A DNA stretch of 64,000 nt from Desulfobulbaceae bacterium (GTDB lineage: Bacteria > Desulfobacterota > Desulfobulbia > Desulfobulbales > SURF-16): contig PKTX01000058.1 in NCBI GenBank assembly GCA_002868945.1, positions 1 to 64,000 on the forward strand, given 5' to 3'. Of the stretch, positions 1 through 64,000 are shown piece by piece; positions within the stretch are counted from its first letter, which is position 1; every line of letters starts with the position of its first letter. Position numbers and translations under genes: made by a program. The notes below the pieces were generated by a model. That model saw only the letters and a program-made list of their open reading frames with translations. It had not been told where the DNA came from and searched no databases.

Positions 1-1
1 G

Positions 2-100
2 GACGGGGATCATTTATTCCGTTGCTGTGCCTATATCGATTTGAACATGGTGCGTGCCGGTGTTGTCGATCATCCAGCGCAATGGCGCCACTCCGGATAG
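2..100 (+). pseudogene. C-terminal fragment of a Y1/REP-associated transposase
   Basis: The reading frame open from base 2 encodes 32 residues containing AYIDLNMVRAGVV followed by a W-R-x-S-G segment, then stops at 98-100. This segment is characteristic of the C-terminal half of IS200-like Y1 transposases of the REP-associated (RAYT) group, where it follows the HUH domain and the catalytic tyrosine region. Family members usually continue some way past this motif, so the stop looks premature, but the gene is also cut by the window edge. It is either the tail of a gene lying to the left or a decayed copy. Confidence 0.6.
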
Positions 101-297
101 AATCTGCCCGGGGTCAGGTCTTGAAAAATAAGTTTTTTGGATAAGGATACGGTAGTATCCAGAATTTTTCGCACATGCCGAGATAAGGTGGTGGCAACTC
201 GGTCGGGTTGATTGTCAACGTTCTTGCGTGTTTCCTTGGGTAGGGTGTATAGTCGTCTTGGGTAGAATCACTGTCATAAAAAAAACGGAGAGAACTG
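101..297. other. Intergenic region with small hairpins, upstream of the omptin-like gene
   Basis: The region contains GGATAC-GGTA-GTATCC (145-160) and a looser CCGAG...CTCGG stem (178-202). Small hairpins next to a Y1-transposase remnant are reminiscent of REP sequences mobilised by RAYTs, but one copy does not prove this. A GAGAGA-type ribosome binding site lies just before the ATG at 298. No convincing promoter was picked out. Confidence 0.35.
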
Positions 298-1392
298 ATG
301 AAGAAAATATATCTGCCACCAGCTGTTTTGTTGATCTTGCTATCCTCTGTTGGCCTGGGCAATGCCGCTGATACGGCTGCCGCCATGGAGCAGGACAAAG
401 GCAGTGGCACCGGTTCCGGGCAGGCAGGCCAGGCAGCTTCGACCTCTGCAAAGGGTGATTCCGCATCTTCTGCCGGTCAGACCGACCCCTTTGATGTTGA
501 CCAGCAGGAGCGCCTTTTCTGGACAAAGGGTGAATTGAAGATGGGGGTGGAGAAGTGGTACGGCGACAACACCTACCAGATCGGTTTTCCCGTATATGAC
601 TATGCCACCCTCACCCATTTCGAGGGCTATTTCCCCTTTAGTGAACTGGAATTCCCCCTGGATGTCGTGATGTTTGCGGCCCAGTATGATTTGGAGTTCA
701 AAAAGAGATGGATGCTCTCCCTCGGCTTTAAAACAGATCTGGATCATTCCGGCGATGATATGGAGGACAGCGACTGGCTCACTGCCGCCAATCCTGATCG
801 CCTCGACGTTTATTCGGACAGTAATGTCACCGAGTTTGATGCCTATGAGTATGACGTCAGTGTCAGATTTAAGTATCTCATGGGCCAAAGCTGGTCCCTG
901 GATGCCGGCATAGGCTATCTCTATCAAAATTATAAGTATGAGACGGCCCTGAAGACCCAGTACTCGCCCTCCGGTCTGCCCGGTTATTCCTTTGTCTGGG
1001 ACGGGCAGACACCCTCCCTGAAATATGATCTCTATTATCGTATTCCGTATGTCCAGCTCGGTGGCTCGGTTACCTTTGCCAAACGCTTCACTCTTATTGC
1101 CTCTGCCGCCTATTCCCCCATAGTCCATGCCGAAGATGAGGACCAGCATCTTTTGCGCGGCAAGGTAAATCGCGGCAATCTGGATGGCGACTCCTGGATG
1201 GTGGATATGGAGGCGCGCTATCAGATTAACCGCAACTGGTTTGTCGGTTTGGAGTATGGCTATAAAAAGATTGAGGTGGATGGCAAGATGACGGCTCTCT
1301 TTTACGGAGGCTTGGATCCGGACCACACTGTCTGGGAAGAGCTTGAATCCACCCAGCACGCCGCTTCGCTGATGGTTGGCTATACCTTTTAG
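298..1392 (+). CDS. Omptin-like outer membrane beta-barrel aspartic protease (putative)
   Basis: This 364-residue protein has a signal peptide (residues 1-23), a low-complexity Gly/Ser/Ala linker (about 35-62) and a predicted beta-barrel ending in Y-T-F, the aromatic C-terminus of outer membrane barrels. Several blocks resemble E. coli OmpT from memory: MEDSDW (155-160) matches the OmpT MVDQDW region, YRIPYVQLGGS matches KMPYIGLTGS, and EDEDQH (279-284) matches the DNDEH region. The four omptin catalytic positions (Asp83, Asp85, Asp210, His212) would correspond to D157, D159, D282 and H284. The family cleaves peptides at the cell surface between basic residues. The gene stands alone and has a GAGAGA-type ribosome binding site. 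The family call is fairly firm; protease activity is inferred. Confidence 0.7.
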   Translation: MKKIYLPPAVLLILLSSVGLGNAADTAAAMEQDKGSGTGSGQAGQAASTSAKGDSASSAGQTDPFDVDQQERLFWTKGELKMGVEKWYGDNTYQIGFPVYDYATLTHFEGYFPFSELEFPLDVVMFAAQYDLEFKKRWMLSLGFKTDLDHSGDDMEDSDWLTAANPDRLDVYSDSNVTEFDAYEYDVSVRFKYLMGQSWSLDAGIGYLYQNYKYETALKTQYSPSGLPGYSFVWDGQTPSLKYDLYYRIPYVQLGGSVTFAKRFTLIASAAYSPIVHAEDEDQHLLRGKVNRGNLDGDSWMVDMEARYQINRNWFVGLEYGYKKIEVDGKMTALFYGGLDPDHTVWEELESTQHAASLMVGYTF

Positions 1393-1441
1393 GACTCATC
1401 TTGCCGCGCTGCGCCGCGGCAGGTGCATGGTGGTGCCGCAT

Positions 1442-1490
1442 AAAAAAGAGGGGCTGTCCTTGATAGTGCCAAGTATTGATGACAGCCCCT
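1442..1490 (-). terminator. Hairpin followed by T-run on the minus strand
   Basis: GGGGCTGTC (1450-1458) pairs with GACAGCCCC (1481-1489) around a 22-base loop. Read on the minus strand, the stem is followed by TCTTTTTT, as in a rho-independent terminator. On the plus strand it may still act as a 3' end stabiliser for the omptin-like mRNA. The large loop lowers confidence. Confidence 0.4.
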
Positions 1491-1765
1491 TGATACGTGA
1501 ACACCTCCTCTTCCTCCTTTCGGGCTACCCTTTTAGAGATCGCTGATCTGCCACCCTGAGCAAGCCCCCGGCAGCACCCCCGTCTCTGGGGGCCATTTTC
1601 CCCTACCACCGCTCCACTGCCTGTTTTGTGGTGCACCGCCTTTCTGCTTCTCGTCAGGCAGGGACCGTGTCGGGCTGTTTGTTGCTGCGCAGCCCTTTGT
1701 CCTTTTCTGCACGGCCTCTTCTTGCGCCACTTTCCGCATATCTCAACTTCCAGACATATGGTTAT

Positions 1766-1915
1766 CTTCTTGATATTATGTGGGTTGATAGTGGCATGGC
1801 AACGTTTTCTCAACATGCCGGAATGAAAGGGGCGGATGTCGGAACGACTGCTTTTTGAGCCTTGCTTCTGACTCCTGACTCCTGACTCCTGCATTCTGAA
1901 TTCTCACAGCTCAAG
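1766..1915. repeat. Dispersed intergenic repeat, CTGACTC type (copy A)
   Basis: The region starts with a TTGATATTATG segment and a CAACATGCCGGAATGA segment, and ends with three tandem ACTCCTG heptamers (1870-1890), CTGAATTC and TCACAGCTC. Related stretches occur near 12928-13105, 38060-38150 and 60500-60665. The copy at 60500 shares the same order: TTGATATTAT, CAATATGCCGG, TCCTGAATTC, TCACAGCTC. Confidence 0.6.
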
Positions 1916-2096
1916 TCGAATAGTTATCTCAACCCGGCAAGTTGAATTATATCATTCTCTTTTTTATCCAGCTGTTGTGGCATGGTATAAAAGTGTGAGG
2001 AGAACAGTGCCCTGTTTTTTGTGGCCCGTGTTTTGCAGTAGCCTAGTGACAGGTCGGCTTGACTCGATCGATACCCATTGTTAAGGAGCAAGAAAT

Positions 2097-3758
2097 ATGG
2101 CCGAAATAAAACCACCCTGTCGCAAGGATGGAAAGAGCAAAGGAGCCGATGATGCGGGCAATGTCGAGTCCCAGTTCAACTTCCTCTATTCACTGATCAA
2201 CGAGGTTCCTGATCCGATCTTAGTGGTGGGCACTGATTTCAGGGTTAAATTTGCCAATCGGGCCGCTCAGAATTTTTCAAACAAGTTTGTCTGTAAGGGT
2301 GACAAGGAACCCTTCTGTCATACCCTGGTTTACAATATCGATTTTCAGTGCAGTAACATGGGGCGCCCCTGTCCACTCATCGAGGTGCTGGAGAGTAACA
2401 GGCCGGTGGTGGTTGAGCATGAGATAAAGCAGGATGACGGTGCCATCCGCAACTATGAAATTCACGCCTCGCCCCTCTGGGATGATAACGGACAATTCCT
2501 GGGAATTGTTGAGTCGATTCGGGATATTACCGATAGGACGGAATATGCCCGCATGCTGAAAAAGAGCCAGCGGCAGCTTGAGACCAGTGTTGAAGAGCGC
2601 ACCAGGGATCTCTTGCGCAGCAACGATATCCTGCGTACCGAGATAGTCGGTCGCCAGAATATCGAGAAAATCCTGCGGGCCGAGCGCGATAAGTTCCAGG
2701 TCATGCTTGAGGCCATGGGCCAGGGCATGCATATCCTCAACTCCGATTTTACCATTGAATATCAAAACGATGTGCTGCGTGACCTGTTCGGTGACCAGAT
2801 CGGCCACACCTGTTATGAGGTTTATAAGAGCCGTAATGAGCCGTGTGAGATATGTCGGATGCAGGAGGCCATTAACACCGGCCAGGTGCAGAGGACGGAA
2901 GAGGTTATGCGCAATAAACGGTATTATTCGCAGAGTTATGCGCCGTTCAAGGATATAGATGGTGAGGATAAATGTCTTATCCTCCTCAATGATATCACCG
3001 AGGAAAAGATGTACCAGGCCGAGACCATGCGCACCGGCCAGCTTGCCTCCATCGGCGAGTTGGCGGCCGGTGTCGCCCATGAGATCAATAATCCCATCAA
3101 CGGTATTATCAATTTTTCTCAGATCCTCATGGATGATTGCACGGATGAGGCGACAGGCGGCATTTTGCAGCGCGTTATCGACGAGGGAGAGCGGGTGGCG
3201 ATTATTGTCAGCAAGCTCCTCTCCTTCGCCAGACAAGGTGGTGATGATCAGGCCGCCTATATGGAGACAGAGGTGCGCGATGTCCTTGATGATTCCTTTG
3301 CACTGCTGGGACATCAATTCAAGAAGGATGGTATCCACTATGAGGTGAGTGGCCCCCTTGAAAGGATCCATGTCTGGGTCAACCCGCAACAGCTCCAGCA
3401 GGTCTTTGTCAACCTGCTCTCCAACGCTCGTTTTGCCTTAAATGACAAATTCAAGAAGGAACGCAGCGAGGGGAAGAAATTGAAGGTCAAGGTCTCGCTG
3501 ATCAAGCTCAAAAACAGGAAGTTTGTCCGGATCAACTTCACCGATTATGGCTGCGGTATTCCGGAGGAGATTATCGATGTCGTGTGTAATCCATTCTTCT
3601 CCACCAAGGAACCTGGAGAAGGTACAGGGCTGGGACTTTCCATCAGTGAGGGAATTATTAAGGAATTCAAGGGCTTCCTGCGTATTAAAAGTGAAATCGA
3701 CAAGTACACCTCAATCATGGTGGATCTGCCGATTTATGAACCTGAACAAGGGGAATAA
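2097..3758 (+). CDS. Soluble PAS-domain sensor histidine kinase
   Basis: This 553-residue protein has no membrane segment. It has two PAS-like sensor modules (about 25-150 and 195-305), a linking coiled coil (about 150-195), a HisKA dimerisation domain with phospho-acceptor H328 in AAGVAHEINNP, and a HATPase domain with N-box N443, G1 DYGCGIP (483-489) and G2 GEGTGLGLS (508-515). Both PAS modules carry Cys clusters (C66, C74, C85, C92 and C239, C250, C253), suggesting cytoplasmic redox or metal sensing; this is inference. It sits two bases before an NtrC-type response regulator, its likely partner. AAGGAG supports the ATG at 2097. Confidence 0.92.
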   Translation: MAEIKPPCRKDGKSKGADDAGNVESQFNFLYSLINEVPDPILVVGTDFRVKFANRAAQNFSNKFVCKGDKEPFCHTLVYNIDFQCSNMGRPCPLIEVLESNRPVVVEHEIKQDDGAIRNYEIHASPLWDDNGQFLGIVESIRDITDRTEYARMLKKSQRQLETSVEERTRDLLRSNDILRTEIVGRQNIEKILRAERDKFQVMLEAMGQGMHILNSDFTIEYQNDVLRDLFGDQIGHTCYEVYKSRNEPCEICRMQEAINTGQVQRTEEVMRNKRYYSQSYAPFKDIDGEDKCLILLNDITEEKMYQAETMRTGQLASIGELAAGVAHEINNPINGIINFSQILMDDCTDEATGGILQRVIDEGERVAIIVSKLLSFARQGGDDQAAYMETEVRDVLDDSFALLGHQFKKDGIHYEVSGPLERIHVWVNPQQLQQVFVNLLSNARFALNDKFKKERSEGKKLKVKVSLIKLKNRKFVRINFTDYGCGIPEEIIDVVCNPFFSTKEPGEGTGLGLSISEGIIKEFKGFLRIKSEIDKYTSIMVDLPIYEPEQGE

Positions 3759-3760
3759 TT

Positions 3761-5527
3761 ATGGTGGCATTAGAAAACGACAATACGGCTATTCTGGTTG
3801 TGGATGATGAAGAGAGTCTGCGCCTGACCTTCCAGATGTTTCTGGCCCGGGAAGGCTATGGCCCGGTGGAGGTGGCTTCCACCTATGATGAGGCGCTGGC
3901 CCTGATCGACAAGCAGGATTTTGATCTGGTGGTCAGTGATATTGTCATGGAAGGGGCCTCCGGCATTGATTTGCTGCGAACCATCAAGGAAAAGGGCGTC
4001 GAGTGTCCGGTGGTCATGGTCACCGGCTATCCCAACATTAATACCGCTGCTGAGGCGGTGCGCTTGGGGGCCTTTGACTACCTGGCCAAGCCGGTAAAAA
4101 AAGAGGATCTGTTGCGTACGGCCAGGATGGCCCTGCAGCAATATGCCCTGCGCAATGCCAATAATGCCCTGGCCCATGAAAAGGAACGCTATCAAAAATA
4201 TCTGGAGGCGGTTTTTCGCAGTGTTCCGGAGCTTATTTTCACCGTTGATCCCCAGCGTCGTATTATTGAGTTTAACGATAATGTGGCCAAGTGGGTGGCC
4301 GACTTTGGCATTGACGATATCAGCGGCAAGACCCTGGATGAGGTTGGGGCCTGCTTTGAGTTGTTCAGCCGGGATGTTGATGCCGTGCTGGCCGATCAGG
4401 AGGAGGTTCCGGAGCATCGTATAGAATTTACCCATGATTCGGGCCAGGCCAGCATCTTCAGGGTCAGTGCGGTGCCGTTGGTCAGTGATGAGGGGGTTTT
4501 CCTCGGCGTGGTGCTGGTGGCATGGGATGTCAGCCGCTTTGAGGCCCTTGAAAAAAAGGGACTGCGTGAGCGGCTCCATCGATTGGTGGGTGCCAGCAGG
4601 GCCATGCAGACCGTCTATACCCTGATTGAGAATGTCGGCAAGGTGGACACCACGGTGTTGATAAGCGGTGAATCTGGCACCGGTAAAGAGCTGGTGGCCG
4701 AGGCCCTGCATGCAGAAAGCCCCAGGCGCGACATGCCGTTGATCAAGGTTGACTGTACGGCTATTCCGGAAAACCTCCTGGAGAGTGAGCTTTTCGGCCA
4801 TAAAAAAGGCTCTTTTACCGGGGCTGACCGGGACAGACCGGGGCGCATACTCCAGGCCGATGGTGGTACTCTTTTTCTGGATGAGATTGGCGATATCTCA
4901 CCACTTATGCAGCTGCGTTTGTTACGTTTTTTACAGGAGAGGACTTTTTATCCGGTGGGGCAGGACAGTGCCATTTCCGTGGATGTTCGGGTGGTGGCCG
5001 CCACCAATGCCGATCTCCGCCAAAAGGTGCAGAGTGGTCAGTTTCGTGAGGATCTCTACTATCGACTGAAGGTGGTGGATATTAATCTGCCTCCCCTGCG
5101 TGACAGAGAGGCTGACCTGGTCATGCTGGTGCAACTCTTCATGGTCCGTTTCAGCAGCCGCATGGGCAAGGAGATCGGCGGTATCTCGGATCAGGCCCTG
5201 CAGGTCTTGCAGAGCCATGACTGGCCCGGCAACATCCGTGAACTGGAGCATGTCATGGAGCGGGCCTGTGTGTTGTGTGACGGATCCACCATAACCGTGG
5301 AACACCTGCCGGGGGAACTGCGCCATCAGGAGAGAACCGCGGCACCGGTGCGGCATGGCGATGTTCTGCTTGAGGAGGAAAATGAAGAGGTGCGAATCGT
5401 CAACACCTTGAAGAGGACCTTCGGCAACAAGGCCCAGGCCGCCCGTCTTCTCGGTATTGACCGCTCCACCTTGTACCGCAAGTTGAAGCTCTATGATATT
5501 GACGCCGACGATGTTGTCCACAGCTGA
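3761..5527 (+). CDS. NtrC-family sigma-54-dependent response regulator
   Basis: The 588-residue protein has a receiver domain (1-125; phospho-acceptor D60, T88, K110), a PAS domain (about 140-260), a sigma-54 AAA+ domain (about 275-500) and a Fis-type C-terminal helix-turn-helix (about 540-580). Walker A is GESGTGKE (303-310), the sigma-54 contact loop reads GSFTGA (350-355) and Walker B is LFLDEI (371-376). The PAS between receiver and AAA+ domain is less common in NtrC proteins and suggests a second input. It follows its probable kinase with a two-base gap, so the two form a two-component system. Likely targets are sigma-54 promoters such as the one at 7856-7872; this is inference. Confidence 0.93.
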   Translation: MVALENDNTAILVVDDEESLRLTFQMFLAREGYGPVEVASTYDEALALIDKQDFDLVVSDIVMEGASGIDLLRTIKEKGVECPVVMVTGYPNINTAAEAVRLGAFDYLAKPVKKEDLLRTARMALQQYALRNANNALAHEKERYQKYLEAVFRSVPELIFTVDPQRRIIEFNDNVAKWVADFGIDDISGKTLDEVGACFELFSRDVDAVLADQEEVPEHRIEFTHDSGQASIFRVSAVPLVSDEGVFLGVVLVAWDVSRFEALEKKGLRERLHRLVGASRAMQTVYTLIENVGKVDTTVLISGESGTGKELVAEALHAESPRRDMPLIKVDCTAIPENLLESELFGHKKGSFTGADRDRPGRILQADGGTLFLDEIGDISPLMQLRLLRFLQERTFYPVGQDSAISVDVRVVAATNADLRQKVQSGQFREDLYYRLKVVDINLPPLRDREADLVMLVQLFMVRFSSRMGKEIGGISDQALQVLQSHDWPGNIRELEHVMERACVLCDGSTITVEHLPGELRHQERTAAPVRHGDVLLEEENEEVRIVNTLKRTFGNKAQAARLLGIDRSTLYRKLKLYDIDADDVVHS

Positions 5528-5694
5528 GAGCCGCCTGCCTTATCCGCCGGCTGCCGGGCCGCTGCCTGAAGACGGGCTGCGGCAGCACAGGCATGGGAGC
5601 CGCTATCCGCCTTGTGCAGGTGCTCTTTGCTGGGCTGTAGCCCTGTTGTCGAGTCAGGCTGCCTTTCCATAATCAGAGAAGAGGGAGAAGTCGA

Positions 5695-7464
5695 ATGAAA
5701 TATCCCATTCGTAACGGGGTCATTTTGGTGGGGGTGTTGCTGGTTGGTCTTGGTCTGTATAGTTCCTGGAATGTGGAAAAAAGATTGCCGCCGCTCGACT
5801 ATACGGCCTTTCTGGCCCAATTGTCCGCCGGTGAAATCAAGAGGGTCGAGATCATAGGCGGCAAGATTAATGCCGTGGACAAGTATGACCAGGAGTTTCA
5901 GACTTTCTCCCCTGATATCCAGTGGTTGCTGCCCAGGCTTGAAGAAAAAAACGTCACGATCAGGGCCCGTCCGCAGCCCAAAAACTTCGGTTTCTTTGAG
6001 TCAACCCTGCCCCTGGTCCTTGTGCTCGGCGCCTGGTTGTATTGGTCGCGCAAAAGCCGGCAAGCGGATACCGGTCTGAAGGGCAAGGCCTCCCTGGTGC
6101 CGCAGGATGTGGCCGGCAAGGTGACCTTTGCCGATGTGGCCGGCATTGATGAGGCCAAGGCGGAGCTCATGGAGACGGTGGAATTTCTGCGCGACTCGAC
6201 GCGGTATACCCGTCTCGGCGGCAGGATTCCCAAAGGGGTTCTGTTGCAGGGGCCGCCGGGCACCGGCAAGACCTTGCTGGCCAAGGCCATTGCCGGCGAG
6301 GCGGGCGTGCCCTTCTTCTCGTTGAGTGGCTCTGATTTTGTTGAGATGTATGTCGGGGTAGGTGCCTCCAGGGTGCGCGCCCTCTTTGAGGAGGCCAAAA
6401 AGAACAGCCCCTGCATCATCTTTATTGATGAGATTGATGCGGTGGGACGCTCTCGGGGCGGCGGCGGTCCGGGGCATGGCGGTGCTGATGAGCGGGAACA
6501 GACCCTGAACGCCCTGCTTGTTGAGATGGACGGTTTTCAGAGTGATGAAACGGTCATTATTGTTGGCGCCACCAATCGGCCGGATGTCCTTGATCCGGCC
6601 CTGCGGCGGCCGGGCCGCTTTGACCGGCAGGTGACCATCCTGCCGCCTGATGTCAAGGGCAGGGCCATGATTCTTGCCGTGCATGGTCGCAATATTAAGA
6701 TGGCTGATGATGTTACCATGGATATGGTGGCCTCCACCACCCCCGGCTTTACCGGGGCTGATCTGGCCAACCTGATGAATGAAGCGGCCCTGATGGCAGC
6801 ACGCAAGGATAAGGAACGGGTCGAGCTTGTTGATATCGAAGAGGCCAAGGACAAAATTCTCATGGGGGCCGAACGCAAGGGCATGGTCATCCGCGATGAG
6901 GAAAAGAAGGTGACGGCCTATCATGAGGCCGGCCATGCCCTGGTGGCCATGCTGTTGCCCGAGGCTGACCCGGTTCATAAGATCACCATTATTCCGCGTG
7001 GCCGTGCCATGGGCGTCACCCAACAGGTCCCCCTCGACGATCGTCATTCCTACAGCCGGGAGTATCTGATGGATCGCATCAAGATTCTGCTGGGCGGTCG
7101 TACCGCCGAGGAGATCGTCTTTAATCGTTTTACCACAGGGGCCAGTAACGATCTGCAGGTCACCACGGAAATCGCCACCAGAATGGTGTGCGAGTGGGGG
7201 ATGAGCCCCATTGTGGGGCCGCGGGCCTATGTTGACGCGGACGAGGGTTTTCTTGGTGGTCGCCAACAACGCACGGCCTATAGCGAGAGCACCGGCCAGC
7301 TTATTGATGCGGAAATTAATAAGATCATTGAAGATTGCCTGCAGGAGACCATGATTCTGCTCCAGGGCAAGGAGCAGTTTCTGCATAACCTGGCGCGCCA
7401 CCTGTTGGTCAAGGAAACCATGAACGGCGATGAGGTGGAAAAGGTAATGAAAGAGAGCGGCTGA
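5695..7464 (+). CDS. ftsH: ATP-dependent zinc metalloprotease FtsH (copy 1)
   Basis: This 589-residue membrane-anchored AAA+ protease has two N-terminal membrane segments (about 8-24 and 104-118) around a short periplasmic domain, an AAA+ domain with Walker A GPPGTGKT (186-193), Walker [10 protein letters not shown] and SRH arginines, and an M41 protease domain with HEAGH (410-414). FtsH degrades misfolded membrane proteins and regulatory substrates such as sigma-32. A second, clearly different FtsH is encoded at 13242-15023. GGGAGAA precedes the ATG, and a strong hairpin terminator follows. The gene could be co-transcribed with the two-component system upstream (about 170-bp gap), but no evidence decides this. 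Confidence 0.95.
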
Positions 7465-7560
7465 CATCTGCAGGCGCCATGCAACATGTCAACAACAGTT
7501 AACATATCGGTTCAGCCCTGCTTTGCGGGTGGACTTGTGGTGCATATCTGCTTGTAATTA

Positions 7561-7604
7561 AAAAGCTTTTCTCGACGAGGCCGAGGTCGGGAAAGGCTTT
7601 TTTT
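7561..7604 (+). terminator. Terminator after ftsH copy 1
   Basis: An AAAAGCTTTTCTCGAC arm pairs imperfectly with GTCGGGAAAGGCTTTT, followed by a T-run. It has the form of a rho-independent terminator and could act in both directions. Confidence 0.85.
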
Positions 7605-7642
7605 ATGGGCATGTTTTGCAGGGCTCTTGCCAGGATTTTGCC

Positions 7643-7696
7643 AATGTGTGGCATGCAACACATCTGTTGCAACAGATGTGTTGCATGCCACACATT
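7643..7696. promoter_or_regulatory. 54-bp perfect palindrome
   Basis: Bases 7643-7668 (AATGTGTGGCATGC...) are the exact reverse complement of 7671-7696, and the two central bases are GC, so all 54 bp are self-complementary. The inner part contains overlapping GCAACA-N4-TGTTGC dyads and a central TGTTGCAACA. It lies about 160 bp upstream of a sigma-54 promoter, the usual place for an upstream activating sequence. Alternatives are an extruding cruciform or a strong hairpin in read-through RNA. Confidence 0.75.
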
Positions 7697-7720
7697 TTGC
7701 AACAGTAAAATGTTGCAAAA
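7695..7720. promoter_or_regulatory. Dyad TTTTGCAACA-N6-TGTTGCAAAA (candidate activator site)
   Basis: Ten-base arms match perfectly around GTAAAA. The half-site GCAACA/TGTTGC also occurs in the 54-bp palindrome just upstream and in ACTGTTGC...GCAACAGT around 7784-7822. The repeated dyads suggest an enhancer array for a sigma-54 activator. Confidence 0.6.
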
Positions 7721-7855
7721 GAAGGTTGGGTTGCCTGATTGTTAAAAATATTAATTTTATTTGTGGCAGAGGAGGGCAGTGGAACTGTTGCACTCTTTGT
7801 GGCGAACACCATGAGCAACAGTGATTTGCCACATTGGTGAGTGATTGTCGCAACA

Positions 7856-7872
7856 TGGCACTGAATGTGCAC
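7856..7872 (+). promoter_or_regulatory. Sigma-54 promoter of the cytochrome/Fe-S/NrfD operon
   Basis: TGGCACTGAATGTGCAC has GG (7857-7858) and GC (7869-7870) separated by exactly 10 bases. It fits the consensus TGGCAC-N5-TTGCA at all but one base. The predicted start is near 7881, leaving a roughly 210-base untranslated leader before the cytochrome gene at 8092. Candidate activator sites lie 35-210 bp upstream. Confidence 0.75.
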
Positions 7873-8091
7873 TCATTTTAGCCAGTAAAGGCTGACTTCT
7901 GGATATTGTCCTTTAATTTTAGCAGGTTATCTGTATCGAGCGTTTTTGGCGGACAATGGGGTGAAGGGGATGGCCAGGCAAATCGGTTCATCTGTCTGAC
8001 CACCTCTCCAGATAGAGTGACGTGAGAGTCTTTCTCAAAGAAAATCTATGTAGTTTAGATGGGTAAGTTAATCCAACAGAGGAGAGTAACA

Positions 8092-8622
8092 ATGGGTATT
8101 AAAAAGAGGAAGCTGCTTGGACTAGCCCTCATGGCGGCCATGGTGAGCCCCTGGTCATTGCCGGGTCCGGCCACGGCAGAGGTCTTTGAACTCGACAGTG
8201 TCAAGAATCTCTATGAGGGGGTGAGTTTCGATCATGATATGCATATCGAGATCACCGGTGAAGATTGTACGGCCTGCCACCATCACACGGCAGGCACCGC
8301 GCCGGTTGATCCGCTCTGTGTTACCTGCCACGCCAACAGTCCCGAAGCGGATGACCCCAGTTGCAAGTCGTGTCATGCCAAAGACGTCTTTGATGCCGAC
8401 AATATGAAGAAAAACTGGGATACGCCGCTCTTGCATCATCGCAACAAGCCCGGCCTCAAGGCGGCATATCACCGGAACTGTCTCGGCTGTCATGAGGAGA
8501 TCGGCGCTCCCACCGGCTGCACCGACTGTCACGCCATGACCGAGGTCGGCGAGAAATTTTACAACACCGGCAAATATGCCCCTGAGCCCACGGCCGCAGG
8601 TCAGGGTGGTGGCCATCATTAA
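8092..8622 (+). CDS. Periplasmic five-heme c-type cytochrome of a membrane redox complex
   Basis: The 176-residue protein has a Sec signal peptide (1-29) and five CXXCH heme-binding motifs at residues 59-63, 76-80, 91-95, 130-134 and 143-147, the first followed by extra histidines (CHHH). Many scattered histidines can act as distal ligands, as in class III cytochromes, although tetraheme c3 proteins have only four sites. The ATG at 8092 is preferred because GAGGAGAG sits just before it; an upstream ATG at 8059 lacks a site. It is the first gene of an operon with a Tat-exported Fe-S protein and an NrfD-like protein, so it probably exchanges electrons with the periplasmic cytochrome pool. A named complex (Hmc, Tmc, Nrf) cannot be fixed from sequence alone. 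Confidence 0.88.
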   Translation: MGIKKRKLLGLALMAAMVSPWSLPGPATAEVFELDSVKNLYEGVSFDHDMHIEITGEDCTACHHHTAGTAPVDPLCVTCHANSPEADDPSCKSCHAKDVFDADNMKKNWDTPLLHHRNKPGLKAAYHRNCLGCHEEIGAPTGCTDCHAMTEVGEKFYNTGKYAPEPTAAGQGGGHH

Positions 8623-8699
8623 TTTAAGGCGAGGTGATTATGCCGCAGCTCCTGATAGAGCATGTTGCTTGCGTCTTCGTTTTTTAAAAAGGTGAGAGT

Positions 8700-9632
8700 A
8701 TGAAGAGATTAAATCGTAGGTCATTTTTGAAAGGCGGCCTAGCCAGCGGTGTTACAGCAGCAGCTGTAACAGGTTCAGTCGGGAAGGCTGACGCTGCCGG
8801 TGATTTCGGGGGCTACCCTGATAGTATGGGCGTGCTCGTTGATTTGACGAAATGTATCGGCTGCCGCACCTGTGAGGCGGCCTGTAACAAAGAACAGAAT
8901 CTGCCGGCGCCCGATAAGCCGTTTACCGACATGTCGGTTCACGATGAGGTGCGGCACGGCGGCCTGCCCAGGCGCACCTCGGAAAAGGCGTATACCGTGG
9001 TGAACAAGTATGAGGTGGAGGGGCGCGAGCATCCGCTCTTTCGCAAGGTGCAGTGTAACCATTGTCAGGAGCCGGGTTGTCTGACCTCCTGCTTTGTCAA
9101 CGCCTATACCAAGACACCTGAGGGGGCGGTTATCTATGACCCCAAGGTCTGTGTGGGTTGCCGTACCTGCATGATCGCCTGTCCCTTTTACATCCCTGCC
9201 TACAGCTATTCTTCCCCCATCAATCCGGTGGTGAAGAAGTGCATCATGTGCTACGACACCCGTCTCAAGTTCGGCAGGCCGCCGGCATGTGTCGAGGCCT
9301 GTCCGCAGCAGGTCATGACCTTTGGTAAGAGAAAGGATCTCATTGATCTGGCCCATAAGACCATTAAAAGTCGGCCGTCGCTTTACCTTGATCATGTCTA
9401 TGGTGAAAAAGAGGTGGGGGGCACCTCCTGGATGTATTTGACGTCGCAGGATGCCCCTTTTGGGGAGATAGGTTTTGACACCCACCTTGGTAAGCAGCCT
9501 ATTATTAATTATGTCAAGGAGTTCCTGGCAATTGTTCCCATGGTGCTGACTATCTGGCCGGCGCTCTTTACAGGCTTCCATCTTCTGGCAACGCGGAAGG
9601 AAGCTAAGAAAAACGATGAGAGCGTAAGCTAG
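8700..9632 (+). CDS. Tat-exported 4x[4Fe-4S] ferredoxin-like subunit (HybA/HmcB-like)
   Basis: This 310-residue protein begins with a Tat signal (RRSFLKGG, residues 6-13). It has four cysteine clusters typical of the NrfC/HybA/DsrO family: CIGCRTCEAAC, CNHCQEPGCLTSC, CVGCRTCMIAC and CIMCYDTR...CVEAC, enough for four [4Fe-4S] clusters. A C-terminal hydrophobic segment (about 275-297, FLAIVPMVLTIWPALFTGF) would anchor it to the membrane, as in HybA and HmcB but not NrfC. It likely relays electrons between the periplasmic cytochrome and the NrfD-type quinone-interacting subunit. Only 12 bases separate it from the next gene. Confidence 0.9.
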   Translation: MKRLNRRSFLKGGLASGVTAAAVTGSVGKADAAGDFGGYPDSMGVLVDLTKCIGCRTCEAACNKEQNLPAPDKPFTDMSVHDEVRHGGLPRRTSEKAYTVVNKYEVEGREHPLFRKVQCNHCQEPGCLTSCFVNAYTKTPEGAVIYDPKVCVGCRTCMIACPFYIPAYSYSSPINPVVKKCIMCYDTRLKFGRPPACVEACPQQVMTFGKRKDLIDLAHKTIKSRPSLYLDHVYGEKEVGGTSWMYLTSQDAPFGEIGFDTHLGKQPIINYVKEFLAIVPMVLTIWPALFTGFHLLATRKEAKKNDESVS

Positions 9633-9644
9633 GAGGATACTTTT

Positions 9645-10901
9645 ATGAAAACGTATGTAACACAAGGCTTTGAGCCTATTGATACATTGAAGAAGCCGGG
9701 GTCCGACACCCCATGGACCTTGAAGGAAAAGCTTCTCCTGGGGCTCAGCTCAGGGGAGTATGTCAAGCAGCTGGTGCGCAACCCCTTTAACTGGATTCTG
9801 GCGATTATTTATGCCGTTGGTATTCCGATTATTCTTGGTCGCTTCTACTACGGTCTTGGTTGGGTCACCCATAGCAGCTATGATTATCCCTGGGGCCTTT
9901 TTCTGGGCTGGGGGCTGTTCTGCATGGTGCCGCTCTCCGCCTCGGGCTTTATGCTGGGCACCACGGTGGAGCTGTTCGGGCGTAAGGACTTTAAGCCCAT
10001 TGAGCGCCTTGGTCTGCTCAATGGACTGCTCGGTTATTTCTTTGCAGTCATGTTTCTGCAGGCCGACCTCGGTCAACCCTGGCGGCTTATCTACCCCATG
10101 TTTGTCTCCCTGGGCCCGGCCGCGGTTCTTTTTCTGGTGGCCTGGCATGTTGCCACCTATCTCACCGTGCAGGTTGCCGAATTGGTGCCGGCGGCCAGTG
10201 AAATGATGGGCTGGAAGGCGCCAAAGAAGTTCGTCAAATCCATTGTCCTTGGTCTGACGGTGGCTGGTATTATCCTCTCCACCCTGCATCAGGGGGCCCT
10301 GGGGGCACTCTTCACCTATGCACCGGGCAAGGTACATCCCCTCTGGTACTCCTATAGCTTCCAGTGGTTTCATTTCTTCTGCTCATCCATTTTTGCCGGA
10401 CTCTCCATGCTCATCGTGGTCTCCACCCTGTCAAAATGGTTTCTGAAGTGGCGCTGTGACGCCGATTTCCTGGGCAGCCTGGACCGCATTACCCTGGGGC
10501 TTTCCAAGGGTGCCTCTTTGGCCCTGATCACCTATCTTATTATCAAGCTGACAGCCGTGGCCCATGATAATGAGTGGGGACTTCTCTTCACCGGTTGGGG
10601 ACAGTGGTATATCTTTGAACTCAGTTTTGGCGTCATTCTGCCGCTTATTCTCTATACCGTCGCCATTCGCAATCAGAGTGTCGCGGTGGCGCGTTTTGCC
10701 GCCCTGATCGCGGTGCTGGGTATCCTGCTCAACCGTCTCAACACGGCCCTGATTACCTTTAACTGGAATCTCTACCAGGAGATTCCCCACTGGCGTGAGA
10801 TTGTCATTACCGTGACCATCTATGCCACCTATATCCTGGTCTATCGTGCAGTTCTTTATCGTTTGCCCATCCTCTATACCTGGAAGGGTGAGTCGAAATA
10901 G
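9645..10901 (+). CDS. NrfD/PsrC-family integral membrane subunit (HybB/HmcC-like)
   Basis: The 418-residue protein has about ten hydrophobic segments and is close in length to HybB (about 390 residues) and HmcC. The family binds menaquinone and couples quinone redox chemistry to a periplasmic Fe-S partner. It follows the HybA/HmcB-like gene in one transcription unit (AGGAGG 8-13 bases before the ATG), so the three genes make a cytochrome/Fe-S/membrane complex. There is no adjacent molybdopterin or hydrogenase subunit, so the ultimate electron donor or acceptor is not evident. Confidence 0.9.
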   Translation: MKTYVTQGFEPIDTLKKPGSDTPWTLKEKLLLGLSSGEYVKQLVRNPFNWILAIIYAVGIPIILGRFYYGLGWVTHSSYDYPWGLFLGWGLFCMVPLSASGFMLGTTVELFGRKDFKPIERLGLLNGLLGYFFAVMFLQADLGQPWRLIYPMFVSLGPAAVLFLVAWHVATYLTVQVAELVPAASEMMGWKAPKKFVKSIVLGLTVAGIILSTLHQGALGALFTYAPGKVHPLWYSYSFQWFHFFCSSIFAGLSMLIVVSTLSKWFLKWRCDADFLGSLDRITLGLSKGASLALITYLIIKLTAVAHDNEWGLLFTGWGQWYIFELSFGVILPLILYTVAIRNQSVAVARFAALIAVLGILLNRLNTALITFNWNLYQEIPHWREIVITVTIYATYILVYRAVLYRLPILYTWKGESK

Positions 10902-10910
10902 GACCATCTC

Positions 10911-10950
10911 TGTATCGAACCTGCGCCTGTGCAGGCGCAGGTTCGATACA
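10911..10950 (+). terminator. 40-base perfect hairpin after the NrfD-like gene
   Basis: Two 19-base arms (10911-10929 and 10932-10950) are exactly complementary around a TG loop, followed by TTCTTT, a poor T-run. It is 9 bases past the stop of the NrfD-like gene, so it probably terminates or stabilises that mRNA. The kinase gene downstream may be partly read through. Confidence 0.65.
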
Positions 10951-11071
10951 TTCTTTGACGGCGGGCGCGGGCATTTTAGGAAAGGAAATGTTCGGGCTCG
11001 CATTCATAAGAATCCTTTACAAGAGACAGCAGCCGGCTTGACGGTGGGTGTGCTGCTTCGAGGTGTCCGGC

Positions 11072-12901
11072 ATGGCTGACACGTTTCCTTTAAAAAAGAT
11101 AGTCTACAGTTTTTACCTCGTTGTCAGTTTGGCCCTTGTTCTTCTGCTTTTCATGGGGGTGCGCCAGTCGCAACTCTATCAGGCCCAGGTCGGTGTCATC
11201 GAGCACGCCGAAAAACTTCTTTTTCAATTTTCCATAATCCGTGAGCATGTCGGCATTGCCCTCATGGAGGGCGACAAGGCCTCCCTGCAGGGCCTGAGCA
11301 AGGAGATGGAGACCCTCAGCTACAACCTTACCAAGGTGCTTGATACCCGCCAGATCGGCGAAGAGTTTAAGCTGAGTCTGGCGAACTCCATCGATCTGCC
11401 GGGCATTATACTGCTGCTGCGATCCATGGAGAGTGGCGAGGCGGAACGGGAAGATTACCGACGACTCAGTCGCGAGATAAGAACCCTGGGCGAGCGACTG
11501 ATGCTCTTTGATCGGGTGCTGGTCAATTCCTCCCGGCAACGTCTCATCGGTTTTCAAAACCTGGTGATCGGCGCCAGTGCCTTGGCGGTATCGATGCTGG
11601 TTGGTATTCTCATCCTCTTTCATCGACGTCTTCTCATTCCCCTCTGGCGGCTGGTGGATGATGCGGATCGACTGTTGGCCGGAGAGGTTGCCGAGGTCGC
11701 TGTCTCCGAGGTGTGCAAGGAGGCCGCTGTCCTGGGGGAGATTATCAATGAACAGCAGGACCTCAAAGAGGCGGTGGCCATCCGCCTGCAGAAGTGTCGG
11801 CGCATCAGTGGCGAGATGGTCGCCTCCCTGGGTGGTATATGGGCTGAAATTGATGAAAACGGCAACTTCTGCCATGTGAACCAAGAGATGGAGGTTGCCT
11901 GCGGCTACCCGGAGGGCGGGTTGGCCGGGAAAAAATGGCACAGTTTTTTTCAGCCCCCCGACGAGTATGGCCAGGTCACCGATATCCGTGATCTGGCTGA
12001 TCGCGGCGCCATGGAGTTTACCCTGCTCGGCGCCGAACCACAGTGTAGTCGGGTGGTGCGGGCCGTCTTTATGGTCAGTCAATGCGCCGAGGATAATTGC
12101 CTGGTCCGTTGTTTCGGCTATGATATTACCGCGGATAAGACCAATATCAAGGCCCTGCAGAAGGATCTTGCCAATGAGAAGAACAGAAAAAAAGAGCTGG
12201 TGCGTGTTTCGCAGCTAACCGCCATCGGGGAACTGGCCTGCGGCGTGGCACATGAGGTGAGCAGCGTCGGCAACGGCATTATCAATTTTGCCCAGCTATT
12301 GGCCGATATTGAGGAGGATGAACGCAGCATCGACATCCTCCATAAGATAATCAACCAGGGTGACAAGATAACCGGTCTGGCCTCCAATCTGCTGGCCTAT
12401 GGCCAGGGAGACACGGCGGCCCGTGAAATGGTGGCCATCACCAATGTTATCAGCAATGCCCTGGCCCTCATGGCGCCACTCTATAAGCAGGATGGCATCC
12501 AGGTGGAGCTGGATGTGGCGCATCTGCCTGATTGGCATTGTCAGGCCGGCCAGATGCAGCAGCTGCTGCTTTGTATCCTGATAAATTGCCGGCAGGCCTT
12601 GAACAGTCGCTATGCCAACCATAATGAGATGAAGCTTATCGAGATTTACGGACAGGCTGCCTTGCTTGACGGCAGACAGGGGCTGGAGATTGATATTAAG
12701 GATTATGGTATCGGCATTGCAGCTGAGGATCTTGACCAGGTCATGGAGCCTGGTTTTGCCAAGTGGCCCGAGATCACCAGTGCCGGCATGGGTCTTTTCA
12801 TCGGTCGCGATATTGCCGAGTCCCTGGGGGGCAGTCTCTCTCTAGAGAGTAAGGAGGGGCGTTACACCACGGTACGGATGGCCTTCCCCTTAAAGAAATA
12901 G
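11072..12901 (+). CDS. Membrane-bound sensor histidine kinase with periplasmic domain
   Basis: This 609-residue protein has two membrane segments (about 10-30 and 160-182) flanking a helical periplasmic sensor of about 130 residues, then a HAMP-like linker, a PAS domain (about 250-360), a HisKA domain and a HATPase domain. The acceptor His lies in GVAHEVSSVGNGI, where the usual NNP is replaced by SSV. G1 DYGIGI and G2 SAGMGLFIG are present. GAGGTG eight bases upstream supports the ATG at 11072. It follows the cytochrome/Fe-S/NrfD operon and has no adjacent response regulator. Its H-box region resembles that of the kinase at 2097 (NGIIN-F motif), so it could share the NtrC-type regulator at 3761; this is inference. 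Confidence 0.88.
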   Translation: MADTFPLKKIVYSFYLVVSLALVLLLFMGVRQSQLYQAQVGVIEHAEKLLFQFSIIREHVGIALMEGDKASLQGLSKEMETLSYNLTKVLDTRQIGEEFKLSLANSIDLPGIILLLRSMESGEAEREDYRRLSREIRTLGERLMLFDRVLVNSSRQRLIGFQNLVIGASALAVSMLVGILILFHRRLLIPLWRLVDDADRLLAGEVAEVAVSEVCKEAAVLGEIINEQQDLKEAVAIRLQKCRRISGEMVASLGGIWAEIDENGNFCHVNQEMEVACGYPEGGLAGKKWHSFFQPPDEYGQVTDIRDLADRGAMEFTLLGAEPQCSRVVRAVFMVSQCAEDNCLVRCFGYDITADKTNIKALQKDLANEKNRKKELVRVSQLTAIGELACGVAHEVSSVGNGIINFAQLLADIEEDERSIDILHKIINQGDKITGLASNLLAYGQGDTAAREMVAITNVISNALALMAPLYKQDGIQVELDVAHLPDWHCQAGQMQQLLLCILINCRQALNSRYANHNEMKLIEIYGQAALLDGRQGLEIDIKDYGIGIAAEDLDQVMEPGFAKWPEITSAGMGLFIGRDIAESLGGSLSLESKEGRYTTVRMAFPLKK

Positions 12902-13203
12902 CTCGCTTTGCAGGCTTGTGCTGTCTGGTTGATATTGTGCCACTATTGCTGGTGGCATGATAAGGGGGGTTCCCTCACACCTGAAATGCAGGGGCCGGAA
13001 GGCGGAAGTCGGAACAACGGAGTTGTACGCTTTCCTTCTGACTCCTGACTCCTGACTCCTAATTTCTGATTTCTGATTTCTGATTTCTGAATTCAAAATT
13101 CTCGTTACACCACTCGGAGAGCTGAAAGGTAGCTTGATGCTGGGTGCTGACCTTCGTGGCAGCGCTTGCGCACAGGCATGCAACACGCAGCCACGAAGAA
13201 GAG
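12902..13203. repeat. Intergenic region with dispersed repeat, CTGACTC type (copy B)
   Basis: The gap between convergent genes contains TTGATATTGTG (near 12930), tandem CTGACTC heptamers (13039-13060) and then four TTCTGAT units running into CTGAATTC (13062-13092). The layout follows copy A at 1766-1915. I see no gene here. Confidence 0.6.
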
Positions 13204-13247
13204 AGGGGCTCTTGCCTGCCGACATGGCGGGCCGGGGCCCCTTATTT
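13204..13247. terminator. Hairpin between convergent transcription units
   Basis: AGGGGC (from 13205) pairs with GCCCCT (about 13236-13241), followed on the plus strand by TATTTTTT. It sits at the 3' end of ftsH copy 2 on the minus strand and could stop transcription from both sides. Confidence 0.55.
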
Positions 13248-15023
13248 TTTGTGGGCATCAATAATGGCCTGGATGTCCCGCCCTGAAATGGTTTCCTTTT
13301 CGAGAAGCTCCTGGGTCATGGCCTCCATGATATCCATGTTGTCGGTGAGAATTTTGCGGGCCGTGTCGTGGGCTGTTTCCACCAGGTCTCTGATTTCGGC
13401 ATTTATGCTTTGGATGGCATCTTCGCTGACCAGCGGGTTGGCCATGCCGGGCTGCTCGGCAGTTTTAAAGACAATGGGGCCGATATTCTTGCTCATGCCC
13501 CACTCGCACACCATCTTGCGGGCCAGATCGCTCACCCTTTCAATGTCATTGCCTGAGCCGGTGGTGATTTCATCAAAAATAATCTCTTCGGCAATGCGGC
13601 CGCCGAGCAGGATGCAGAGATTGTTGAAGAGATAGGTGTAGGAGTGCGAATGTTTTTCTGTTTCTGGCATCTGCATGGTCAGACCAAGGGCCTTGCCGCG
13701 GGGGACAATGGTCACCTTGTGGACAGGGTCGGCGCCGGGCAGCATCCAGGCCACCAGGGCGTGACCTACCTCGTGATAGGCGGTTATTTTTTTCTCCTCC
13801 AGGGTGATGATCATGGAGCGGCGTTCGGCGCCCATCATAACTTTGTCTTTGGCGGCATCCAGATCCTCCATGCTGACCCGGCCGCCGCGCCGCGCCACCA
13901 TCAGGGCCGCCTCGTTGATCATGTTGGCCAGCTCCGCTCCTGAGAAACCAGGGGTGGATTTGGCAACCTGCTGCCAATTGATGTCCGGTTCTGTCTTGAT
14001 CTTTTCGGCATGTACCTTGAGGATATGTTCACGACCGCGGACATCGGGCAGGGGTACCATGACCTGGCGATCAAAGCGGCCCGGTCTGAGCAGGGCCGGG
14101 TCCAGGATATCCAGCCGGTTTGTGGCGGCGACAATGATGACCTGGTCATTCACCTCAAAGCCGTCCATCTCCACCAGGAGCTGATTCAAGGTTTGCTCCC
14201 GCTCATCATTGCCGCCGGCAGCGCCGGAGCTGCGGTGGCGCCCAACCGCGTCAATCTCATCAATAAAGATAATACAGGGCGCCTTTTTTTTGCCCTCGGC
14301 AAAGAGGTCTCGCACGCGACTGGCACCAATGCCCACATACATCTCCACAAAGTTGGAGCCGCTGATGGAGAAAAAGGCGACACCCGCCTCGCCGGCAATG
14401 GCCTTGGCCAGCAGTGTCTTGCCGGTACCTGGTTCCCCGTAGAGCAGCACACCGGTGGGAATGCGGGCGCCGGCCTCGGTGAATTTGGTGGGATCCTTTA
14501 AAAAGTCTACAATTTCTACAAGTTCCTCTTTGGCCTCGTCGATGCCGGCCACATCTTTGAAGCGGACATGGGATTTCTGGGCATCAATGAGCTGGGCCTT
14601 GCTCTTGCCAAAGGCCATGGCCTTGCCGCCCCCTCCCTGGCCGCTGCCGCCCTTGCGCATGAAGAAATACCAGATGCCGACAAGAAGCAGAATGGGAAAC
14701 CAGGAGAGGAAGATGCGGAAGAACCAGTGCGGCTCCTGGGTGGGGATAATCTCTATCTTGGCGCCGGCCTCAATGAAGGGCTGTAATGAATCAGGATTCT
14801 CGGGGATGACGGCGCGGAAACGTTCACCGTTGGAATTTCGCCAGGTGGCGATATTGTTCTGCAGGGTGAAGCTTGGTACCACACCGGTTTCCACCTTGTC
14901 GACAAAATCGCTGTAGGTAAGAACATTGACGGTCTCGGGTTGGCCCTTAAAGAGGTTGAGAACCAAAATGGCGGTAAGACCGATGATAAGCCAGATGGTG
15001 AGGTTTTTATAAAACAGGTTCAC
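13242..15023 (-). CDS. ftsH: ATP-dependent zinc metalloprotease FtsH (copy 2)
   Basis: This 593-residue membrane AAA+ protease has membrane segments near residues 8-24 and 107-125, Walker A GEPGTGKT, Walker [10 protein letters not shown] and the M41 zinc motif HEVGH. It differs from the copy at 5695 in the N-terminal periplasmic domain and in much of the protease domain, so it is an old paralogue rather than a recent duplicate. The start appears to be GTG (15021-15023) with GAGG about 10 bases upstream. It is transcribed alone toward the kinase at 11072. Confidence 0.93.
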
Positions 15024-15213
15024 GTGGGGAGTCCTCGCGCAAGTTTATGGTGGACGTATTATACGCCGGTTTTCGTGTGGGCTGATGGTGTGCTTGGAAG
15101 GGTGGTCCGGGAACGGTACCCATAAAAAAACGAGATCAGCATAGTGGCCGCTAATTAACCACAAAAGCCTGAAAAGGTAAAGAAGGGGGAGACTACAGAG
15201 GAAGGGGAGGGCT

Positions 15214-15250
15214 AAAAAAAAGGAACCCCCGGGCCGCCACCCAGGGGTTC
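15214..15250 (-). terminator. Orphan rho-independent terminator on the minus strand
   Basis: Read on the minus strand, GAACCCC (15244-15250) pairs with GGGGTTC (15223-15229), followed by CTTTTTTTT. It would end a minus-strand transcript starting above 15250, but no minus-strand gene lies there before the next 900 bp. It may end a small RNA or an antisense transcript, or insulate ftsH copy 2. Confidence 0.65.
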
Positions 15251-15752
15251 AGTGCAAGGAGTCGCTTTCTCGTTTTGGCAAATGAGTAAGCTTTTGCTGT
15301 TTAATAAAGCAGGATGCGTGCCGTCTTGGGACTGTTTTGTGATTTAGTTTTAGTAATGACCGTATTACAGGTGGTTATGTTGAGTTCGACGCCAATGGCA
15401 CGTCATGGCTGCGTTGTCGGCGCCAGGCATTTGAGGCGTATTTTGCTGCTATTATTTTTCAACATGACGCACGTTGCGCCTGTGGTATCCAGGTTGGCTG
15501 TTGTCTGGTGGATTGCTGAAAAAGTGTTGAAAAAAAGAACGAAATTGGATAGTAACACTTTGTTATTTTGCGATAAATACGATGTTGTGGCTTTGATTTA
15601 AAAAAGAAATTGCACCATCGGCAAAATGTTGATATTTTAATTTTGGAATTAAAAAGCGATTTTCTTTCGTCAAAAGTTGACAACGCCAATTTATAGGTTT
15701 ATATGCTGAAATCAGGTGTGCATCACCTGCGTTTTTGTTTTTTACCGTTAAA
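15251..15752. other. AT-rich gene-free region upstream of a redox mini-operon
   Basis: About 500 bp between ftsH copy 2 and the repeat element at 15753 hold no convincing gene. A 95-codon plus-strand frame at 15314-15601 lacks a ribosome binding site and has no recognisable protein character. The region contains GACGCA-CG-TTGCGCC (15466-15480), a motif shared with the control region of the paralogous operon near 24 kb. Confidence 0.5.
15466..15480. promoter_or_regulatory. Candidate regulator site GACGCA-N2-TTGCGCC
   Basis: GACGCACGTTGCGCC is an imperfect palindrome matching GACGCAATTTGCGCC (24157-24171) at 13 of 15 bases, and resembling GGCGCATATTGCGCC (23984-23998). All three lie upstream of the two paralogous small-protein/NrfD/MerR operons. 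Confidence 0.5.
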
Positions 15753-15948
15753 TAGTGTCTGTCCAGAAATAGGTCATTTCGTTCGAAATCAAGGACTGCG
15801 AGAAAAATAAGCGCAGGCATATATTTGATATCGGAGTCTCCACTTCGTTTCGCTTACCTCCGAGCATTATTTTTTGAGCATGACGCCGAGATCGGGCCGG
15901 TAAGCGAGTTTACGAGACTCCGAGAGGGCCATTTCTGGACAGGCACTA
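15753..15948. mobile_element. MITE-like element, family 1 (copy 1)
   Basis: A 196-bp non-coding element has inverted ends: left TAGTGTCTGTCCAGAAAT and right (reverse complement) TAGTGCCTGTCCAGAAAT, 17 of 18 matching. Both ends abut TA, as expected for Tc1/mariner-IS630-type TA targets. The interior has a palindromic module built on CGGAGTCTC/GAGACTCCG. The copy near 54328 matches along much of its length in the opposite orientation; more diverged copies lie at 32364, 45731 and 60425. Confidence 0.75.
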
Positions 15949-16120
15949 AATAGAACAAACCAAACACAACAAAAGGAGGGTCTGCAAGCACGGATAAGGA
16001 AAGCACAAAAAAGGGGAACGGTGTGATGGTCCGCCAATCGTCATATCGGCTGAGATGCTCAGCGCATTTCATCCCCTGAACAAGGGACCCATGGTTTCAC
16101 CACTGTTCGGAAAATCTTTC

Positions 16121-16138
16121 TTGGTAGGAGGGAGGCTG
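16121..16138 (+). promoter_or_regulatory. Weak sigma-54-like promoter before the first small-protein/NrfD operon
   Basis: TTGGTAGGAGGGAGGCTG has GG and GC 10 bases apart, but the -12 element reads AGGC instead of TTGC. It is correctly placed, about 40 bases before the small ORF at 16179. It is mentioned because the paralogous operon at 24 kb has a strong sigma-54 site; on its own this match is marginal. Confidence 0.25.
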
Positions 16139-16178
16139 AACAGCTGAGAGCATGGACCGCAATTTCAAGGAGGAGCAA

Positions 16179-16304
16179 ATGGAAGGCGTATTATTTCTCG
16201 TTTTTTGGGTTGGTTGCGCTGCACTCCACACCTTGTTTGATCTGAAGGTCAAGCCTGCCATTCTGGCAAGCCGGGAGGATGAAGAAAATTTCCGGCATTT
16301 CTGA
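16179..16304 (+). CDS. Small membrane protein (41 aa) heading the first NrfD/MerR mini-operon
   Basis: AAGGAGG lies 5-11 bases before the ATG. The product has one hydrophobic helix (about 3-20, VLFLVFWVGCAALHTLF) followed by a charged tail (SREDEENF). I do not recognise a family. It is followed 93 bases later by an NrfD-like gene, just as a different small membrane protein precedes the paralogous NrfD gene at 24797. This suggests a single-helix accessory subunit of the membrane complex. Confidence 0.6.
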   Translation: MEGVLFLVFWVGCAALHTLFDLKVKPAILASREDEENFRHF

Positions 16305-16397
16305 ATGGCATAGACTGTCATTTTTGAAGAATGATGCAGGACGTTTTTTGCTGCCTGCACAGTAAGGTTAACAACATTATAAGTGAGGAGAAGCGCA

Positions 16398-17591
16398 ATG
16401 GATAATATTCTTGCGAAAGTTCTGCCCCAGGATCAGGGGCTCGAGGTTACCACATCCGGCAAGTATAATGCCGCCATCGCTGTTATGGGCCTTTTTGTGC
16501 TCATGGGGCTTGCCGCTGGTGTCCATTCATTTTTTATCGGCCATGAGCATGCCTTCGGCAATACCCGCGAGGTGCCGTGGGGGCTGCTGATTGCCGCCTA
16601 TGTTTTCTTTGTCGTTACATCCACCGGACTCTGTCTGGTCTCTTCAATCGGCCACGTCTTTGGTGTTGAGCAGTTTCAGCCCATTGCCAAACGCTCGGTC
16701 TTCATGGCCATTTCCACCATTATTGCCGGTTTCATGGTGATCGGCTTTGAGATTGAGAATCCCTGGCGCATGGCCATCTACAATATCACTTCCCCCAATT
16801 TGACTTCCAACATCTGGTGGATGGGAACGCTGTACGGCGCTTATCTCTTCTTCATGCTTATCGAATTCGCCCTGCTGCAGATGGGTAAGCATAAGGAGGC
16901 GGGTATCCTGGGTCTGCTTGGCGTGGTTGCCGGTGTTGCGGCCCACTCCAATCTCGGCGCTGTTTTTGGTCTGCTGAGCGGTCGTGAGTTCTGGCATGGT
17001 CCCTATATGCCCATTTACTTTATCACCTCAGCCATGATGTCCGGTTGCGCGGCCGTGGTCTTCTTTACCTGGATTGGTTATAAGGCCAATGGCTGGCAGA
17101 TGAGTGAGAAGCTGCAGAGCTCTCTGAGCTCGGTTGCCAAGCTTGGCGCTCTGCTTATCACCGTTATCATGTTTTTCACCTGTTGGAAGATGATCTCCGG
17201 TATCAGCGGCCAGCCTCCGGGAAAATATGAGGCCATGATGAGCCTTATTTCCGGTCCCTATGCCGCTAACTTCTGGATTGGCGAGATCATGATGGGTCTG
17301 GTTATTCCCTTTGCCATTATTCTGGCGGTACGGGCCAAATCCATGACCGGCCTTTTCATCGCCTCCGTCTCCAGTGTCATCGGCATTTTCTTCATGCGCT
17401 ATGATCTGGTTGTCGTTGGTATGCTTGTTCCCCATTTCCATGGCATGAACATTGTCGATCTGCCGCATCTCTTCTCCTACACCCCCACCTTGCATGAAAT
17501 TGCCATCGTGGTGGGTGCCATGGCCCTTTGCGGCATGATGTTTCTGATGGGTGAGCAGCTCTTTAAGGGCCACCTTTCCGAGGACCATTAA
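16398..17591 (+). CDS. NrfD-like integral membrane protein (paralogue 1)
   Basis: The 397-residue protein has about ten membrane segments. It is clearly homologous to the protein at 24797 (shared NTREVPWG/NTREMPWG, STGLCL, NLTSNIWWMGTLYG, NLGAVF and RYDLVV motifs) and more distantly to the NrfD protein at 9645. The family exchanges electrons with menaquinone. GAGGAG precedes the ATG at 16398; an upstream in-frame ATG at 16383 lies within that site and is less likely. No Fe-S subunit is adjacent, but a Tat-exported Fe-S protein and a triheme cytochrome are encoded 5 kb downstream. A MerR-type gene follows. Confidence 0.85.
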   Translation: MDNILAKVLPQDQGLEVTTSGKYNAAIAVMGLFVLMGLAAGVHSFFIGHEHAFGNTREVPWGLLIAAYVFFVVTSTGLCLVSSIGHVFGVEQFQPIAKRSVFMAISTIIAGFMVIGFEIENPWRMAIYNITSPNLTSNIWWMGTLYGAYLFFMLIEFALLQMGKHKEAGILGLLGVVAGVAAHSNLGAVFGLLSGREFWHGPYMPIYFITSAMMSGCAAVVFFTWIGYKANGWQMSEKLQSSLSSVAKLGALLITVIMFFTCWKMISGISGQPPGKYEAMMSLISGPYAANFWIGEIMMGLVIPFAIILAVRAKSMTGLFIASVSSVIGIFFMRYDLVVVGMLVPHFHGMNIVDLPHLFSYTPTLHEIAIVVGAMALCGMMFLMGEQLFKGHLSEDH

Positions 17592-17679
17592 TACTTCCTT
17601 GAAATCTGATATGCCGGGGGGGCATGCCGGTCGGCTGCCTCCCCCCGCACGGAAAATAAGGATTTTTAAGGAGGATGTT

Positions 17680-18126
17680 ATGGCGCGAAAAAAAACAGAG
17701 GTAAAGCCGCTCCGCTCTGATTTGCCGATCTATCCCATTGGGGTGGCGGCAAAGCTGCTCGGTGTCCATCCTCGGACACTGCGGATTTACGAGGCAGAGG
17801 GCCTGGTCAAGCCGGCTCAGCACAGTGGTTCACGGCGCTTATATTCTCCCAATGATATCAAATGGATTGAATGTTTGCGGTCAATAATTCATGACCAGGG
17901 CATCTCTATTCCCGGGTTAAAGAAACTGTTGACCCTGGTTCCCTGTTGGGATGTGGCTGAATGCCCCAAGGAAGTCCATGAGTGCTGCCAAGCCAGGATC
18001 GATTGGGCTGTGCCAAGAACCTTGCACCGTGTCGGCGATGAAGAGGATCGCAAGCGGGCCAAGGCGCAGGACCAAAAAAAGGACGACAAGGCGGTGCCTG
18101 GAAAAAAGCAAGTATCACCTGGGTGA
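17680..18126 (+). CDS. MerR-family regulator with C-terminal cysteine motif (paralogue 1)
   Basis: This 148-residue protein has an N-terminal MerR winged helix (about 18-88; GVAAKLLGVHPRTLRIYEAEGL) and a short effector region with PCWDVAEC followed by E-C-C. A Lys/Asp-rich tail ends the protein. The paralogue at 26080 has PCWNVAEC and a further C in the same place, so the cysteines are probably functional, as metal, Fe-S or thiol redox ligands. The start has AAGGAGG 5-11 bases upstream. Location directly after the NrfD-like gene suggests control of that gene or of a shared regulon. Confidence 0.85.
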   Translation: MARKKTEVKPLRSDLPIYPIGVAAKLLGVHPRTLRIYEAEGLVKPAQHSGSRRLYSPNDIKWIECLRSIIHDQGISIPGLKKLLTLVPCWDVAECPKEVHECCQARIDWAVPRTLHRVGDEEDRKRAKAQDQKKDDKAVPGKKQVSPG

Positions 18127-18745
18127 TTTTCGGTGGTAGGCGGTCTTCCGACACGGCAGCCCAAAAAGCCTGCGGTTGATGCCGGAGCTGTTTCGTTCAG
18201 GTGAAATTTATAAATTTGATGGCTAAGCAGAAAAAACGTTGGCAGTGCAGTGTCAAAGCATGTGCCGCCAACGACTTTTGGCGACGCCATCACCGTTTTA
18301 CGAGTCCGTCAATCTTGACTTTCCGGGTTCTTTGCCGGCCTGCATTTTTGTCTTTTTTTATTTTTTGCAGCGATCGGAAGAGTGAGGGGAAGGTGCACGG
18401 CGTTAAGAGGAGCAAAAGATCCGCAGATTCGTGACTCTTTTTCTCCCAGTCTTGCTCCTTGCCTCGCACCGCAAGAAGATAAGGTGTTGCTGAACAACAT
18501 TATGACGCCATTGCGGCATGATGGGGCAGGTCGGAAAGCAAAGGTATAAAAAAAGAGGAGTACGCCGCCGGCGTACTCCTCTTTTTTTGTCTGATTATCA
18601 CTGGGTCGCGGCCATCACTCAAAGGAGTAGAGGGGGCAAGGCACAAAAGGGCAAGTGAGGAGTCAGGTATGCGGAGTGGTGCAAGAGAGTGCCTTCTAAT
18701 GGCTTGGGCCAACCGAGGCATCTGTAATTTCCTCCCTCACACTCT
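18127..18745. other. 620-bp gap between MerR paralogue 1 and the four-PAS activator
   Basis: The gap contains a 41-base bidirectional terminator (18548-18588) and a small AAATTTATAAATTT palindrome (around 18206). No gene was recognised. Confidence 0.5.
18548..18588. terminator. Strong bidirectional terminator
   Basis: Two perfect 19-base arms (AAAAAAAGAGGAGTACGCC and its complement) flank GCC. With A-run on one side and T-run on the other it works as a rho-independent terminator for both the MerR operon and the minus-strand activator gene. Confidence 0.9.
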
Positions 18746-21148
18746 TCACTGGTCGCTGGGGTCGTCCGGTGAGAGCTTGTACTTGCTTATCTTCCGGCGC
18801 AGGGTGTCCTTGGAGATCCCCAGTTCACGGCAGGTGGCCATCTTCTTCCACTTGTTTTTGGTGAGTGAGGCGGCAATGGCGGTCTTTTCGATCTCCTCAA
18901 GGGTCTGCGATATGCCGGCCAGGGGCAAGACGGCGGCGGCCGGTGTCTTGCGGTTGCTTGCCGGGGCAAAGGGCTCGGGCAGGTGATCCGGCTGGATAAG
19001 GCCGCCGGGGCAGAGGATAAAGGCGTATTCAATAATGTTTTCCAGTTCACGGATGTTGCCGGGAAAGTCATAGTGCATGAGGATGGAGAGGGCCTCCTCG
19101 GAGATGCCGACAATATCCTTGCCCTGCTGGGCGCCGAACTTTGAGATGAAATGTTCAATGAGGAGTGGAATGTCTTCCATCCTTTCCCGCAGGGGGGGCA
19201 ACTGAATCTTGACAACATTGAGGCGATAAAAGAGGTCCTCGCGAAAGGCGTCTTCCCTGACCAGGGCCTGCAGGTCGCGATTGGTGGCCGTGATAATGCG
19301 GACATCGGCTGTGACCGGTTCATTGGAACCGAGGGGTTCGTAAACCTTTTGCTGGAGAACCCTGAGGAGTTTTACCTGCAGGGAGGCCGGGATGTCGCCA
19401 ATCTCGTCAAGGAAGATGGTGCCGCCCTCGGCAGTGGCAAATCGCCCTTTTTTGTCTTTTTTGGCGTCGGTGAAGGCGCCGGCCTTGTAGCCGAAGAGCT
19501 CTGATTCGAGAAGGGTGTCGGGCAGGGCGCCGCAATTGACAATAACAAAGGGTTTTGTGCTGCGCGAGGAGGCATTGTAGATGGCCCGGGCCACCAACTC
19601 CTTGCCGGTACCGCTTTCGCCGAGAATCAGGACATTGCTGGGGCTGCGGGCAATCTCCGGCAATATGTCGAAGATGCGCTGCATGGCCGGGCTCTTCGAG
19701 ATGATCTCGTCGACTGTATAGCGCATGGTGAGCTGTCGGCGCAGGCTGTCGACCACCGAGAGGTCGCGGAAGGTCTCCACTCCGCCGAGAACATTGCCCT
19801 CATGATCAAGCAGGGGAGCGGCGCTGATGGAGATCGGCAGTCGGTTGCCTGAGCGTGTCTCAATGGTGATTGAACGGTTGGCAACGGGCTGGCCACTGTA
19901 CATGGATTGCGCAATGGCGCAGGATTTGCCGCAGATGGACGAGTGAAAAACATCGCTGCAGAACTTGCCGATGGCATCGTCACGGTGCCAGCCGGTCATC
20001 TGCTCGGCCGCTCGATTAAAGGAGGTGATCTGCCAGTTGCGGTCAACGGTGAAGACGCCGTCGGCAACCGAGTCGATGATCATGTCATTTTTGATGGTGG
20101 TGGTGATGTCGCGAAAGGTCTCGACCCCGCCGATTACCGTGCCTTCATGGTCAAGCAGGGGAGCGGCGCTGATGGAGATGGGAATGGTGTCGCCCTGCTT
20201 GCTTTTGATAAAGATGGAGCGGTCGACAATTTCCTGTCCCAGGGCGACGGCCTGGTTGAGGATGCAGCTGTCGCCGCAGACCGAAGAGTGAAAAATACCA
20301 CTGCAACGTTTGCCGACCACCTCTGCGCGACTCCAGCCGGTGATGGCCTCGGCCGCCCGGTTAAAGGAGGTAATCCGCCAATCCTTGTCCACGGTGAAGA
20401 CGCCGTCGGCCACGGAATCAAGGATGAGATCGTTCTTCATGGTGGCGGTGATGTCGCGGAAGGTCTCAACGCTGCCGATGCTATTGCCTTCGGGATCAAG
20501 CAGGGGGGCGGCGGTGATGGAGACAGGTATTTTATGACCCTTTTTGGTGCTGATGGTCAGGATCTGGTCAAGAATGGTTTTTTTGTCTTGGGTGGAGGCG
20601 GTGGGCCCTTCCTGGTCGCCGCACATGCCGGGAGGGAAGATGTCTCGACATCGACGTCCCAGGGCCTCGCGCCGCGTCCAGCCGGTAATGGCCTCGGCCG
20701 CCTTGTTGAAGGAGGTGATATGCCAGTCGCGATCCACGGTGAAAACGCCCTCGGCAACGGAATTCATGGCCAGGTCATTGGTGTGGCTGGTCTCGTGGAT
20801 CTCTCTGAGGGTGATGACAGCCCCGTTTATATGACCGTCTTTGTCTGGCAGGGGGATGGCCGAGATCATAACCGCGGTGGAGTCGCCCGTATCCGGATTG
20901 TCAATGACCATCCGAAAGTTTGTCATGGCACGGCCGGAGGCGAGCGGCCCGTAGAGGCTGCACAACTTGGTGAAGCGTTCATAGGGGCTGAACGCCTCCT
21001 GGCAATTCTTGCCGAGCATCTCTTCTTTGCTGAGGCCGAGGAGTTTTTCGGCATTTCGATTAAAGGAGGTGATTTCCCAGTTGCTGTTTACGGTGAAAAT
21101 CGCATCGGCAATCTTGGATGGGGCTGTCTGAACGGCGCTGTTATCCAT
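18746..21148 (-). CDS. Sigma-54-dependent activator with four tandem PAS domains
   Basis: The 800-residue protein has no receiver domain. Four PAS modules (about 10-115, 122-235, 238-350, 355-465) are followed by a sigma-54 AAA+ domain (about 475-705; [22 protein letters not shown]) and a Fis-type HTH (about 755-795). PAS 2-4 are near-repeats of one another ([21 protein letters not shown]), pointing to internal duplication. Each PAS carries a cysteine ([28 protein letters not shown]), which suggests redox or metal sensing. GAFTDA is a natural variant of GAFTGA. It is flanked by the redox modules and is the likely activator of one or more sigma-54 promoters here; this is inference. Confidence 0.92.
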
Positions 21149-21331
21149 GCGTTTAGGGGAACTTCAGTTAGGGGACGTGCTGTGACAATAGAAAAAGACA
21201 CGAGCAAGGGAAGTGGGCGTTGTGCAGGTTGGCAATTGTTGGGGGAGGTGCCTCGCCTGTGTGCCCATAATAGTCTGCCGGGCGTGGCTGGTCAACGATC
21301 TTTCCCGGCAAGGAGAGGTGGCAAACGCGGA

Positions 21332-21694
21332 TCAGGGCAGGTTGGTAAATGGCGAGTGTTGTTCCTTTTGCCGGGCGATATATTCTTGCAGTTGCTGCTG
21401 TTGTTCGCGGTTGAGGTCGCTGAAGAGCAGCATGTGTCTACTGTGGGGGGTGCTGTCAGGGGCCTCATGTGCCGGCGGCGTCAGGGCGCATGGGATCTCT
21501 TTGATGTGCAGTGTTGCGTTGTCAAGCAGCAGGTCGACTTTAAAGGCCCCTTGGGGCCAACTCCTGCCGGTCAGCTTGAGGAAGGAGAGGCCCTTCATGC
21601 TGATGTCGATTATTTCGCCGGCACCGTCAGGATAATAGAGCAGTGATTGGTCGTTAAGCTGGACGCTATCCTTGTCTTGAGTGGCGGAATTCAT
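21332..21694 (-). CDS. PilZ-domain protein
   Basis: The protein has about 120 residues, with a PilZ-like core containing DISMKGL (the D/N-x-S-x-x-G motif) and a C-terminal helix rich in Gln (REQQQQLQEYI). The N-terminal RxxxR arginine motif of c-di-GMP binders is not visible, so ligand binding is uncertain. The start is ambiguous: ATG at 21694 has GGAG nine bases upstream, while ATGs at 21733 and 21724 lie just after AGGAG. It lies upstream of the four-PAS activator on the same strand, with about 180 bp between. Confidence 0.65.
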   Translation of the reverse strand: MNSATQDKDSVQLNDQSLLYYPDGAGEIIDISMKGLSFLKLTGRSWPQGAFKVDLLLDNATLHIKEIPCALTPPAHEAPDSTPHSRHMLLFSDLNREQQQQLQEYIARQKEQHSPFTNLP

Positions 21695-21893
21695 GGGGCA
21701 GCTCTCCTTGACCCAAAAGGTCATTGTCGACATTTCTCCTTTTTTACCATATAAGTGGCGGGACGCAAAGGTCAAAAAAAGTGGGGGTGGTCGGCAGGGC
21801 ACCACGTTTTTTCATGAAAATGCCCGGTGGTATCGTCCAGCGGAGAAATAAGTTATTTCCGCATGTTGGCCGCCTTTCAGCGACAGATTATTC

Positions 21894-21922
21894 TTGACAC
21901 TGCCGCGTTTTCATGCTTGCAT
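21894..21922 (+). promoter_or_regulatory. Possible sigma-70-type promoter
   Basis: TTGACA (21894-21899) is followed after 17 bases by TTGCAT (21917-21922), a weak -10. It points toward the Fe-S protein gene at 22303, and a palindrome follows at once. Confidence 0.35.
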
Positions 21923-21930
21923 GCATGGCG

Positions 21931-21952
21931 CAAACTACACTTGTGTAGTTTG
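21931..21952. promoter_or_regulatory. Operator-like palindrome
   Basis: CAAACTACAC-TT-GTGTAGTTTG has perfect 10-base arms with a 2-base spacer. It is placed just downstream of a possible promoter, consistent with a repressor or MerR-type site. A GGCGCA half-site overlaps its left edge. Confidence 0.55.
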
Positions 21953-22070
21953 TAGATTGTTACAGGTGAATTTTTTATCTGGAGAACAGATGCGGTACCG
22001 AGCCGGGCCGCCTGTTTAGACAGGCACTGCCGGTACCTTATTATTGTGGTGAAAACCACGCCTTATATAC

Positions 22071-22211
22071 AGGCCATCTTGAATAACTGCTATTTTCCCC
22101 GGTTTTTTCGTTGCCACGAAAATAAAAATCCTCACATATAGTCGATATGCTGCGGGTTTTTATTTTCCATGCTTCTCAAACTCGAACAAAATATCTAATT
22201 CAAGATACCCT
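22071..22211. repeat. MITE-like palindromic element, family 2 (copy 1)
   Basis: Left end AGGCCATCTTGAATAA and right end (reverse complement) AGGGTATCTTGAATTA bound a 141-bp non-coding segment. Related ends occur at 32267-32290, 35316-35420, 36013-36208 and 59093-59127. It lies between the candidate promoter at 21.9 kb and the Fe-S gene at 22303. Confidence 0.65.
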
Positions 22212-22302
22212 ACAATTATACATTATCTTGTCTCGGTTGCGGCGGGCTCATGTGGTCCAGAGACGGATAAACTTGAAGCTATCTTACCTAAGGGAGTAAC
22301 CA

Positions 22303-23061
22303 ATGAAAGTTAAAGATCTGGAAAAGCTCGAGAATGAGGGGGTTGAAAACCTGCCTTCGGAAGAGCGTCGTCGTTTCCTGCAATTCGGCCTGTCCGTTAC
22401 CGGTGTTTTTCTGGGCGGCAGTGTCCTGTCTCTGACCTCTGCGCGTAATGCCCGGGGTGCCTTGGGCGGCATGAGCCCTGCCACCAAGTTTCCCTATAGC
22501 CCCCATTATACCATGGTGATGCGCCAGAACCATTGTATAGATTGCGAGCGCTGCAAAGAGGCGTGCAAGAATACCAACCATGTGCCGGCCTACGGGTACC
22601 GCACCACCATCCTTGAGCAGCAGCGGCCCACCGGTCCGGACAGCACGGAGCGTATTTTTATGCCTGTTCTCTGTAACCATTGCAATCGGCCGCCCTGTGT
22701 GCGGGTCTGCCCCACCACGGCCACCTTCAAGGACAAGGTGACCGGCATTGTCATGATGGACTATAAACGCTGCATTGGCTGTAAGACCTGTATGGCCGCC
22801 TGTCCCTATAATGCCCGCTATTTTAAAGAGGAAAACAGGGCTGTTGACAAGTGTAACTTCTGTTATGACACCAAACTCAAGGAGTCTGGCGGCAAGATCA
22901 CGGCCTGTAGTGAGGCCTGTCCGGCCAATGTCCGTGTCTTTGGCGACCTTACCGATAGCAACAGCGCGGCCTATAGGTTGATCCACGCGCCGGAGAAGGT
23001 TGTCTGGGTTCTCCGCCCCGAAACAGGCGCTCTTCCCAATGTTTTCTACATGAACGATTAA
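22303..23061 (+). CDS. Tat-exported 4x[4Fe-4S] ferredoxin-like protein (NrfC/DsrO-like)
   Basis: The 252-residue protein has a Tat signal with twin arginines (RRRFLQFG, about 23-30) and four Cys clusters: CIDCERCKEAC, CNHCNRPPCVRVC, CIGCKTCMAAC and CNFCYDT...CSEAC. Unlike the protein at 8700 it has no C-terminal membrane anchor. Family members pass electrons between NrfD-type subunits and periplasmic partners. The next gene encodes a triheme cytochrome, and NrfD-like genes lie 5 kb upstream and 1.7 kb downstream on the same strand, so it may serve either. AAGGGAG supports the start. Confidence 0.88.
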   Translation: MKVKDLEKLENEGVENLPSEERRRFLQFGLSVTGVFLGGSVLSLTSARNARGALGGMSPATKFPYSPHYTMVMRQNHCIDCERCKEACKNTNHVPAYGYRTTILEQQRPTGPDSTERIFMPVLCNHCNRPPCVRVCPTTATFKDKVTGIVMMDYKRCIGCKTCMAACPYNARYFKEENRAVDKCNFCYDTKLKESGGKITACSEACPANVRVFGDLTDSNSAAYRLIHAPEKVVWVLRPETGALPNVFYMND

Positions 23062-23189
23062 TTTGTTCCGCTCCTGAAAGGGAAGGGCAAGTGGCTGGTC
23101 AAGAGGATGGGTCAGTCGAAAAACGGTTGGATTATATCCGGCAGGAACTCTCCGGGGTAAGACCTGCTGAAACATAGATGAGGAATGCA

Positions 23190-23612
23190 ATGAAATTAAA
23201 AGACAAAAGCCCTTTGAGCTTATTGACTGTTATGGTGTGTGGCGCCCTGTTGTGCTGTACCGCTGGTCAGGCTGTTGGTGAAGAGTATGATGAGGATATC
23301 TATGGTCCGGAAGCGCCTATTATTTTTGTGAAACCGGTGAAGGCCGTCGAATTTTCACACAAGGTGCATACCATGGAGGCTGGCCTTGATTGTGACAGCT
23401 GCCATGACGATCTTTTTGAAATGGAAGCAGGTTTGGCTGAGCAGAATGATGATTTTACCATGGAATCACTCTATGCCGGTCAATACTGCGGCGCCTGCCA
23501 TGATGGCGATATGGCCTTTGCCTCCAATAAACGCTGTACGGCCTGCCATATTGGTGTCAAGGGTTTTGAACGTCTCCACAGTGACGGCGGCAGCACAGAC
23601 TCCGGTCATTAA
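23190..23612 (+). CDS. Periplasmic triheme c7-type cytochrome
   Basis: This 140-residue protein has a Sec signal (about 1-30) and three CXXCH motifs at residues 68-72, 100-104 and 116-120. The pattern F-S-H-x-x-H before the first heme, CHDDLF, and YCGACHDGDMAF...CTACH is that of the c7-type triheme domain found in periplasmic electron carriers of metal- and sulfur-respiring bacteria. The ATG at 23190 follows GAGG; the ATG at 23178 overlaps that site. It probably forms an operon with the Fe-S gene 128 bases upstream. Confidence 0.88.
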   Translation: MKLKDKSPLSLLTVMVCGALLCCTAGQAVGEEYDEDIYGPEAPIIFVKPVKAVEFSHKVHTMEAGLDCDSCHDDLFEMEAGLAEQNDDFTMESLYAGQYCGACHDGDMAFASNKRCTACHIGVKGFERLHSDGGSTDSGH

Positions 23613-23983
23613 TGAGCTGCGCCCTTTGTTTTCTCGTCGGAGGGAGGCAGTGGATGTTTTTTTAGTCCCGCCTCCCTCCGTCCCCTTCTCTGTCCTGCCC
23701 CTTCTCGGCAGACTCTTCCGCCCCCCGCGCCAGGCCGTGCCTTGATCGGCCAACAAACCCTTTTGGCATTAAAAAGGTGTATCTCCTCTGTAAGGTATTC
23801 CTGTAGATCGAATGGTCAGGGGAAGCCGCCATACTTGCCAACGCCCGTTTGCAACTCAGCCCCTTTCTCTCCTGGACACCATAGTGCCCCCTTCTGAGGT
23901 TTTCTCCTCAGGGATCCCCTCTCTTTTCAGGCCCTGGACCGCTTTTGCCACATAGTTGTCGGCATGGTCGAGCTGTTTTTTTT

Positions 23984-23998
23984 GGCGCATATTGCGCC
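23984..23998. promoter_or_regulatory. Palindromic site GGCGCA-N3-TGCGCC (candidate activator site)
   Basis: GGCGCATATTGCGCC is a palindrome with 6-base arms, 7-base if flanking T/A is counted. It matches the motif at 24157-24171 and 15466-15480 and lies about 320 bp upstream of a sigma-54 promoter. Confidence 0.5.
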
Positions 23999-24156
23999 AT
24001 ATTCTTGGTATCCGTATTGTATGTCCTTGTTTTGTCGTCTTTTTTTCTGGTGGTGCAACAAGGGTGTGGCGTAGTCTTTTCGGCGATTATGGCACGTTTG
24101 GTCGGGATTTATGCCACAAAGTTGGCGTATTCTGCGCAACACTCATGTGGGAGTGC

Positions 24157-24171
24157 GACGCAATTTGCGCC
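24157..24171. promoter_or_regulatory. Candidate regulator site GACGCA-N2-TTGCGCC (second)
   Basis: GACGCAATTTGCGCC lies about 150 bp upstream of the sigma-54 promoter at 24305, a normal distance for an enhancer-binding site. It matches the site at 15466-15480 at 13 of 15 bases. Confidence 0.5.
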
Positions 24172-24304
24172 ATGCTTTGTAAATTATATGGAAATGCAAA
24201 GTGCCAAAAGAACCTATAAAGAAATATTTGTATAGGTTTCTTTCAACGGTAGTATGGGGGGTTATGCATTTTGGCCTGCCGGGGATGGTTGGGCGAGGCC
24301 TGTT

Positions 24305-24322
24305 TTGGCATACCAGTTGCTA
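24305..24322 (+). promoter_or_regulatory. Sigma-54 promoter of the second small-protein/NrfD operon
   Basis: TTGGCATACCAGTTGCTA has GG (24307-24308) and GC (24319-24320) with a 10-base spacer and very good -24 (TTGGCA) and -12 (TTGCT) elements. The predicted start is near 24332, giving a leader of about 110 bases before the small ORF at 24441. Confidence 0.78.
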
Positions 24323-24360
24323 TGTAACTAACTAACCAAAACGAACAGGTAAAAACCTGA

Positions 24361-24422
24361 AACGAGAAATGCCCATCCTTCCAGAATGGGCCTTGAGATT
24401 TCCTACCACTTAAATCTCAAGT
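24361..24422 (+). promoter_or_regulatory. Structured leader with two hairpins
   Basis: Between the sigma-54 promoter and the small ORF, GCCCAT...ATGGGC forms one hairpin and CTTGAGATTT-N10-AAATCTCAAG forms another with perfect 10-base arms. No T-run follows, so they are not terminators. They could affect stability or translation of the mRNA; no known riboswitch class was recognised. Confidence 0.45.
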
Positions 24423-24440
24423 GAAAACAGGAGGCCGGAC

Positions 24441-24674
24441 ATGAGTGCCTTAATTCAGCTGCTCAGCAAAAACCAGACAATACGCGGAAAGGCGCATTGG
24501 CTTGCTCTCCTTGGCAAGCGTTTTGCGCACCTCAGCGAGGCTTTTTGGTTTACAACCTCACTGGTTTTGTTTTTGGTCCTCGGTCCTTTTTCCGCCATTG
24601 TCGCCTTGATCGGTCTTGGCTCATTGGCAACAAAGGGGCGGACGCAACATTTGCAGGGTCCGGCCAAGGTCTGA
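24441..24674 (+). CDS. Small membrane protein (77 aa) heading the second NrfD/MerR mini-operon
   Basis: An AGGAGG site 8-13 bases upstream supports this start. The protein is basic at the N-terminus and has one or two hydrophobic segments (about 34-64, FWFTTSLVLFLVLGPFSAIVALIGLG). It is not obviously homologous to the 41-residue protein at 16179 but holds the same operon position. Its function is unknown; an accessory subunit of the NrfD complex is plausible. Confidence 0.7.
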   Translation: MSALIQLLSKNQTIRGKAHWLALLGKRFAHLSEAFWFTTSLVLFLVLGPFSAIVALIGLGSLATKGRTQHLQGPAKV

Positions 24675-24796
24675 TGCTCTTTGGGGTGCTCCATGGCCCG
24701 GGTGGCGGCCCGGCCAGGATTCCCCGAGAGATACAAACAATGTAGCCTGGCGGCTACCGAAATAAGTTGTCTATATAATTTACAGGAGGAATGAAA

Positions 24797-25981
24797 ATGG
24801 CTAACGGATTTTCACTAGCCGCAGTCGCGGAACCAAAGGTGGCTACACCTAGAATCAACATGGTGACAGGCCTTTTTGCCTTGATGGCCTTTGCCGGCAT
24901 TGCTGCCGGGCTCTATGCCTTTTATGCAGGCCATCATCACATGTACAACAATACGCGGGAAATGCCGTGGGGTATTTTGATTTCCTCATATGCGTTTTTT
25001 GCCATTACCTCAACCGGTCTCTGCCTGTTGGCGGCCATCAGCCATATCTTCGGCGGTAATAAATTGGCCCCCCTGGCCAATCGCATGGTCTGGCTGTCCA
25101 TCATTACCATCATCGGTGCCTTCACCATCATCGGTGTCGAGATAGAGAATCCCCATCGGATGCTCATCTATAATATGTTAAGCCCCAACCTGACATCCAA
25201 CATCTGGTGGATGGGTACCCTGTACGGCATGGCGGTTGGTTTCATGCTGCTGGAGTTCTATCTTATCCTCAATAAGAAGTATAAGATCGCCGTGACCTTA
25301 GGTGTGCTTGGTGCTCTTGCCGAGGTTGCCGCCAACACAAATCTTGGTGCGGTTTTTGCCACCCTCTCCGCCCATCCGTTCTGGTACGGCTCTCAGCTGC
25401 CTGTTTACTTTCTCAGCTGCGCCTTCATGTCCGGTGCTGCTGCGGCCATCCTCTTTACCAACATGGCCTACAAGATCCGTAGTCGTGAAATTGATGAGAC
25501 CACCATGGCCGGCATGCAGTCCGCCGGTAAGGTTCTCATTCTTACCCTCTTTCTGGTCTCTGTTGCCACGGCCTGGAGGTTTATCTCCTTCTTTGTGGGC
25601 GGGGCAGAAGGTGGACGCCTTGCCGCCATGGCCCTGACCTCAGGACCCCTTTCCTTCAACTTCTGGGTTTTTGAGATTCTCATCGGTCTGGCCTTTCCTC
25701 TTGGTCTGCTTGCCATGACCAAGCTGAAGAGTGCGCCTGCCATGACCTTGGCCGCTTTTATGACCCTGGTCGGCCAGTTCTTTGCCCGCTATGACCTGGT
25801 GGTTGGTGGCCAGTTGGTTCCCCACTTCTCCGGTTGGGACAATCTGCCCACCTACTTCAGCTACATCCCCTCCGTATCCGAGATGATGGTTACCTTTGGC
25901 GGTATAGGTGTGGTTGGCGCCACCTTCTTACTGGGAGAGCGCTTCTTCGGTCGCGCCTTTGACGACCATGGCTCTCACTAA
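24797..25981 (+). CDS. NrfD-like integral membrane protein (paralogue 2)
   Basis: This 394-residue protein has about ten membrane helices and is a close relative of the protein at 16398 (NTREMPWG, STGLCL, NLTSNIWWMGTLYG, NLGAVF, RYDLVV). The ATG at 24797 is favoured over 24791 because AGGAGGA ends directly at 24790. It is predicted to exchange electrons with menaquinone. It lies downstream of a sigma-54 promoter and a small membrane protein gene and is followed 98 bases later by a MerR gene. The Fe-S and triheme cytochrome genes at 22303-23612 may supply its periplasmic partners. Confidence 0.87.
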   Translation: MANGFSLAAVAEPKVATPRINMVTGLFALMAFAGIAAGLYAFYAGHHHMYNNTREMPWGILISSYAFFAITSTGLCLLAAISHIFGGNKLAPLANRMVWLSIITIIGAFTIIGVEIENPHRMLIYNMLSPNLTSNIWWMGTLYGMAVGFMLLEFYLILNKKYKIAVTLGVLGALAEVAANTNLGAVFATLSAHPFWYGSQLPVYFLSCAFMSGAAAAILFTNMAYKIRSREIDETTMAGMQSAGKVLILTLFLVSVATAWRFISFFVGGAEGGRLAAMALTSGPLSFNFWVFEILIGLAFPLGLLAMTKLKSAPAMTLAAFMTLVGQFFARYDLVVGGQLVPHFSGWDNLPTYFSYIPSVSEMMVTFGGIGVVGATFLLGERFFGRAFDDHGSH

Positions 25982-26079
25982 GAAGAGGCCTGTGCGGCGA
26001 TTATAAGCCATTATGATGGCGCAGGGTCTGCCTCTCGGCAGACTCTGCGCCTCCCCCTAAATCCCACAAGGAAGACATC

Positions 26080-26448
26080 ATGTTCTCAGATGATAAGCCA
26101 ATCTTCACAATCGGTGTTGCTGCAAAGATGCTGGAGGTTCATCCCCGCACCCTTCGCATTTACGAGAAAGAAGGTTTGATCAGGCCTATTCGGAAGGGGA
26201 AATGGCGCTATTTTACCATGGATGATATCAAGTGGGTCGAGTGTCTGCGCAGCATGATCCATGAGCAAGGCATCTCCATTGCCGCCATCAAGAAGCTGCT
26301 GCAATACACGCCGTGCTGGAATGTTGCCGAATGCTCCTTTGAAAAAAGGAAGCAGTGCACGGCCTTCATGTCCAGCGGTCTGGTGCCGCGCAAGATCGAG
26401 GTGGAACGGCCCCGCAAGATCGCCAACTCCGACGGCAAGGTTGCCTAG
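26080..26448 (+). CDS. MerR-family regulator with C-terminal cysteine motif (paralogue 2)
   Basis: The 122-residue protein has a MerR winged helix (about 8-78; GVAAKMLEVHPRTLRIYEKEGL) and the motif PCWNVAEC followed nine bases of protein sequence later by another Cys. It is homologous to the protein at 17680 along the whole N-terminal domain and at the Cys motif. It lacks the long dimerisation coiled coil of metal-responsive MerR proteins. AAGGAA precedes the ATG. Its position after an NrfD-like gene repeats the layout at 16-18 kb. Confidence 0.87.
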   Translation: MFSDDKPIFTIGVAAKMLEVHPRTLRIYEKEGLIRPIRKGKWRYFTMDDIKWVECLRSMIHEQGISIAAIKKLLQYTPCWNVAECSFEKRKQCTAFMSSGLVPRKIEVERPRKIANSDGKVA

Positions 26449-26598
26449 GGTGTTGTCTCCCCGGTGCAGAGGGCCACTGGCCTTCTGTTCCTCTTCTTGA
26501 TTTTCTTTTTCCGCAAAACAGGGGAGAGAGGTGCGTTCGTTGCCGACTCAAGCCTCCTGTCCCAGCGCCTGTAGCGCAACTCCTCTTTTATCTCCTTC

Positions 26599-26628
26599 GC
26601 CCCGAGTGTCCCCAAAAAAAATCGGGGC
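26599..26628. other. Small hairpin before the 3D-domain lipoprotein gene
   Basis: GCCCCGA...TCGGGGC arms enclose an A-rich loop. It may be a poor terminator after the MerR gene. Confidence 0.35.
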
Positions 26629-26712
26629 TCTCCCAGGTCAGACCCTTGTTACTTTGGCGGCAATGGGTAATAGTTGTCTCTGGCAAGTGCTGCCTGAAAC
26701 GAGGGGAATAAC

Positions 26713-27249
26713 GTGCGACGTCTTTTTGCTTTTTCTCAGTGGATCTGTCTCTTACTGCTTTTTTTGGCTGTTTCCGGCTGTGCCAAGCATGAGGTGCGGC
26801 TTATGGAGACCACCGGCTATTGCGGTTGCCAGGAGTGTTGTGAGTGGCAGCGGGGCAGTTGGGCCTTTCTTAAGCTCAATTTCTGGGATCGCTACATCAC
26901 CAAGGGAAAAAACAAGGGTGAGAAGTACAGCGGCCGCACTGCCAGTGGTGCGGCGCCGCAACAGGTGACGGATGGTCTCTTTTCCGTGGACAGTGTCAAA
27001 AAGCCGTGGAAGCTTCCTTTTCGCATTGTCTTGCCGTGGTTGTGGTTTTCCAGGGATGGCACCATTGCCGCGGATACCAGATACTATCCCTTTGGCACCC
27101 GTATGAAGATACCCGGTTATGGCTGGGGAGTGGTAAGTGATCGGGGCGGTGCCATCAAGGGCCCCAATCGTCTGGATCTCTATTTTGATTCCCATCAGGA
27201 GGCCCTCAGGTGGGGGCGTCGTCAGGTACAGGTCCGTATTAAACGGTAG
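26713..27249 (+). CDS. 3D-domain lipoprotein (MltA-like fold, putative peptidoglycan-associated)
   Basis: The 178-residue protein starts at GTG (GAGGGG upstream). It has a lipoprotein signal with lipobox LAVSGC (Cys22) and ends in a 3D domain (about 115-178) with the conserved aspartates in GTIAADTRYYPFGT, SDRGG and LDLYFDS. The same domain forms the catalytic core of MltA and YabE-type muralytic proteins. The short CGCQECC segment (about 36-42) is Cys-rich and unusual for the family. It is convergent with the prmA-like gene. Confidence 0.8.
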   Translation: MRRLFAFSQWICLLLLFLAVSGCAKHEVRLMETTGYCGCQECCEWQRGSWAFLKLNFWDRYITKGKNKGEKYSGRTASGAAPQQVTDGLFSVDSVKKPWKLPFRIVLPWLWFSRDGTIAADTRYYPFGTRMKIPGYGWGVVSDRGGAIKGPNRLDLYFDSHQEALRWGRRQVQVRIKR

Positions 27250-27252
27250 GGG

Positions 27253-28089
27253 TTAGCCCTGCAGAAAGACACTCTCTCTGGGGGCCACCACCCATATGCA
27301 CCACTGATCCTTGCGGGTTCGCTCCAGGAAGCGGAGCTTGTCGGCAGGAAGGGCCGCCAGCAGTGGGGGCTCCATGGACTTTAAGAAGCCGGAGAGGATG
27401 TAGAGGTTGGCCTGCCAGAAGTCCGGCCGACTGAAAAGCTCTTCCAGCAGCCCTCGGTAGAGATTGGCAACCACCAGGTCAACACCTGCGGTCCGCGGCG
27501 GCCGGTTGCGCAGATCCTGTTCTTCCACGGAGATTTTCTTCTGGACCTTGTTGTAGCGGCAGTTAGTCTCGGCCACCCGGCAGGCCAGGGGGTTATTGTC
27601 AATGGCGGTGATCCGTTTGACGCCATGTTTGGCTGCCGCGATACTGAGCAGGCCGGTACCGCATCCCAGATCGAGCATGGAGTTAATGGCAAGCTCCGGC
27701 GCCCTGACATACTTGTCCACCAGCTCCAGGCAGCAGCGGGTGGTGGGGTGAAAGCCGGAGCCGAAGACAACACTGGGGTCAAGGATAATATCGGCATCAC
27801 TCTTTTCCCAGATTGGTGCCACGCGGAATGAGCCGGCCGTGAAGCTGCCGATCTCGTGACCCACCTCCCACTCCTCATAATCAAGATCCGCCTGATAGAT
27901 CAAGGTGCAGGCATATTGCCGGCAGAGCTCTGCTACCAGGGCGTCCTTATTCCTGTGGAAAAAGAGAACAGCGGTGTTGTCCTCAATCCAGACACCGATC
28001 AGGTCCGGATCATCCAGGTTGGGGATGGTCGGCAGGTCGAGGTGGTAGACAAAGAGGCGCTGGTATCTGGTGTAGGGACTTTGCAACAT
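27253..28089 (-). CDS. prmA: Ribosomal protein L11 methyltransferase-like protein
   Basis: This 278-residue class I SAM-dependent methyltransferase has the PrmA signature DPSVVFGSGFHPTTR before the SAM-binding motif I LDLGCGTGLLS. Motif IV reads VVANLYRGLL in place of NI-colour NP motifs, close to the N-L-Y form of some PrmA relatives. PrmA trimethylates L11; the divergent N-terminal domain leaves room for another substrate. It is the last gene of a minus-strand operon (DUF748 protein, nitroreductase, this gene), four bases after the nitroreductase stop. Confidence 0.8.
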   Translation of the reverse strand: MLQSPYTRYQRLFVYHLDLPTIPNLDDPDLIGVWIEDNTAVLFFHRNKDALVAELCRQYACTLIYQADLDYEEWEVGHEIGSFTAGSFRVAPIWEKSDADIILDPSVVFGSGFHPTTRCCLELVDKYVRAPELAINSMLDLGCGTGLLSIAAAKHGVKRITAIDNNPLACRVAETNCRYNKVQKKISVEEQDLRNRPPRTAGVDLVVANLYRGLLEELFSRPDFWQANLYILSGFLKSMEPPLLAALPADKLRFLERTRKDQWCIWVVAPRESVFLQG

Positions 28090-28093
28090 CGAA

Positions 28094-28675
28094 TCAGCTC
28101 AGGGGCAGTGGCAGGAGAATGTCGGCGAGCGGGCGTTTGGGGACATAATGGTCATGGGCCGGGCCATGCCAATACCTGATGTCCTGCCGCTCTTCAGGCT
28201 CGACAATGATCACCTCTTCGGCAGGGTATCCCAGGGCAATGACAAGCTGGAGCTCAAGCCGGGCCGGCAGCTGAAGCTCTTGGCCGAGGGCGGCGGAGAT
28301 GGAGGCGATTCTGCAGCCGCCGATACCATGGGCCATGGCACCCAACAGGATATTCTGGCTGGCAATGCCCAGATCAATGTCGCCGTTCCTGCAGATATCG
28401 GTGTCCAGCAGGCAGAGGATATAGGCGGCCGGTCTTTCCCCCTGCTCAGGTCCGGGCCATTCCGGCAGGTAACCGGCCCAACCCAGGTGGGGGAAGATCT
28501 GGCGGCAGTGGTGCTTATGCCGGCATATCATATAACGCCACGGTTGCAGATTACGGGCCGACCCCGCCAGCCCGGCCAGTTCAATGAGTTCGGAGAGGAT
28601 CTCCGGGGCAATGCGTTTCTCCTCCTGGAAGCGGCGAAAGGAACGGGTGCGGCGCATGAGCTCGTTGAGCATCAC
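28094..28675 (-). CDS. Nitroreductase-family protein
   Basis: This 193-residue flavoprotein begins with RRTRSFRRF, the FMN-phosphate-binding start of the family, and continues with SARNLQPWRY and a GIGGCRIAS segment. The length is typical of a short NfsA/FRase-type member. These enzymes reduce nitro compounds, quinones or flavins with NAD(P)H; the true substrate is not evident. Its ATG overlaps the stop of the upstream DUF748 gene, indicating translational coupling. Confidence 0.85.
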   Translation of the reverse strand: MMLNELMRRTRSFRRFQEEKRIAPEILSELIELAGLAGSARNLQPWRYMICRHKHHCRQIFPHLGWAGYLPEWPGPEQGERPAAYILCLLDTDICRNGDIDLGIASQNILLGAMAHGIGGCRIASISAALGQELQLPARLELQLVIALGYPAEEVIIVEPEERQDIRYWHGPAHDHYVPKRPLADILLPLPLS

Positions 28676-31600
28676 GTCTCTCCCTTGCCTGCCGCCGGAC
28701 TGAGGCGGCCGAGAATGAAATCCGCCCGGTTGCCGGCCAGGCCGGCACCGCTTTCAGGGACCACGGTGGTCTCGGTGGAAATGACAATGCGGTGTTCATC
28801 CACTCGGTACTGTTGCGTCAAGATCTCTTTGAGACGGCGGCACCGTTGCCTGGCCAGCTCAAGGAGCTCCTCCTTGGCCACGGTAAGGGTGGCTCCATTC
28901 TCCGCAGGCGGCAAACTTGCCGGAATTTCAATTTCCTCCCTGCCGTAGGCCTCGACCAGGTCGTTGCTCAACGTTTTTTGCTGGGCCAGGCGTTTTTTCT
29001 CGGCCTCTCGTCTTTTTTGCTGGAGCAGGGCCTCTCTGTCCAGGCTGCCGGCGCTGTAGCCCTTTATGGTGACACGCAACAGCGGCCGTGCCTTGAGGAT
29101 ATCGCTGATCGCCCTGAGTCGGGCTTGGGCCTCGGCTACGGGTTCGGCGGTGCCGGCCGTAAAGAGAACGTGGTCAGGGGGCTGCTCCGTGTCGTAAAAA
29201 TCGGTGAGCATGGAAAAAGGCGAAACCGAGGCCTTGCTGATCAGGCCCCGCACTTTTTTGCCATAGGCACTGTAGAGGGTGTAGGAGGGATCGGTCATGT
29301 CGTTGGCAAGGGAAAGAGGCAGCCGGATCTCTCCTTTATTGTCGGTTACCAGGGCGATAGTGGTCGGGAAATGTTTGTTGCCCAGATCCTCGTCACCCAG
29401 GTCGAGCCGGCGGACGGTCAGCCGACTGTCCGCCTTTAGTCTGCCGGCCTGCTCCTGATAAGACATGGAGAGGTCGAAGTTGCCCTGCGCCAATCGGTAT
29501 CCCACCATGGGCTCAAGATAGGGAATGAGCGGAGTGAGTGGCTGGTGGCGTAACTCGATGTTGAGGTCGGCGCCGAAATTTTCGTCAAAGAGGTGGAGGG
29601 TGCCCGTGGTTGTCAGGCTGGCCTGCTGCCGGCCGCGGCCCGATATGTTGATATGGCAGGCCCGGCCCGGTTCATTGATCAGGTCGTCAATGGTGCCGTG
29701 CACCCCGGTCAATGCGGTAGCAAAAGGTGGCTTAAGGCGCTGGTCCCGGAAGTGGATGGTGCCCTCGGTGAGGGTTGTTTCGCGGATGGTCACATTGCTC
29801 CGGGCTTTCTCTGCCAAGGCACTGTTCTGGAAAAAGAGGGCGGCGGCAGAGGTGGTATCCTCCGTGAGGTCGATGAAAAGTTCAAACCGGTCAAGGGCGA
29901 GGCTCTCCGCCTTAAAATCAAAGGGCTGCAGGGTCAGACTGAATGGGGATGCAGAGGCTTCTTTGATCTGTAGAATTTTCTCCCGTGTTTTTTTGTTGCG
30001 CAGAAGAGTGTCGGCCAGCAAGAGCTGGCCCGACAGGCTGTAGTCGGCAAGCGACAGAGTGCCCTTGATGTCAATGGTTCCTTGCTCTACCTCGGTTTTG
30101 AGCCATGTGGCCTCGGGGAGGGTGAAGATGCCCAGGGGCAGACGCTGCGTGTCGATCTGCAGGCTGCCGGCCAGGGGTGCGATGGAGATGTTGCCGCTAA
30201 GCTGACATGAAGCCCTGCCCGGCAGGCCCAGGCTTGCCGTTATGGTGCCGAGGCCATTTTTCGAAGGCCGCAGGTCCGAGGCCCGCAGGTTTGTTATGGC
30301 GATCGGTATTTCCGATTTTTTCTGAAAGGAAAAACCGCGCAGCATGAGGACGCCGCTGTCAATGGCCAGGTCGGTAAGCAGGCCGTCATGCTCTCCGGCC
30401 GGTTGGTTGACAATCGCCTGGAAAAGAGGGGCACTGTCCGGCGACAGGTGGGTTGTGAGGCCGCGAAAGGTCAGGTTGCCCAGTCTGCAGGGGGAGGCAT
30501 CGGCAGCGGCAAAGGCCGCTTCGGCAAAGAGGCCTTGATCGATATGGAGCCACTCCTTGCCCTGCAGGGAGATATCGAGATTTGTGACACTGCCCTGGAT
30601 CTTCTGCAGGTTGAGCGTGGTGTTTTGGGGGTGCAGACCTATCTCTACCCTGGCCTCTGCCTTGTCGATGATACCGCTTTGTATGGCGATATCGTGGTCG
30701 GTGGGCAGATAGGAGTTGAGGGCCGAAACCGGCAGATTATGCAGGACCAGAAGCCCTTTAATATCCCCTCTGGCCAGGCTTACTGTTCCCTGGCTGGCAA
30801 TACGCGTTGCCCGGCTTGTCACACTGTCAAGGGCATAGCTGTGCAGGTGTTCCTTGCCGGCAAGCGGCGCAATACTGAGGTTTATGTCGTTAAAGATGGC
30901 CCCGAAACCGCCTTCCACCTTCTGGTCGATGTAGGAAAGACGACCACTTTTGATCACCAGGTTCTTGATCTTGATTGCCGATTCGGAGGAGTTGTCCTCT
31001 GCTCTCACTGTTGCCGGAAAGGAAAAGGCCCCGTCCTTGTGGCGCTGGATCTGCAGGGAGGGCTGGTCCAGGCTGAGTTTGTCAAAGATAAGACTGGATT
31101 GCAGGGGGGCAAAGCGAAAGGAGAACGAGGCACTGGCAATGGTGTTTTCCGCCTTGTCAGGACTGGAGAGCCAGAGGTCGCGGCCCACCCCGGAACCGCG
31201 TATTTCAAAATGGCTGGTCTGGTCGGCTGATACCTGGTAATCGCCGACAATCTGTAGGTCGGCCTGGCCCTTGCTGAGCAGGCCGGGCAGGGGCCGGGGC
31301 AGGTAGGCCAGATAATCGGGCAGGTGAATCTGCTCCAGGGTGAGGGTGAGGCTGGTACTTTGGCCGGCGGCGGTCTGTTCGCTGTGGCCGCCGATGGAAA
31401 CGGCACTGCCGTCGATCATGGCTGAAAATTGCGGGGAAACAGTGGCGGAGTCGTCACCATGCTCTGGAATGACAAAGCGGATCGCCTCAATCTTATGCTG
31501 GTTGCCGGAGACCTGGTCGTTAAAGTAGAGGCGGCTGTCGGTCAGGTGGATACCGCCTGATTGCAGAAAATCACCTAGCCGTGCCGGCCTGAGGCGGCTT

Positions 31601-32202
31601 GACGGCGGCACGAGGCGCTGTATCATCTGCATGACGTTGAAGCTGCCGTCGGCGTGGCGCTGGAGGTGGACAAAGAGGCTGGCCCCCCGGATCGATGCGA
31701 CGGGATAACTGCGGCCCAGCAGGGCGGCGGGCTTGAGGCATCCCTCAAGCTTACCGAAGGAAAATATCGGGTCAATGGCGTCGTCCGGCTCAGTCAGGTC
31801 CGGCCCGATTATACCGTTTTTAAGGGTAATCTGTAGGGTGTAGGGGTTGAAGCGGGCCGAGCCGATGGTCACCGGCCTGTTGAGTTCTTTACTCAGAAAG
31901 GCGGGAAGGGTGCTGGTCAGGAGATAGGGGGTCAGGAAAAAACCGGTCAGGCTGTAAAGGGTTGCCGCTACCAGCAGAAAAAGGAGGATTCTTTTCAATA
32001 TGGTGCCGGGAGGAGTGGGCAGTTGGCGGCGCTGGACAGTGCGGCTTCGGCGCAGACCTGGTTGCACGTCGTGCGCTTGGCCGCTCTTGTCTGCCGGATC
32101 AAGATGTTCCGCCAGTGGACTGGGGCCGGTGGCAGGTTTTGGCGGCGATGTTGCCTGAGAATGGTTGCCGGGTGAAGGGCCCTTGTTGGGATCAGTGGTC
32201 AT
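28672..32202 (-). CDS. Large AsmA-like/DUF748 envelope protein
   Basis: The protein has about 1176 residues. A Pro-rich cytoplasmic N-terminus is followed by one membrane segment (about 70-95, ILLFLLVAATLYSLTGFFLTPYLL) and a long periplasmic beta-rich region (NRPVTIGSARFNPYTLQITLKN near its start) typical of AsmA-like proteins in the DUF748 group. Such proteins are thought to act in lipid or outer membrane homeostasis. The C-terminal 150 residues are helical and basic. The ATG at 32202 is chosen over an upstream in-frame ATG at 32406, which would run through repeat DNA; the ribosome binding site is weak. Confidence 0.8.
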   Translation of the reverse strand: MTTDPNKGPSPGNHSQATSPPKPATGPSPLAEHLDPADKSGQAHDVQPGLRRSRTVQRRQLPTPPGTILKRILLFLLVAATLYSLTGFFLTPYLLTSTLPAFLSKELNRPVTIGSARFNPYTLQITLKNGIIGPDLTEPDDAIDPIFSFGKLEGCLKPAALLGRSYPVASIRGASLFVHLQRHADGSFNVMQMIQRLVPPSSRLRPARLGDFLQSGGIHLTDSRLYFNDQVSGNQHKIEAIRFVIPEHGDDSATVSPQFSAMIDGSAVSIGGHSEQTAAGQSTSLTLTLEQIHLPDYLAYLPRPLPGLLSKGQADLQIVGDYQVSADQTSHFEIRGSGVGRDLWLSSPDKAENTIASASFSFRFAPLQSSLIFDKLSLDQPSLQIQRHKDGAFSFPATVRAEDNSSESAIKIKNLVIKSGRLSYIDQKVEGGFGAIFNDINLSIAPLAGKEHLHSYALDSVTSRATRIASQGTVSLARGDIKGLLVLHNLPVSALNSYLPTDHDIAIQSGIIDKAEARVEIGLHPQNTTLNLQKIQGSVTNLDISLQGKEWLHIDQGLFAEAAFAAADASPCRLGNLTFRGLTTHLSPDSAPLFQAIVNQPAGEHDGLLTDLAIDSGVLMLRGFSFQKKSEIPIAITNLRASDLRPSKNGLGTITASLGLPGRASCQLSGNISIAPLAGSLQIDTQRLPLGIFTLPEATWLKTEVEQGTIDIKGTLSLADYSLSGQLLLADTLLRNKKTREKILQIKEASASPFSLTLQPFDFKAESLALDRFELFIDLTEDTTSAAALFFQNSALAEKARSNVTIRETTLTEGTIHFRDQRLKPPFATALTGVHGTIDDLINEPGRACHINISGRGRQQASLTTTGTLHLFDENFGADLNIELRHQPLTPLIPYLEPMVGYRLAQGNFDLSMSYQEQAGRLKADSRLTVRRLDLGDEDLGNKHFPTTIALVTDNKGEIRLPLSLANDMTDPSYTLYSAYGKKVRGLISKASVSPFSMLTDFYDTEQPPDHVLFTAGTAEPVAEAQARLRAISDILKARPLLRVTIKGYSAGSLDREALLQQKRREAEKKRLAQQKTLSNDLVEAYGREEIEIPASLPPAENGATLTVAKEELLELARQRCRRLKEILTQQYRVDEHRIVISTETTVVPESGAGLAGNRADFILGRLSPAAGKGET

Positions 32203-32266
32203 GGCTGAATAGGAGTCTCTACGCCTTGCCGGGCGACTCAAAACAGGAGTGTACCTTGTTCCTGTT

Positions 32267-32290
32267 GGGTATCTTTTATTCAAGATACCC
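32267..32290. repeat. Family 2 palindrome, minimal copy
   Basis: GGGTATCTT-TTATTC-AAGATACCC consists only of the family 2 end sequence and its inverse, with no interior. It lies 65 bases upstream of the DUF748 gene start, where a promoter would be expected. Confidence 0.6.
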
Positions 32291-32363
32291 TGTTGTTTAC
32301 AAAAAAATAAAAGGTGCATCCGGTGGGCTGTGTGCCGGTTGCTGACCGGAGGCAACTGAACTC

Positions 32364-32522
32364 CTCTCTGTCCGTAAATGCCTCGTGCGGAGCTTGACAG
32401 GCTCACTTACCTTGCCGAGTTCTGCCTGGTGTTCCCAAAAATGCACGGCATATCGGATGGATGCCTCTGTTTATTTTTCACACAGGTGATCTTGAACGAA
32501 GCGACCTCTGGCCGGACAGAGA
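32364..32522. mobile_element. MITE-like element, family 1 (diverged copy 4)
   Basis: The left end TCTGTCCGTAAATGCCTC and right end GGCCGGACAGAGA, plus the interior TTATTTTTCACAC...TGATCTTGAACGAA, match the copy at 15753 read in the opposite orientation. It occupies the space between divergent genes (DUF748 and plsC). Confidence 0.5.
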
Positions 32523-32686
32523 GGAACCATGGTCCGGAGGGACAATGCCGGGAAAAAGGACTCGTTACAAAGTAGACTCTATGCTAATCTGTCCGGGACG
32601 TGAAAGCAACCGGATAAATCCTTTTGCGTCCCTTATCCTGTACGGAAAAAGATTGTTTTCGTATCCGAAAAAAGGTGGTTCAAAAT

Positions 32687-33421
32687 ATGGCGCTCTTTTC
32701 TTACCTGCGGGGTTTTCTGGCGGTTGTTTTTGCCGTCCTTATCACCCCTTTTTCCAGTCTGCAGGCCCTGCTTTATCTTTTGGTCCTGCGGACCAGTGAA
32801 CAGACTGCCCAGGTGGCACCGCGCACCTGGGCCCGCCTGATTCTGGCTGTCAGTGGCGTCAAGGTGCGGGTGGAGGGCATGGAAAAGCTGGAGTCGGGTA
32901 AATCCTATATCTTTGCCGCCAACCATCAAAGCCAGTTTGACATATTCTGCCTGCAGGGGTCTTTTGAATGGGACTTTCGTTGGCTGGCCAAAAAGGAACT
33001 CTTCAGGATTCCCATTTTCGGTCCGGCCTTGCGGCGCAGCGGCAATATTCCGATTGATCGCAGCAGCGGCCGTAAGTCCATGGTCAGTTTGAACGAGGCG
33101 GCCCAGCGTATTAAGGGAGGATGCTCGGTGGTTATTTTTCCGGAAGGGACCCGTTCTGTTGACGGGAACTTGCTCGATTTTAAGGCCGGCGGCATGATGA
33201 TCGCCATCAAGGCCGGTGTGGGGGTGGTTCCCATGGCCATCTGCGGTACCCGTCATATTCTGCCGAAAGGGAAAATTCTGCCCCGGGCCGGGGAGGTGGT
33301 GATTCGCCTCGGTGATCCTTTGGATGTCAGCGGTTACAGCCTGAAAGAAAAACAGAAGCTGGCCGATGATCTGCGTTGGCAGGTGGCGGAGCTTTTAGGG
33401 CAGGAGGGCTGCCCCTCATGA
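32687..33421 (+). CDS. plsC: 1-acyl-sn-glycerol-3-phosphate acyltransferase
   Basis: This 244-residue protein has one N-terminal membrane segment (about 10-34) and the acyltransferase motifs NHQSQFD (HX4D), the GNIPIDR block II and FPEGTRS. It transfers an acyl chain to lysophosphatidic acid to form phosphatidic acid. The ATG at 32687 with AAGGTGG upstream gives the usual length. It overlaps the convergent LD-carboxypeptidase by six bases at its 3' end. Confidence 0.92.
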   Translation: MALFSYLRGFLAVVFAVLITPFSSLQALLYLLVLRTSEQTAQVAPRTWARLILAVSGVKVRVEGMEKLESGKSYIFAANHQSQFDIFCLQGSFEWDFRWLAKKELFRIPIFGPALRRSGNIPIDRSSGRKSMVSLNEAAQRIKGGCSVVIFPEGTRSVDGNLLDFKAGGMMIAIKAGVGVVPMAICGTRHILPKGKILPRAGEVVIRLGDPLDVSGYSLKEKQKLADDLRWQVAELLGQEGCPS

Positions 33422-34333
33422 TCGGTGACAGGGGGTTGTCCAGCGCAGCGTGGCTTTCTTGGAATCCATTACCACGCCGGCGCCAATGGCCAGGGTGATG
33501 TTGCGGCTGCCGTGCCCCACCGGGAAGTTGCCCCAGATGGGGAAGTCATAATCGGCGGCAAGCTCGGCAAGGCGTTGCCATATTTCCTCCTGGGCGCCAC
33601 ACTGGCTGAAGCTTCCCAGGATCAATCCGGCCAGGTGCCGGAATGCGCCGGCCAGGCAGAGCTGGCTGAGCAGCCGGTCAATGCGGTAGGGGGCCTCGCC
33701 CACGTCTTCGAGAAAGAGGATTTTGCCGGCCCACTGCAGCTCAAACGGCGTGCTCAGCAGGTGGGTGAGGGTGGTCAGATTGCCGCCCACCAGTATCCCC
33801 TCGGCCCGGCCGGCGCGGATCACCTCAAGCCCGCCAGGGCGGAGGTCGGGCGGCACGGCCTGGCTTAGACAGTGGACCAGGGTGGCCAGGGACTCTTTGT
33901 CGGCCCGGGCCAGGGTGGTCAGGTTGGGGCCGTGCAGGGTGATGAGGCCTGTCCGTTCGTTTACCACATTGAGCAGGCCGCTGATGTCGCTGAAACCGAT
34001 GAGCGTCTTTGGTCGTTCCCTGAGCAGGGTATAGTCGAGGTGCTCCAGGAGGCGCAGGGTGCCGTAACCGCCGCGAATGGCCATAATCGCCTTGGTTTCA
34101 GGATCGCGCCACAGGGTATGGAAAATTTCCAGTCTCTCCTGGTCAGAGCCGGCCAGGAAGGGGAGGGGCCGTTTCGGTTGCAGTGTCTTACACCGGAACC
34201 CCAAGTCGCGGAGAATGGTGGCGCCTCTGTGGAAATCCGTCTCCTGATGGGGGCCGGCAAGGGGGGCTAGGCCGATGGTGTCACCAGGGGCAAGCAGGGG
34301 CGGCAGCTCGGCTTGTTTAACGGTTGCGGTCAT
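33416..34333 (-). CDS. ldcA: LD-carboxypeptidase (S66 family, LdcA-like)
   Basis: The 305-residue protein has APGDTIGLAPLAGP at the N-terminus, the MAIRGGYGTLRLLE segment, and the nucleophile-containing GFSDISGLLNVV, followed by GNLTTL and a C-terminal GHGSRNITL segment. S66 peptidases remove the terminal D-alanine from murein tetrapeptides during cell-wall recycling. It starts 17 bases inside coaX, so both are co-transcribed. Confidence 0.9.
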   Translation of the reverse strand: MTATVKQAELPPLLAPGDTIGLAPLAGPHQETDFHRGATILRDLGFRCKTLQPKRPLPFLAGSDQERLEIFHTLWRDPETKAIMAIRGGYGTLRLLEHLDYTLLRERPKTLIGFSDISGLLNVVNERTGLITLHGPNLTTLARADKESLATLVHCLSQAVPPDLRPGGLEVIRAGRAEGILVGGNLTTLTHLLSTPFELQWAGKILFLEDVGEAPYRIDRLLSQLCLAGAFRHLAGLILGSFSQCGAQEEIWQRLAELAADYDFPIWGNFPVGHGSRNITLAIGAGVVMDSKKATLRWTTPCHRS

Positions 34334-35087
34334 AGATCAGGCGAAGGCCCTCCAGGGTCAGGTGCGGTTCAATATGGCTGATGCTGGGCGCAAATGGGGC
34401 GACAAGGGCAGCCATGCCGCCGGTGGCGATCACCATGGGCGGGCTGGGAAATTCCTGCCGCAGACGACCGGTGAGCCCCTCAATCAAACCGCCATAGCCG
34501 TAGAGCATGCCGGACTGGATTGCCTCGCCGGTATTGGTGGCAATGGCCCGTTGCGGGGCCGTGGAGATATCCACCTTGGGCAGCTTGGCTGTCTGGCTGC
34601 CCAGGGCCTCAAGGGAAATGGCCATGCCCGGGGCAATGGCACCCCCCATATATTCTCCCTGCGCCGAGACGCAGTCAAAGGTGATGGCGGTGCCGAAGTC
34701 GGCAATAATCAGGGCGTCTTGATATTTATGGAACCCGGCCAGGGTATTGATGATTCTGTCGGCACCGACCTCGGGCGGGTTGTCGGTTAACACGGTGACA
34801 CCGCAATCAAGATGGGCATCACCGACAACAAGGGTGTCTCCCTTGATATGGTGGCGACCAACTCTCCGCCAGGCACTCTGCAGGGCTGGGACCACCGAGC
34901 CGACAATCATGTCGGTGACCTGGCTGATCTTTACCTGATTCAGGGCCAACAGGCCGTGCAGGGTTATGATCAGTTCATCGGCCGTGGCATGGCGATCTGT
35001 CTTGACCCGATAATGATGGAGGAGAGTCGCCTGCCTGTAGAGCCCCAGCACGGTATGGCTGTTCCCTATATCAATGGTGAGAAGCAT
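34317..35087 (-). CDS. coaX: Type III pantothenate kinase
   Basis: This 256-residue ASKHA-fold kinase catalyses the first step of coenzyme A synthesis. It shows TIDIGNSHTVLG (phosphate 1), DNPPEVGADRIINTLA and IADFGTAITFDCV, all signatures of CoaX. The ATG at 35087 gives the standard N-terminus; a further upstream ATG at 35255 would add unrelated residues. The gene overlaps ldcA by 17 bases. Confidence 0.95.
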   Translation of the reverse strand: MLLTIDIGNSHTVLGLYRQATLLHHYRVKTDRHATADELIITLHGLLALNQVKISQVTDMIVGSVVPALQSAWRRVGRHHIKGDTLVVGDAHLDCGVTVLTDNPPEVGADRIINTLAGFHKYQDALIIADFGTAITFDCVSAQGEYMGGAIAPGMAISLEALGSQTAKLPKVDISTAPQRAIATNTGEAIQSGMLYGYGGLIEGLTGRLRQEFPSPPMVIATGGMAALVAPFAPSISHIEPHLTLEGLRLIYDRNR

Positions 35088-35315
35088 TTGTTGACGATGG
35101 TTATGTGGCTTGTTTTTTGTTGGTTGGCTGAAGATAATGGTCTGAAAAGGGTATCCAGATAGTACACCATCGCCTGGAGGCCGGCCAGTGCATTTGTTAT
35201 CTTGTCGACTGGTTCCTGGTTTCTGGCGTGGCCTATTCAACCCTGACAGGGTCAAGGTCTTGCCGACCGGGCCGCTGTCGGGGTATCATGGCCGCTACAG
35301 GCACAGACCATCTTG

Positions 35316-35420
35316 AGGCCATCTTCAATAATTGCTCTTTCGGAGTTTCGCTTCGCTCGTTTACCTGCCCGATTTCTGCGGCGCTACGAAAATAAAATAT
35401 CTCATTATTCAAGATAACCA
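35316..35420. repeat. MITE-like palindromic element, family 2 (copy 2)
   Basis: Left AGGCCATCTTCAATAATTG and right (reverse complement) TGGTTATCTTGAATAATG bound about 105 bp. The interior has TCGGAGTTTCG...CTCG, GCCCGATTT and GCGCTACG, a module shared with the copy at 36013 and, loosely, with family 1. It ends 22 bases before the cutA start, so it may carry part of the cutA leader. Confidence 0.65.
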
Positions 35421-35442
35421 CCATGAGAAAGGACAGGAGAAT

Positions 35443-35772
35443 ATGCAAAAAGAATACGTACAGGTTGTGACAAGCGTGGCCACGAAAGAGGATGGCCAGG
35501 CCCTGGCCCGCCATCTTGTTGAGCAGCGTCTGGCCGCATGCGCCCAGGTAGGCGGTCCAATTACCAGTTTTTACCGCTGGCAGGGTGAGTTGGAGCAGGA
35601 AGAGGAGTTCCAGGTGCTGGCCAAGAGCAGGAGTGACCTCTCTCTGGCCCTGGTTGATGAGATTAGAAAAAAACATGACTATGAGACACCGGAGATTCTT
35701 GTTTTGCCGATTATAACCGGTAATAGTGATTATCTCTCCTGGCTGGATGAGGAGCTGCGCACATCGCCATGA
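35443..35772 (+). CDS. cutA: Divalent-cation tolerance protein CutA
   Basis: The protein has 109 residues with TSVATKEDGQALARHLVEQRLAACAQV, FYRWQGELEQEEEFQVLAKS and HDYETPEIL, the family hallmarks. CutA forms trimers that bind copper and other divalent ions. AGGAGA supports the ATG at 35443. It overlaps the next gene by four bases (ATGA). Confidence 0.93.
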   Translation: MQKEYVQVVTSVATKEDGQALARHLVEQRLAACAQVGGPITSFYRWQGELEQEEEFQVLAKSRSDLSLALVDEIRKKHDYETPEILVLPIITGNSDYLSWLDEELRTSP

Positions 35773-35972
35773 AAGAAAAGAGCCGGCCGAGGCGGCGCCG
35801 TGCCCCGAAGACATACCAGTGTCACTGCTGTAAAAAGGAAATGCCCTACTGTCTGAATTGTCCCTGCGGCTTTCAGATCTGCGAGGCCTGCTTTCAGGAG
35901 AATATCTGGGGGATATCCAACGGTCCCACCTGGGTCTGCCCGGACTGTGGACGGGTGCGCATGACCTATTAG
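35769..35972 (+). CDS. Small zinc-ribbon-like protein (67 aa)
   Basis: A basic N-terminus is followed by nine cysteines arranged as C-x-C-C, C-x2-C-x-C, C-x2-C and CPDC, enough for two zinc-binding knuckles. No named family was recognised. Translational coupling to cutA suggests a metal-linked role, but this is speculative. Confidence 0.75.
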   Translation: MKEKSRPRRRRAPKTYQCHCCKKEMPYCLNCPCGFQICEACFQENIWGISNGPTWVCPDCGRVRMTY

Positions 35973-36012
35973 CAGCCCCTCTAAAAAAGTACGGCGCTTG
36001 CCGTCTTGTTGC

Positions 36013-36208
36013 GGGTCATCTTGAAGAATCGCTGCTGTTTCGGAGTGTCGCGGGCGCGCTTGCCTGGCCGATTTTCTTGGCGCTGCGCAGATTACAAGCT
36101 TCACCTGTGACCGATATGATGCACCCCAAGGGAACTTCTTTCAGGGCGCACTTTTTATCTTCTGTGCTCCTGGAGCTCGAACAATCCTAATTTTTGCAAG
36201 ATATCCGG
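36013..36208. repeat. MITE-like palindromic element, family 2 (copy 3)
   Basis: GGGTCATCTTGAAGAATC at the left and (reverse complement) CCGGATATCTTGCAAAAA at the right bound about 196 bp. The interior shares CGGAGT.TCGC, GCCGATTTTC and GCGCTGCG with copy 2, and a CACCCCAAGGG...CTTCTTTCAGGGCGC block with the long element at 60425-60801. Confidence 0.55.
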
Positions 36209-36251
36209 AAGAAAGGCCGGCCAGCGGCACCGCAATTTTGATGTCCCTGCC

Positions 36252-37097
36252 TCAGCAAGGGCCGTGGTTTTGGCGGCCCTTGCTCTCTATCTCCGGCCAA
36301 CAGTGATGGAGCAGCGGCCCTGTCCCATGGCCGATTGGTGTTCTGCTGCTGCACGCAAGCAGGCTATCGACAAAACGGACTGCGGCAGGAAAGGCCTCCT
36401 GGTAAGAAGCCGTGGCAGCGTGGTAGGCGGCAAGGGCACTGGCAAAGGTGCAGCCGGTCCCGTGGCTATTGGCGGTGCGGCGGCGCGGATGCCGTGTGCT
36501 TATTTTCTCGATGGCATGCGGCCCTTTGCTCAGAAGGATATCCACCACTTCGCTCTCCTGTTCGGCCAGATGACCTCCCTTGATGCAAAGCGCCTTGATA
36601 TTGGCATAGCGTGCCATGAGTTGCCTGCCGGCCTGTATGGCCTCGGCCTCCGTGCTTACAGGGTGTTGACTCAGACTGGCGAGTTCCGGAATGTTGGGGG
36701 TCAGCACTGTCACCCTCCGGAGAAGAGGGGCCAGGGCAGTCGAGGGGTCTGCATCGAGAAGCTGTCGCCCTGATGATGACTTGAGGACCGGATCGAGAAT
36801 GATCTCGCCCTTAAAAGCCGTGAGCTCTGCGGCCAGAGCGGCAATGATCTCGGCGGTGGCTGTCATGCCTATCTTGATATGGCTCGGGTCAATGTCACTT
36901 AACACCGCCGCCACCTGGTCGGTTACCAGGTCGGCAGGCAGCGGCACACAGCGGCTGACTCCCAGGGTGTTTTGGCAGGTAACGGCGGTGATGGCCGCGG
37001 CTCCGTAACAGCCGAGCACGGCAAAGGTTTTCAGGTCCGCCTGGATGCCGGCCCCGCCGGATGGGTCGGAACCGGCAATGGTCAATATGCTTTTCAT
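36252..37097 (-). CDS. thiD: Hydroxymethylpyrimidine/phosphomethylpyrimidine kinase
   Basis: The 281-residue ribokinase-fold enzyme of thiamine synthesis begins TIAGSDPSGGAGIQADLKTFA and has HIKIGM, ILDPVLKSSSG, LTPNIPEL and the NSHGTGCTFASA anion-hole/catalytic motif. It overlaps the upstream FKBP gene by one base (TAATG). No TPP riboswitch was seen upstream of the pair. Confidence 0.95.
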   Translation of the reverse strand: MKSILTIAGSDPSGGAGIQADLKTFAVLGCYGAAAITAVTCQNTLGVSRCVPLPADLVTDQVAAVLSDIDPSHIKIGMTATAEIIAALAAELTAFKGEIILDPVLKSSSGRQLLDADPSTALAPLLRRVTVLTPNIPELASLSQHPVSTEAEAIQAGRQLMARYANIKALCIKGGHLAEQESEVVDILLSKGPHAIEKISTRHPRRRTANSHGTGCTFASALAAYHAATASYQEAFPAAVRFVDSLLACSSRTPIGHGTGPLLHHCWPEIESKGRQNHGPC

Positions 37098-37591
37098 TAA
37101 TGGGACAGGGAGGCCTGCTCCGGATCCGTGACAATGGGCAGAGGGTTTTTGCTCGCCTCGATTTTTTTCAGGGTAACCTTGTAGGTCAGGGTATGGCCGG
37201 CCAGGGGATGGTTGTAGTCAACGGTTACCGTGTCTTGGTTGAGTTCGACGACCGTGGCCGGCACCTGGTGGCTGACCCCCTCCTTTCTGACATTGAGTTG
37301 CAGGATCTGCCCCACTTTCAGCTCGACATCCGGGCCGAATAACTGCCGGTCGATGCTCTGGAGCAGTTCTTTCTGGCGTTCGCCGTAACCGTCTTTCGGG
37401 GCAAGGATGACATCCTTGCTTTCGTTGAGACTCATGCCGACAATGGCCAGTTCAAAGGCGGGCATAACCGTGCCGGTGCCCAGGGTAAACTCCAGGGCGC
37501 CGTTCTCGGCCGTGGTCTCGAAGATCTCGCCGTTCTCGAGAACACCCTCATAGTCGATGGTGACTGAATCTCCAGGTTTAGCTCTTTTCAT
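37097..37591 (-). CDS. FKBP-type peptidyl-prolyl isomerase (SlyD-like)
   Basis: The 164-residue protein has an FKBP core (VTIDYEGVLENGEIFE, AFELAIVGMSLNESKDV) interrupted by an insert-in-flap domain, and NHPLAGHTLTYKV at the end, the layout of SlyD. The His-rich metal-binding tail of E. coli SlyD is absent. It acts as a folding helper and prolyl isomerase in the cytoplasm. It forms a two-gene unit with thiD. Confidence 0.92.
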   Translation of the reverse strand: MKRAKPGDSVTIDYEGVLENGEIFETTAENGALEFTLGTGTVMPAFELAIVGMSLNESKDVILAPKDGYGERQKELLQSIDRQLFGPDVELKVGQILQLNVRKEGVSHQVPATVVELNQDTVTVDYNHPLAGHTLTYKVTLKKIEASKNPLPIVTDPEQASLSH

Positions 37592-37618
37592 AAATAGACT
37601 CCTTGTATCCCTTGGTGC

Positions 37619-37670
37619 TGGCCGACAGGCTGGAGAGGTCTGAAGAGCAATCTCCAGGTCGGCCAGATAT
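37619..37670. other. Long hairpin in the FKBP leader
   Basis: CTGGCCGACAGGCTGGAG pairs with CTCCAGGTCGGCCAG apart from a small bulge. It is located 28-80 bases upstream of the FKBP start on the minus strand. It has no T-run; a leader stem affecting mRNA stability is the simplest view. Confidence 0.45.
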
Positions 37671-37682
37671 TTTTTGTGGTGA

Positions 37683-38160
37683 GTGTCATGTCGCCCGCAG
37701 CTCGGAGGAAGTCGGCTGGGCGGTGAGCCTTCTCAAAACGATGAAGTGGCGTTTGTGAAAAAAAAGTTGTTTTTCGACTTGTTCTATCTTGTTGGTATTG
37801 TGCGTATTAATAGTGATGTGACGAGGTTCCTCCACTGTCAGCCCATTGAAAAACTACTGGGCTCGGAGGTCTCTCTTCGTTCGCTATCTGCTGATGCGTC
37901 GTCAAAATTCGGCTTGAGCTCAGCGAGCGGAGCGAGACTCCGAAATGCTCCTGAACCCCATGTAAACAGGACCCCATGGGTACTCGGAGTGTCGCAGGCT
38001 CCCTTCCCTCCTGCGGGCGCGCATTTTTTCGCCTCATTTTGCCTGGTCTCAGCTTCGCTCGCTACCTTTTTCAACGCGCTGCTATGCCGGAATTCAGAAG
38101 CCTGACCGCCTGATTTTTAAGATTTTTTCTGTTTCCTGACTCCTGCCGGGGTCATTCCTC
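37683..38160. repeat. Mosaic of dispersed intergenic repeats
   Basis: The stretch contains CTCGGAGGTCTCTCTTCGTTCGC, AGCGAGCGGAGCGAGACTCCG, ACTCGGAGTGTCGCAGGCTC and a diverged CTGACTC-type tail (ATGCCGGAATTCAGAAGCC...TTTCCTGACTCCTG, about 38083-38147). It appears to be several decayed copies of the families described elsewhere. No gene was seen. Confidence 0.5.
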
Positions 38161-38185
38161 TGAAAAGGATTTTTAATCCTTTTCA
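38161..38185. other. Hairpin TGAAAAGGAT-N5-ATCCTTTTCA
   Basis: Perfect 10-base arms enclose TTTTA. There is no T-run on either strand. It lies between the repeat mosaic and about 270 bases of unassigned sequence reaching to 38456, where I see no gene. Confidence 0.4.
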
Positions 38186-38456
38186 TGCCAACGAGTTATG
38201 TCGATGCAGAAAGGTGCATTAAAAACGGCAATAGAGGGCGGTTCGGGGCCGTCAGGCGACAGCTCCATGGCCTGAGGTCAAAAAAATAACACAGATGTTG
38301 CGCCGGTCAAGGTGCAAAGGGCCGTGGCCGAGAAAAAAAGCAAATGCCACATACCATGCTATGCCTGGTGATGGCCGTGGCCTATTAAAGAGGCGGGCAA
38401 TGATTGTGCGCAAGTCTGGTCAACAAGAGGGCCTGGTGGCGAAACCTGCCTTGCCT

Positions 38457-39908
38457 CTACGAGGCGTCCTTGTTCTCGAATTTTTCCCGATACTTTCTCA
38501 GGTTTTCGGCACGGATTTCAATTTTGTCCGACAGGCGACCAAGGGTCATGACCCGGTGTTCCTCCTCAACTCCTTCCTCAGGTTCCGCCTTGAATTTATG
38601 AAAGACCTTGAAGAGGATGGAGGCATAGGTGAGCATGCTTTTTTTTGTGATATCCACCAGTTCATCGCGGGGAAAGGGGCTCTTGTATTCATCGAAAAAG
38701 GAATTGATGAAAGATGTGGTCTGGTTGTTGTCCGGGCTCTCTGTGCTGAAAAATGTGGGACAGGTATTGATGGCCTCGGCGATTTTTTCTTCCAGGATAT
38801 TCTGGGAGATTAACGATTGGGCGCTGAAGGAGAAAAGCAGCATTCGGACAAAGCGCCACAGGCCGCGGATGCCGTTAAAATAACTGCGACTGCGGGCCAT
38901 GGCCAGGGTCTGGGGATTGAGCAGGCCGTTCTTCCGGCTCACCTGTTTTTGCAGGTAGGGTATGAAGTCCGTGGTGAGCAGGTCCAGGAAGTACTCGACA
39001 AAGAGGAGAAGGCGGTAGGCCTTCTGAATCTCGTCCATGAGAAATTTCTTGTGGGTGAATCGCTGGATACAGCGGCCGGCCACCTCCGTCTGGCTGGGAA
39101 TTTCCAGGAGAAGCTCGGTGAGGGAATGGCTTTTCAGCTGGTTGAGGTTGTCGTGAAAGGCCTTGATATGGGCCTTTTCGCTCTGGAAGTAGTCACTGAC
39201 GAAGTGTATGAAAAAGTGTACCTGCTCGCAGCTTGATCGACAGATGTTGAGCTGTTGTTTGACAAAAGAGCTGACCATGGCCGGCAGGGGAGGCAGCTTG
39301 GTCTGCTCGATGTTTTCCTGCAACTTCTTGACCTTGCCGAGGTAGGTAAAGATGTTCCTGACGTTTTCATTGTGCTCAACGTCCGGGTCGTCGGCAACGG
39401 TGAGGTATATGGTGTAGCCTGTCTCGAAAACGGATTTTTGTTTGCCGCTCGACAGTTGTCTGGCCTGGGGCAGAAAGGTGTAGAAGTTGAGATTCTCCTT
39501 CAGCGTCTTGCAGCCTTCCACCAGGATTTTGTGGTGGTCCAGCAGTTTATCCATCTCCTGCTTGAGTTCCTGGCACTGCTCCTCAATCTTATGGGCCGCG
39601 GCTTTGGCGATTTCCGGCGCCATCTGCCCATGTTTGATGTCTGACTCCAGGTTGTGCAGCGCATTTGAAAGCAGGGTGATTTGATGTAATATTTCCTGGA
39701 TCAGTTCGGCAAAGCTGTCACGGGCCCGGCGCAGCTTGATGGATGACAGGCCGAGATTCTCGATAACAGAGGTGAACGATTCAATGTTGACCCTCTTCCA
39801 GTTGAGGGCATTAGGGTCGGAGGAGATGGTCTGCGTCTGTCTGTGCCATGTTTCCAGGCTCTGTTTCAGGCTGTTGATCAGGGTTGATGTGCCGTTTTCG
39901 TGGGTCAT
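38457..39908 (-). CDS. Hypothetical helical protein (483 aa)
   Basis: I do not recognise a family. The protein is soluble and almost entirely helical, with a likely coiled coil at about 88-150 (LLSNALHNLESDI...KIEEQCQELKQEMDKLL) and another near 190-250. There are no strong membrane segments and no catalytic motif. The C-terminal 60 residues are acidic and then basic (PEEGVEEEHRVM...NLRKYREKF). It stands alone with a weak ribosome binding site. A structural or scaffold role is possible but not shown. Confidence 0.7.
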   Translation of the reverse strand: MTHENGTSTLINSLKQSLETWHRQTQTISSDPNALNWKRVNIESFTSVIENLGLSSIKLRRARDSFAELIQEILHQITLLSNALHNLESDIKHGQMAPEIAKAAAHKIEEQCQELKQEMDKLLDHHKILVEGCKTLKENLNFYTFLPQARQLSSGKQKSVFETGYTIYLTVADDPDVEHNENVRNIFTYLGKVKKLQENIEQTKLPPLPAMVSSFVKQQLNICRSSCEQVHFFIHFVSDYFQSEKAHIKAFHDNLNQLKSHSLTELLLEIPSQTEVAGRCIQRFTHKKFLMDEIQKAYRLLLFVEYFLDLLTTDFIPYLQKQVSRKNGLLNPQTLAMARSRSYFNGIRGLWRFVRMLLFSFSAQSLISQNILEEKIAEAINTCPTFFSTESPDNNQTTSFINSFFDEYKSPFPRDELVDITKKSMLTYASILFKVFHKFKAEPEEGVEEEHRVMTLGRLSDKIEIRAENLRKYREKFENKDAS

Positions 39909-40212
39909 TGTCGCTTCTTTGGCGTCTGAGTGTCAGTGGCTGAAGATGATGAAGAGGAAGGTCAATGGTTTTATAGCATACTTCCTTGGTAATTGGAGGG
40001 GAAAACCGTTCCATGGTACCACTGTTATCTTGACAAATGGCATGGATAATCATAAATATGTACCTTTTTTTGGAAAAATATCACCAAACCGTGACCTTTT
40101 CTTGAAGTTGTGTGGCGGGATCGGTTAGGCTGCGGCAGTGGCATGAAGAGAGGGGCAGGGGATCGACGGGATCGCTGCCCCCCTGGAATAGGTGCGAAGA
40201 GGCGGTGGACAT
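39909..40212. other. Intergenic region with the hisI-hisG promoter
   Basis: This divergent gap holds a good sigma-70 promoter pointing to hisI and about 150 bases of leader. No attenuator with a His-rich leader peptide was found. Confidence 0.5.
40030..40058 (+). promoter_or_regulatory. Sigma-70 promoter for hisI-hisG
   Basis: A perfect TTGACA (40030-40035) is followed after 17 bases by TAAATA (40053-40058). Confidence 0.5.
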
Positions 40213-40590
40213 ATGGTGAAACTTCGTTTTGACAAGGGTGACGGCCTGCTTCCGGCTATTGCCCAGGATTATGCCAGCGGCCAGGTATTGATGCTTGCCT
40301 ATATAAATGAAGAGGCCTGGCGCAAAACCCTTGAGACGGGCAAGGCCCATTATTGGAGTCGGTCCCGCAACAAGTTATGGCTCAAGGGTGAATCCTCCAA
40401 TCACATCCAGCTGATCAAGGAGATTCTGGTGGATTGCGACGAGGATACCGTGGTCTTTCGCGTGGAGCAGCTTGGTGGCGCCGCCTGCCACAAGGGCTAT
40501 GCCAGCTGTTTTTTTCGCACCGTCAGCCGGGATGGGCTGCAGGTGAATCAGGATCCTGTGTTTGATCCGCAGGAGGTATATAATAAATGA
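40213..40590 (+). CDS. hisI: Phosphoribosyl-AMP cyclohydrolase
   Basis: The 125-residue enzyme catalyses the third step of histidine synthesis. It shows [42 protein letters not shown] and [12 protein letters not shown] with the Zn-binding Cys residues. It has no HisE domain, so it is the single-function form. It overlaps hisG by four bases. Confidence 0.95.
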
Positions 40591-41459
40591 CTGTTTTGAA
40601 GCTGGGGCTTCCCAAGGGAAGCCTTGAGAAACCGACCATTGAACTTTTTGCCAAATCGGGCTGGATAATAAAACCCGCCTCCCGTAACTACTTTCCGGAG
40701 GTCGACGATCCGGAGCTCTCCTGCTCCATCTGCCGCCCCCAGGAGATGAGTCGTTATGTGGAGAGTGGTATGCTTGATTGCGGTGTTACCGGCAAGGACT
40801 GGATCCTTGAGAATCAGTCCGATGTGGAGGTGATTGCCGATCTGGTCTACTCCAAGGTGAGTCGTAAGCCGACACGCTGGGTGATTGCCGTGCCGGGTGA
40901 TTCGGAGATCAGAAAGCTGGAAGATCTGGAGGGTAAGACCATTGCCACCGAACTGGTCGGTCATTCCAGGCGTTTCTTTCGGGAGCGGGGCATTAATGTT
41001 GATATCCAATTCTCCTGGGGTGCCACTGAGGCCAAGGTGGTTTCCGGGCTGGCCGATGCCATTGTCGAGGTGACGGAGACCGAATCAACCATCAAGGCCC
41101 ATGGCCTGCGCATCATCCATGAGATGATGACCTCCAACACCCAGTTAATCGTCAATAAAGAGGCCTGGGCTGATCCCTGGAAGAGGGAGAAAATCGAAAA
41201 CATTTCCATTCTTCTGCAGGGCGCCTTGCGGGCCGAGAACATCGTCGGCCTCAAGATGAACGTGCCTGAGGCGAACCTGGAGGCGGTTATTGCCGTACTG
41301 CCCAGCATGAACTTTCCCACTGTCTCTCATCTTTACAATAAAAAGTGGTATTCGGTGGAGACGGTAATCTCCGAGCATGAGGTGCGGGATCTGGTCCCCA
41401 AGCTGCTCAAGGTCGGCGCCGAGGGCATTGTCGAGTATGTCCTTAATAAGGTGGTGTAG
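40587..41459 (+). CDS. hisG: ATP phosphoribosyltransferase (long form)
   Basis: The 290-residue enzyme opens histidine synthesis by joining ATP and [20 protein letters not shown] at the N-terminus and the PRPP-binding region near [15 protein letters not shown] fit the family. The C-terminal about 75 residues form the regulatory ACT-like domain of the hexameric long form, so no HisZ partner is needed. The other his genes are not in this window. Confidence 0.95.
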
Positions 41460-41479
41460 AAGATGCGGGATGGACGCGC

Positions 41480-42070
41480 ATGAGCCATTGGTCCCAGGGG
41501 CGGATATCCTTTGTCAAAAGTGTCTACAAGACCGCCAACCTTCCTGATGATGATCTGCCGGAGATTGCCTTTGCCGGGCGATCCAATGTCGGCAAATCCA
41601 GTCTGATCAATACCCTGGTCAACAGACGTAATCTGGTTAAGGTCAGTGCCAGGCCCGGCAAGACCCAGGCCCTCAACTTCTTTTTGGCCGGCGATCGCCT
41701 CTATCTGGTTGATCTGCCCGGTTATGGCTATGCCAAGGTGCCGCGCAAGCTGCAAAACGACTGGCAGGGGCTGATCAGTTCATACCTCACCGGTCGGCTG
41801 GCCCTCTGCTGCGTGGTGGTCATTGTCGATATCCGGCATGCTGCCAAGACGCTGGATCTTGAGCTTCTTTCCTGGCTGCGCACCATCGGTGTTGCCTACC
41901 TGGTGGTCTACACCAAGATCGACAAACTCAAACGCAATCAACAGCTACGCCAGGCTGCTCTGCTTGATGCCGGTCTGGGCATCCGGCCGGAGCAACGCCT
42001 GCTCTTTAGTGCAAAAAGCGGTGAGGGCAGGGAAAAACTCATCTCTAAGCTTGACCACTTTCTTGCTTAG
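41480..42070 (+). CDS. engB: Ribosome biogenesis GTPase EngB/YsxC
   Basis: The 196-residue TRAFAC GTPase has G1 GRSNVGKSSLIN, G3 DLPGYGYAKV and G4 TKIDKL, in the standard order. EngB takes part in late assembly of the 50S subunit. It follows hisG by 20 bases, so it may share the his transcript. Confidence 0.95.
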   Translation: MSHWSQGRISFVKSVYKTANLPDDDLPEIAFAGRSNVGKSSLINTLVNRRNLVKVSARPGKTQALNFFLAGDRLYLVDLPGYGYAKVPRKLQNDWQGLISSYLTGRLALCCVVVIVDIRHAAKTLDLELLSWLRTIGVAYLVVYTKIDKLKRNQQLRQAALLDAGLGIRPEQRLLFSAKSGEGREKLISKLDHFLA

Positions 42071-42119
42071 TGGTTAAGTGTCGCTCAGTTATTTAAGACA
42101 TTCGTGAAAGAGGTTAAGT

Positions 42120-42434
42120 ATGTCACCAGAGCATTGGCATTGCTGGCTTATAACCGGTTGCCGGAAACAGGACACCTGTCCCGCCGGGCAGCAACTGGAC
42201 AAGGAGTGCTGGCAGATCGTTCAGGCGATGGATGATTTTCGCAGCGCCATGTCCGTCTGTGAAGATTGCATAGTCTACGTCTCCAAGGCCAAGAAATCCG
42301 TGCTCAGCGAGGCGGAGATTGCTGAAATTATGGAGAAGAAAGGGGTTTGTGTGCTGGCAACCAAATGCACCGATGAGATCATGGCCACAAGCGCTGCCTG
42401 CACCCTCACCGACCAGAGCGGCAAAAAGGCGTAA
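42120..42434 (+). CDS. Two-CW-type cysteine-rich small protein
   Basis: The 104-residue protein starts with two Cys-Trp-spaced units, HCWLITGCRKQDTCPAG and ECWQIVQ, followed by CEDC. This is the pattern of the two-CW domain seen in anaerobes such as sulfate reducers. The role of the domain is unknown; metal or Fe-S binding is likely from the spacing. The 5' end has AAAGAGG before the ATG. A strong terminator follows. Confidence 0.75.
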   Translation: MSPEHWHCWLITGCRKQDTCPAGQQLDKECWQIVQAMDDFRSAMSVCEDCIVYVSKAKKSVLSEAEIAEIMEKKGVCVLATKCTDEIMATSAACTLTDQSGKKA

Positions 42435-42521
42435 GGCGCTTCAGGTATCGAGAAGGTGCCACAGGCCTGCTGCGGCTTTGCGGGCTGCCCCGCTTTGTTC
42501 AAGATGGCCTTAAATTGTTCC

Positions 42522-42550
42522 AGGCGACCTCTTTTGGTCGCCTTTTTTTT
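42522..42550 (+). terminator. Rho-independent terminator
   Basis: AGGCGACC and GGTCGCCT flank TCTTT, followed by eight T residues. It closes the hisI to two-CW gene cluster, just before the convergent lepA. Confidence 0.92.
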
Positions 42551-42568
42551 GCCTGCGCCACCAGCGGC

Positions 42569-44368
42569 TCAGCTCTGTTCGCTTTTGAGCACGGCCAGGA
42601 AGGCCTTTTGGGGAATCTCGACATTGCCCACGATCTTCATCCGTTTCTTGCCCGCCTTCTGCTTTTCCAGCAACTTGCGCTTTCGGGAGATATCACCGCC
42701 ATAACATTTGGCGGTGACGTCTTTGCGCAGGGCGGCAATGGTGGTGCGTGAGACAATGGTGCCGCCGATGGCACCCTGGATGGCGATTTTAAACATCTGC
42801 CGGGGGATTTCCTCCTTGAGCTTTTCGCAGGCATGCAGGCCGCGGGCCCGGGAATTGGCACGATGCACAAGCTGGGAAAGGGCGTCCACTTTCTCGCCGT
42901 TGACCAGAATGTCGAGCTTGACCAAGTCGCTCGGGCGATAGTCGAGGAGTTCGTAGTCAAAGGAACCGTAGCCCTGGGTGACTGACTTGAGGCGGTCGTA
43001 GAAATCGTAGATCACCTCGGCCAGCGGCAGTTCGCAGGTCAGCTCAATGCGGCCGGGCATGGGGTAGTGGTAGCGGGTGTTTTCGCCGCGCCGTTCCATG
43101 CACAGGGTCATTACCGCTCCCATGTAGCGATCCGGCATATGGATGGTTGCCTTGATGTACGGTTCTTCGGTGGAGGCGATGGTGGCCGGATCAGGGAAAT
43201 GGGCCGGGTTGTCCACCTCCAGCATGGTGCCGTCGGTGAGGAAGAAGTGGTAGCAGACAGAGGGCACCGTCAGGATGATGGGGATGTCAAATTCCCGCTC
43301 CAGCCTCTCCTGGATAACCTCAAGGTGAAGCAGTCCAAGAAAACCGCAGCGGAAGCCGAACCCCAGGGCGGATGAGGCGTCTTTCTGAAAGGTCAGGGCC
43401 GCATCGTTGAGCTTCAGCTTCTCCATGGCCGTGGCCAGGTTTTCGTAGTCGTCGGTGGAGATGGGGTAGATGGAGGAAAAAACTACCTGCTGCACCTCCT
43501 GGAAACCGGGGAGGGCTCGGGGACACGGCTTGTCCTTGTGGGTAATGGTGTCGCCTGGTCTGGTGTCGCTGACCGTCTTTACTCCGGCCAGGATATATCC
43601 CACCTCGCCGGCCTGCAGGCTCTTTTGCGGTTCTTTCCTGAGACGGAAGAGGCCGACCTCCTCAACCTTGTAGGAGGTGTTGTTCGACATGAAAATAATG
43701 GTGTCGCCCGGCTTGATGGTGCCGTTGATAATGCGGACCGAGATAATGGTGCCGCGAAAGGGGTCATAGCTGGCGTCAAAAATCAGGGCTTGGAGCGGCG
43801 CCGCGGCGTCGCCTTCCTGGGGCGGCGGCAGCAGCTTGACAATGGCCTCCAGGATCTCGTCAACGCCCTGGCCTGTTTTGGCTGAACACATCTGGACTGT
43901 ATCCATGTCAAGCCCGAGATCCTCCTCGATCTGCAGGGCCACCATCTCCGGGTCGGCCGAGGGGAGGTCGATTTTGTTGATCACCGGGATGATCTCCAGG
44001 TTGTTTTCCATGGCCAGATAGAGGTTGGCGAGGGTCTGGGCCTCGACACCCTGGGCCGCATCAATGAGCAGCAGGGCGCCTTCGCACGATTTCAGGGCGC
44101 GGGAGACCTCATAGCTGAAATCAACATGGCCCGGCGTGTCAACCAGGTTAAGGGTATACATCTTGCCGTCCTTGGCTCGGTAAGGCATACAGATGGTCTG
44201 GCTCTTGATGGTAATGCCCCTTTCCCGCTCGATATCCATATTGTCAAGCAACTGGTCCTTGAATTCGCGAGCGGTGACCATGTTGCAGCGCTGGATGAGG
44301 CGATCTGCCAGGGTCGATTTGCCATGGTCGATGTGGGCGATGATGCTGAAATTACGGATATGTTTCAT
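42569..44368 (-). CDS. lepA: Elongation factor 4 (LepA)
   Basis: The 599-residue translational GTPase shows [15 protein letters not shown] (G1), [11 protein letters not shown] (G2), [11 protein letters not shown] (G3) and NKIDLP (G4), then the EF-G-like domains and the LepA-specific C-terminal domain with the final GKKRMK segment. LepA back-translocates stalled ribosomes and helps 30S assembly. The ATG at 44368 gives the normal N-terminus (MKHIRNFSI). Confidence 0.97.
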
Positions 44369-44681
44369 ATGGTTTGCGGGACGTGTTTTTCTGGGCGGCA
44401 ATGCCGAATCTGGTCGGGTGTCAGGGCACGGGCCACTGGTCACCACTTCAAGGTCTATATAGAAGAGGTCTATGCTTGTCAAGGAGAACAGGTCCTGTGC
44501 CCGCCGCGTTCTCTGGCCGGCAAAGTGTATTGCCATGGTAAAAATACGCGCTTTTTTTGCCTGGAAATGGTAATATGTAAGATTACGTTTTTTTGATGGA
44601 AGAGGCCCTGCGCCTGTTGTTTTACAAAAGATTTTATGTCAGGTCGGCCACGCGGGCCTGGTTAATTTTGCTGTATGAGGA
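44369..44681. other. Divergent control region of lepA and rpoH
   Basis: The 313-bp gap separates lepA (minus) and rpoH (plus). No repeat element or gene was seen. AT-rich blocks near 44540-44600 (TTGCCT, TAAGAT) could be part of the rpoH promoter, but spacing is short. Confidence 0.4.
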
Positions 44682-45650
44682 ATGATGGCACCGGTGAAGA
44701 AAAAACACACCGATAAAACCGAGCAAAGCAATCTCCACGCCCTGGTGACCCTGCCGGATGATCCCAACCTGCCTTCGGTCAGTCATTCCGGGCTGCACCG
44801 TTACCTGCAGGAGATCAGTCAGCACGCATTGTTGACCAGGGAGGAGACCGATGCCTTGGCGCGCAAGTTTTATGAGGATAATGACCCTGATGCCGCCTAT
44901 CGCCTGGTGACGGCTAATCTGCGCCTGGTGGTCAAGGTGTCCATGGATTTTCAGAAGTATTGGATGCAGAATTTCCTGGATCTCATCCAGGAGGGCAATG
45001 TCGGCCTGGTGCAGGCGGTCAAGAAGTTTGACCCCTATCGCGGTGTTAAGTTTTCCTATTACGCCGCCTACTGGATTCGAGCCTATATCCTGAAGTTTAT
45101 TATGGATAACTGGCGGCTGGTGAAGATCGGCACCACCCAGGCACAGCGGAAGCTGTTCTTCAGCCTCAACAAGGAACGTAAGCTCTTGGAGAGCCAGGGC
45201 TTCAAACCTGAGCCGAAACTGCTGGCCGAACGTCTCAATGTCAAGGAGAGCGAGGTCATTGAGATGAGCCAGCGCATGGACAACTGGGACGTTTCCCTGG
45301 AAAGTCCGGTGCGTGAGGATTCTGATGATGATCAGAAAAGTTTTCTGCCCGACCATGGTCCATCCGTGGAGCAGGAGGTGGCGGAAATGGAAATCCGTGA
45401 GCGGATGATGGAGCTGCTCACCAGTCTGCACGACACCCTTAATGAGAAAGAGCAGGTCATCCTGGCGGCTCGTTTGCTCAGCGATGAGCCCCTCACCCTG
45501 CAGGACATTGCCGACCAGTTCGGCATATCGCGGGAGCGGGTGCGTCAGATTGAGGCAAATCTCTTGAAAAAACTAAAGAAATATCTTGAGCAAAAGGTGC
45601 CTGACATCCATAATTTCCTCGACCAATTCTTTGGTCAGTGGCAAAATTAA
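44682..45650 (+). CDS. rpoH: RNA polymerase sigma factor RpoH (sigma-32)
   Basis: The 322-residue sigma factor has region 1.2 (LHRYLQEISQHALLTREET), region 2 (NLRLVVKV, FLDLIQEGNVGLVQAVKKFDPYRGVKFSYYAAYWIRAYI), the RpoH box (QRKLFFSLNKERKLL) and region 4 (LQDIADQFGISRERVRQIE). It directs the heat-shock response. In enterobacteria FtsH degrades sigma-32, and two ftsH genes occur in this window. Two tandem ATG codons follow GAGGA; the second (44685) is equally likely. Confidence 0.95.
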   Translation: MMAPVKKKHTDKTEQSNLHALVTLPDDPNLPSVSHSGLHRYLQEISQHALLTREETDALARKFYEDNDPDAAYRLVTANLRLVVKVSMDFQKYWMQNFLDLIQEGNVGLVQAVKKFDPYRGVKFSYYAAYWIRAYILKFIMDNWRLVKIGTTQAQRKLFFSLNKERKLLESQGFKPEPKLLAERLNVKESEVIEMSQRMDNWDVSLESPVREDSDDDQKSFLPDHGPSVEQEVAEMEIRERMMELLTSLHDTLNEKEQVILAARLLSDEPLTLQDIADQFGISRERVRQIEANLLKKLKKYLEQKVPDIHNFLDQFFGQWQN

Positions 45651-45730
45651 GCAGTTTTGGCCCCGCATGGGGCACACGGACAGAGCTCGGTTTTTTTAAT
45701 GGTGCGCAAGAGTATGTCCCTGTCCCTGAA

Positions 45731-45878
45731 TGGTACCTGCCCGGAAATGGCCCTTGCGCCCGATCTCCGCGTGGTTTTTGAAAATAATCCCTGGAATATC
45801 GAATATATGCCTGTGTTTATTTTTCACACTCCTTGATCTCGAACAAAAGGACCCCATGCCCGGCCGGGCAGACACTGG
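45731..45878. mobile_element. MITE-like element, family 1 (copy 3)
   Basis: Left TGGTACCTGCCCGGAAATGG and right (reverse complement) CCAGTGTCTGCCCGGCCGGG resemble the ends of copy 1. The interior shares GCCCGATCTCCGCGT, ATATGCCTGTG, TTATTTTTC and CTTGATCTCGAACAAA with it. The element fills the gap between rpoH and the aminotransferase gene. Confidence 0.55.
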
Positions 45879-45941
45879 AATGACAAAAAAAACTAAAAGA
45901 ATATCACGGGATCAGCCCGTTGATATGTGGAAATAGGCATA

Positions 45942-47141
45942 ATGAGAGTCCCCTTGCTAGATTTACGCGGCCAGTTGGCGCCCATTCGTGAAGAAATATT
46001 GGCGGAGATAACCAGGGTCATGGACTCGTCCATGTATATTTTAGGCCCTGATGTTGTTAAGTTTGAGGAGAATGTTGCAGCCTATTGTCACGCCCGGCGC
46101 GGCATCGGCGTCTCCAGCGGCACCGATGCCCTGCTCTGCGCCCTGATGGGGCTGGGCGTTGGACCGGGGGACAAGGTGCTGACCTCCTCCTACTCCTTTT
46201 TTGCCACCATGGGCTCTATCCTGCGCCTTGGTGCCACCCCTGTTTTTGCCGATATTGAGCGCGACTCCTTTAATATCGATGCCGCTGAAATTCGTGCCAT
46301 CTTGAGTGACAAGGATCCTGCCATCAAGGCCATTATTCCGGTGCATCTCTACGGCCAGTGTGCGGCCATGGACGAGATTATGGCTGTGGCCCGCGAATTC
46401 GGCGTGCCCGTGGTGGAGGATGCTGCCCAGGCCATCGGCGCCTGTTTCCCCGTGCAGGATGATGGCGCCATCCGTTGGCAGCGGGCCGGCAGTTTTGGGG
46501 CGGCCGGCTGTTTCTCCTTCTTCCCCAGCAAGAATCTGGGTGGCATGGGCGATGGCGGCATGATTACGGTCCAGGATGCCGCCTTTGCCGATGAGCTTGA
46601 TGTCATCAGGGGGCACGGCGGCAAACCGAAATATTACCACGCTGTTGTGGGGGGGAACTTCCGACTGGATGCCATACAGGCCGCCATCCTTGATGTGAAG
46701 CTGCGCTATTTGCCCGATTGGCATCAGGGCCGTCGCCACAATGCCCGCATCTATCATTCCCTCTTTGAGCAGGCCGGCCTCATTGAAAAAGGACTGGTGC
46801 AGCTGCCCAAGGCCGTTTATTATGAGCTGGCCGATGATCCGGTGCGCGGCGTCGACTACCATATCTATAACCAGTTTGTTATCCGGGCTCGGGAGAGGGA
46901 TGCGCTGCGGGACTATCTGTTGCGTCATGATATCGGCGTGGAGATTTACTATCCCGTACCTCTGCACCGGCAGGAGTGTCTACTGAAAACAGGCTGGCAG
47001 GGACCGGCCTTGCCGGAAACAGACAAGGCGGCCGCCGAAACCCTGGCCCTGCCCATTTTCCCGGAACTCTCCCGGCAGATGCTGGAGTGTGTGGTGGAGG
47101 GCATTGCCGCCTTTTACCGGGAGAACGGTATGCTATCATAG
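45942..47141 (+). CDS. DegT/DnrJ/EryC1/StrS-family sugar aminotransferase
   Basis: This 399-residue PLP enzyme has VSSGTDAL, VEDAAQAIGA (D160) and SFFPSKNLGGMGDGG with PLP-binding Lys197. Relatives such as WecE, ArnB and WbpE form amino sugars for LPS, capsule or glycoprotein, using glutamate as donor. The substrate cannot be told. The next gene encodes a TPR/beta-barrel protein resembling polysaccharide export porins, which would fit a surface glycan role. There are no other sugar genes nearby. Confidence 0.92.
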   Translation: MRVPLLDLRGQLAPIREEILAEITRVMDSSMYILGPDVVKFEENVAAYCHARRGIGVSSGTDALLCALMGLGVGPGDKVLTSSYSFFATMGSILRLGATPVFADIERDSFNIDAAEIRAILSDKDPAIKAIIPVHLYGQCAAMDEIMAVAREFGVPVVEDAAQAIGACFPVQDDGAIRWQRAGSFGAAGCFSFFPSKNLGGMGDGGMITVQDAAFADELDVIRGHGGKPKYYHAVVGGNFRLDAIQAAILDVKLRYLPDWHQGRRHNARIYHSLFEQAGLIEKGLVQLPKAVYYELADDPVRGVDYHIYNQFVIRARERDALRDYLLRHDIGVEIYYPVPLHRQECLLKTGWQGPALPETDKAAAETLALPIFPELSRQMLECVVEGIAAFYRENGMLS

Positions 47142-47213
47142 TGCCGACACCTTTGGCGTTGAAGGAGGCTGATTGTCAATGCTGTTCACCCCAAAAAAAA
47201 GATGACAAGCGGG

Positions 47214-47241
47214 AAAAGAGGGACTTTGTTCCCTCTTTTTT
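47214..47241 (+). terminator. Terminator-like hairpin abutting the TPR/barrel gene start
   Basis: AAAAGAGGGA (47214-47223) pairs with TCCCTCTTTT (47230-47239) followed by more T. It ends five bases before the likely start codon at 47246, in the place of its ribosome binding site. It may end the aminotransferase mRNA or control entry into the next gene. Confidence 0.75.
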
Positions 47242-47245
47242 GTTG

Positions 47246-50200
47246 ATGGACGTGCCTGAAAAACTCTGCATACCTGTCGGACTACTCCTGGTCCTGCTCC
47301 TGGCTCTGCCCTCTTCAACCTGGGCACGGCACCCCCTTATGCCCGACATTGCCAGTGTGGTGCCGCCTTGTCTTGTTGCCTCGGATGAGAGCGACAGGCA
47401 GTGGGCGACCACATGGTTGACGGCCCGTCAGCATGTCCGGGACAATCGCCGGGACCAGGCCATCAAGCTCTATGAGGAGCTCCTTACCCGGCGACCGGAG
47501 CTCCTGGCGGCCCGCTGGGAGTACAGTCAGCTCCTGCTGGCGGCCGAGCGCTTCGAGCGGGCCGAAGAGAGTCTGGAGGACCTCCTTGAGATAAAGCCGG
47601 ATAATATTGACTACCTACAGGCCCTGGGCACCCTGCTGCTCCTTACCGATCGGCTGGAACGCGCCGTGCTCTATCTGGCCCGTGTCTGGCAGATGGACCA
47701 GGAACGCTATGAGGTGGGAATGGCCCTCTACCGGGCCTACAGTGATCTCGGTCAGCAGGAAGAGGCCTTGCCGGTGCTTGAAGACCTTCATCGCAAGAGG
47801 CCCGAGGATATGGCCCTGCAGCGTCGCCTCTTTCGCCTCTATGTTGAGCTTGGCAATGATCAACTGGCCCAGCCTCTTGGCGCGGCTCTGGCCAATGGGC
47901 CGGATGTTTCTTTCGAAATTCTGGAAATGGTGGCCCAGGTCCATGACCGCCTGGAGCTGAGCCATCTGGCCGCTGAATATTGGAAGAAGATTATAGAGCA
48001 GCGCCCCGATTTTTCAGTAGGACATGCTCGGCTTGCCGACTATTACAGCCGTCAGGGACGCGAGGCGGAGGCCTTGCCCCATCTTCTCCATGGCTATGAG
48101 GAGAATCCCGACGATGATCGCCTGGCCGGTCGCATTGGTGTCATCTATGCCAACCGTAAAAACCATGAACAGGCCGTTCGCTTTCTGGAACAGTATCTAG
48201 ACAGCCAGCCGAAGGATGCCCGGAAAAATCTGATTTTGGCCCAGAGCTACAAGGCCCTCGGTTTCTTGCGGAAGAGCAGCACCTACTATAGTCGTTATCT
48301 TGACTTGGTTGATGAACCTGCTGATACCATACGTCTGCAGGCCGCCGAGGTTTTCAGTGCCACGGCAGAGCGGAAAAAGGCCCTGGAGCAATATCAGAAG
48401 CTGGCGGTGGGCGGCGCCATGAGCGACAAGTATCTGGTTGAGCTGGCCCGTAATCTTGCCGCCACCGGTCAATATGAGAAGGCCCTGAGCCGGTGGCGGG
48501 AGGTTGCCGCATCCCGGCCCCATGATCTGCAAAGCCGGCTGGAGATCATTGCCCTGCTGGAAGAACTGGGGCGTGACCGGCAAAGGGTGGCGCTGCTTGA
48601 GGAGGTCCATGGCCTCGATAACGGCAATCACCTGGTTAATCTGAAACTGGCGGAGCACTATTTTCGACAAGGTCGGTCTGATGCGGCCTGGCGCCTCTTT
48701 GAGCCCCTGGCTGAGATGGAGTTCTTTTCGCCCGATTTTTTAAAGGTCCGGGCCCGAATCTTTTTTTTCCTGGATCTGCCGGAGCACGCCTTTGCCGATA
48801 TGGTGGAGGTGGTGGCCAAGGGGGATGTGTCTCCGGAGCACCGTCTCCTCTTCCTCGAGATTGCCGGCGCCCTGGGGCGGCTTGACATTGTCCGCGAGCA
48901 GGCTGTTGCCCTGGCAAAGGTGCCGCACTTCCTGGCGCCTGCCGGCCGACTGGCCTATGCGCGCGCCTTGGGCCGGGCCGGTGCCTTTGCCCAGGCGGAC
49001 AACCTTTACCGGGCGCTGCTTTTTGAACCGGATGCGGAAATCAGGGTGGCGGCCCGGCTGGGGGCGGCTGAGATGTATCGCCTCTACGGTTTTTATCATG
49101 AGGCAGAGGAGCAGTATCGACTGGCCTGGCTTGACGGCCATGAGCTGCGCCCCCTTTATGAACTGGTGGAACTTAACCTTGCTCTTGGCCGCAACGAGGC
49201 GGCCGAAGCCTGGCTTGCTGCCCTGGTTGCCCTGCCGGCCGCGGAACAATGCCGTTGTTCATTCTACCGTCTCCGCCTCCTGAATGATCGGCATGAGTTT
49301 GAAGAGGCCCTGCTGCTGGGCCGTCATATCCGTGCCGGGCAGCTTGGTTTTCAATGCAACACCGAGATGCAGGAGGCCGTCGGTGTGGAGGTGGCACGGG
49401 CCCGCTTTGGTGTCGGTGATGAGGTGCTCGGTGAGTCTATGTTAACCGATCTTGTCGCCCGTCGGAGCAGGAACTTTGCCGCCCATGCCGCTCTTTTTGA
49501 TGTGCACAGGCAGCGGGACGACAAGCAAGCGGCGAACAGGGTGAGGGACAGGGCCCTGGATATTGCCGCCTATGATGCCGGGTTGCTGGAAACCTTTATG
49601 GAGTTGGCTCTCCACCAGGATCTCACGGTTCTGGCCAGTGGCGCGGGCAGAGTCCTGCGGGACAAGACGCCGCGTTCCTTTGGTTTTCTGCTGCGTCTTG
49701 TGCGCATCCTGGAAATGAACGAAGAACTTGATGAGGCGGAAAACCTTGTCGTTGATCTGTTGCGCAACCATGCTGATAATGTTCTGCTCAACCTGTTCGG
49801 CGCCCGCCTCGCCCTGGACTTGGGTCATTATGAGAAGGGACTGGAACGGATAAACAGGGTCCTGGCCGAAAAACCGGGCTGGCCTGCCGCCCTTCTGGTC
49901 AAGGCCCGGCTGGAGTGGGCCCTGTTCCATTGGCCTGAGGCCCTTGCCGTTTATCAGCAGGCCCTGAAACCGGCGGCGGAAGATACGTTTCTTGAGGATT
50001 GTGCGGCCCGTCATATCGAGGTGCCCCCGCATGAGGAACTCGCCCTCTGGGAGAAGGTTATCCAGCCCATGGGCAGGCAGGGGCCCCTGAAACGCAGTCT
50101 GGATGTTGATTTTGTCACCAGCGGCCATGATGAGGATGTGGCGCAGCAGGCCAGCCGCTATTATGCCCTCTACCGTTGGCAGGAGGTTGTGCGGCGTGAG

Positions 50201-51331
50201 CTGGCGGCCCGTAAATCGGTGCAGCGCCGCGAGTATCATCATGCCGTTAAGCAGTATGAGGTTCTGCTGCGCGACCAGGACGAGCCCACCCTGCTCTTTG
50301 ATCTGGCCGGGGTCTATAGCAGTCTCGACCGGGTGGGAGACGAGGGGATGGTCTATCAACGTCTGAAGAAGGAGCAGCCCGATTTTCCGGGCCTCAATGA
50401 GGCCATGGCCAGAAACCATCTCAAGCGTCGGCCCCAGACCGGTTTTTTCTTTAGCCAGCAGCAGAAAAAGGGGCGGGACGGCTATTTTGATCTCAGAAAG
50501 AACGAGAGCGGTGTGCGTGGCTGGTTGTCACCCCGACCGCAGCGGGAGATCAAGGTGACGGCCTCCCATATCCATTATGAGTCGCTGCAGGGTGATGATG
50601 ATCACTATGGCAGGCAGGCCGATATTTCCCTGGTTACCAATTTTTTCGACCATTTACAGTTTCAGGCCACCCTGGGCGGTCATCTCCTTAGCGACAACCA
50701 GGGGAGCGTCGGGCTTTATGATTTCAGTGTTACCGGTCTTGCCGGTGATCGGTTCGAGAGTTATATTGGCATCAAGCGGCAGATGGTCACCGATACCCTG
50801 GCCAGTGTCAAGCAGACCATCATGGCCCACGTCTATGAGGCCCGGGCCGAGCTTGACCTCATGTCCTGGTTGCAGGCCGGTGGCGATCTCAGTCATACAG
50901 AGTATTCAGACGACAATGAAGTCAACGGTTACAGTTTCTGGCTCTCCTCTGTCTTGTCACCAGAGCCCCATTTCCTCAAGGCGACATTCCTCTATGAATT
51001 TTTGGATGCCCGGGAGGAGGGCAAGGCTCCTGCCGGTATTTTGCTTGAGGATCAGCCCTATTGGTCGCCCGAACAGTATTGGCGTAATCAGTTCCGGGTA
51101 ACTTATAAGCATAAGTTTTCAGATGATGTTCTGGGCCGTTCGACTCCTGGTTTCTTTACGGCAGGCTATGGTTTTACCTATGATGTTGATGAGGATCCGC
51201 TGCATGTCTTTCGGGTCGGCTTGCATGTGGAGATGAGTCGCTCCTGGATTTTCAAGGTGGACTCGGAGTTTGAAGAGGGTAAGGAGTATCGTACCCGTAA
51301 TATTTCGGCCGCTCTTCTCTATCGCTGGTAG
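47246..51331 (+). CDS. TPR-repeat outer membrane beta-barrel protein (PelB/BcsC/PgaA-like architecture)
   Basis: The 1361-residue protein has a signal peptide (about 1-30), then tetratricopeptide repeats over about 40-1060 (units with A-x8-G/A-x3-A-x6-P spacing), and a C-terminal domain of about 230-280 residues rich in alternating beta strands ending in YRW, typical of an outer membrane barrel. PelB, BcsC and PgaA use this layout to export exopolysaccharides. None of their partner synthases or deacetylases is encoded here, so the cargo is unknown. The start at 47246 lacks a good ribosome binding site and directly follows a terminator-like hairpin. Confidence 0.8.
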   Translation: MDVPEKLCIPVGLLLVLLLALPSSTWARHPLMPDIASVVPPCLVASDESDRQWATTWLTARQHVRDNRRDQAIKLYEELLTRRPELLAARWEYSQLLLAAERFERAEESLEDLLEIKPDNIDYLQALGTLLLLTDRLERAVLYLARVWQMDQERYEVGMALYRAYSDLGQQEEALPVLEDLHRKRPEDMALQRRLFRLYVELGNDQLAQPLGAALANGPDVSFEILEMVAQVHDRLELSHLAAEYWKKIIEQRPDFSVGHARLADYYSRQGREAEALPHLLHGYEENPDDDRLAGRIGVIYANRKNHEQAVRFLEQYLDSQPKDARKNLILAQSYKALGFLRKSSTYYSRYLDLVDEPADTIRLQAAEVFSATAERKKALEQYQKLAVGGAMSDKYLVELARNLAATGQYEKALSRWREVAASRPHDLQSRLEIIALLEELGRDRQRVALLEEVHGLDNGNHLVNLKLAEHYFRQGRSDAAWRLFEPLAEMEFFSPDFLKVRARIFFFLDLPEHAFADMVEVVAKGDVSPEHRLLFLEIAGALGRLDIVREQAVALAKVPHFLAPAGRLAYARALGRAGAFAQADNLYRALLFEPDAEIRVAARLGAAEMYRLYGFYHEAEEQYRLAWLDGHELRPLYELVELNLALGRNEAAEAWLAALVALPAAEQCRCSFYRLRLLNDRHEFEEALLLGRHIRAGQLGFQCNTEMQEAVGVEVARARFGVGDEVLGESMLTDLVARRSRNFAAHAALFDVHRQRDDKQAANRVRDRALDIAAYDAGLLETFMELALHQDLTVLASGAGRVLRDKTPRSFGFLLRLVRILEMNEELDEAENLVVDLLRNHADNVLLNLFGARLALDLGHYEKGLERINRVLAEKPGWPAALLVKARLEWALFHWPEALAVYQQALKPAAEDTFLEDCAARHIEVPPHEELALWEKVIQPMGRQGPLKRSLDVDFVTSGHDEDVAQQASRYYALYRWQEVVRRELAARKSVQRREYHHAVKQYEVLLRDQDEPTLLFDLAGVYSSLDRVGDEGMVYQRLKKEQPDFPGLNEAMARNHLKRRPQTGFFFSQQQKKGRDGYFDLRKNESGVRGWLSPRPQREIKVTASHIHYESLQGDDDHYGRQADISLVTNFFDHLQFQATLGGHLLSDNQGSVGLYDFSVTGLAGDRFESYIGIKRQMVTDTLASVKQTIMAHVYEARAELDLMSWLQAGGDLSHTEYSDDNEVNGYSFWLSSVLSPEPHFLKATFLYEFLDAREEGKAPAGILLEDQPYWSPEQYWRNQFRVTYKHKFSDDVLGRSTPGFFTAGYGFTYDVDEDPLHVFRVGLHVEMSRSWIFKVDSEFEEGKEYRTRNISAALLYRW

Positions 51332-51378
51332 TCGGTGCTGCGGCAAGAGTGGCCGGCAAGGGGCGAAAGCCTTCCGGG

Positions 51379-51402
51379 GGCCCGGCATGCCGGGCCTTTT
51401 TG
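51379..51402 (+). terminator. Terminator after the TPR/barrel gene
   Basis: GGCCCGGC-AT-GCCGGGCC followed by TTTTT. Confidence 0.9.
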
Positions 51403-51428
51403 TTGTCTATTTTATAAGAAGAAAGAAC

Positions 51429-51449
51429 AAGGCTCCCATGTGGAGCCTT
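51429..51449 (+). other. Hairpin in the greA leader
   Basis: AAGGCTCC-CATGT-GGAGCCTT lies 20-40 bases before greA, without a T-run. It may stabilise the mRNA. Confidence 0.45.
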
Positions 51450-51469
51450 ACATATCTGGAGGATGAGTG

Positions 51470-51955
51470 ATGGTTCAACGCGTACCAATGTCAAAGACAG
51501 GTCATGCCCTTCTCAAGGAAGAATTGGCACGACTGCAGAGCAAAGAGCGCATTGAGGTGATCAGGGCCATTGAGGTGGCCCTTGGCCACGGTGACCTCAA
51601 GGAAAATGCCGAGTATCATGCCGCCAAGGAACGGCAGGGCCATGTCGAAGGCAGGATACTGGAGCTCAAGGATAAGCTGGGGCGGGCCGAGGTTATCGAC
51701 TGTACGCAGGTCAGCGCCGATACCGTGGTGTTCGGCACCAAGGTGACGGTGGTGGATATCGACAGCGATGAGGAATCCACCTATTGGCTGGTGGGGCCGG
51801 ATGAGTCGGATGTCAAGCAGGGCAGCATCTCGGTGATGTCGCCGTGGGGTCGGGCCCTCCTCGGCAAGGAGGAGGGTGATGAGGTGGTGGTAAAGACACC
51901 AAAGGGAATGTTGAACCTGGAGATTATCAAGATCAGCCCCGGCGATACCCCTTGA
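51470..51955 (+). CDS. greA: Transcription elongation factor GreA
   Basis: The 161-residue factor has an N-terminal coiled coil (VPMSKTGHALLKEELARLQSKERIEV, GDLKENAEYHAAKERQ with the acidic tip residues) and a C-terminal FKBP-like domain (ISVMSPWGRALLGKEEGDEVVVKTPKG). It rescues backtracked RNA polymerase by stimulating transcript cleavage. GGAGG seven bases before supports the ATG at 51470. Confidence 0.96.
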   Translation: MVQRVPMSKTGHALLKEELARLQSKERIEVIRAIEVALGHGDLKENAEYHAAKERQGHVEGRILELKDKLGRAEVIDCTQVSADTVVFGTKVTVVDIDSDEESTYWLVGPDESDVKQGSISVMSPWGRALLGKEEGDEVVVKTPKGMLNLEIIKISPGDTP

Positions 51956-52012
51956 GACCATCTTGAGAGGGAGCAGGGGTGAAGAGGGCTTCAGTTGCCG
52001 TGGGCCCGGTCC

Positions 52013-52612
52013 TTACGTGGTGGGGGCCGGCGGATTTTTCAGACCGTTGAGGAAGAGGTTGCAGACCTGATCGGCGGTTTCTTCAATGGTGTAGTGCGGA
52101 TCATCGGCCAGCACCCAGAGTCTCGACATCTCGTCCAGGGCGCCGAAGATGGCCCTTTTGGCGATTCCAGGGGAGATGGCCTTGTTGAAGATGCCCATGT
52201 CCTGTCCCTGGTGGATAATGGCCGAAATAATGTCGATATATTCGATGAACTTTGTGTTGCGATACTCCTTCATGAACTCATTGCTCTGTCTGAGTTCCAT
52301 TTGCAAGACCTCGGCCAGGTCCTTTTTCTCTTCAAGGAGAAGGAGGTGGTGTTTCGCGAAGATATGCAGTTTCTGGCAGGGATCATCCTCTTTTTCCAGC
52401 AGCAGTTTGACCTGCAGAATAATCTTGCCTATCTCATCCTCAAACAGGGAAATCAGGATGTCATATTTGTTGTTGAAGTAGAGGTAGATGGTGCCGTCAG
52501 CCACCTTTGCCTCTTTGGCAATATCGGATATGCGCGCGTTGAAAAAGCCTTTCTTGGCAAAGACTTTGACTGCTGCCTGGGTGATTTTGCTATGTTTATC
52601 TGAGACTCGCAT
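52013..52612 (-). CDS. TetR-family transcriptional regulator (FadR-like)
   Basis: This 199-residue protein has an N-terminal TetR helix-turn-helix (KITQAAVKVFAKKGFFNARISDIAKEAKVADGTIYLYFNNK split over residues 8-48) and a ligand-binding C-terminal domain. The DNA-binding helix and the LYFNNKYDIL segment resemble regulators of fatty acid metabolism. Its own target may be the ATGAAT...ATTCAT site in the gap upstream. It is convergent with greA and divergent from purD. Confidence 0.9.
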   Translation of the reverse strand: MRVSDKHSKITQAAVKVFAKKGFFNARISDIAKEAKVADGTIYLYFNNKYDILISLFEDEIGKIILQVKLLLEKEDDPCQKLHIFAKHHLLLLEEKKDLAEVLQMELRQSNEFMKEYRNTKFIEYIDIISAIIHQGQDMGIFNKAISPGIAKRAIFGALDEMSRLWVLADDPHYTIEETADQVCNLFLNGLKNPPAPTT

Positions 52613-53041
52613 CATTTTTTATATAGCGTTCTTTCCCCCTGGTTCGCACTTGGCGATACCGGCGAAAACAGGCAGAAAAACTCATTTTAATTAATACGTT
52701 ATCAGGGGCGGCAGGTGAATGGGTGCCGCGGACGGATAGCAGGGGGAAATGAAGGATTCAAAAAATCCAGCTCCAAGGGGTATTTTGGGAGGAACGATTT
52801 TTATGAATCGATATTCATTTTTGGTCGTATGATAGATATGCTGCTGCTCTGTGTCAAGGAAAATGTCGTGGGCAGAGAGGGGAGGGGGTGCGACTCTTTC
52901 TTGACACGATTGAGGCGCCCTGGTTAAAGTGTGGCAATTTTTTGTGCCTGGAAAAAGGCCGGTTCGCCTGGCTGCTCAGATGATATTGACGGAGGGTGGG
53001 CGTCTTGTTGAAGATGTCGCCCTGCCATGTGGAGAATATAC
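52613..53041. other. Divergent region between the TetR gene and purD
   Basis: It holds a candidate operator (52803-52818) and a possible purD promoter (TTGACA at 52901, TTAAAG at 52924, 17-base spacer). A 70-codon frame at 52715-52927 has no ribosome binding site and is rejected. Confidence 0.45.
52803..52818. promoter_or_regulatory. Candidate TetR operator ATGAAT-N4-ATTCAT
   Basis: A 6-base-arm dyad lies about 190 bases upstream of the TetR start. TetR/FadR-type regulators commonly bind TGAAT...ATTCA dyads in their own promoters. Confidence 0.4.
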
Positions 53042-54325
53042 ATGAAGGTATTGGTGGTTGGATCCGGAGGTCGTGAACATGCCCTGGTCTGGAAGCTTGC
53101 CCAGAGCCCCAAGGTGGATGAGATTTTTTGTGCTCCCGGTAATGGCGGTATTGCCGGACTGGCCCACTGTGTGCCGGTGTCTGCCGAGGACATGACCGGG
53201 TTGCTTGATTTTGCCGCAAACAATGATATTGATCTGACCCTGGTGGGCCCGGAGGTCTCCCTGGCGCTCGGTATTGTTGACCTTTTTGAAGAGGCGGGAT
53301 TGCGCATCTTCGGTCCCGGTAAGGCGGCGGCAGCCCTTGAGGGCAGTAAGGTGTTCATGAAGAACCTTTTGGCCAAGTATGATATTCCTTCGGCCCACTA
53401 TGCCACATTCACCGATCGGGATCAGGCCCTTGCCTATGTGAATAAGATCGGGGCGCCGCTGGTGGTCAAGGCGGATGGTCTGGCCGCAGGGAAGGGGGTT
53501 CTGGTCTGCCGGGAAGTGGCCGAGGCCAGAGAGGCGGTTGATCTGGTGATGACCGAGCGCGCCTTTGGCGATGCCGGCAATGAGGTGATCATTGAAGAGT
53601 TCCTGCCCGGTGAAGAGGCCTCTTTTATCGCCTTTACAGACGGTACCACCGTGCTTCCCTTGCCGACCTCCCAGGATCATAAGGCGGTCTATGAGGGGGA
53701 TACCGGTCCCAATACCGGCGGCATGGGGGCGTATTCTCCGGCGCCGGTGGTGACGGACGAGCTTCATGAACAGGTTATGGAAAAGGTGATGCTGCCCACC
53801 ATCAGGGCTCTGGCTGCTGAAGGTCGGCCCTATCGGGGCATGCTCTATGCCGGCCTGATGATCCGCGATGGCGTTGCCAAGGTTCTGGAGTTTAATTGCC
53901 GGTTCGGCGATCCGGAGGCCCAGCCCCTGCTCATGCGCCTCAACAATGACCTTATTGATGTGGCGGAGGCGGTCATAGACGGCAGGCTTGATACCATATC
54001 CCTTGATATTGATCCCCGTTCCACGGTCTGCGTTGTCATGGCCTCCGGAGGCTATCCAGGTTCCTATACCAAGGGCCATGTCATCACCGGCCTCGATAAG
54101 GCGGCCGCCCAAGAGGATGTTGTGGTTTTCCATGCAGGCACGGCGGAACAGGAGGATGGTTCAATCATCAATACCGGCGGTCGCGTTCTCGGGGTGACGG
54201 CCATTGATGAAAATCTGCAGGAGGCCATTGCCAAGGCCTATGCCGTGGTGGATATGATTCACTGGCAGGATTGTTATTTCAGGCGCGATATCGGCCAGAA
54301 GGCCTTACGTCGTAAACATACATAG
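53042..54325 (+). CDS. purD: Phosphoribosylamine-glycine ligase
   Basis: The 427-residue ATP-grasp enzyme of purine synthesis has VLVVGSGGREHAL at the N-terminus, GPEVSLALGIVDLFE, the ATP-grasp loop VVKADGLAAGKGV and EFLPGEEASF...SQDHKAVYEGDTGPNTGGMGA as split family motifs. It is monofunctional. A repeat cluster separates it from purE. Confidence 0.97.
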   Translation: MKVLVVGSGGREHALVWKLAQSPKVDEIFCAPGNGGIAGLAHCVPVSAEDMTGLLDFAANNDIDLTLVGPEVSLALGIVDLFEEAGLRIFGPGKAAAALEGSKVFMKNLLAKYDIPSAHYATFTDRDQALAYVNKIGAPLVVKADGLAAGKGVLVCREVAEAREAVDLVMTERAFGDAGNEVIIEEFLPGEEASFIAFTDGTTVLPLPTSQDHKAVYEGDTGPNTGGMGAYSPAPVVTDELHEQVMEKVMLPTIRALAAEGRPYRGMLYAGLMIRDGVAKVLEFNCRFGDPEAQPLLMRLNNDLIDVAEAVIDGRLDTISLDIDPRSTVCVVMASGGYPGSYTKGHVITGLDKAAAQEDVVVFHAGTAEQEDGSIINTGGRVLGVTAIDENLQEAIAKAYAVVDMIHWQDCYFRRDIGQKALRRKHT

Positions 54326-54327
54326 TT

Positions 54328-54733
54328 GGTGTCTGTCCGGAAAAGGCTCTTGTTGCCTCTCGGTGTCTCGCGAGCTCGCTTACCTCGTCATGCTCAAAAA
54401 AATAATGCTCGGAGGTCAGCGAAACGAAGAGGAGACTCCGATATCGCATAGGGGCCTGCAGCCCACGGCTACTTCGTGCAGGGCGTGCTTATTCTTGGCG
54501 CTCTCCTTGATCTCGAAGAGGTCCGCGAGCCTGCCAGACACCGAAATGACCTATTTCTGGCTAGGAGCCTGTCGGACTTAGACATAAATCTACTGCAAAT
54601 TCGAAAAATCGGTCCATATTCCCATGGCTTTTCGTTAAATAGCTCTGCTATTCGCCTCAAATCCATGTAAATCTGGCCTTGATTTTTCGAATTTTCGCTA
54701 CGATTCTCTAAGTCCGACAGGCTCCTAGACACT
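54328..54733. mobile_element. MITE-like element, family 1 (copy 2), interrupted by another MITE
   Basis: In the opposite orientation to copy 1, it has GGTGTCTGTCCGG at the left and, once the insert at 54561-54728 is removed, CGAAATGACCTATTTCTGG-CTAGACACT at the right. The interior shares CGGAGTCTC-CTTCGTTTCGC, GACCTCCGAGCATTATTTTTT and GAGCATGACG with copy 1. It begins three bases past the purD stop. Confidence 0.75.
54561..54728. mobile_element. 168-bp MITE with 22-bp perfect terminal inverted repeats
   Basis: The left end CTAGGAGCCTGTCGGACTTA (plus GA) is the exact inverse of the right end at 54707-54728. Subterminal AAATTCGAAAAATC and GATTTTTCGAATTT also pair, so the whole unit folds into a long stem. 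It has no coding capacity. The flanks read CTATTTCTGG-[element]-ACACT; a 4-bp CTAG target duplication rebuilds a normal family 1 end. It probably was moved in trans by a transposase with matching ends, not found here. Confidence 0.85.
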
Positions 54734-54749
54734 CGTTGAGGAGAATCTC

Positions 54750-55247
54750 ATGGCAAGCAATGAAAAAGTCGGAATAATCATGGGCAGTGACTCTGACCTG
54801 CCCATTATGATGGCCGCAGTGGATTTCTTAAAGAAAATGGGCGTTGACTACGAAATTACCGTGGCCTCGGCCCATCGCACTCCGGCCCGGGCCGCCGAAT
54901 TTGCCGAAACTGCCCGGGCCCGGGGGGTCAAGGTTATTATAGCCGGGGCCGGTATGGCGGCTCATTTGGCCGGTGTGCTGGCCGCCCATACCACGGTACC
55001 GGTTATCGGCGTGCCGATTGATTCCTCCTCCCTAAAGGGCATGGATGCCTTGTTGGCCACCGTGCAGATGCCGCCGGGGATTCCGGTGGCCACCATGGCC
55101 ATCGGCAAGGCCGGTGCCAAGAATGCCGCCATTCTGGCCTGTCAGATTCTGTCGGTTGCCGATGAGGCCATGGCGCAAAAGTTGGCGGATTTCAAGGTGG
55201 AAATGGCGGCACAGGTTGATGAAAAGGCCCGGAATCTTGCTCTCTAA
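54750..55247 (+). CDS. purE: N5-carboxyaminoimidazole ribonucleotide mutase
   Basis: The 165-residue class I PurE has GIIMGSDSDLPIM, SAHRTPARAAEFA and GAGMAAHLAGVLAAHT, all diagnostic. It acts in purine synthesis. AGGAGA precedes the ATG. No purK was seen in the window. Confidence 0.96.
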   Translation: MASNEKVGIIMGSDSDLPIMMAAVDFLKKMGVDYEITVASAHRTPARAAEFAETARARGVKVIIAGAGMAAHLAGVLAAHTTVPVIGVPIDSSSLKGMDALLATVQMPPGIPVATMAIGKAGAKNAAILACQILSVADEAMAQKLADFKVEMAAQVDEKARNLAL

Positions 55248-55253
55248 AGCGGT

Positions 55254-55850
55254 ATGATCCCCCATGAGAGTCTGCAGGAGGCGGCAACTGTCATCCGGCA
55301 GGGTGGCATTGTTGCCTTTCCCACCGAGACCTATTACGGTCTGGCGGTTGATCCCTTTAACGAGGCGGCCCTGGCCCGTCTCTATGAGGTCAAGCAACGG
55401 CCGGAGCACAAGCCTATTCTCACCCTCATTTCCCGTCGTGATCAACTTTTGCAACTGGTTGAATCCGTGCCTGCCTGCCTGTTACCCCTGATGGATCTGT
55501 GGCCGGCACCCTTGACCCTGGTCTTTCCGGCGCGCCGCGGTCTGTCGTCGCTTCTCACGGCCGGCACCAACACCATTGGCGTGCGTATCTCTCCACATCC
55601 CCTGGCCCAGCAGTTTGTTGGCCTGTGCCGACAGCCCCTCACCGCCACCAGTGCCAACCTGTCCGGCTCGCCACCCGCCACCACGGCCGCGGAGGTGGCC
55701 GATCAATTTGCCGACAGTCTTGATTGTATCATTGACGGCGGCACGACCTCAGGCGGGGCCGGTTCCACCCTGGTGGGCTGTCAGGGCCGGCGTCTCGTTC
55801 TGCTGCGCCGCGGCGTGCTGGGGCCGGAAGACCTGCCCTGCACCTTCTGA
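55254..55850 (+). CDS. tsaC: Sua5/YrdC-type threonylcarbamoyl-AMP synthase
   Basis: The 198-residue YrdC-fold protein has GGIVAFPTETYYGLAVDPFN, LYEVKQRPEHKPIL, PAPLTLVFPAR, and TSANLSGSP, the family motifs for L-threonylcarbamoyl-AMP formation in tRNA t6A synthesis. It lacks the extra C-terminal Sua5 domain. It starts six bases after purE. TsaE of the same pathway is encoded at 59663-60139. Confidence 0.92.
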   Translation: MIPHESLQEAATVIRQGGIVAFPTETYYGLAVDPFNEAALARLYEVKQRPEHKPILTLISRRDQLLQLVESVPACLLPLMDLWPAPLTLVFPARRGLSSLLTAGTNTIGVRISPHPLAQQFVGLCRQPLTATSANLSGSPPATTAAEVADQFADSLDCIIDGGTTSGGAGSTLVGCQGRRLVLLRRGVLGPEDLPCTF

Positions 55851-56021
55851 GACTCCTTTCGGCGTGGTGGAGCCGTCGCGCTCGACATGGTGCGCCCCGC
55901 AAAATGCGGCAAGGGCCAGGAAGACATTGAGAAGGGGCGCTTCTCTGGGTATGATGCTGCCACCAGAGAGCCTGCATTCATCGTTAACAAAAAAGAGCAC
56001 CCTGTCCGAGAAACAAGAACC

Positions 56022-56348
56022 ATGAAAGATCTACAATGGAATCGAGAATTTGCCCTGGAACAGGCAGGAGAGGATGAGGAGCTCCTTGCCGAACTACTTG
56101 AACTCTTGATATCGGCCAGTGGGGCTGACCTGGCCCGCATCAAACAGGGGTACCAGGAGCAGGATGCCGGAAAAATGGCGGATGCGGCTCACAGTATCAA
56201 GGGTGCTGCCGCCAGTCTCGGTATCGAGGAATTCCGGCAAACCGCCTCTGCCCTGGAACAGGCGGGCAGGAGCGGCGATCTGGCCGGCGCCTTTGCCCTG
56301 CTCCCCGCCCTGGAGGACATTATCAGCCAGCTGGCCGACTTAAAGTAG
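56022..56348 (+). CDS. HPt-domain phosphotransfer protein
   Basis: The 108-residue helical protein has the phospho-acceptor motif AAHSIKGAAASLGI (His57). HPt proteins shuttle phosphate between receivers. It stands 40 bases upstream of the HDOD gene and near the hybrid kinase, suggesting a phosphorelay unit. Confidence 0.88.
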   Translation: MKDLQWNREFALEQAGEDEELLAELLELLISASGADLARIKQGYQEQDAGKMADAAHSIKGAAASLGIEEFRQTASALEQAGRSGDLAGAFALLPALEDIISQLADLK

Positions 56349-56388
56349 ATTCAACACTGTTTCAGCGTCTTGCGGGCCGGGGAAGACC

Positions 56389-57282
56389 ATGGCCTGCAGG
56401 CGCCTCTCCTCTCCAGAAAAAAACAGAGCGACTGCCATGCCTTCCGCCCGTACCCTGGTCCATAAGTTCAACGATCTCAAAACATTGCCCCATGTTGCCA
56501 TCCGGGTGACCCAACTGGTTAATTCCGAGTCGGCCAACATGAAGGATTTTGAGGAGATCATCAAGCTTGATCCCATCCTTGTTGTCCGGCTCCTCAAGCT
56601 TGTCAACAGCCCCTATTTCGGTCTCGTCAACAAGGTTGAGTCCATCTCCAAGGCCGTGGTCTATGTTGGTATGAAGAATCTGCGAAACCTGGTAGCCATT
56701 GAGGCCATTCGCAATCTTTTTCAGGAGAGGGATGATTATGGTTTTTCGCGTCGCCAGCTCTGGCTGCACAGTGCCACAGTGGCCATCTTGTCGCGGATGA
56801 TTGCCGAGCGTATTTTCGGCCTGGCCGGGGAAGACGAATTCCTGGCCGGTATTATCCATGATATCGGTCTGATTATCGAGGATCAGCTGGTGGGCCAAGA
56901 GGTCAGGGAGGTGGCGCGCCTCTATGGCAAGGGTGACAAGCCTATTACCCATTACGAGGATGAGGTCATAGAGACCAACCACTGCAAGGTGGGAGGCATG
57001 CTGGTCTTTGACTGGAATATGCCCGAGGCGGTGGTGCTGGCCATTAAAAAACATCATGATTATGACAAGGCCTATCCCCTGCCCAGTATTACCAGTATTC
57101 TGCACATTGCCGAATATATAGCCAGTCGGCTTAACTACGGCGCCATTGCCGGACGACATGAGCCCCTGCCCGCCTATCTGACTTCGCACATGAAGAGCAG
57201 GATGGCGGATTACAAGGTGCTGATCAAGGAATTCCCCGCTGAGATGGAGAGGGCCGAAGAGCTGTATCGGGACAAGGAATGA
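56389..57282 (+). CDS. HDOD-domain signalling protein
   Basis: The 297-residue protein has an HDOD domain (about 20-215) beginning [19 protein letters not shown] and including [21 protein letters not shown] and [14 protein letters not shown], where the HD pair is kept. GGGG upstream of ATG 56389 supports this start; 56437 is an alternative. HDOD proteins act in signalling, often with kinases. It overlaps the hybrid kinase by four bases (ATGATG). Confidence 0.88.
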
Positions 57283-59066
57283 TGGACGATCTCTTTGCCA
57301 ATGTCTTCAGTGAGCTGATCGATGCCTCGGAGGAGCAGCAGGCCCTGCTCGACTCCCTGGCGCCGCTCATGCCCGATACGGCAATGGCCCTTGTTGACGG
57401 CGAGGGCGCCATCCTGGCCACAGCACCTGAAGGCATCAACGATATTCCGGACCAACTGCTGAGTCGGGCCCGCCGGACAGCCGAGTTGGTGAGCGCCCGG
57501 GATGATCGTGGCCGCTGGACGTATGCCTGCTACCTTGAGGCGCCCACTGTCCTGGTCTTCAGGCCAGCGGACAGTCAAAAAGATCTCTGTGCCGACCCCT
57601 TTCTTGCCACGCTCTGCCGTAATACCCTGCAGCTCGCCCTGCTCCGCAAAGAGAAACAGGAGGTTGTCCTGGAGAAAGGCCAGCTGCAACGGCAGATAGA
57701 GGTGCTTAAAAGGCAGCACACCAGGCTCATTGATGATAATCACGAGCAATACCTGCTCATCCAGGAAAAGGAGAAGCAGTACGCCAAGGAGCTTGAAAGT
57801 GAGATTGCCAGGCAGACCAGGGAGTTGCGCCATAAGAACGAAGAGCTGCAGGAGGCCAGTCGGCTGAAGAGTGAGTTCCTGGCCAATATGAGCCATGAGC
57901 TGCGCACCCCCATGAACGCTATTATCGGTTTTTCCGGCCTGCTGCTGGAGAGCCCCCTTGATGAAGAACAGGAAGACTTTGTCCAGACGATCAGCAAGGC
58001 AGCCGACAGTCTGCTGGTGTTGATCAATGACATTCTTGATCTGGCAAAGATTGAATCCGGCAAGCTGGATCTGGCCTCTGACGTCGTTGACCTGGGTGAA
58101 CTGGCCCGGAACGTCAGCGCCATGCTGGCGGCCCAGGCCAGTCGCAACGGCAATGTTCTGCGGGTGGATGTCGCTCCGGCCCTGGCCGGACGGCCGGTGC
58201 TGGGCGATGAGGTGCGCTTGCGTCAAATCCTCATCAACCTGGTGGGCAATGCCCTGAAGTTTACGGAAAATGGTGAGGTGGATATTGCCATCAGGCGTGA
58301 TGCGGCGCCCCGGACGGATCATGTTGTTTTTGAGGTGCGCGATACGGGCATCGGCATCCCGGCCCACCGGCTGCAGGCTATTTTTGAGAAGTTTACCCAG
58401 GCCGACGGCTCCACCACGCGGCAGTATGGCGGAACAGGCCTGGGGCTAGCTATCTGTTGTCAACTGGCGGAGCTCATGGGCGGCAAGCTGGCGGTGGAAA
58501 GCGTTGAAGGCAAGGGGTCTCTCTTTCGCTGTGTCGTGCCCCTGGCGGAGGTCACTGAGCAAGCGGCCCACCGGACAATGGTTCCGGCGCCTGGGGATGC
58601 TGCTGAGGAGAAGGAGGCCGACACTCTCTCGGTCCTGCTGGTGGAGGATAACCTGGTTAACCAGAAACTGGCCAAGCTTTTGGTCCAGCGCCAGGGCTGT
58701 CAGGTGGCAGTGGCGGCCGATGGTGTTGAGGCCCTGGCCATGCTGCGCGATCGGCAATTCGATGTCGTGCTCATGGACATCCATATGCCGCGTATGGATG
58801 GCCTGGAGGCGACGAAAAAGATACGGGCAATTGAAAGCTCTCAGCAGGAGGCCGAGCACTACGTCGGCCTCGGCAGGGCAGGGGGCATCCCTATTATCGG
58901 TCTGACGGCCAGCGTTCGCAAAGAGGATGAACAGGCCTGTTACGAGGCGGGCATGGATGCCTTTCTCCCCAAGCCCATTAATAAAAATAAACTTGCTGAA
59001 ATCCTCAACTTCCATAGCAGCTCCTTGAAAAAGGGAGCGGCTGCAGCGCCCGACCAGGAAAAATGA
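57279..59066 (+). CDS. Hybrid sensor histidine kinase with C-terminal receiver
   Basis: The 595-residue protein has no membrane segment. A novel N-terminal sensor region (about 1-115) and a coiled coil (about 118-195) precede HisKA (H in [18 protein letters not shown]), a HATPase domain ([21 protein letters not shown]) and a receiver (about 450-575; acceptor Asp in [13 protein letters not shown]). This looks like a typical hybrid kinase feeding an HPt; one lies upstream. The lone receiver at 59256 on the opposite strand may be the final target. Confidence 0.92.
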
Positions 59067-59092
59067 GGCGAAAAAAGCACAGTTTGCTTCAG

Positions 59093-59127
59093 ACCATCTT
59101 GAATAATGACAATTATTCAAGATACCC
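59093..59127. repeat. Family 2 palindrome, minimal copy
   Basis: ATCTTGAATAAT-GACA-ATTATTCAAGAT (59096-59123) has perfect 12-base arms and matches the ends of family 2 elements. There is no interior module. Confidence 0.65.
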
Positions 59128-59255
59128 TAATGAGATAGTGAAGCGCGAAAGACCTGCAAGCGCCGGAGTTTTTGAGGCGGGTTCTGCTCAGGAGATGGCC
59201 GCTTATTGAGGCCAGCCGACCACCGGCTCGCTCCCGGGCGGCTGCGGCCCCCTGC

Positions 59256-59648
59256 TCATCTGCTTTTTCCTTGCAAGACCTTCTCTATCTCCATTTCCAC
59301 CTTGTCCCAGGAGTAGGGCTTGGTGATATAGCCGTCGCATTGGTTGTTGAACGATTTCAATATATTACGTGAGTCATCCAGGGCGGTTGTCATGATCACC
59401 TTGGCGCGGTCGGCCTGGTGCTGCTCCTCTGTGGCCCGAATGGCCTCCAGGGCCTCGTGACCGTTCAGGCGGGGCATCATAATGTCAAGACAGACCAGGT
59501 CATAGCCTCTCCCCTGTTTGAGGTGTTTGTCAAAGAGGCGCACCGCCTCCCGGCCATTGTCCGTGACGTCTATGTCGCCATATTTGGTGAGAAAGTTAAA
59601 GAGGATCTGTCTGGCAATAAAGTCATCTTCGGCAATTAAGATTCGCAT
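59256..59648 (-). CDS. Single-domain response regulator (CheY-like)
   Basis: The 130-residue receiver has the acidic pair EDD (7-9), the phospho-acceptor in LVCLDIMMPRLNG, a T in MTTAL and KP in GYITKPYSW. It has no output domain. It is just downstream of tsaE and 14 bases apart, so it may be part of the same minus-strand unit. It may receive phosphate from the hybrid kinase/HPt set on the other strand. Confidence 0.9.
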   Translation of the reverse strand: MRILIAEDDFIARQILFNFLTKYGDIDVTDNGREAVRLFDKHLKQGRGYDLVCLDIMMPRLNGHEALEAIRATEEQHQADRAKVIMTTALDDSRNILKSFNNQCDGYITKPYSWDKVEMEIEKVLQGKSR

Positions 59649-59662
59649 GGCTCAATCACCCT

Positions 59663-60139
59663 TCAAAACGTGCTGAAATCCGGCAGGCGCTCAACCATGG
59701 CGCCGTGGGCCGTGATGGTTATTTCTCTGCCTTGCGGAGATTGCCAGGTGATGTGTATCTGCAGATAATTGTCTGGCGTGAGGTCACCGAGGCGTTCCGG
59801 CCATTCAATGACGGTGAGGCCCTGGCCGTAGATATACTCTTCAAAGCCCACTTCTTCAATCTCCTCTTCGCTGCTGAGGCGGTAGAGATCCATATGATAG
59901 AGGGGGAGACGGCCGTCATACTCGTGGAGCAGGCTGAAGGTGGGGCTGGTGATATAACACTGCGCATCAACGCCCAGACCCTGACCGATGGCCTGGGTCA
60001 GGGTGGTCTTGCCGGCCCCCAGGTCGCCCTTGAGCAGGATCACATCGCCGGCCCGGGCCACGGCGCCAAGGTGCCTGCCAAAGGCCATGGTCTGTTCAAG
60101 GTCGGCAAGGCTGAGGCGGGCCCTTTTTTCATGAGCCAT
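59663..60139 (-). CDS. tsaE: tRNA threonylcarbamoyladenosine biosynthesis ATPase TsaE
   Basis: The 158-residue P-loop ATPase has LLKGDLGAGKTTL, SPTFSLLHEY and HMDLYRL, then EWPERL, all signatures of TsaE. It works with TsaB and TsaD in t6A tRNA modification. Its ATG at 60139 overlaps the end of the small cytochrome gene by 11 bases. Confidence 0.93.
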   Translation of the reverse strand: MAHEKRARLSLADLEQTMAFGRHLGAVARAGDVILLKGDLGAGKTTLTQAIGQGLGVDAQCYITSPTFSLLHEYDGRLPLYHMDLYRLSSEEEIEEVGFEEYIYGQGLTVIEWPERLGDLTPDNYLQIHITWQSPQGREITITAHGAMVERLPDFSTF

Positions 60140-60410
60140 TTTTCTCAACCTTTTTATGGCAGAAGAGGCAGCGATATTTGGGGGGATGCTCGGCCGGCAG
60201 GGCCATTTCACCCTCCGGGGAGTGACACGATTCGCAGAACTTCTCCGCCTCCTTCTTGCCCATGTCGTAAAAGCGGGCATGGTTATCGTCATAGGGCATC
60301 CGGGCAGTGCTCTCCGCCGGGGCCCGCAGGAGGAAAAGCAGCAGGCCGCCGCCGATGATAACAAAGAGGATGTTGTAGATGAGGATCTTTTTTTTCTGCA
60401 TATTCGGCAT
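60129..60410 (-). CDS. Small membrane-anchored diheme cytochrome c-like protein
   Basis: The 93-residue protein has one N-terminal membrane helix (about 9-28, ILIYNILFVIIGGGLLLFLL) and two CXXCH motifs: CESCH (59-63) and CLFCH (81-85). The basic N-terminus and heme motifs beyond the helix suggest a periplasmic domain. I do not know a specific family. AGGAAG lies five bases before the ATG at 60410. The overlap with tsaE indicates a shared transcript. Confidence 0.8.
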   Translation of the reverse strand: MPNMQKKKILIYNILFVIIGGGLLLFLLRAPAESTARMPYDDNHARFYDMGKKEAEKFCESCHSPEGEMALPAEHPPKYRCLFCHKKVEKNGS

Positions 60411-60424
60411 GAGTTCTTCCTGTT

Positions 60425-60801
60425 TAGTGTCTGTCCTTAAAGGACCTTGCGGCCGTCTCGGCGTGGTGCGCCGAAAGTATGGCTGTTAAATATCCAACTC
60501 AACTTTCTTGTTTCTGCTATTTTGTTGATATTATATGGATGCCTAGTAATACAACGATGTTTTTTCAATATGCCGGCATCCAGAAGCCAGAATGACCTCT
60601 TTTTAAGCTTTTCTGCTGTTTCCTGTCTCCTGATTCCTGAATTCCCGAGTGAGTCACAGCTCCGAAAAGGTTTTTAACTCCTGCCTGCACCCCAAAGGGT
60701 GCTTCTTTCAGGGCGCCCTTGTTTTTTTTCGCACTCCGTGATCGCAAGCGGCGAAGCGAGCCTGCGACACTCCGGAATAGCCTCTTGCCGGATAGATACT
60801 A
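60425..60801. mobile_element. Long family 1-type repeat element with CTGACTC segment (copy 5)
   Basis: Left TAGTGTCTGTCC and right (reverse complement) TAGTATCTATCC match the family 1 ends, both starting at TA. The 377-bp interior holds a CTGACTC-type segment (60500-60665) and the CACCCC...TTCTTTCAGGGCGC module seen at 36120. The right-hand TA is inside the stop codon of the flavoprotein gene that ends at 60799. Confidence 0.6.
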
Positions 60802-61830
60802 GTTGGCCATTTCCAGGGCGGAAAAGGGGATTAATTTCAGTTTCAGGGCCAGGAGCAAACTCTCCATGATGAGCCGGCAGCCCCATCTGTTTTTGCCTGC
60901 GGCCCGCAGCAGGCGGCTGTGGCGCTTATGGTTGGAGAGGAGACGGTTGAGGCGGTGGGGGTGATGGTGGGGGTTAACAATGATCTCTGCAATCTCCTCT
61001 CCGGAAATGATGGCCGGCACAATACCCTCGCCGGTGAGGCCGGAGGCCAGGCCGGCTGCATCTCCGGCCAGAAATATATTGTTAAAGCGCCAGCCGCGGT
61101 AATCAAAGTTGATCGTGGCGGCCTCGGGCCTTAAACCCTGCACGTTGATTTTTTTGTGCTCCAGCCAGGTGTGCAGACTCTTCTTGAGAAGACGGGGTGA
61201 CAGGTGGCTGCGGCAGCAGTAGGCCCCAACCGAGGTCCTCCGGGCCTGGGGGAAGATCCAGCAATAGCCGGTGTTGAAGTGTCCGGGGTCCAGGTGCCAG
61301 ACCATGTCGGGCAGGGAGGTCGGGATGTGATACTGGATACCGATACCCATATTTTCCACCGGCAGGCCCAGGTGGCGGCGCACCAGAGAATTGGCGCCAT
61401 CCGCCCCCACCAGGAAGTCAAAGGTAAAGGTGCCGCGGTTGGTATGGATGGCGGCCTTGTCTATCTTGGTGACCAAGGTATGGGTGACGATCTCGGCGCC
61501 GGCCACCGCCGCCGCTTTGGCCATCCATTGTCCGAGACGACCGCGGTTTATTGTCGACACCATGGGCTCTTGGCCGATAAGGCGTGTTTTCTGCAGGGAG
61601 GATGAAACATTCTGAACGGGAAACTGTCTTTCGATAAGCTGCTCTGGAATGGCCGAACGGATGCCGGCCCAGGTGACGCCGCCGGCGCATGTTTTCGGGC
61701 CGATTGTCCTGTTCCTTTCGCAGACCAACACCTTTTTCCCCTGGGCGGCCAGGGCCCGCGCACAGCTTAGACCGGCCGGTCCGGCGCCGATGATAATGGT
61801 ATGGAAGGTCTGCTTTTTCATGGTGTCCAT
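60799..61830 (-). CDS. Geranylgeranyl reductase-like FAD-dependent oxidoreductase
   Basis: The 343-residue flavoprotein has the FAD Rossmann motif IIIGAGPAGLSCARALA, followed by KTCAGGVTW, DFLVGADGANSLVRRHLG and AGDAAGLASGLTGEGI, as in geranylgeranyl reductases. Such enzymes reduce isoprenoid side chains; members in bacteria may act on menaquinone tails. Nothing near it confirms the substrate. The start at 61830 is preferred, with 61821 possible. Its last codons fall at the edge of a repeat element. Confidence 0.85.
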   Translation of the reverse strand: MDTMKKQTFHTIIIGAGPAGLSCARALAAQGKKVLVCERNRTIGPKTCAGGVTWAGIRSAIPEQLIERQFPVQNVSSSLQKTRLIGQEPMVSTINRGRLGQWMAKAAAVAGAEIVTHTLVTKIDKAAIHTNRGTFTFDFLVGADGANSLVRRHLGLPVENMGIGIQYHIPTSLPDMVWHLDPGHFNTGYCWIFPQARRTSVGAYCCRSHLSPRLLKKSLHTWLEHKKINVQGLRPEAATINFDYRGWRFNNIFLAGDAAGLASGLTGEGIVPAIISGEEIAEIIVNPHHHPHRLNRLLSNHKRHSRLLRAAGKNRWGCRLIMESLLLALKLKLIPFSALEMAN

Positions 61831-62184
61831 GTATCCGGTTACTATGCAGGGAAAAGTAGTGGCAGGCAGGGGGTTGTGCAAGAAAAAACTTTGCCCGGCG
61901 CCTGCTTTAAGGTAGTTTTATTCTACTGTGAAAAGGTACATCGTACCGCCTGGGATGGCGATGTAAAAAATTGACAGACAGGGTGTGGCGCTGAGAGCAC
62001 GCCAGGCGCAACAGTACGAATCCTTTGTGATACCATCACGTTTGCAACTGCATTTTGGGAGAGGGGCACTCCTGCCGGCGGCAGAGAGTCCTTCTCCCGT
62101 TTCTTTATGACCGCCATGAAAATCTTTGCAGGCTGGATTTTTCAGAGACGGTTCTCGTAAATAAAAAAGTTCTGGAGAAGAGAT
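61831..62184. other. Divergent region before the M23 peptidase gene
   Basis: The gap carries a GGTACATCGTACC palindrome (about 61936-61948). TTGACA at 61971 is not followed by a clear -10. No gene or known riboswitch was recognised. Confidence 0.4.
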
Positions 62185-63555
62185 ATGGGTTTGTTATCGG
62201 CAGGCAAGAGCAGCCGGATAAAGAGCAGCGGCTCCGCCATTTTTGTTGTCATCCTCCTGACTATCTGTGTCATTGTTGCGGCCCTCTTGTTTTACGTCAA
62301 TGAACGGGAAGAGCCGGTTATAAACGCTGAACCGCTACCGCCGCTCATCGGCACTCGGACGGATCTCAATTTTGAGGTTGCCGACCTGAAAAGTGGCCTG
62401 CGTCATGTTCAGGTGGTGGTGCGCCAGGGCGGCAAGTCCATTGAGATTGTTGACAAGATTTTTCCGCGGCGCAGCTGGATCGGTCAGGCCGGGCCGCGGC
62501 AGATGCATTCCACCGTTACCCTGGATACAGAGGCCCATGGCCTGGCGGATGGGCCGGCCGAGGTGGTTATCTCGGCCCGGGACTTCTCCTATTGGCGTTT
62601 TGGGGCCGGCAATGTCAGCAGAATTGTGCTGCCTGTGGCCTTTGATACGGAACCTCCCAAGGTAACCAGGCTTGACTCGCCTCGCTATATCCGCCAGGGT
62701 GGGGCAGGCATTGTCACCTATCGGATCTCGGAGAGGGTGCCGTACCATGGCGTCAACCTCAATGATTATTTTCATCCCGGTTTCCCCATAATTGGGAAAG
62801 ACGATGTCTATGGCGCCATGATTGCTCTGCCCTTTGATGCGGAAAAGATCACCGACGCCCATGTGGTGGCCCGGGATGCCGCCGGTAATGCCGGCAAGGC
62901 CCCCTTTGGCATGATTGTCAAGAAGCGGGCCATCAAGCATGATACCATCAATATCCCCGACTCCTTTCTAGACCTGAAAATCCCGGAATTCTCCCAGTAC
63001 TATCCGGACATGACCGGTTCCAAGCTGGAGCAGTATCTCTATGTCAACAATAAGGTACGCCAGGAGAATAATGCCCAGTTCCGCGAACTCTGCGGACATT
63101 CCCTGCCTGAAAAGCTGTGGAGCGGCCGGTTTAATCGGATGCCCGGTGCCGGCAAGGCCAGCTTTGCCGATCACCGCACCTATCTATACAGGGGTGAAAA
63201 GATCGATAAGCAGGTGCATCTGGGCCATGATATCGCCTCGGTACGGCATGCGCCGGTGAAGGCTGCTAATCGGGGCAAGGTGATTTTTGCCGATTATCGC
63301 GGCATCTATGGCAATACCGTAGTTGTCGATCATGGCACGGGAATCTTCAGCCTCTACTCCCACATGAGTCAGATCTCGGTGGAGATCGGTGATATTGTCG
63401 AGAAGAACGATCCCCTGGGCGCCACCGGCACCACCGGCATGGCAGGCGGTGATCATCTCCACTTCTCCATGCTGGTCAACGGCATCATGGTTGATCCGCT
63501 GGAGTGGTGGGATGCCTCCTGGCTTGATCTCCATATTGAAAGCTATCTGAAATAG
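62185..63555 (+). CDS. M23-family (LytM) metallopeptidase
   Basis: This 456-residue protein has one N-terminal membrane helix (about 18-40) anchoring a periplasmic part. A beta-rich middle region (about 50-330) is followed by the LytM domain (about 340-440) with HLGHDIAS, the YSHMS segment and GGDHLHFSM, containing the Zn ligands of M23 enzymes. The intact ligands suggest an active endopeptidase on peptidoglycan crosslinks. GGAGAAGAG precedes the ATG. mutL begins 10 bases after its stop. Confidence 0.9.
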
Positions 63556-63565
63556 GGGCCCGGCG

Positions 63566-64000
63566 GTGTCCAAGATAAAAATCCTCCCTGAGGATCTGGC
63601 CAATAAAATTGCCGCCGGTGAGGTCATTGAGCGACCCGCCTCCGTGGTTAAAGAGTTTGTGGAAAACGGCATTGATGCCCAGGCCCGCAGTATCACGGTG
63701 GAGGTGGAGGGCGGTGGTACCCGCCTGCTGCGTGTTGTCGACGACGGCGAGGGCATGGACGGCGATGACGTCCTGCTCTGCCTTGAGCGGCATGCCACCA
63801 GTAAACTCAAGGAGAGTACGGATTTACATAGCATCCGCACCCTGGGTTTTCGCGGTGAGGCGGTGCCCTCCATTGCCTCGGTTTCGCGCCTTGCCATTAC
63901 CTCACGCAAGGCCGGCGTCGAGCTCGGCACCCTGGCCGAGGTGCGCTACGGCCAGGTGCGGCGTATTCATGAGATGGGCTGCAGCCGGGGCACCATCATG
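63566..64000 (+). CDS. mutL: DNA mismatch repair protein MutL (N-terminal part, cut by the window edge)
   Basis: The frame from GTG at 63566 encodes [27 protein letters not shown] in pieces typical of the GHKL ATPase of MutL, then [23 protein letters not shown] and [19 protein letters not shown] motifs I (ENxxDA), II (DxGxG) and III (GFRGEA) are all present. The start codon is GTG. The gene runs past the right edge of the window. It likely shares a transcript with the M23 peptidase. Confidence 0.95.

Follow-up and report, generated by a model that had tools for sequence, protein, structure and literature searches.

The interval 7643-7872 of the window (the whole 64,000-nucleotide stretch of Desulfobulbaceae DNA that was analysed) very probably comprises the enhancer and the sigma-54 promoter of a cytochrome c / Fe-S / NrfD-like operon that is activated through RpoN by the response regulator encoded at 3761-5527, a reading built on the computed sites, their conservation, the promoter, the linkage to the regulator gene and the presence of RpoN in the genome. 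In the mechanism that these features suggest, dimers of the regulator would bind GCMACA-N4-TGTKGC dyads by means of a C-terminal Fis-type HTH, occupying two overlapping dyads in a 30-bp core and usually a third dyad 2-3 helical turns further on. Phosphorylation of the regulator by the kinase encoded at 2097-3758, in response to a signal that is presumably of the redox or quinone-pool type, is predicted to let the AAA+ ring assemble on the dyad scaffold, and a DNA loop of ~190 bp would bring this ring to the RpoN-polymerase at 7856-7871 and lead to opening of the promoter. At sigma-54-dependent promoters transcription starts ~12 bases 3' of the GC element, and the operon transcript would be expected to begin near 7882.

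The genes of this proposed circuit lie on the plus strand. A PAS histidine kinase gene (2097-3758), assigned by domain search and proposed as the regulator's partner from its adjacency and conserved synteny, is followed by the gene of the sigma-54 response regulator (3761-5527; receiver, PAS, AAA and Fis HTH by domain search), the proposed enhancer-binding protein, and by that of a conserved neighbour, an FtsH protease (5695-7464; TIGR01241 739.7 bits, cut-off 600). An inverted repeat followed by a T-run on the same strand (7560-7602; 17-nt arms, 88%) is a likely terminator that separates FtsH from the array. The operon itself encodes a small multihaem cytochrome c as its first product (8092-8622; 5 CxxCH motifs by eye), a Tat-signal, HmcB-like 4Fe-4S protein (8700-9632; HmcB 391.6 bits, cut-off 420) and an HmcC-like NrfD-type membrane protein (9645-10901; HmcC 351.9 bits, cut-off 550) that has no Pfam match, and a plus-strand hairpin with 19-nt perfect arms at 10911-10950, 3' of the NrfD-like gene, is likely the operon terminator. 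Beyond this hairpin lie another kinase gene (11069) and, on the minus strand, a second FtsH gene (13242). RpoN is encoded elsewhere in the genome (TIGR02395 467.7 bits, cut-off 277.35).

The kinase/regulator operon is preceded by a sigma-54-type promoter of its own, TGGCCCGTGTTTTGCA (2022-2037, plus strand). The window, G001, G002 and G011, 4 of the 10 loci compared, have such a site 70-82 bp upstream of the kinase match, and single TGTGGC half-sites accompany it in three of the four; in the other 6 loci no promoter is found before the kinase, and the stretch examined there resembles upstream kinase coding sequence. Full enhancer arrays before the kinase gene were found in none of the 10 loci. 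Autoregulation of the kinase/regulator operon may be possible from these sites. That the kinase/regulator promoter has single half-sites only is a point against the main reading, as is the encoding of a second activator nearby at 18746.

The operon promoter TGGCACTGAATGTGCA (7856-7871, plus strand) has the GG-N10-GC spacing and the TGGCAC/TTGC-like elements of a sigma-54 promoter, is identical in sequence in the congeners G001 and G002, and is conserved in position in orthologues. Since the window holds 10 sites scoring at least 10/12 as sigma-54 promoters and shuffled sequence a mean of 7.6, this single match is by itself within chance. The density of hexamers and dyads at 7643-7872 is far above chance. 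Nine TGTTGC/GCAACA hexamers are found in this interval, all of them 5' of the promoter, whereas 2000 shuffles of the interval yield 1.2 on average and never more than 6, and the densest 230 bp in 100 shuffled windows contains at most 4. When TGTGGC/GCCACA, which alternate with TGTTGC/GCAACA, are added, the half-sites total 14, and 8 of these are within or adjoin a 54-bp palindrome at 7643-7696. The array core GCAACACATCTGTTGCAACAGATGTGTTGC (30 bp, 7655-7684) is composed of the dyads U1 (7655-7670) and U2 (7669-7684) with a GC common to both, and is flanked by an outer half-site TGTGGC on the plus strand (7647-7652) and its mirror GCCACA (7687-7692). A third dyad U3, GCAACA-N6-TGTTGC (7699-7716), represents a third dyad that recurs across loci, and six single half-sites are spread over 7762-7855 (TGTGGC 7762, TGTTGC 7786, TGTGGC 7798, GCAACA 7815, GCCACA 7828, GCAACA 7850), for which no clear conservation is seen in orthologues. 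Elsewhere in the organism's own 3.7-Mb genome TGTKGCATGCMACA does not recur, even at 1 mismatch, the 30-bp core has this one match, and GCMACA-N4-TGTKGC has three matches (7655, 7669 and 24055), all inside the window. A first-pass annotation of this DNA had described a GG-N10-GC sigma-54 promoter preceded by three sets of GCAACA/TGTTGC dyads. Promoter and dyads are present as described, but the unit is instead the overlapping pair of GCMACA-N4-TGTKGC dyads, and the first two sets, although real, are parts of one perfect 54-bp palindrome that had been overlooked.

The same annotation had made its proposal depend on the dyads and promoter being conserved upstream of orthologous operons, and this is what is found. 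At E 1e-30 or better the NrfD-like protein has relatives in 18 of the 22 family genomes and at 46 loci of public genomes, several of them named Desulfobulbaceae, Desulfurivibrio or Desulfogranum, and mapping of the proteins on the loci places kinase, regulator, FtsH, cytochrome, Fe-S and NrfD genes in the same order across the family. Most of 21 loci have a similar half-site array and a sigma-54 promoter upstream of the cytochrome gene; L032 has the array and no promoter match. Seven loci (L023, L037-L039, L041, L042 and L063) show no array upstream of the cytochrome gene, because some of the contigs start there and some of the arrays are elsewhere in the cluster. The arrays were scanned for with the pattern GCMACA-N4-TGTDGCHACA-N4-TGTDGC, and the pattern read backwards served as the control. 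With up to 3 mismatches allowed, the scan detects the array in 14 of the 22 family genomes, the hit in G007 and the second one in G002 being chance-like; with up to 2, it does so in 79 of the 257 genomes of the order, and the control is almost always 0. The array is almost unique per genome, and the 13 family genomes with a readable array and regulator all carry it, 12 of them once.

Follow-up of these matches used 80 array loci, made up of stretches fetched around the matches of the order together with 11 family loci; the matches in G043 (at a contig end) and the second in G002 were left out. Cluster genes (histidine kinase, sigma-54 response regulator, FtsH, cytochrome c, Fe-S, NrfD-like) are present in 74 of the 80, and the six loci without cluster proteins (L138, L139, L150, L151, L196 and L197) were dropped, so that later counts comprise one array per locus in these 74 plus the window, with L176 and L177 being two contigs of one genome. 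The array is located in the gap between FtsH and cytochrome genes in 28 loci and in that between regulator and FtsH genes in another 28, where its start is often no more than ~60 bp away from the last codon matched in the regulator; in the remaining array loci FtsH does not lie in between, or one of the neighbours is absent or falls outside the stretch.

Array and promoter are one oriented unit at enhancer distance, and this is the strongest single result of the analysis. Of 73 loci, 66 have the promoter pattern TGGCAY-N6-TGCW 3' of the array, on the same strand and at a distance of 60-460 bp, any locus that lacks a sigma-54 match being scored as a miss; the controls give 0/73 on the opposite strand, 1/73 and 0/73 on the two strands of the 400 bp 5' of the array, and 0/67 at a distance of 1.5 kb further on. 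The distance from array axis to promoter is ~186 bp in the window and, among the 68 loci whose match lies no further than 700 bp away, 114-305 bp in all but three. An IHF-like site between array and promoter is absent from the window, which counts against the main reading; at 1 mismatch 27 of 68 loci have an IHF match there, where shuffling gives 12.65 on average, and this is no more than a weak hint of such a site.

Across loci the conserved core is GCMACA-N4-TGTKGCMACA-N4-TGTKGC, i.e. two 16-bp dyads that overlap at the central GC, usually with a third dyad after them. Conservation at the fixed positions of the core is partly built in, since the core was found by pattern. The spacers are unconstrained by the search pattern and are mostly S-W-W-S among the 75 arrays, which makes the basic unit GCMACA-SWWS-TGTKGC, 16 bp long and present twice with a GC overlap; AT follows the core in most arrays. 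A 14-bp unit TGTKGC-N2-GCMACA as the basic site is rejected, because the outer half-sites that it requires, 2 bp beyond the core, occur only in some families and are absent in much of the order while GCMACA-N4-TGTKGC persists. A further N4-spaced dyad lies outside the core in 41 of the 75 loci (50 matches, as against 4.6 in shuffled flanks), most often at +32 to +34 or +44 to +46 from the core start, which puts it roughly two or three helical turns away from the second dyad. In the window the spacer of the third dyad is N6 rather than N4. With centres spaced by 14 bp, the two core dyads have two bases in common, and simultaneous occupancy by two dimers may therefore fail.

In the window the core and both outer half-sites are contained in the perfect palindrome detected at 7643-7696 by inverted-repeat scan, whose 27-nt arms (7643-7669 and 7670-7696) are 100% complementary with no loop, whereas gapless palindrome arms in 100 shuffled windows reach at most 11 bp. 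The 46-bp centre is perfect in the window and in two congeners, which differ from the window in 3 to 4 pairs, changed always on both sides and never on one, and in G002 (L022) the mirror symmetry continues beyond the binding sites. A nucleic-acid structure such as an RNA hairpin, a terminator or a cruciform, in place of protein sites, would be in keeping with the length of the palindrome, with the changed pairs of three congeners (up to 4), none of which is one-sided, and with some loci of another family (L153, L154 and L156), in which the outer arms beside the array vary in letters among loci and remain complementary. Symmetric pairing is, however, often imperfect in other loci, several symmetric positions pairing in only ~40-60% of 78 arrays (the extra arrays of L132 and L133 being retained in this count) while the half-sites are kept; this loss of pairing leads to rejection of a structural role as the conserved function. 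The palindrome moreover sits 5' of the promoter and after a separate terminator, and a terminator scan makes no call at it, although the scan requires a loop of at least 3. A structural explanation is thus highly improbable. The perfect palindrome is a feature of the lineage.

The mirrored changes plausibly arise by template-switch copying of one arm. The overlapping dyads and the mirrored palindrome changes are the unusual parts of the regulon. A tentative and rather doubtful extension is that two dyads sharing the central GC, with centres 14 bp apart, and a third dyad at a distance of 2 or 3 turns would form a compact enhancer that is a ready-made scaffold for one hexamer, and that some lineages keep it perfectly palindromic by arm-to-arm template-switch copying so that mirror positions change together. 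The overlapping dyads would offer a natural test of the nucleation of activator rings by enhancer DNA, and the mirrored changes one of palindrome correction.

The protein encoded at 3761-5527 scores over the cut-offs of PF00072, PF00158 and PF02954 and thus has a receiver domain, a sigma-54 AAA+ domain and a Fis-type HTH; against the NtrC model TIGR01818 it reaches 411.7 bits, below the cut-off of 558.6. All 58 regulators compared from array loci have the phosphorylation-site D (58/58), their GAFTGA loop reads G-x-F-T-G-A with five letters at 1.00 (the second letter is S in the window protein), and the recognition helix DRSTLYRK is conserved at 0.83-1.00. By domains and motifs the protein would be a group 1 bEBP, for which enhancer binding and activation of RpoN are predicted.

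Array and regulator gene are strongly associated. With 3761-like regulators defined at E 1e-155, the regulator is encoded in 76 of 79 genomes with the array as compared with 77 of 178 without it (Fisher p 4e-18, relatedness being ignored), and all 13 family genomes with the cluster array also encode the regulator. The regulator is found without the array in three family genomes, G006 and G012, in which the contig ends before the expected place, and G003, in which the cluster is split between contigs; in the order, a 3761-like regulator is encoded in 153 genomes, and 77 of these yield no array when up to 2 mismatches are allowed, a point against the main reading, although some are cases of paralogues, broken contigs or more diverged sites. 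The loci L043-L062 have the same redox genes and, where an activator was found, a different HTH (RPNFQAMLKK-like or similar), and, L049 and L060 apart, they show neither an array at up to 3 mismatches nor a promoter match ahead of the cytochrome gene. These two exceptions carry an array together with an HTH of the DRSTLYRK type, which is also seen in other array loci with a readable regulator. As the redox operons with a different activator are without the array, the array follows the regulator and not the operon. The enhancer-driven control that the first-pass annotation had drawn between the redox operon and the 2097/3761 system is supported by this observation together with the promoter (66/73) and co-occurrence (76/79) counts. 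The dyads by themselves do not name their protein, and they might instead be operators of another, non-sigma-54 protein, e.g. a repressor, located here by chance; this is barely credible given that a sigma-54 promoter so regularly follows the array, and that the array tracks the regulator gene through changes of gene order and is absent where the activator HTH differs.

The window does encode two sigma-54 activators, as had been claimed, the second (18746-21148) having four PAS domains, AAA+ and a Fis HTH. Its gene is only ~11 kb away and its homologues share the contig of the cluster in several family genomes, features that would suit an array serving as the enhancer of this second activator. 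However, G005 has the array and no 18746 homologue at E 1e-200, G016 and G018 have 18746 homologues without regulator or array (the operon is missing there too), and in other families the array is directly 3' of the 3761-type gene. The distribution in G005, G016 and G018 weakens the case for the second activator as owner of the array, which is very unlikely, and leaves the 3761-5527 regulator as the preferred one. The 18746 activator could regulate a possible second sigma-54 promoter, TGGCATACCAGTTGCT (24306-24321), upstream of an NrfD gene at 24791; the surrounding stretch 23940-24321 includes TGGCGCA/TGCGCCA-like dyads and one GCAACA-N4-TGTGGC (24055-24070). A gene for a MerR-type protein (17683-18126), which is closest to HspR but scores 71.6 bits against a cut-off of 105, is located between NrfD-type genes and the gene of the 18746 activator.

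Conceptually, the nearest precedent is DVU3142/Ohc of D. vulgaris. DVU3142 appears to be a one-component activator, whereas the window regulator is two-component and belongs to another order; Ohc has an octahaem cytochrome and the window cytochrome 5 CxxCH by eye, Ohc being set beside the window by description only. According to the main text of a comparative sigma-54 regulon reconstruction in Desulfovibrio, DVU3142 is a sigma-54 activator predicted to control the Ohc redox complex, and in six Desulfovibrionales genomes its gene lies divergent to ohc (PMC4641369). The likeness lies in a sigma-54 activator gene beside a cytochrome c/Fe-S/membrane redox operon, with sites that in that main text also come from comparative genomics (PMC4641369). 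GCAACA and TGTTGC are absent from the main text of PMC4641369, as are GCAAC and TGTTGC from that of PMC3333781, in both cases as distinct from logo images and supplements. For NorR at norVW, PMC2941729 describes three enhancer sites upstream of a sigma-54 promoter that are proposed as a hexamer scaffold. The window array likewise has several sites 5' of a sigma-54 promoter, and three dimers for one hexamer would be an attractive parallel; NorR differs in that it has a GAF domain and senses NO, whereas the window regulator has a receiver domain and its first two dyads overlap. Sites of NtrC-type (group 1) bEBPs are of the form GCACCA-N3-TGGTGC; these proteins share with the window regulator the receiver-AAA+-Fis HTH architecture and a dyad with outer GC and inner CA/TG, but the window dyad has N4 spacing and another half-site. 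The Hmc complex is similar in its cytochrome c, HmcB-like and HmcC-like subunits, but the window cytochrome is much smaller (HmcA score 50.5, cut-off 400) and all three proteins fall below the curated Hmc cut-offs. No account of the array or regulon was found in the literature searched, i.e. freely readable main texts as distinct from subscription papers, supplements and motif images. Judged from sequence, array and regulon appear to be new, well conserved and of a known kind, and a regulator, a candidate site and a target are thereby assigned comparatively to a redox cluster found widely across an order of sulfur-cycling bacteria.

Some loci show variations on this arrangement. In three distant loci (L140:7746-8705, L153:7804-8718 and L165:9121-10122) the first gene after array and promoter encodes, in the same place, an IS1595/ISXO2-like transposase zinc-ribbon protein, perhaps domesticated. 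Extra arrays in one family (L132:15453, L133:10718 and 16666, L196:4346) are followed by a small membrane protein, and those of L132 and L196 also precede genes for an ethylbenzene-dehydrogenase-type haem protein and a phosphonate-type binding protein (Pfam assignments being for the L132 proteins only); as a side observation, the extra arrays in L132, L133 and L196 would point to a widened regulon. At L151:479-3880 an array and a sigma-54 site precede a sensor, resembling the N-terminus of the second kinase of the window, and a NapC/NirT-type cytochrome.
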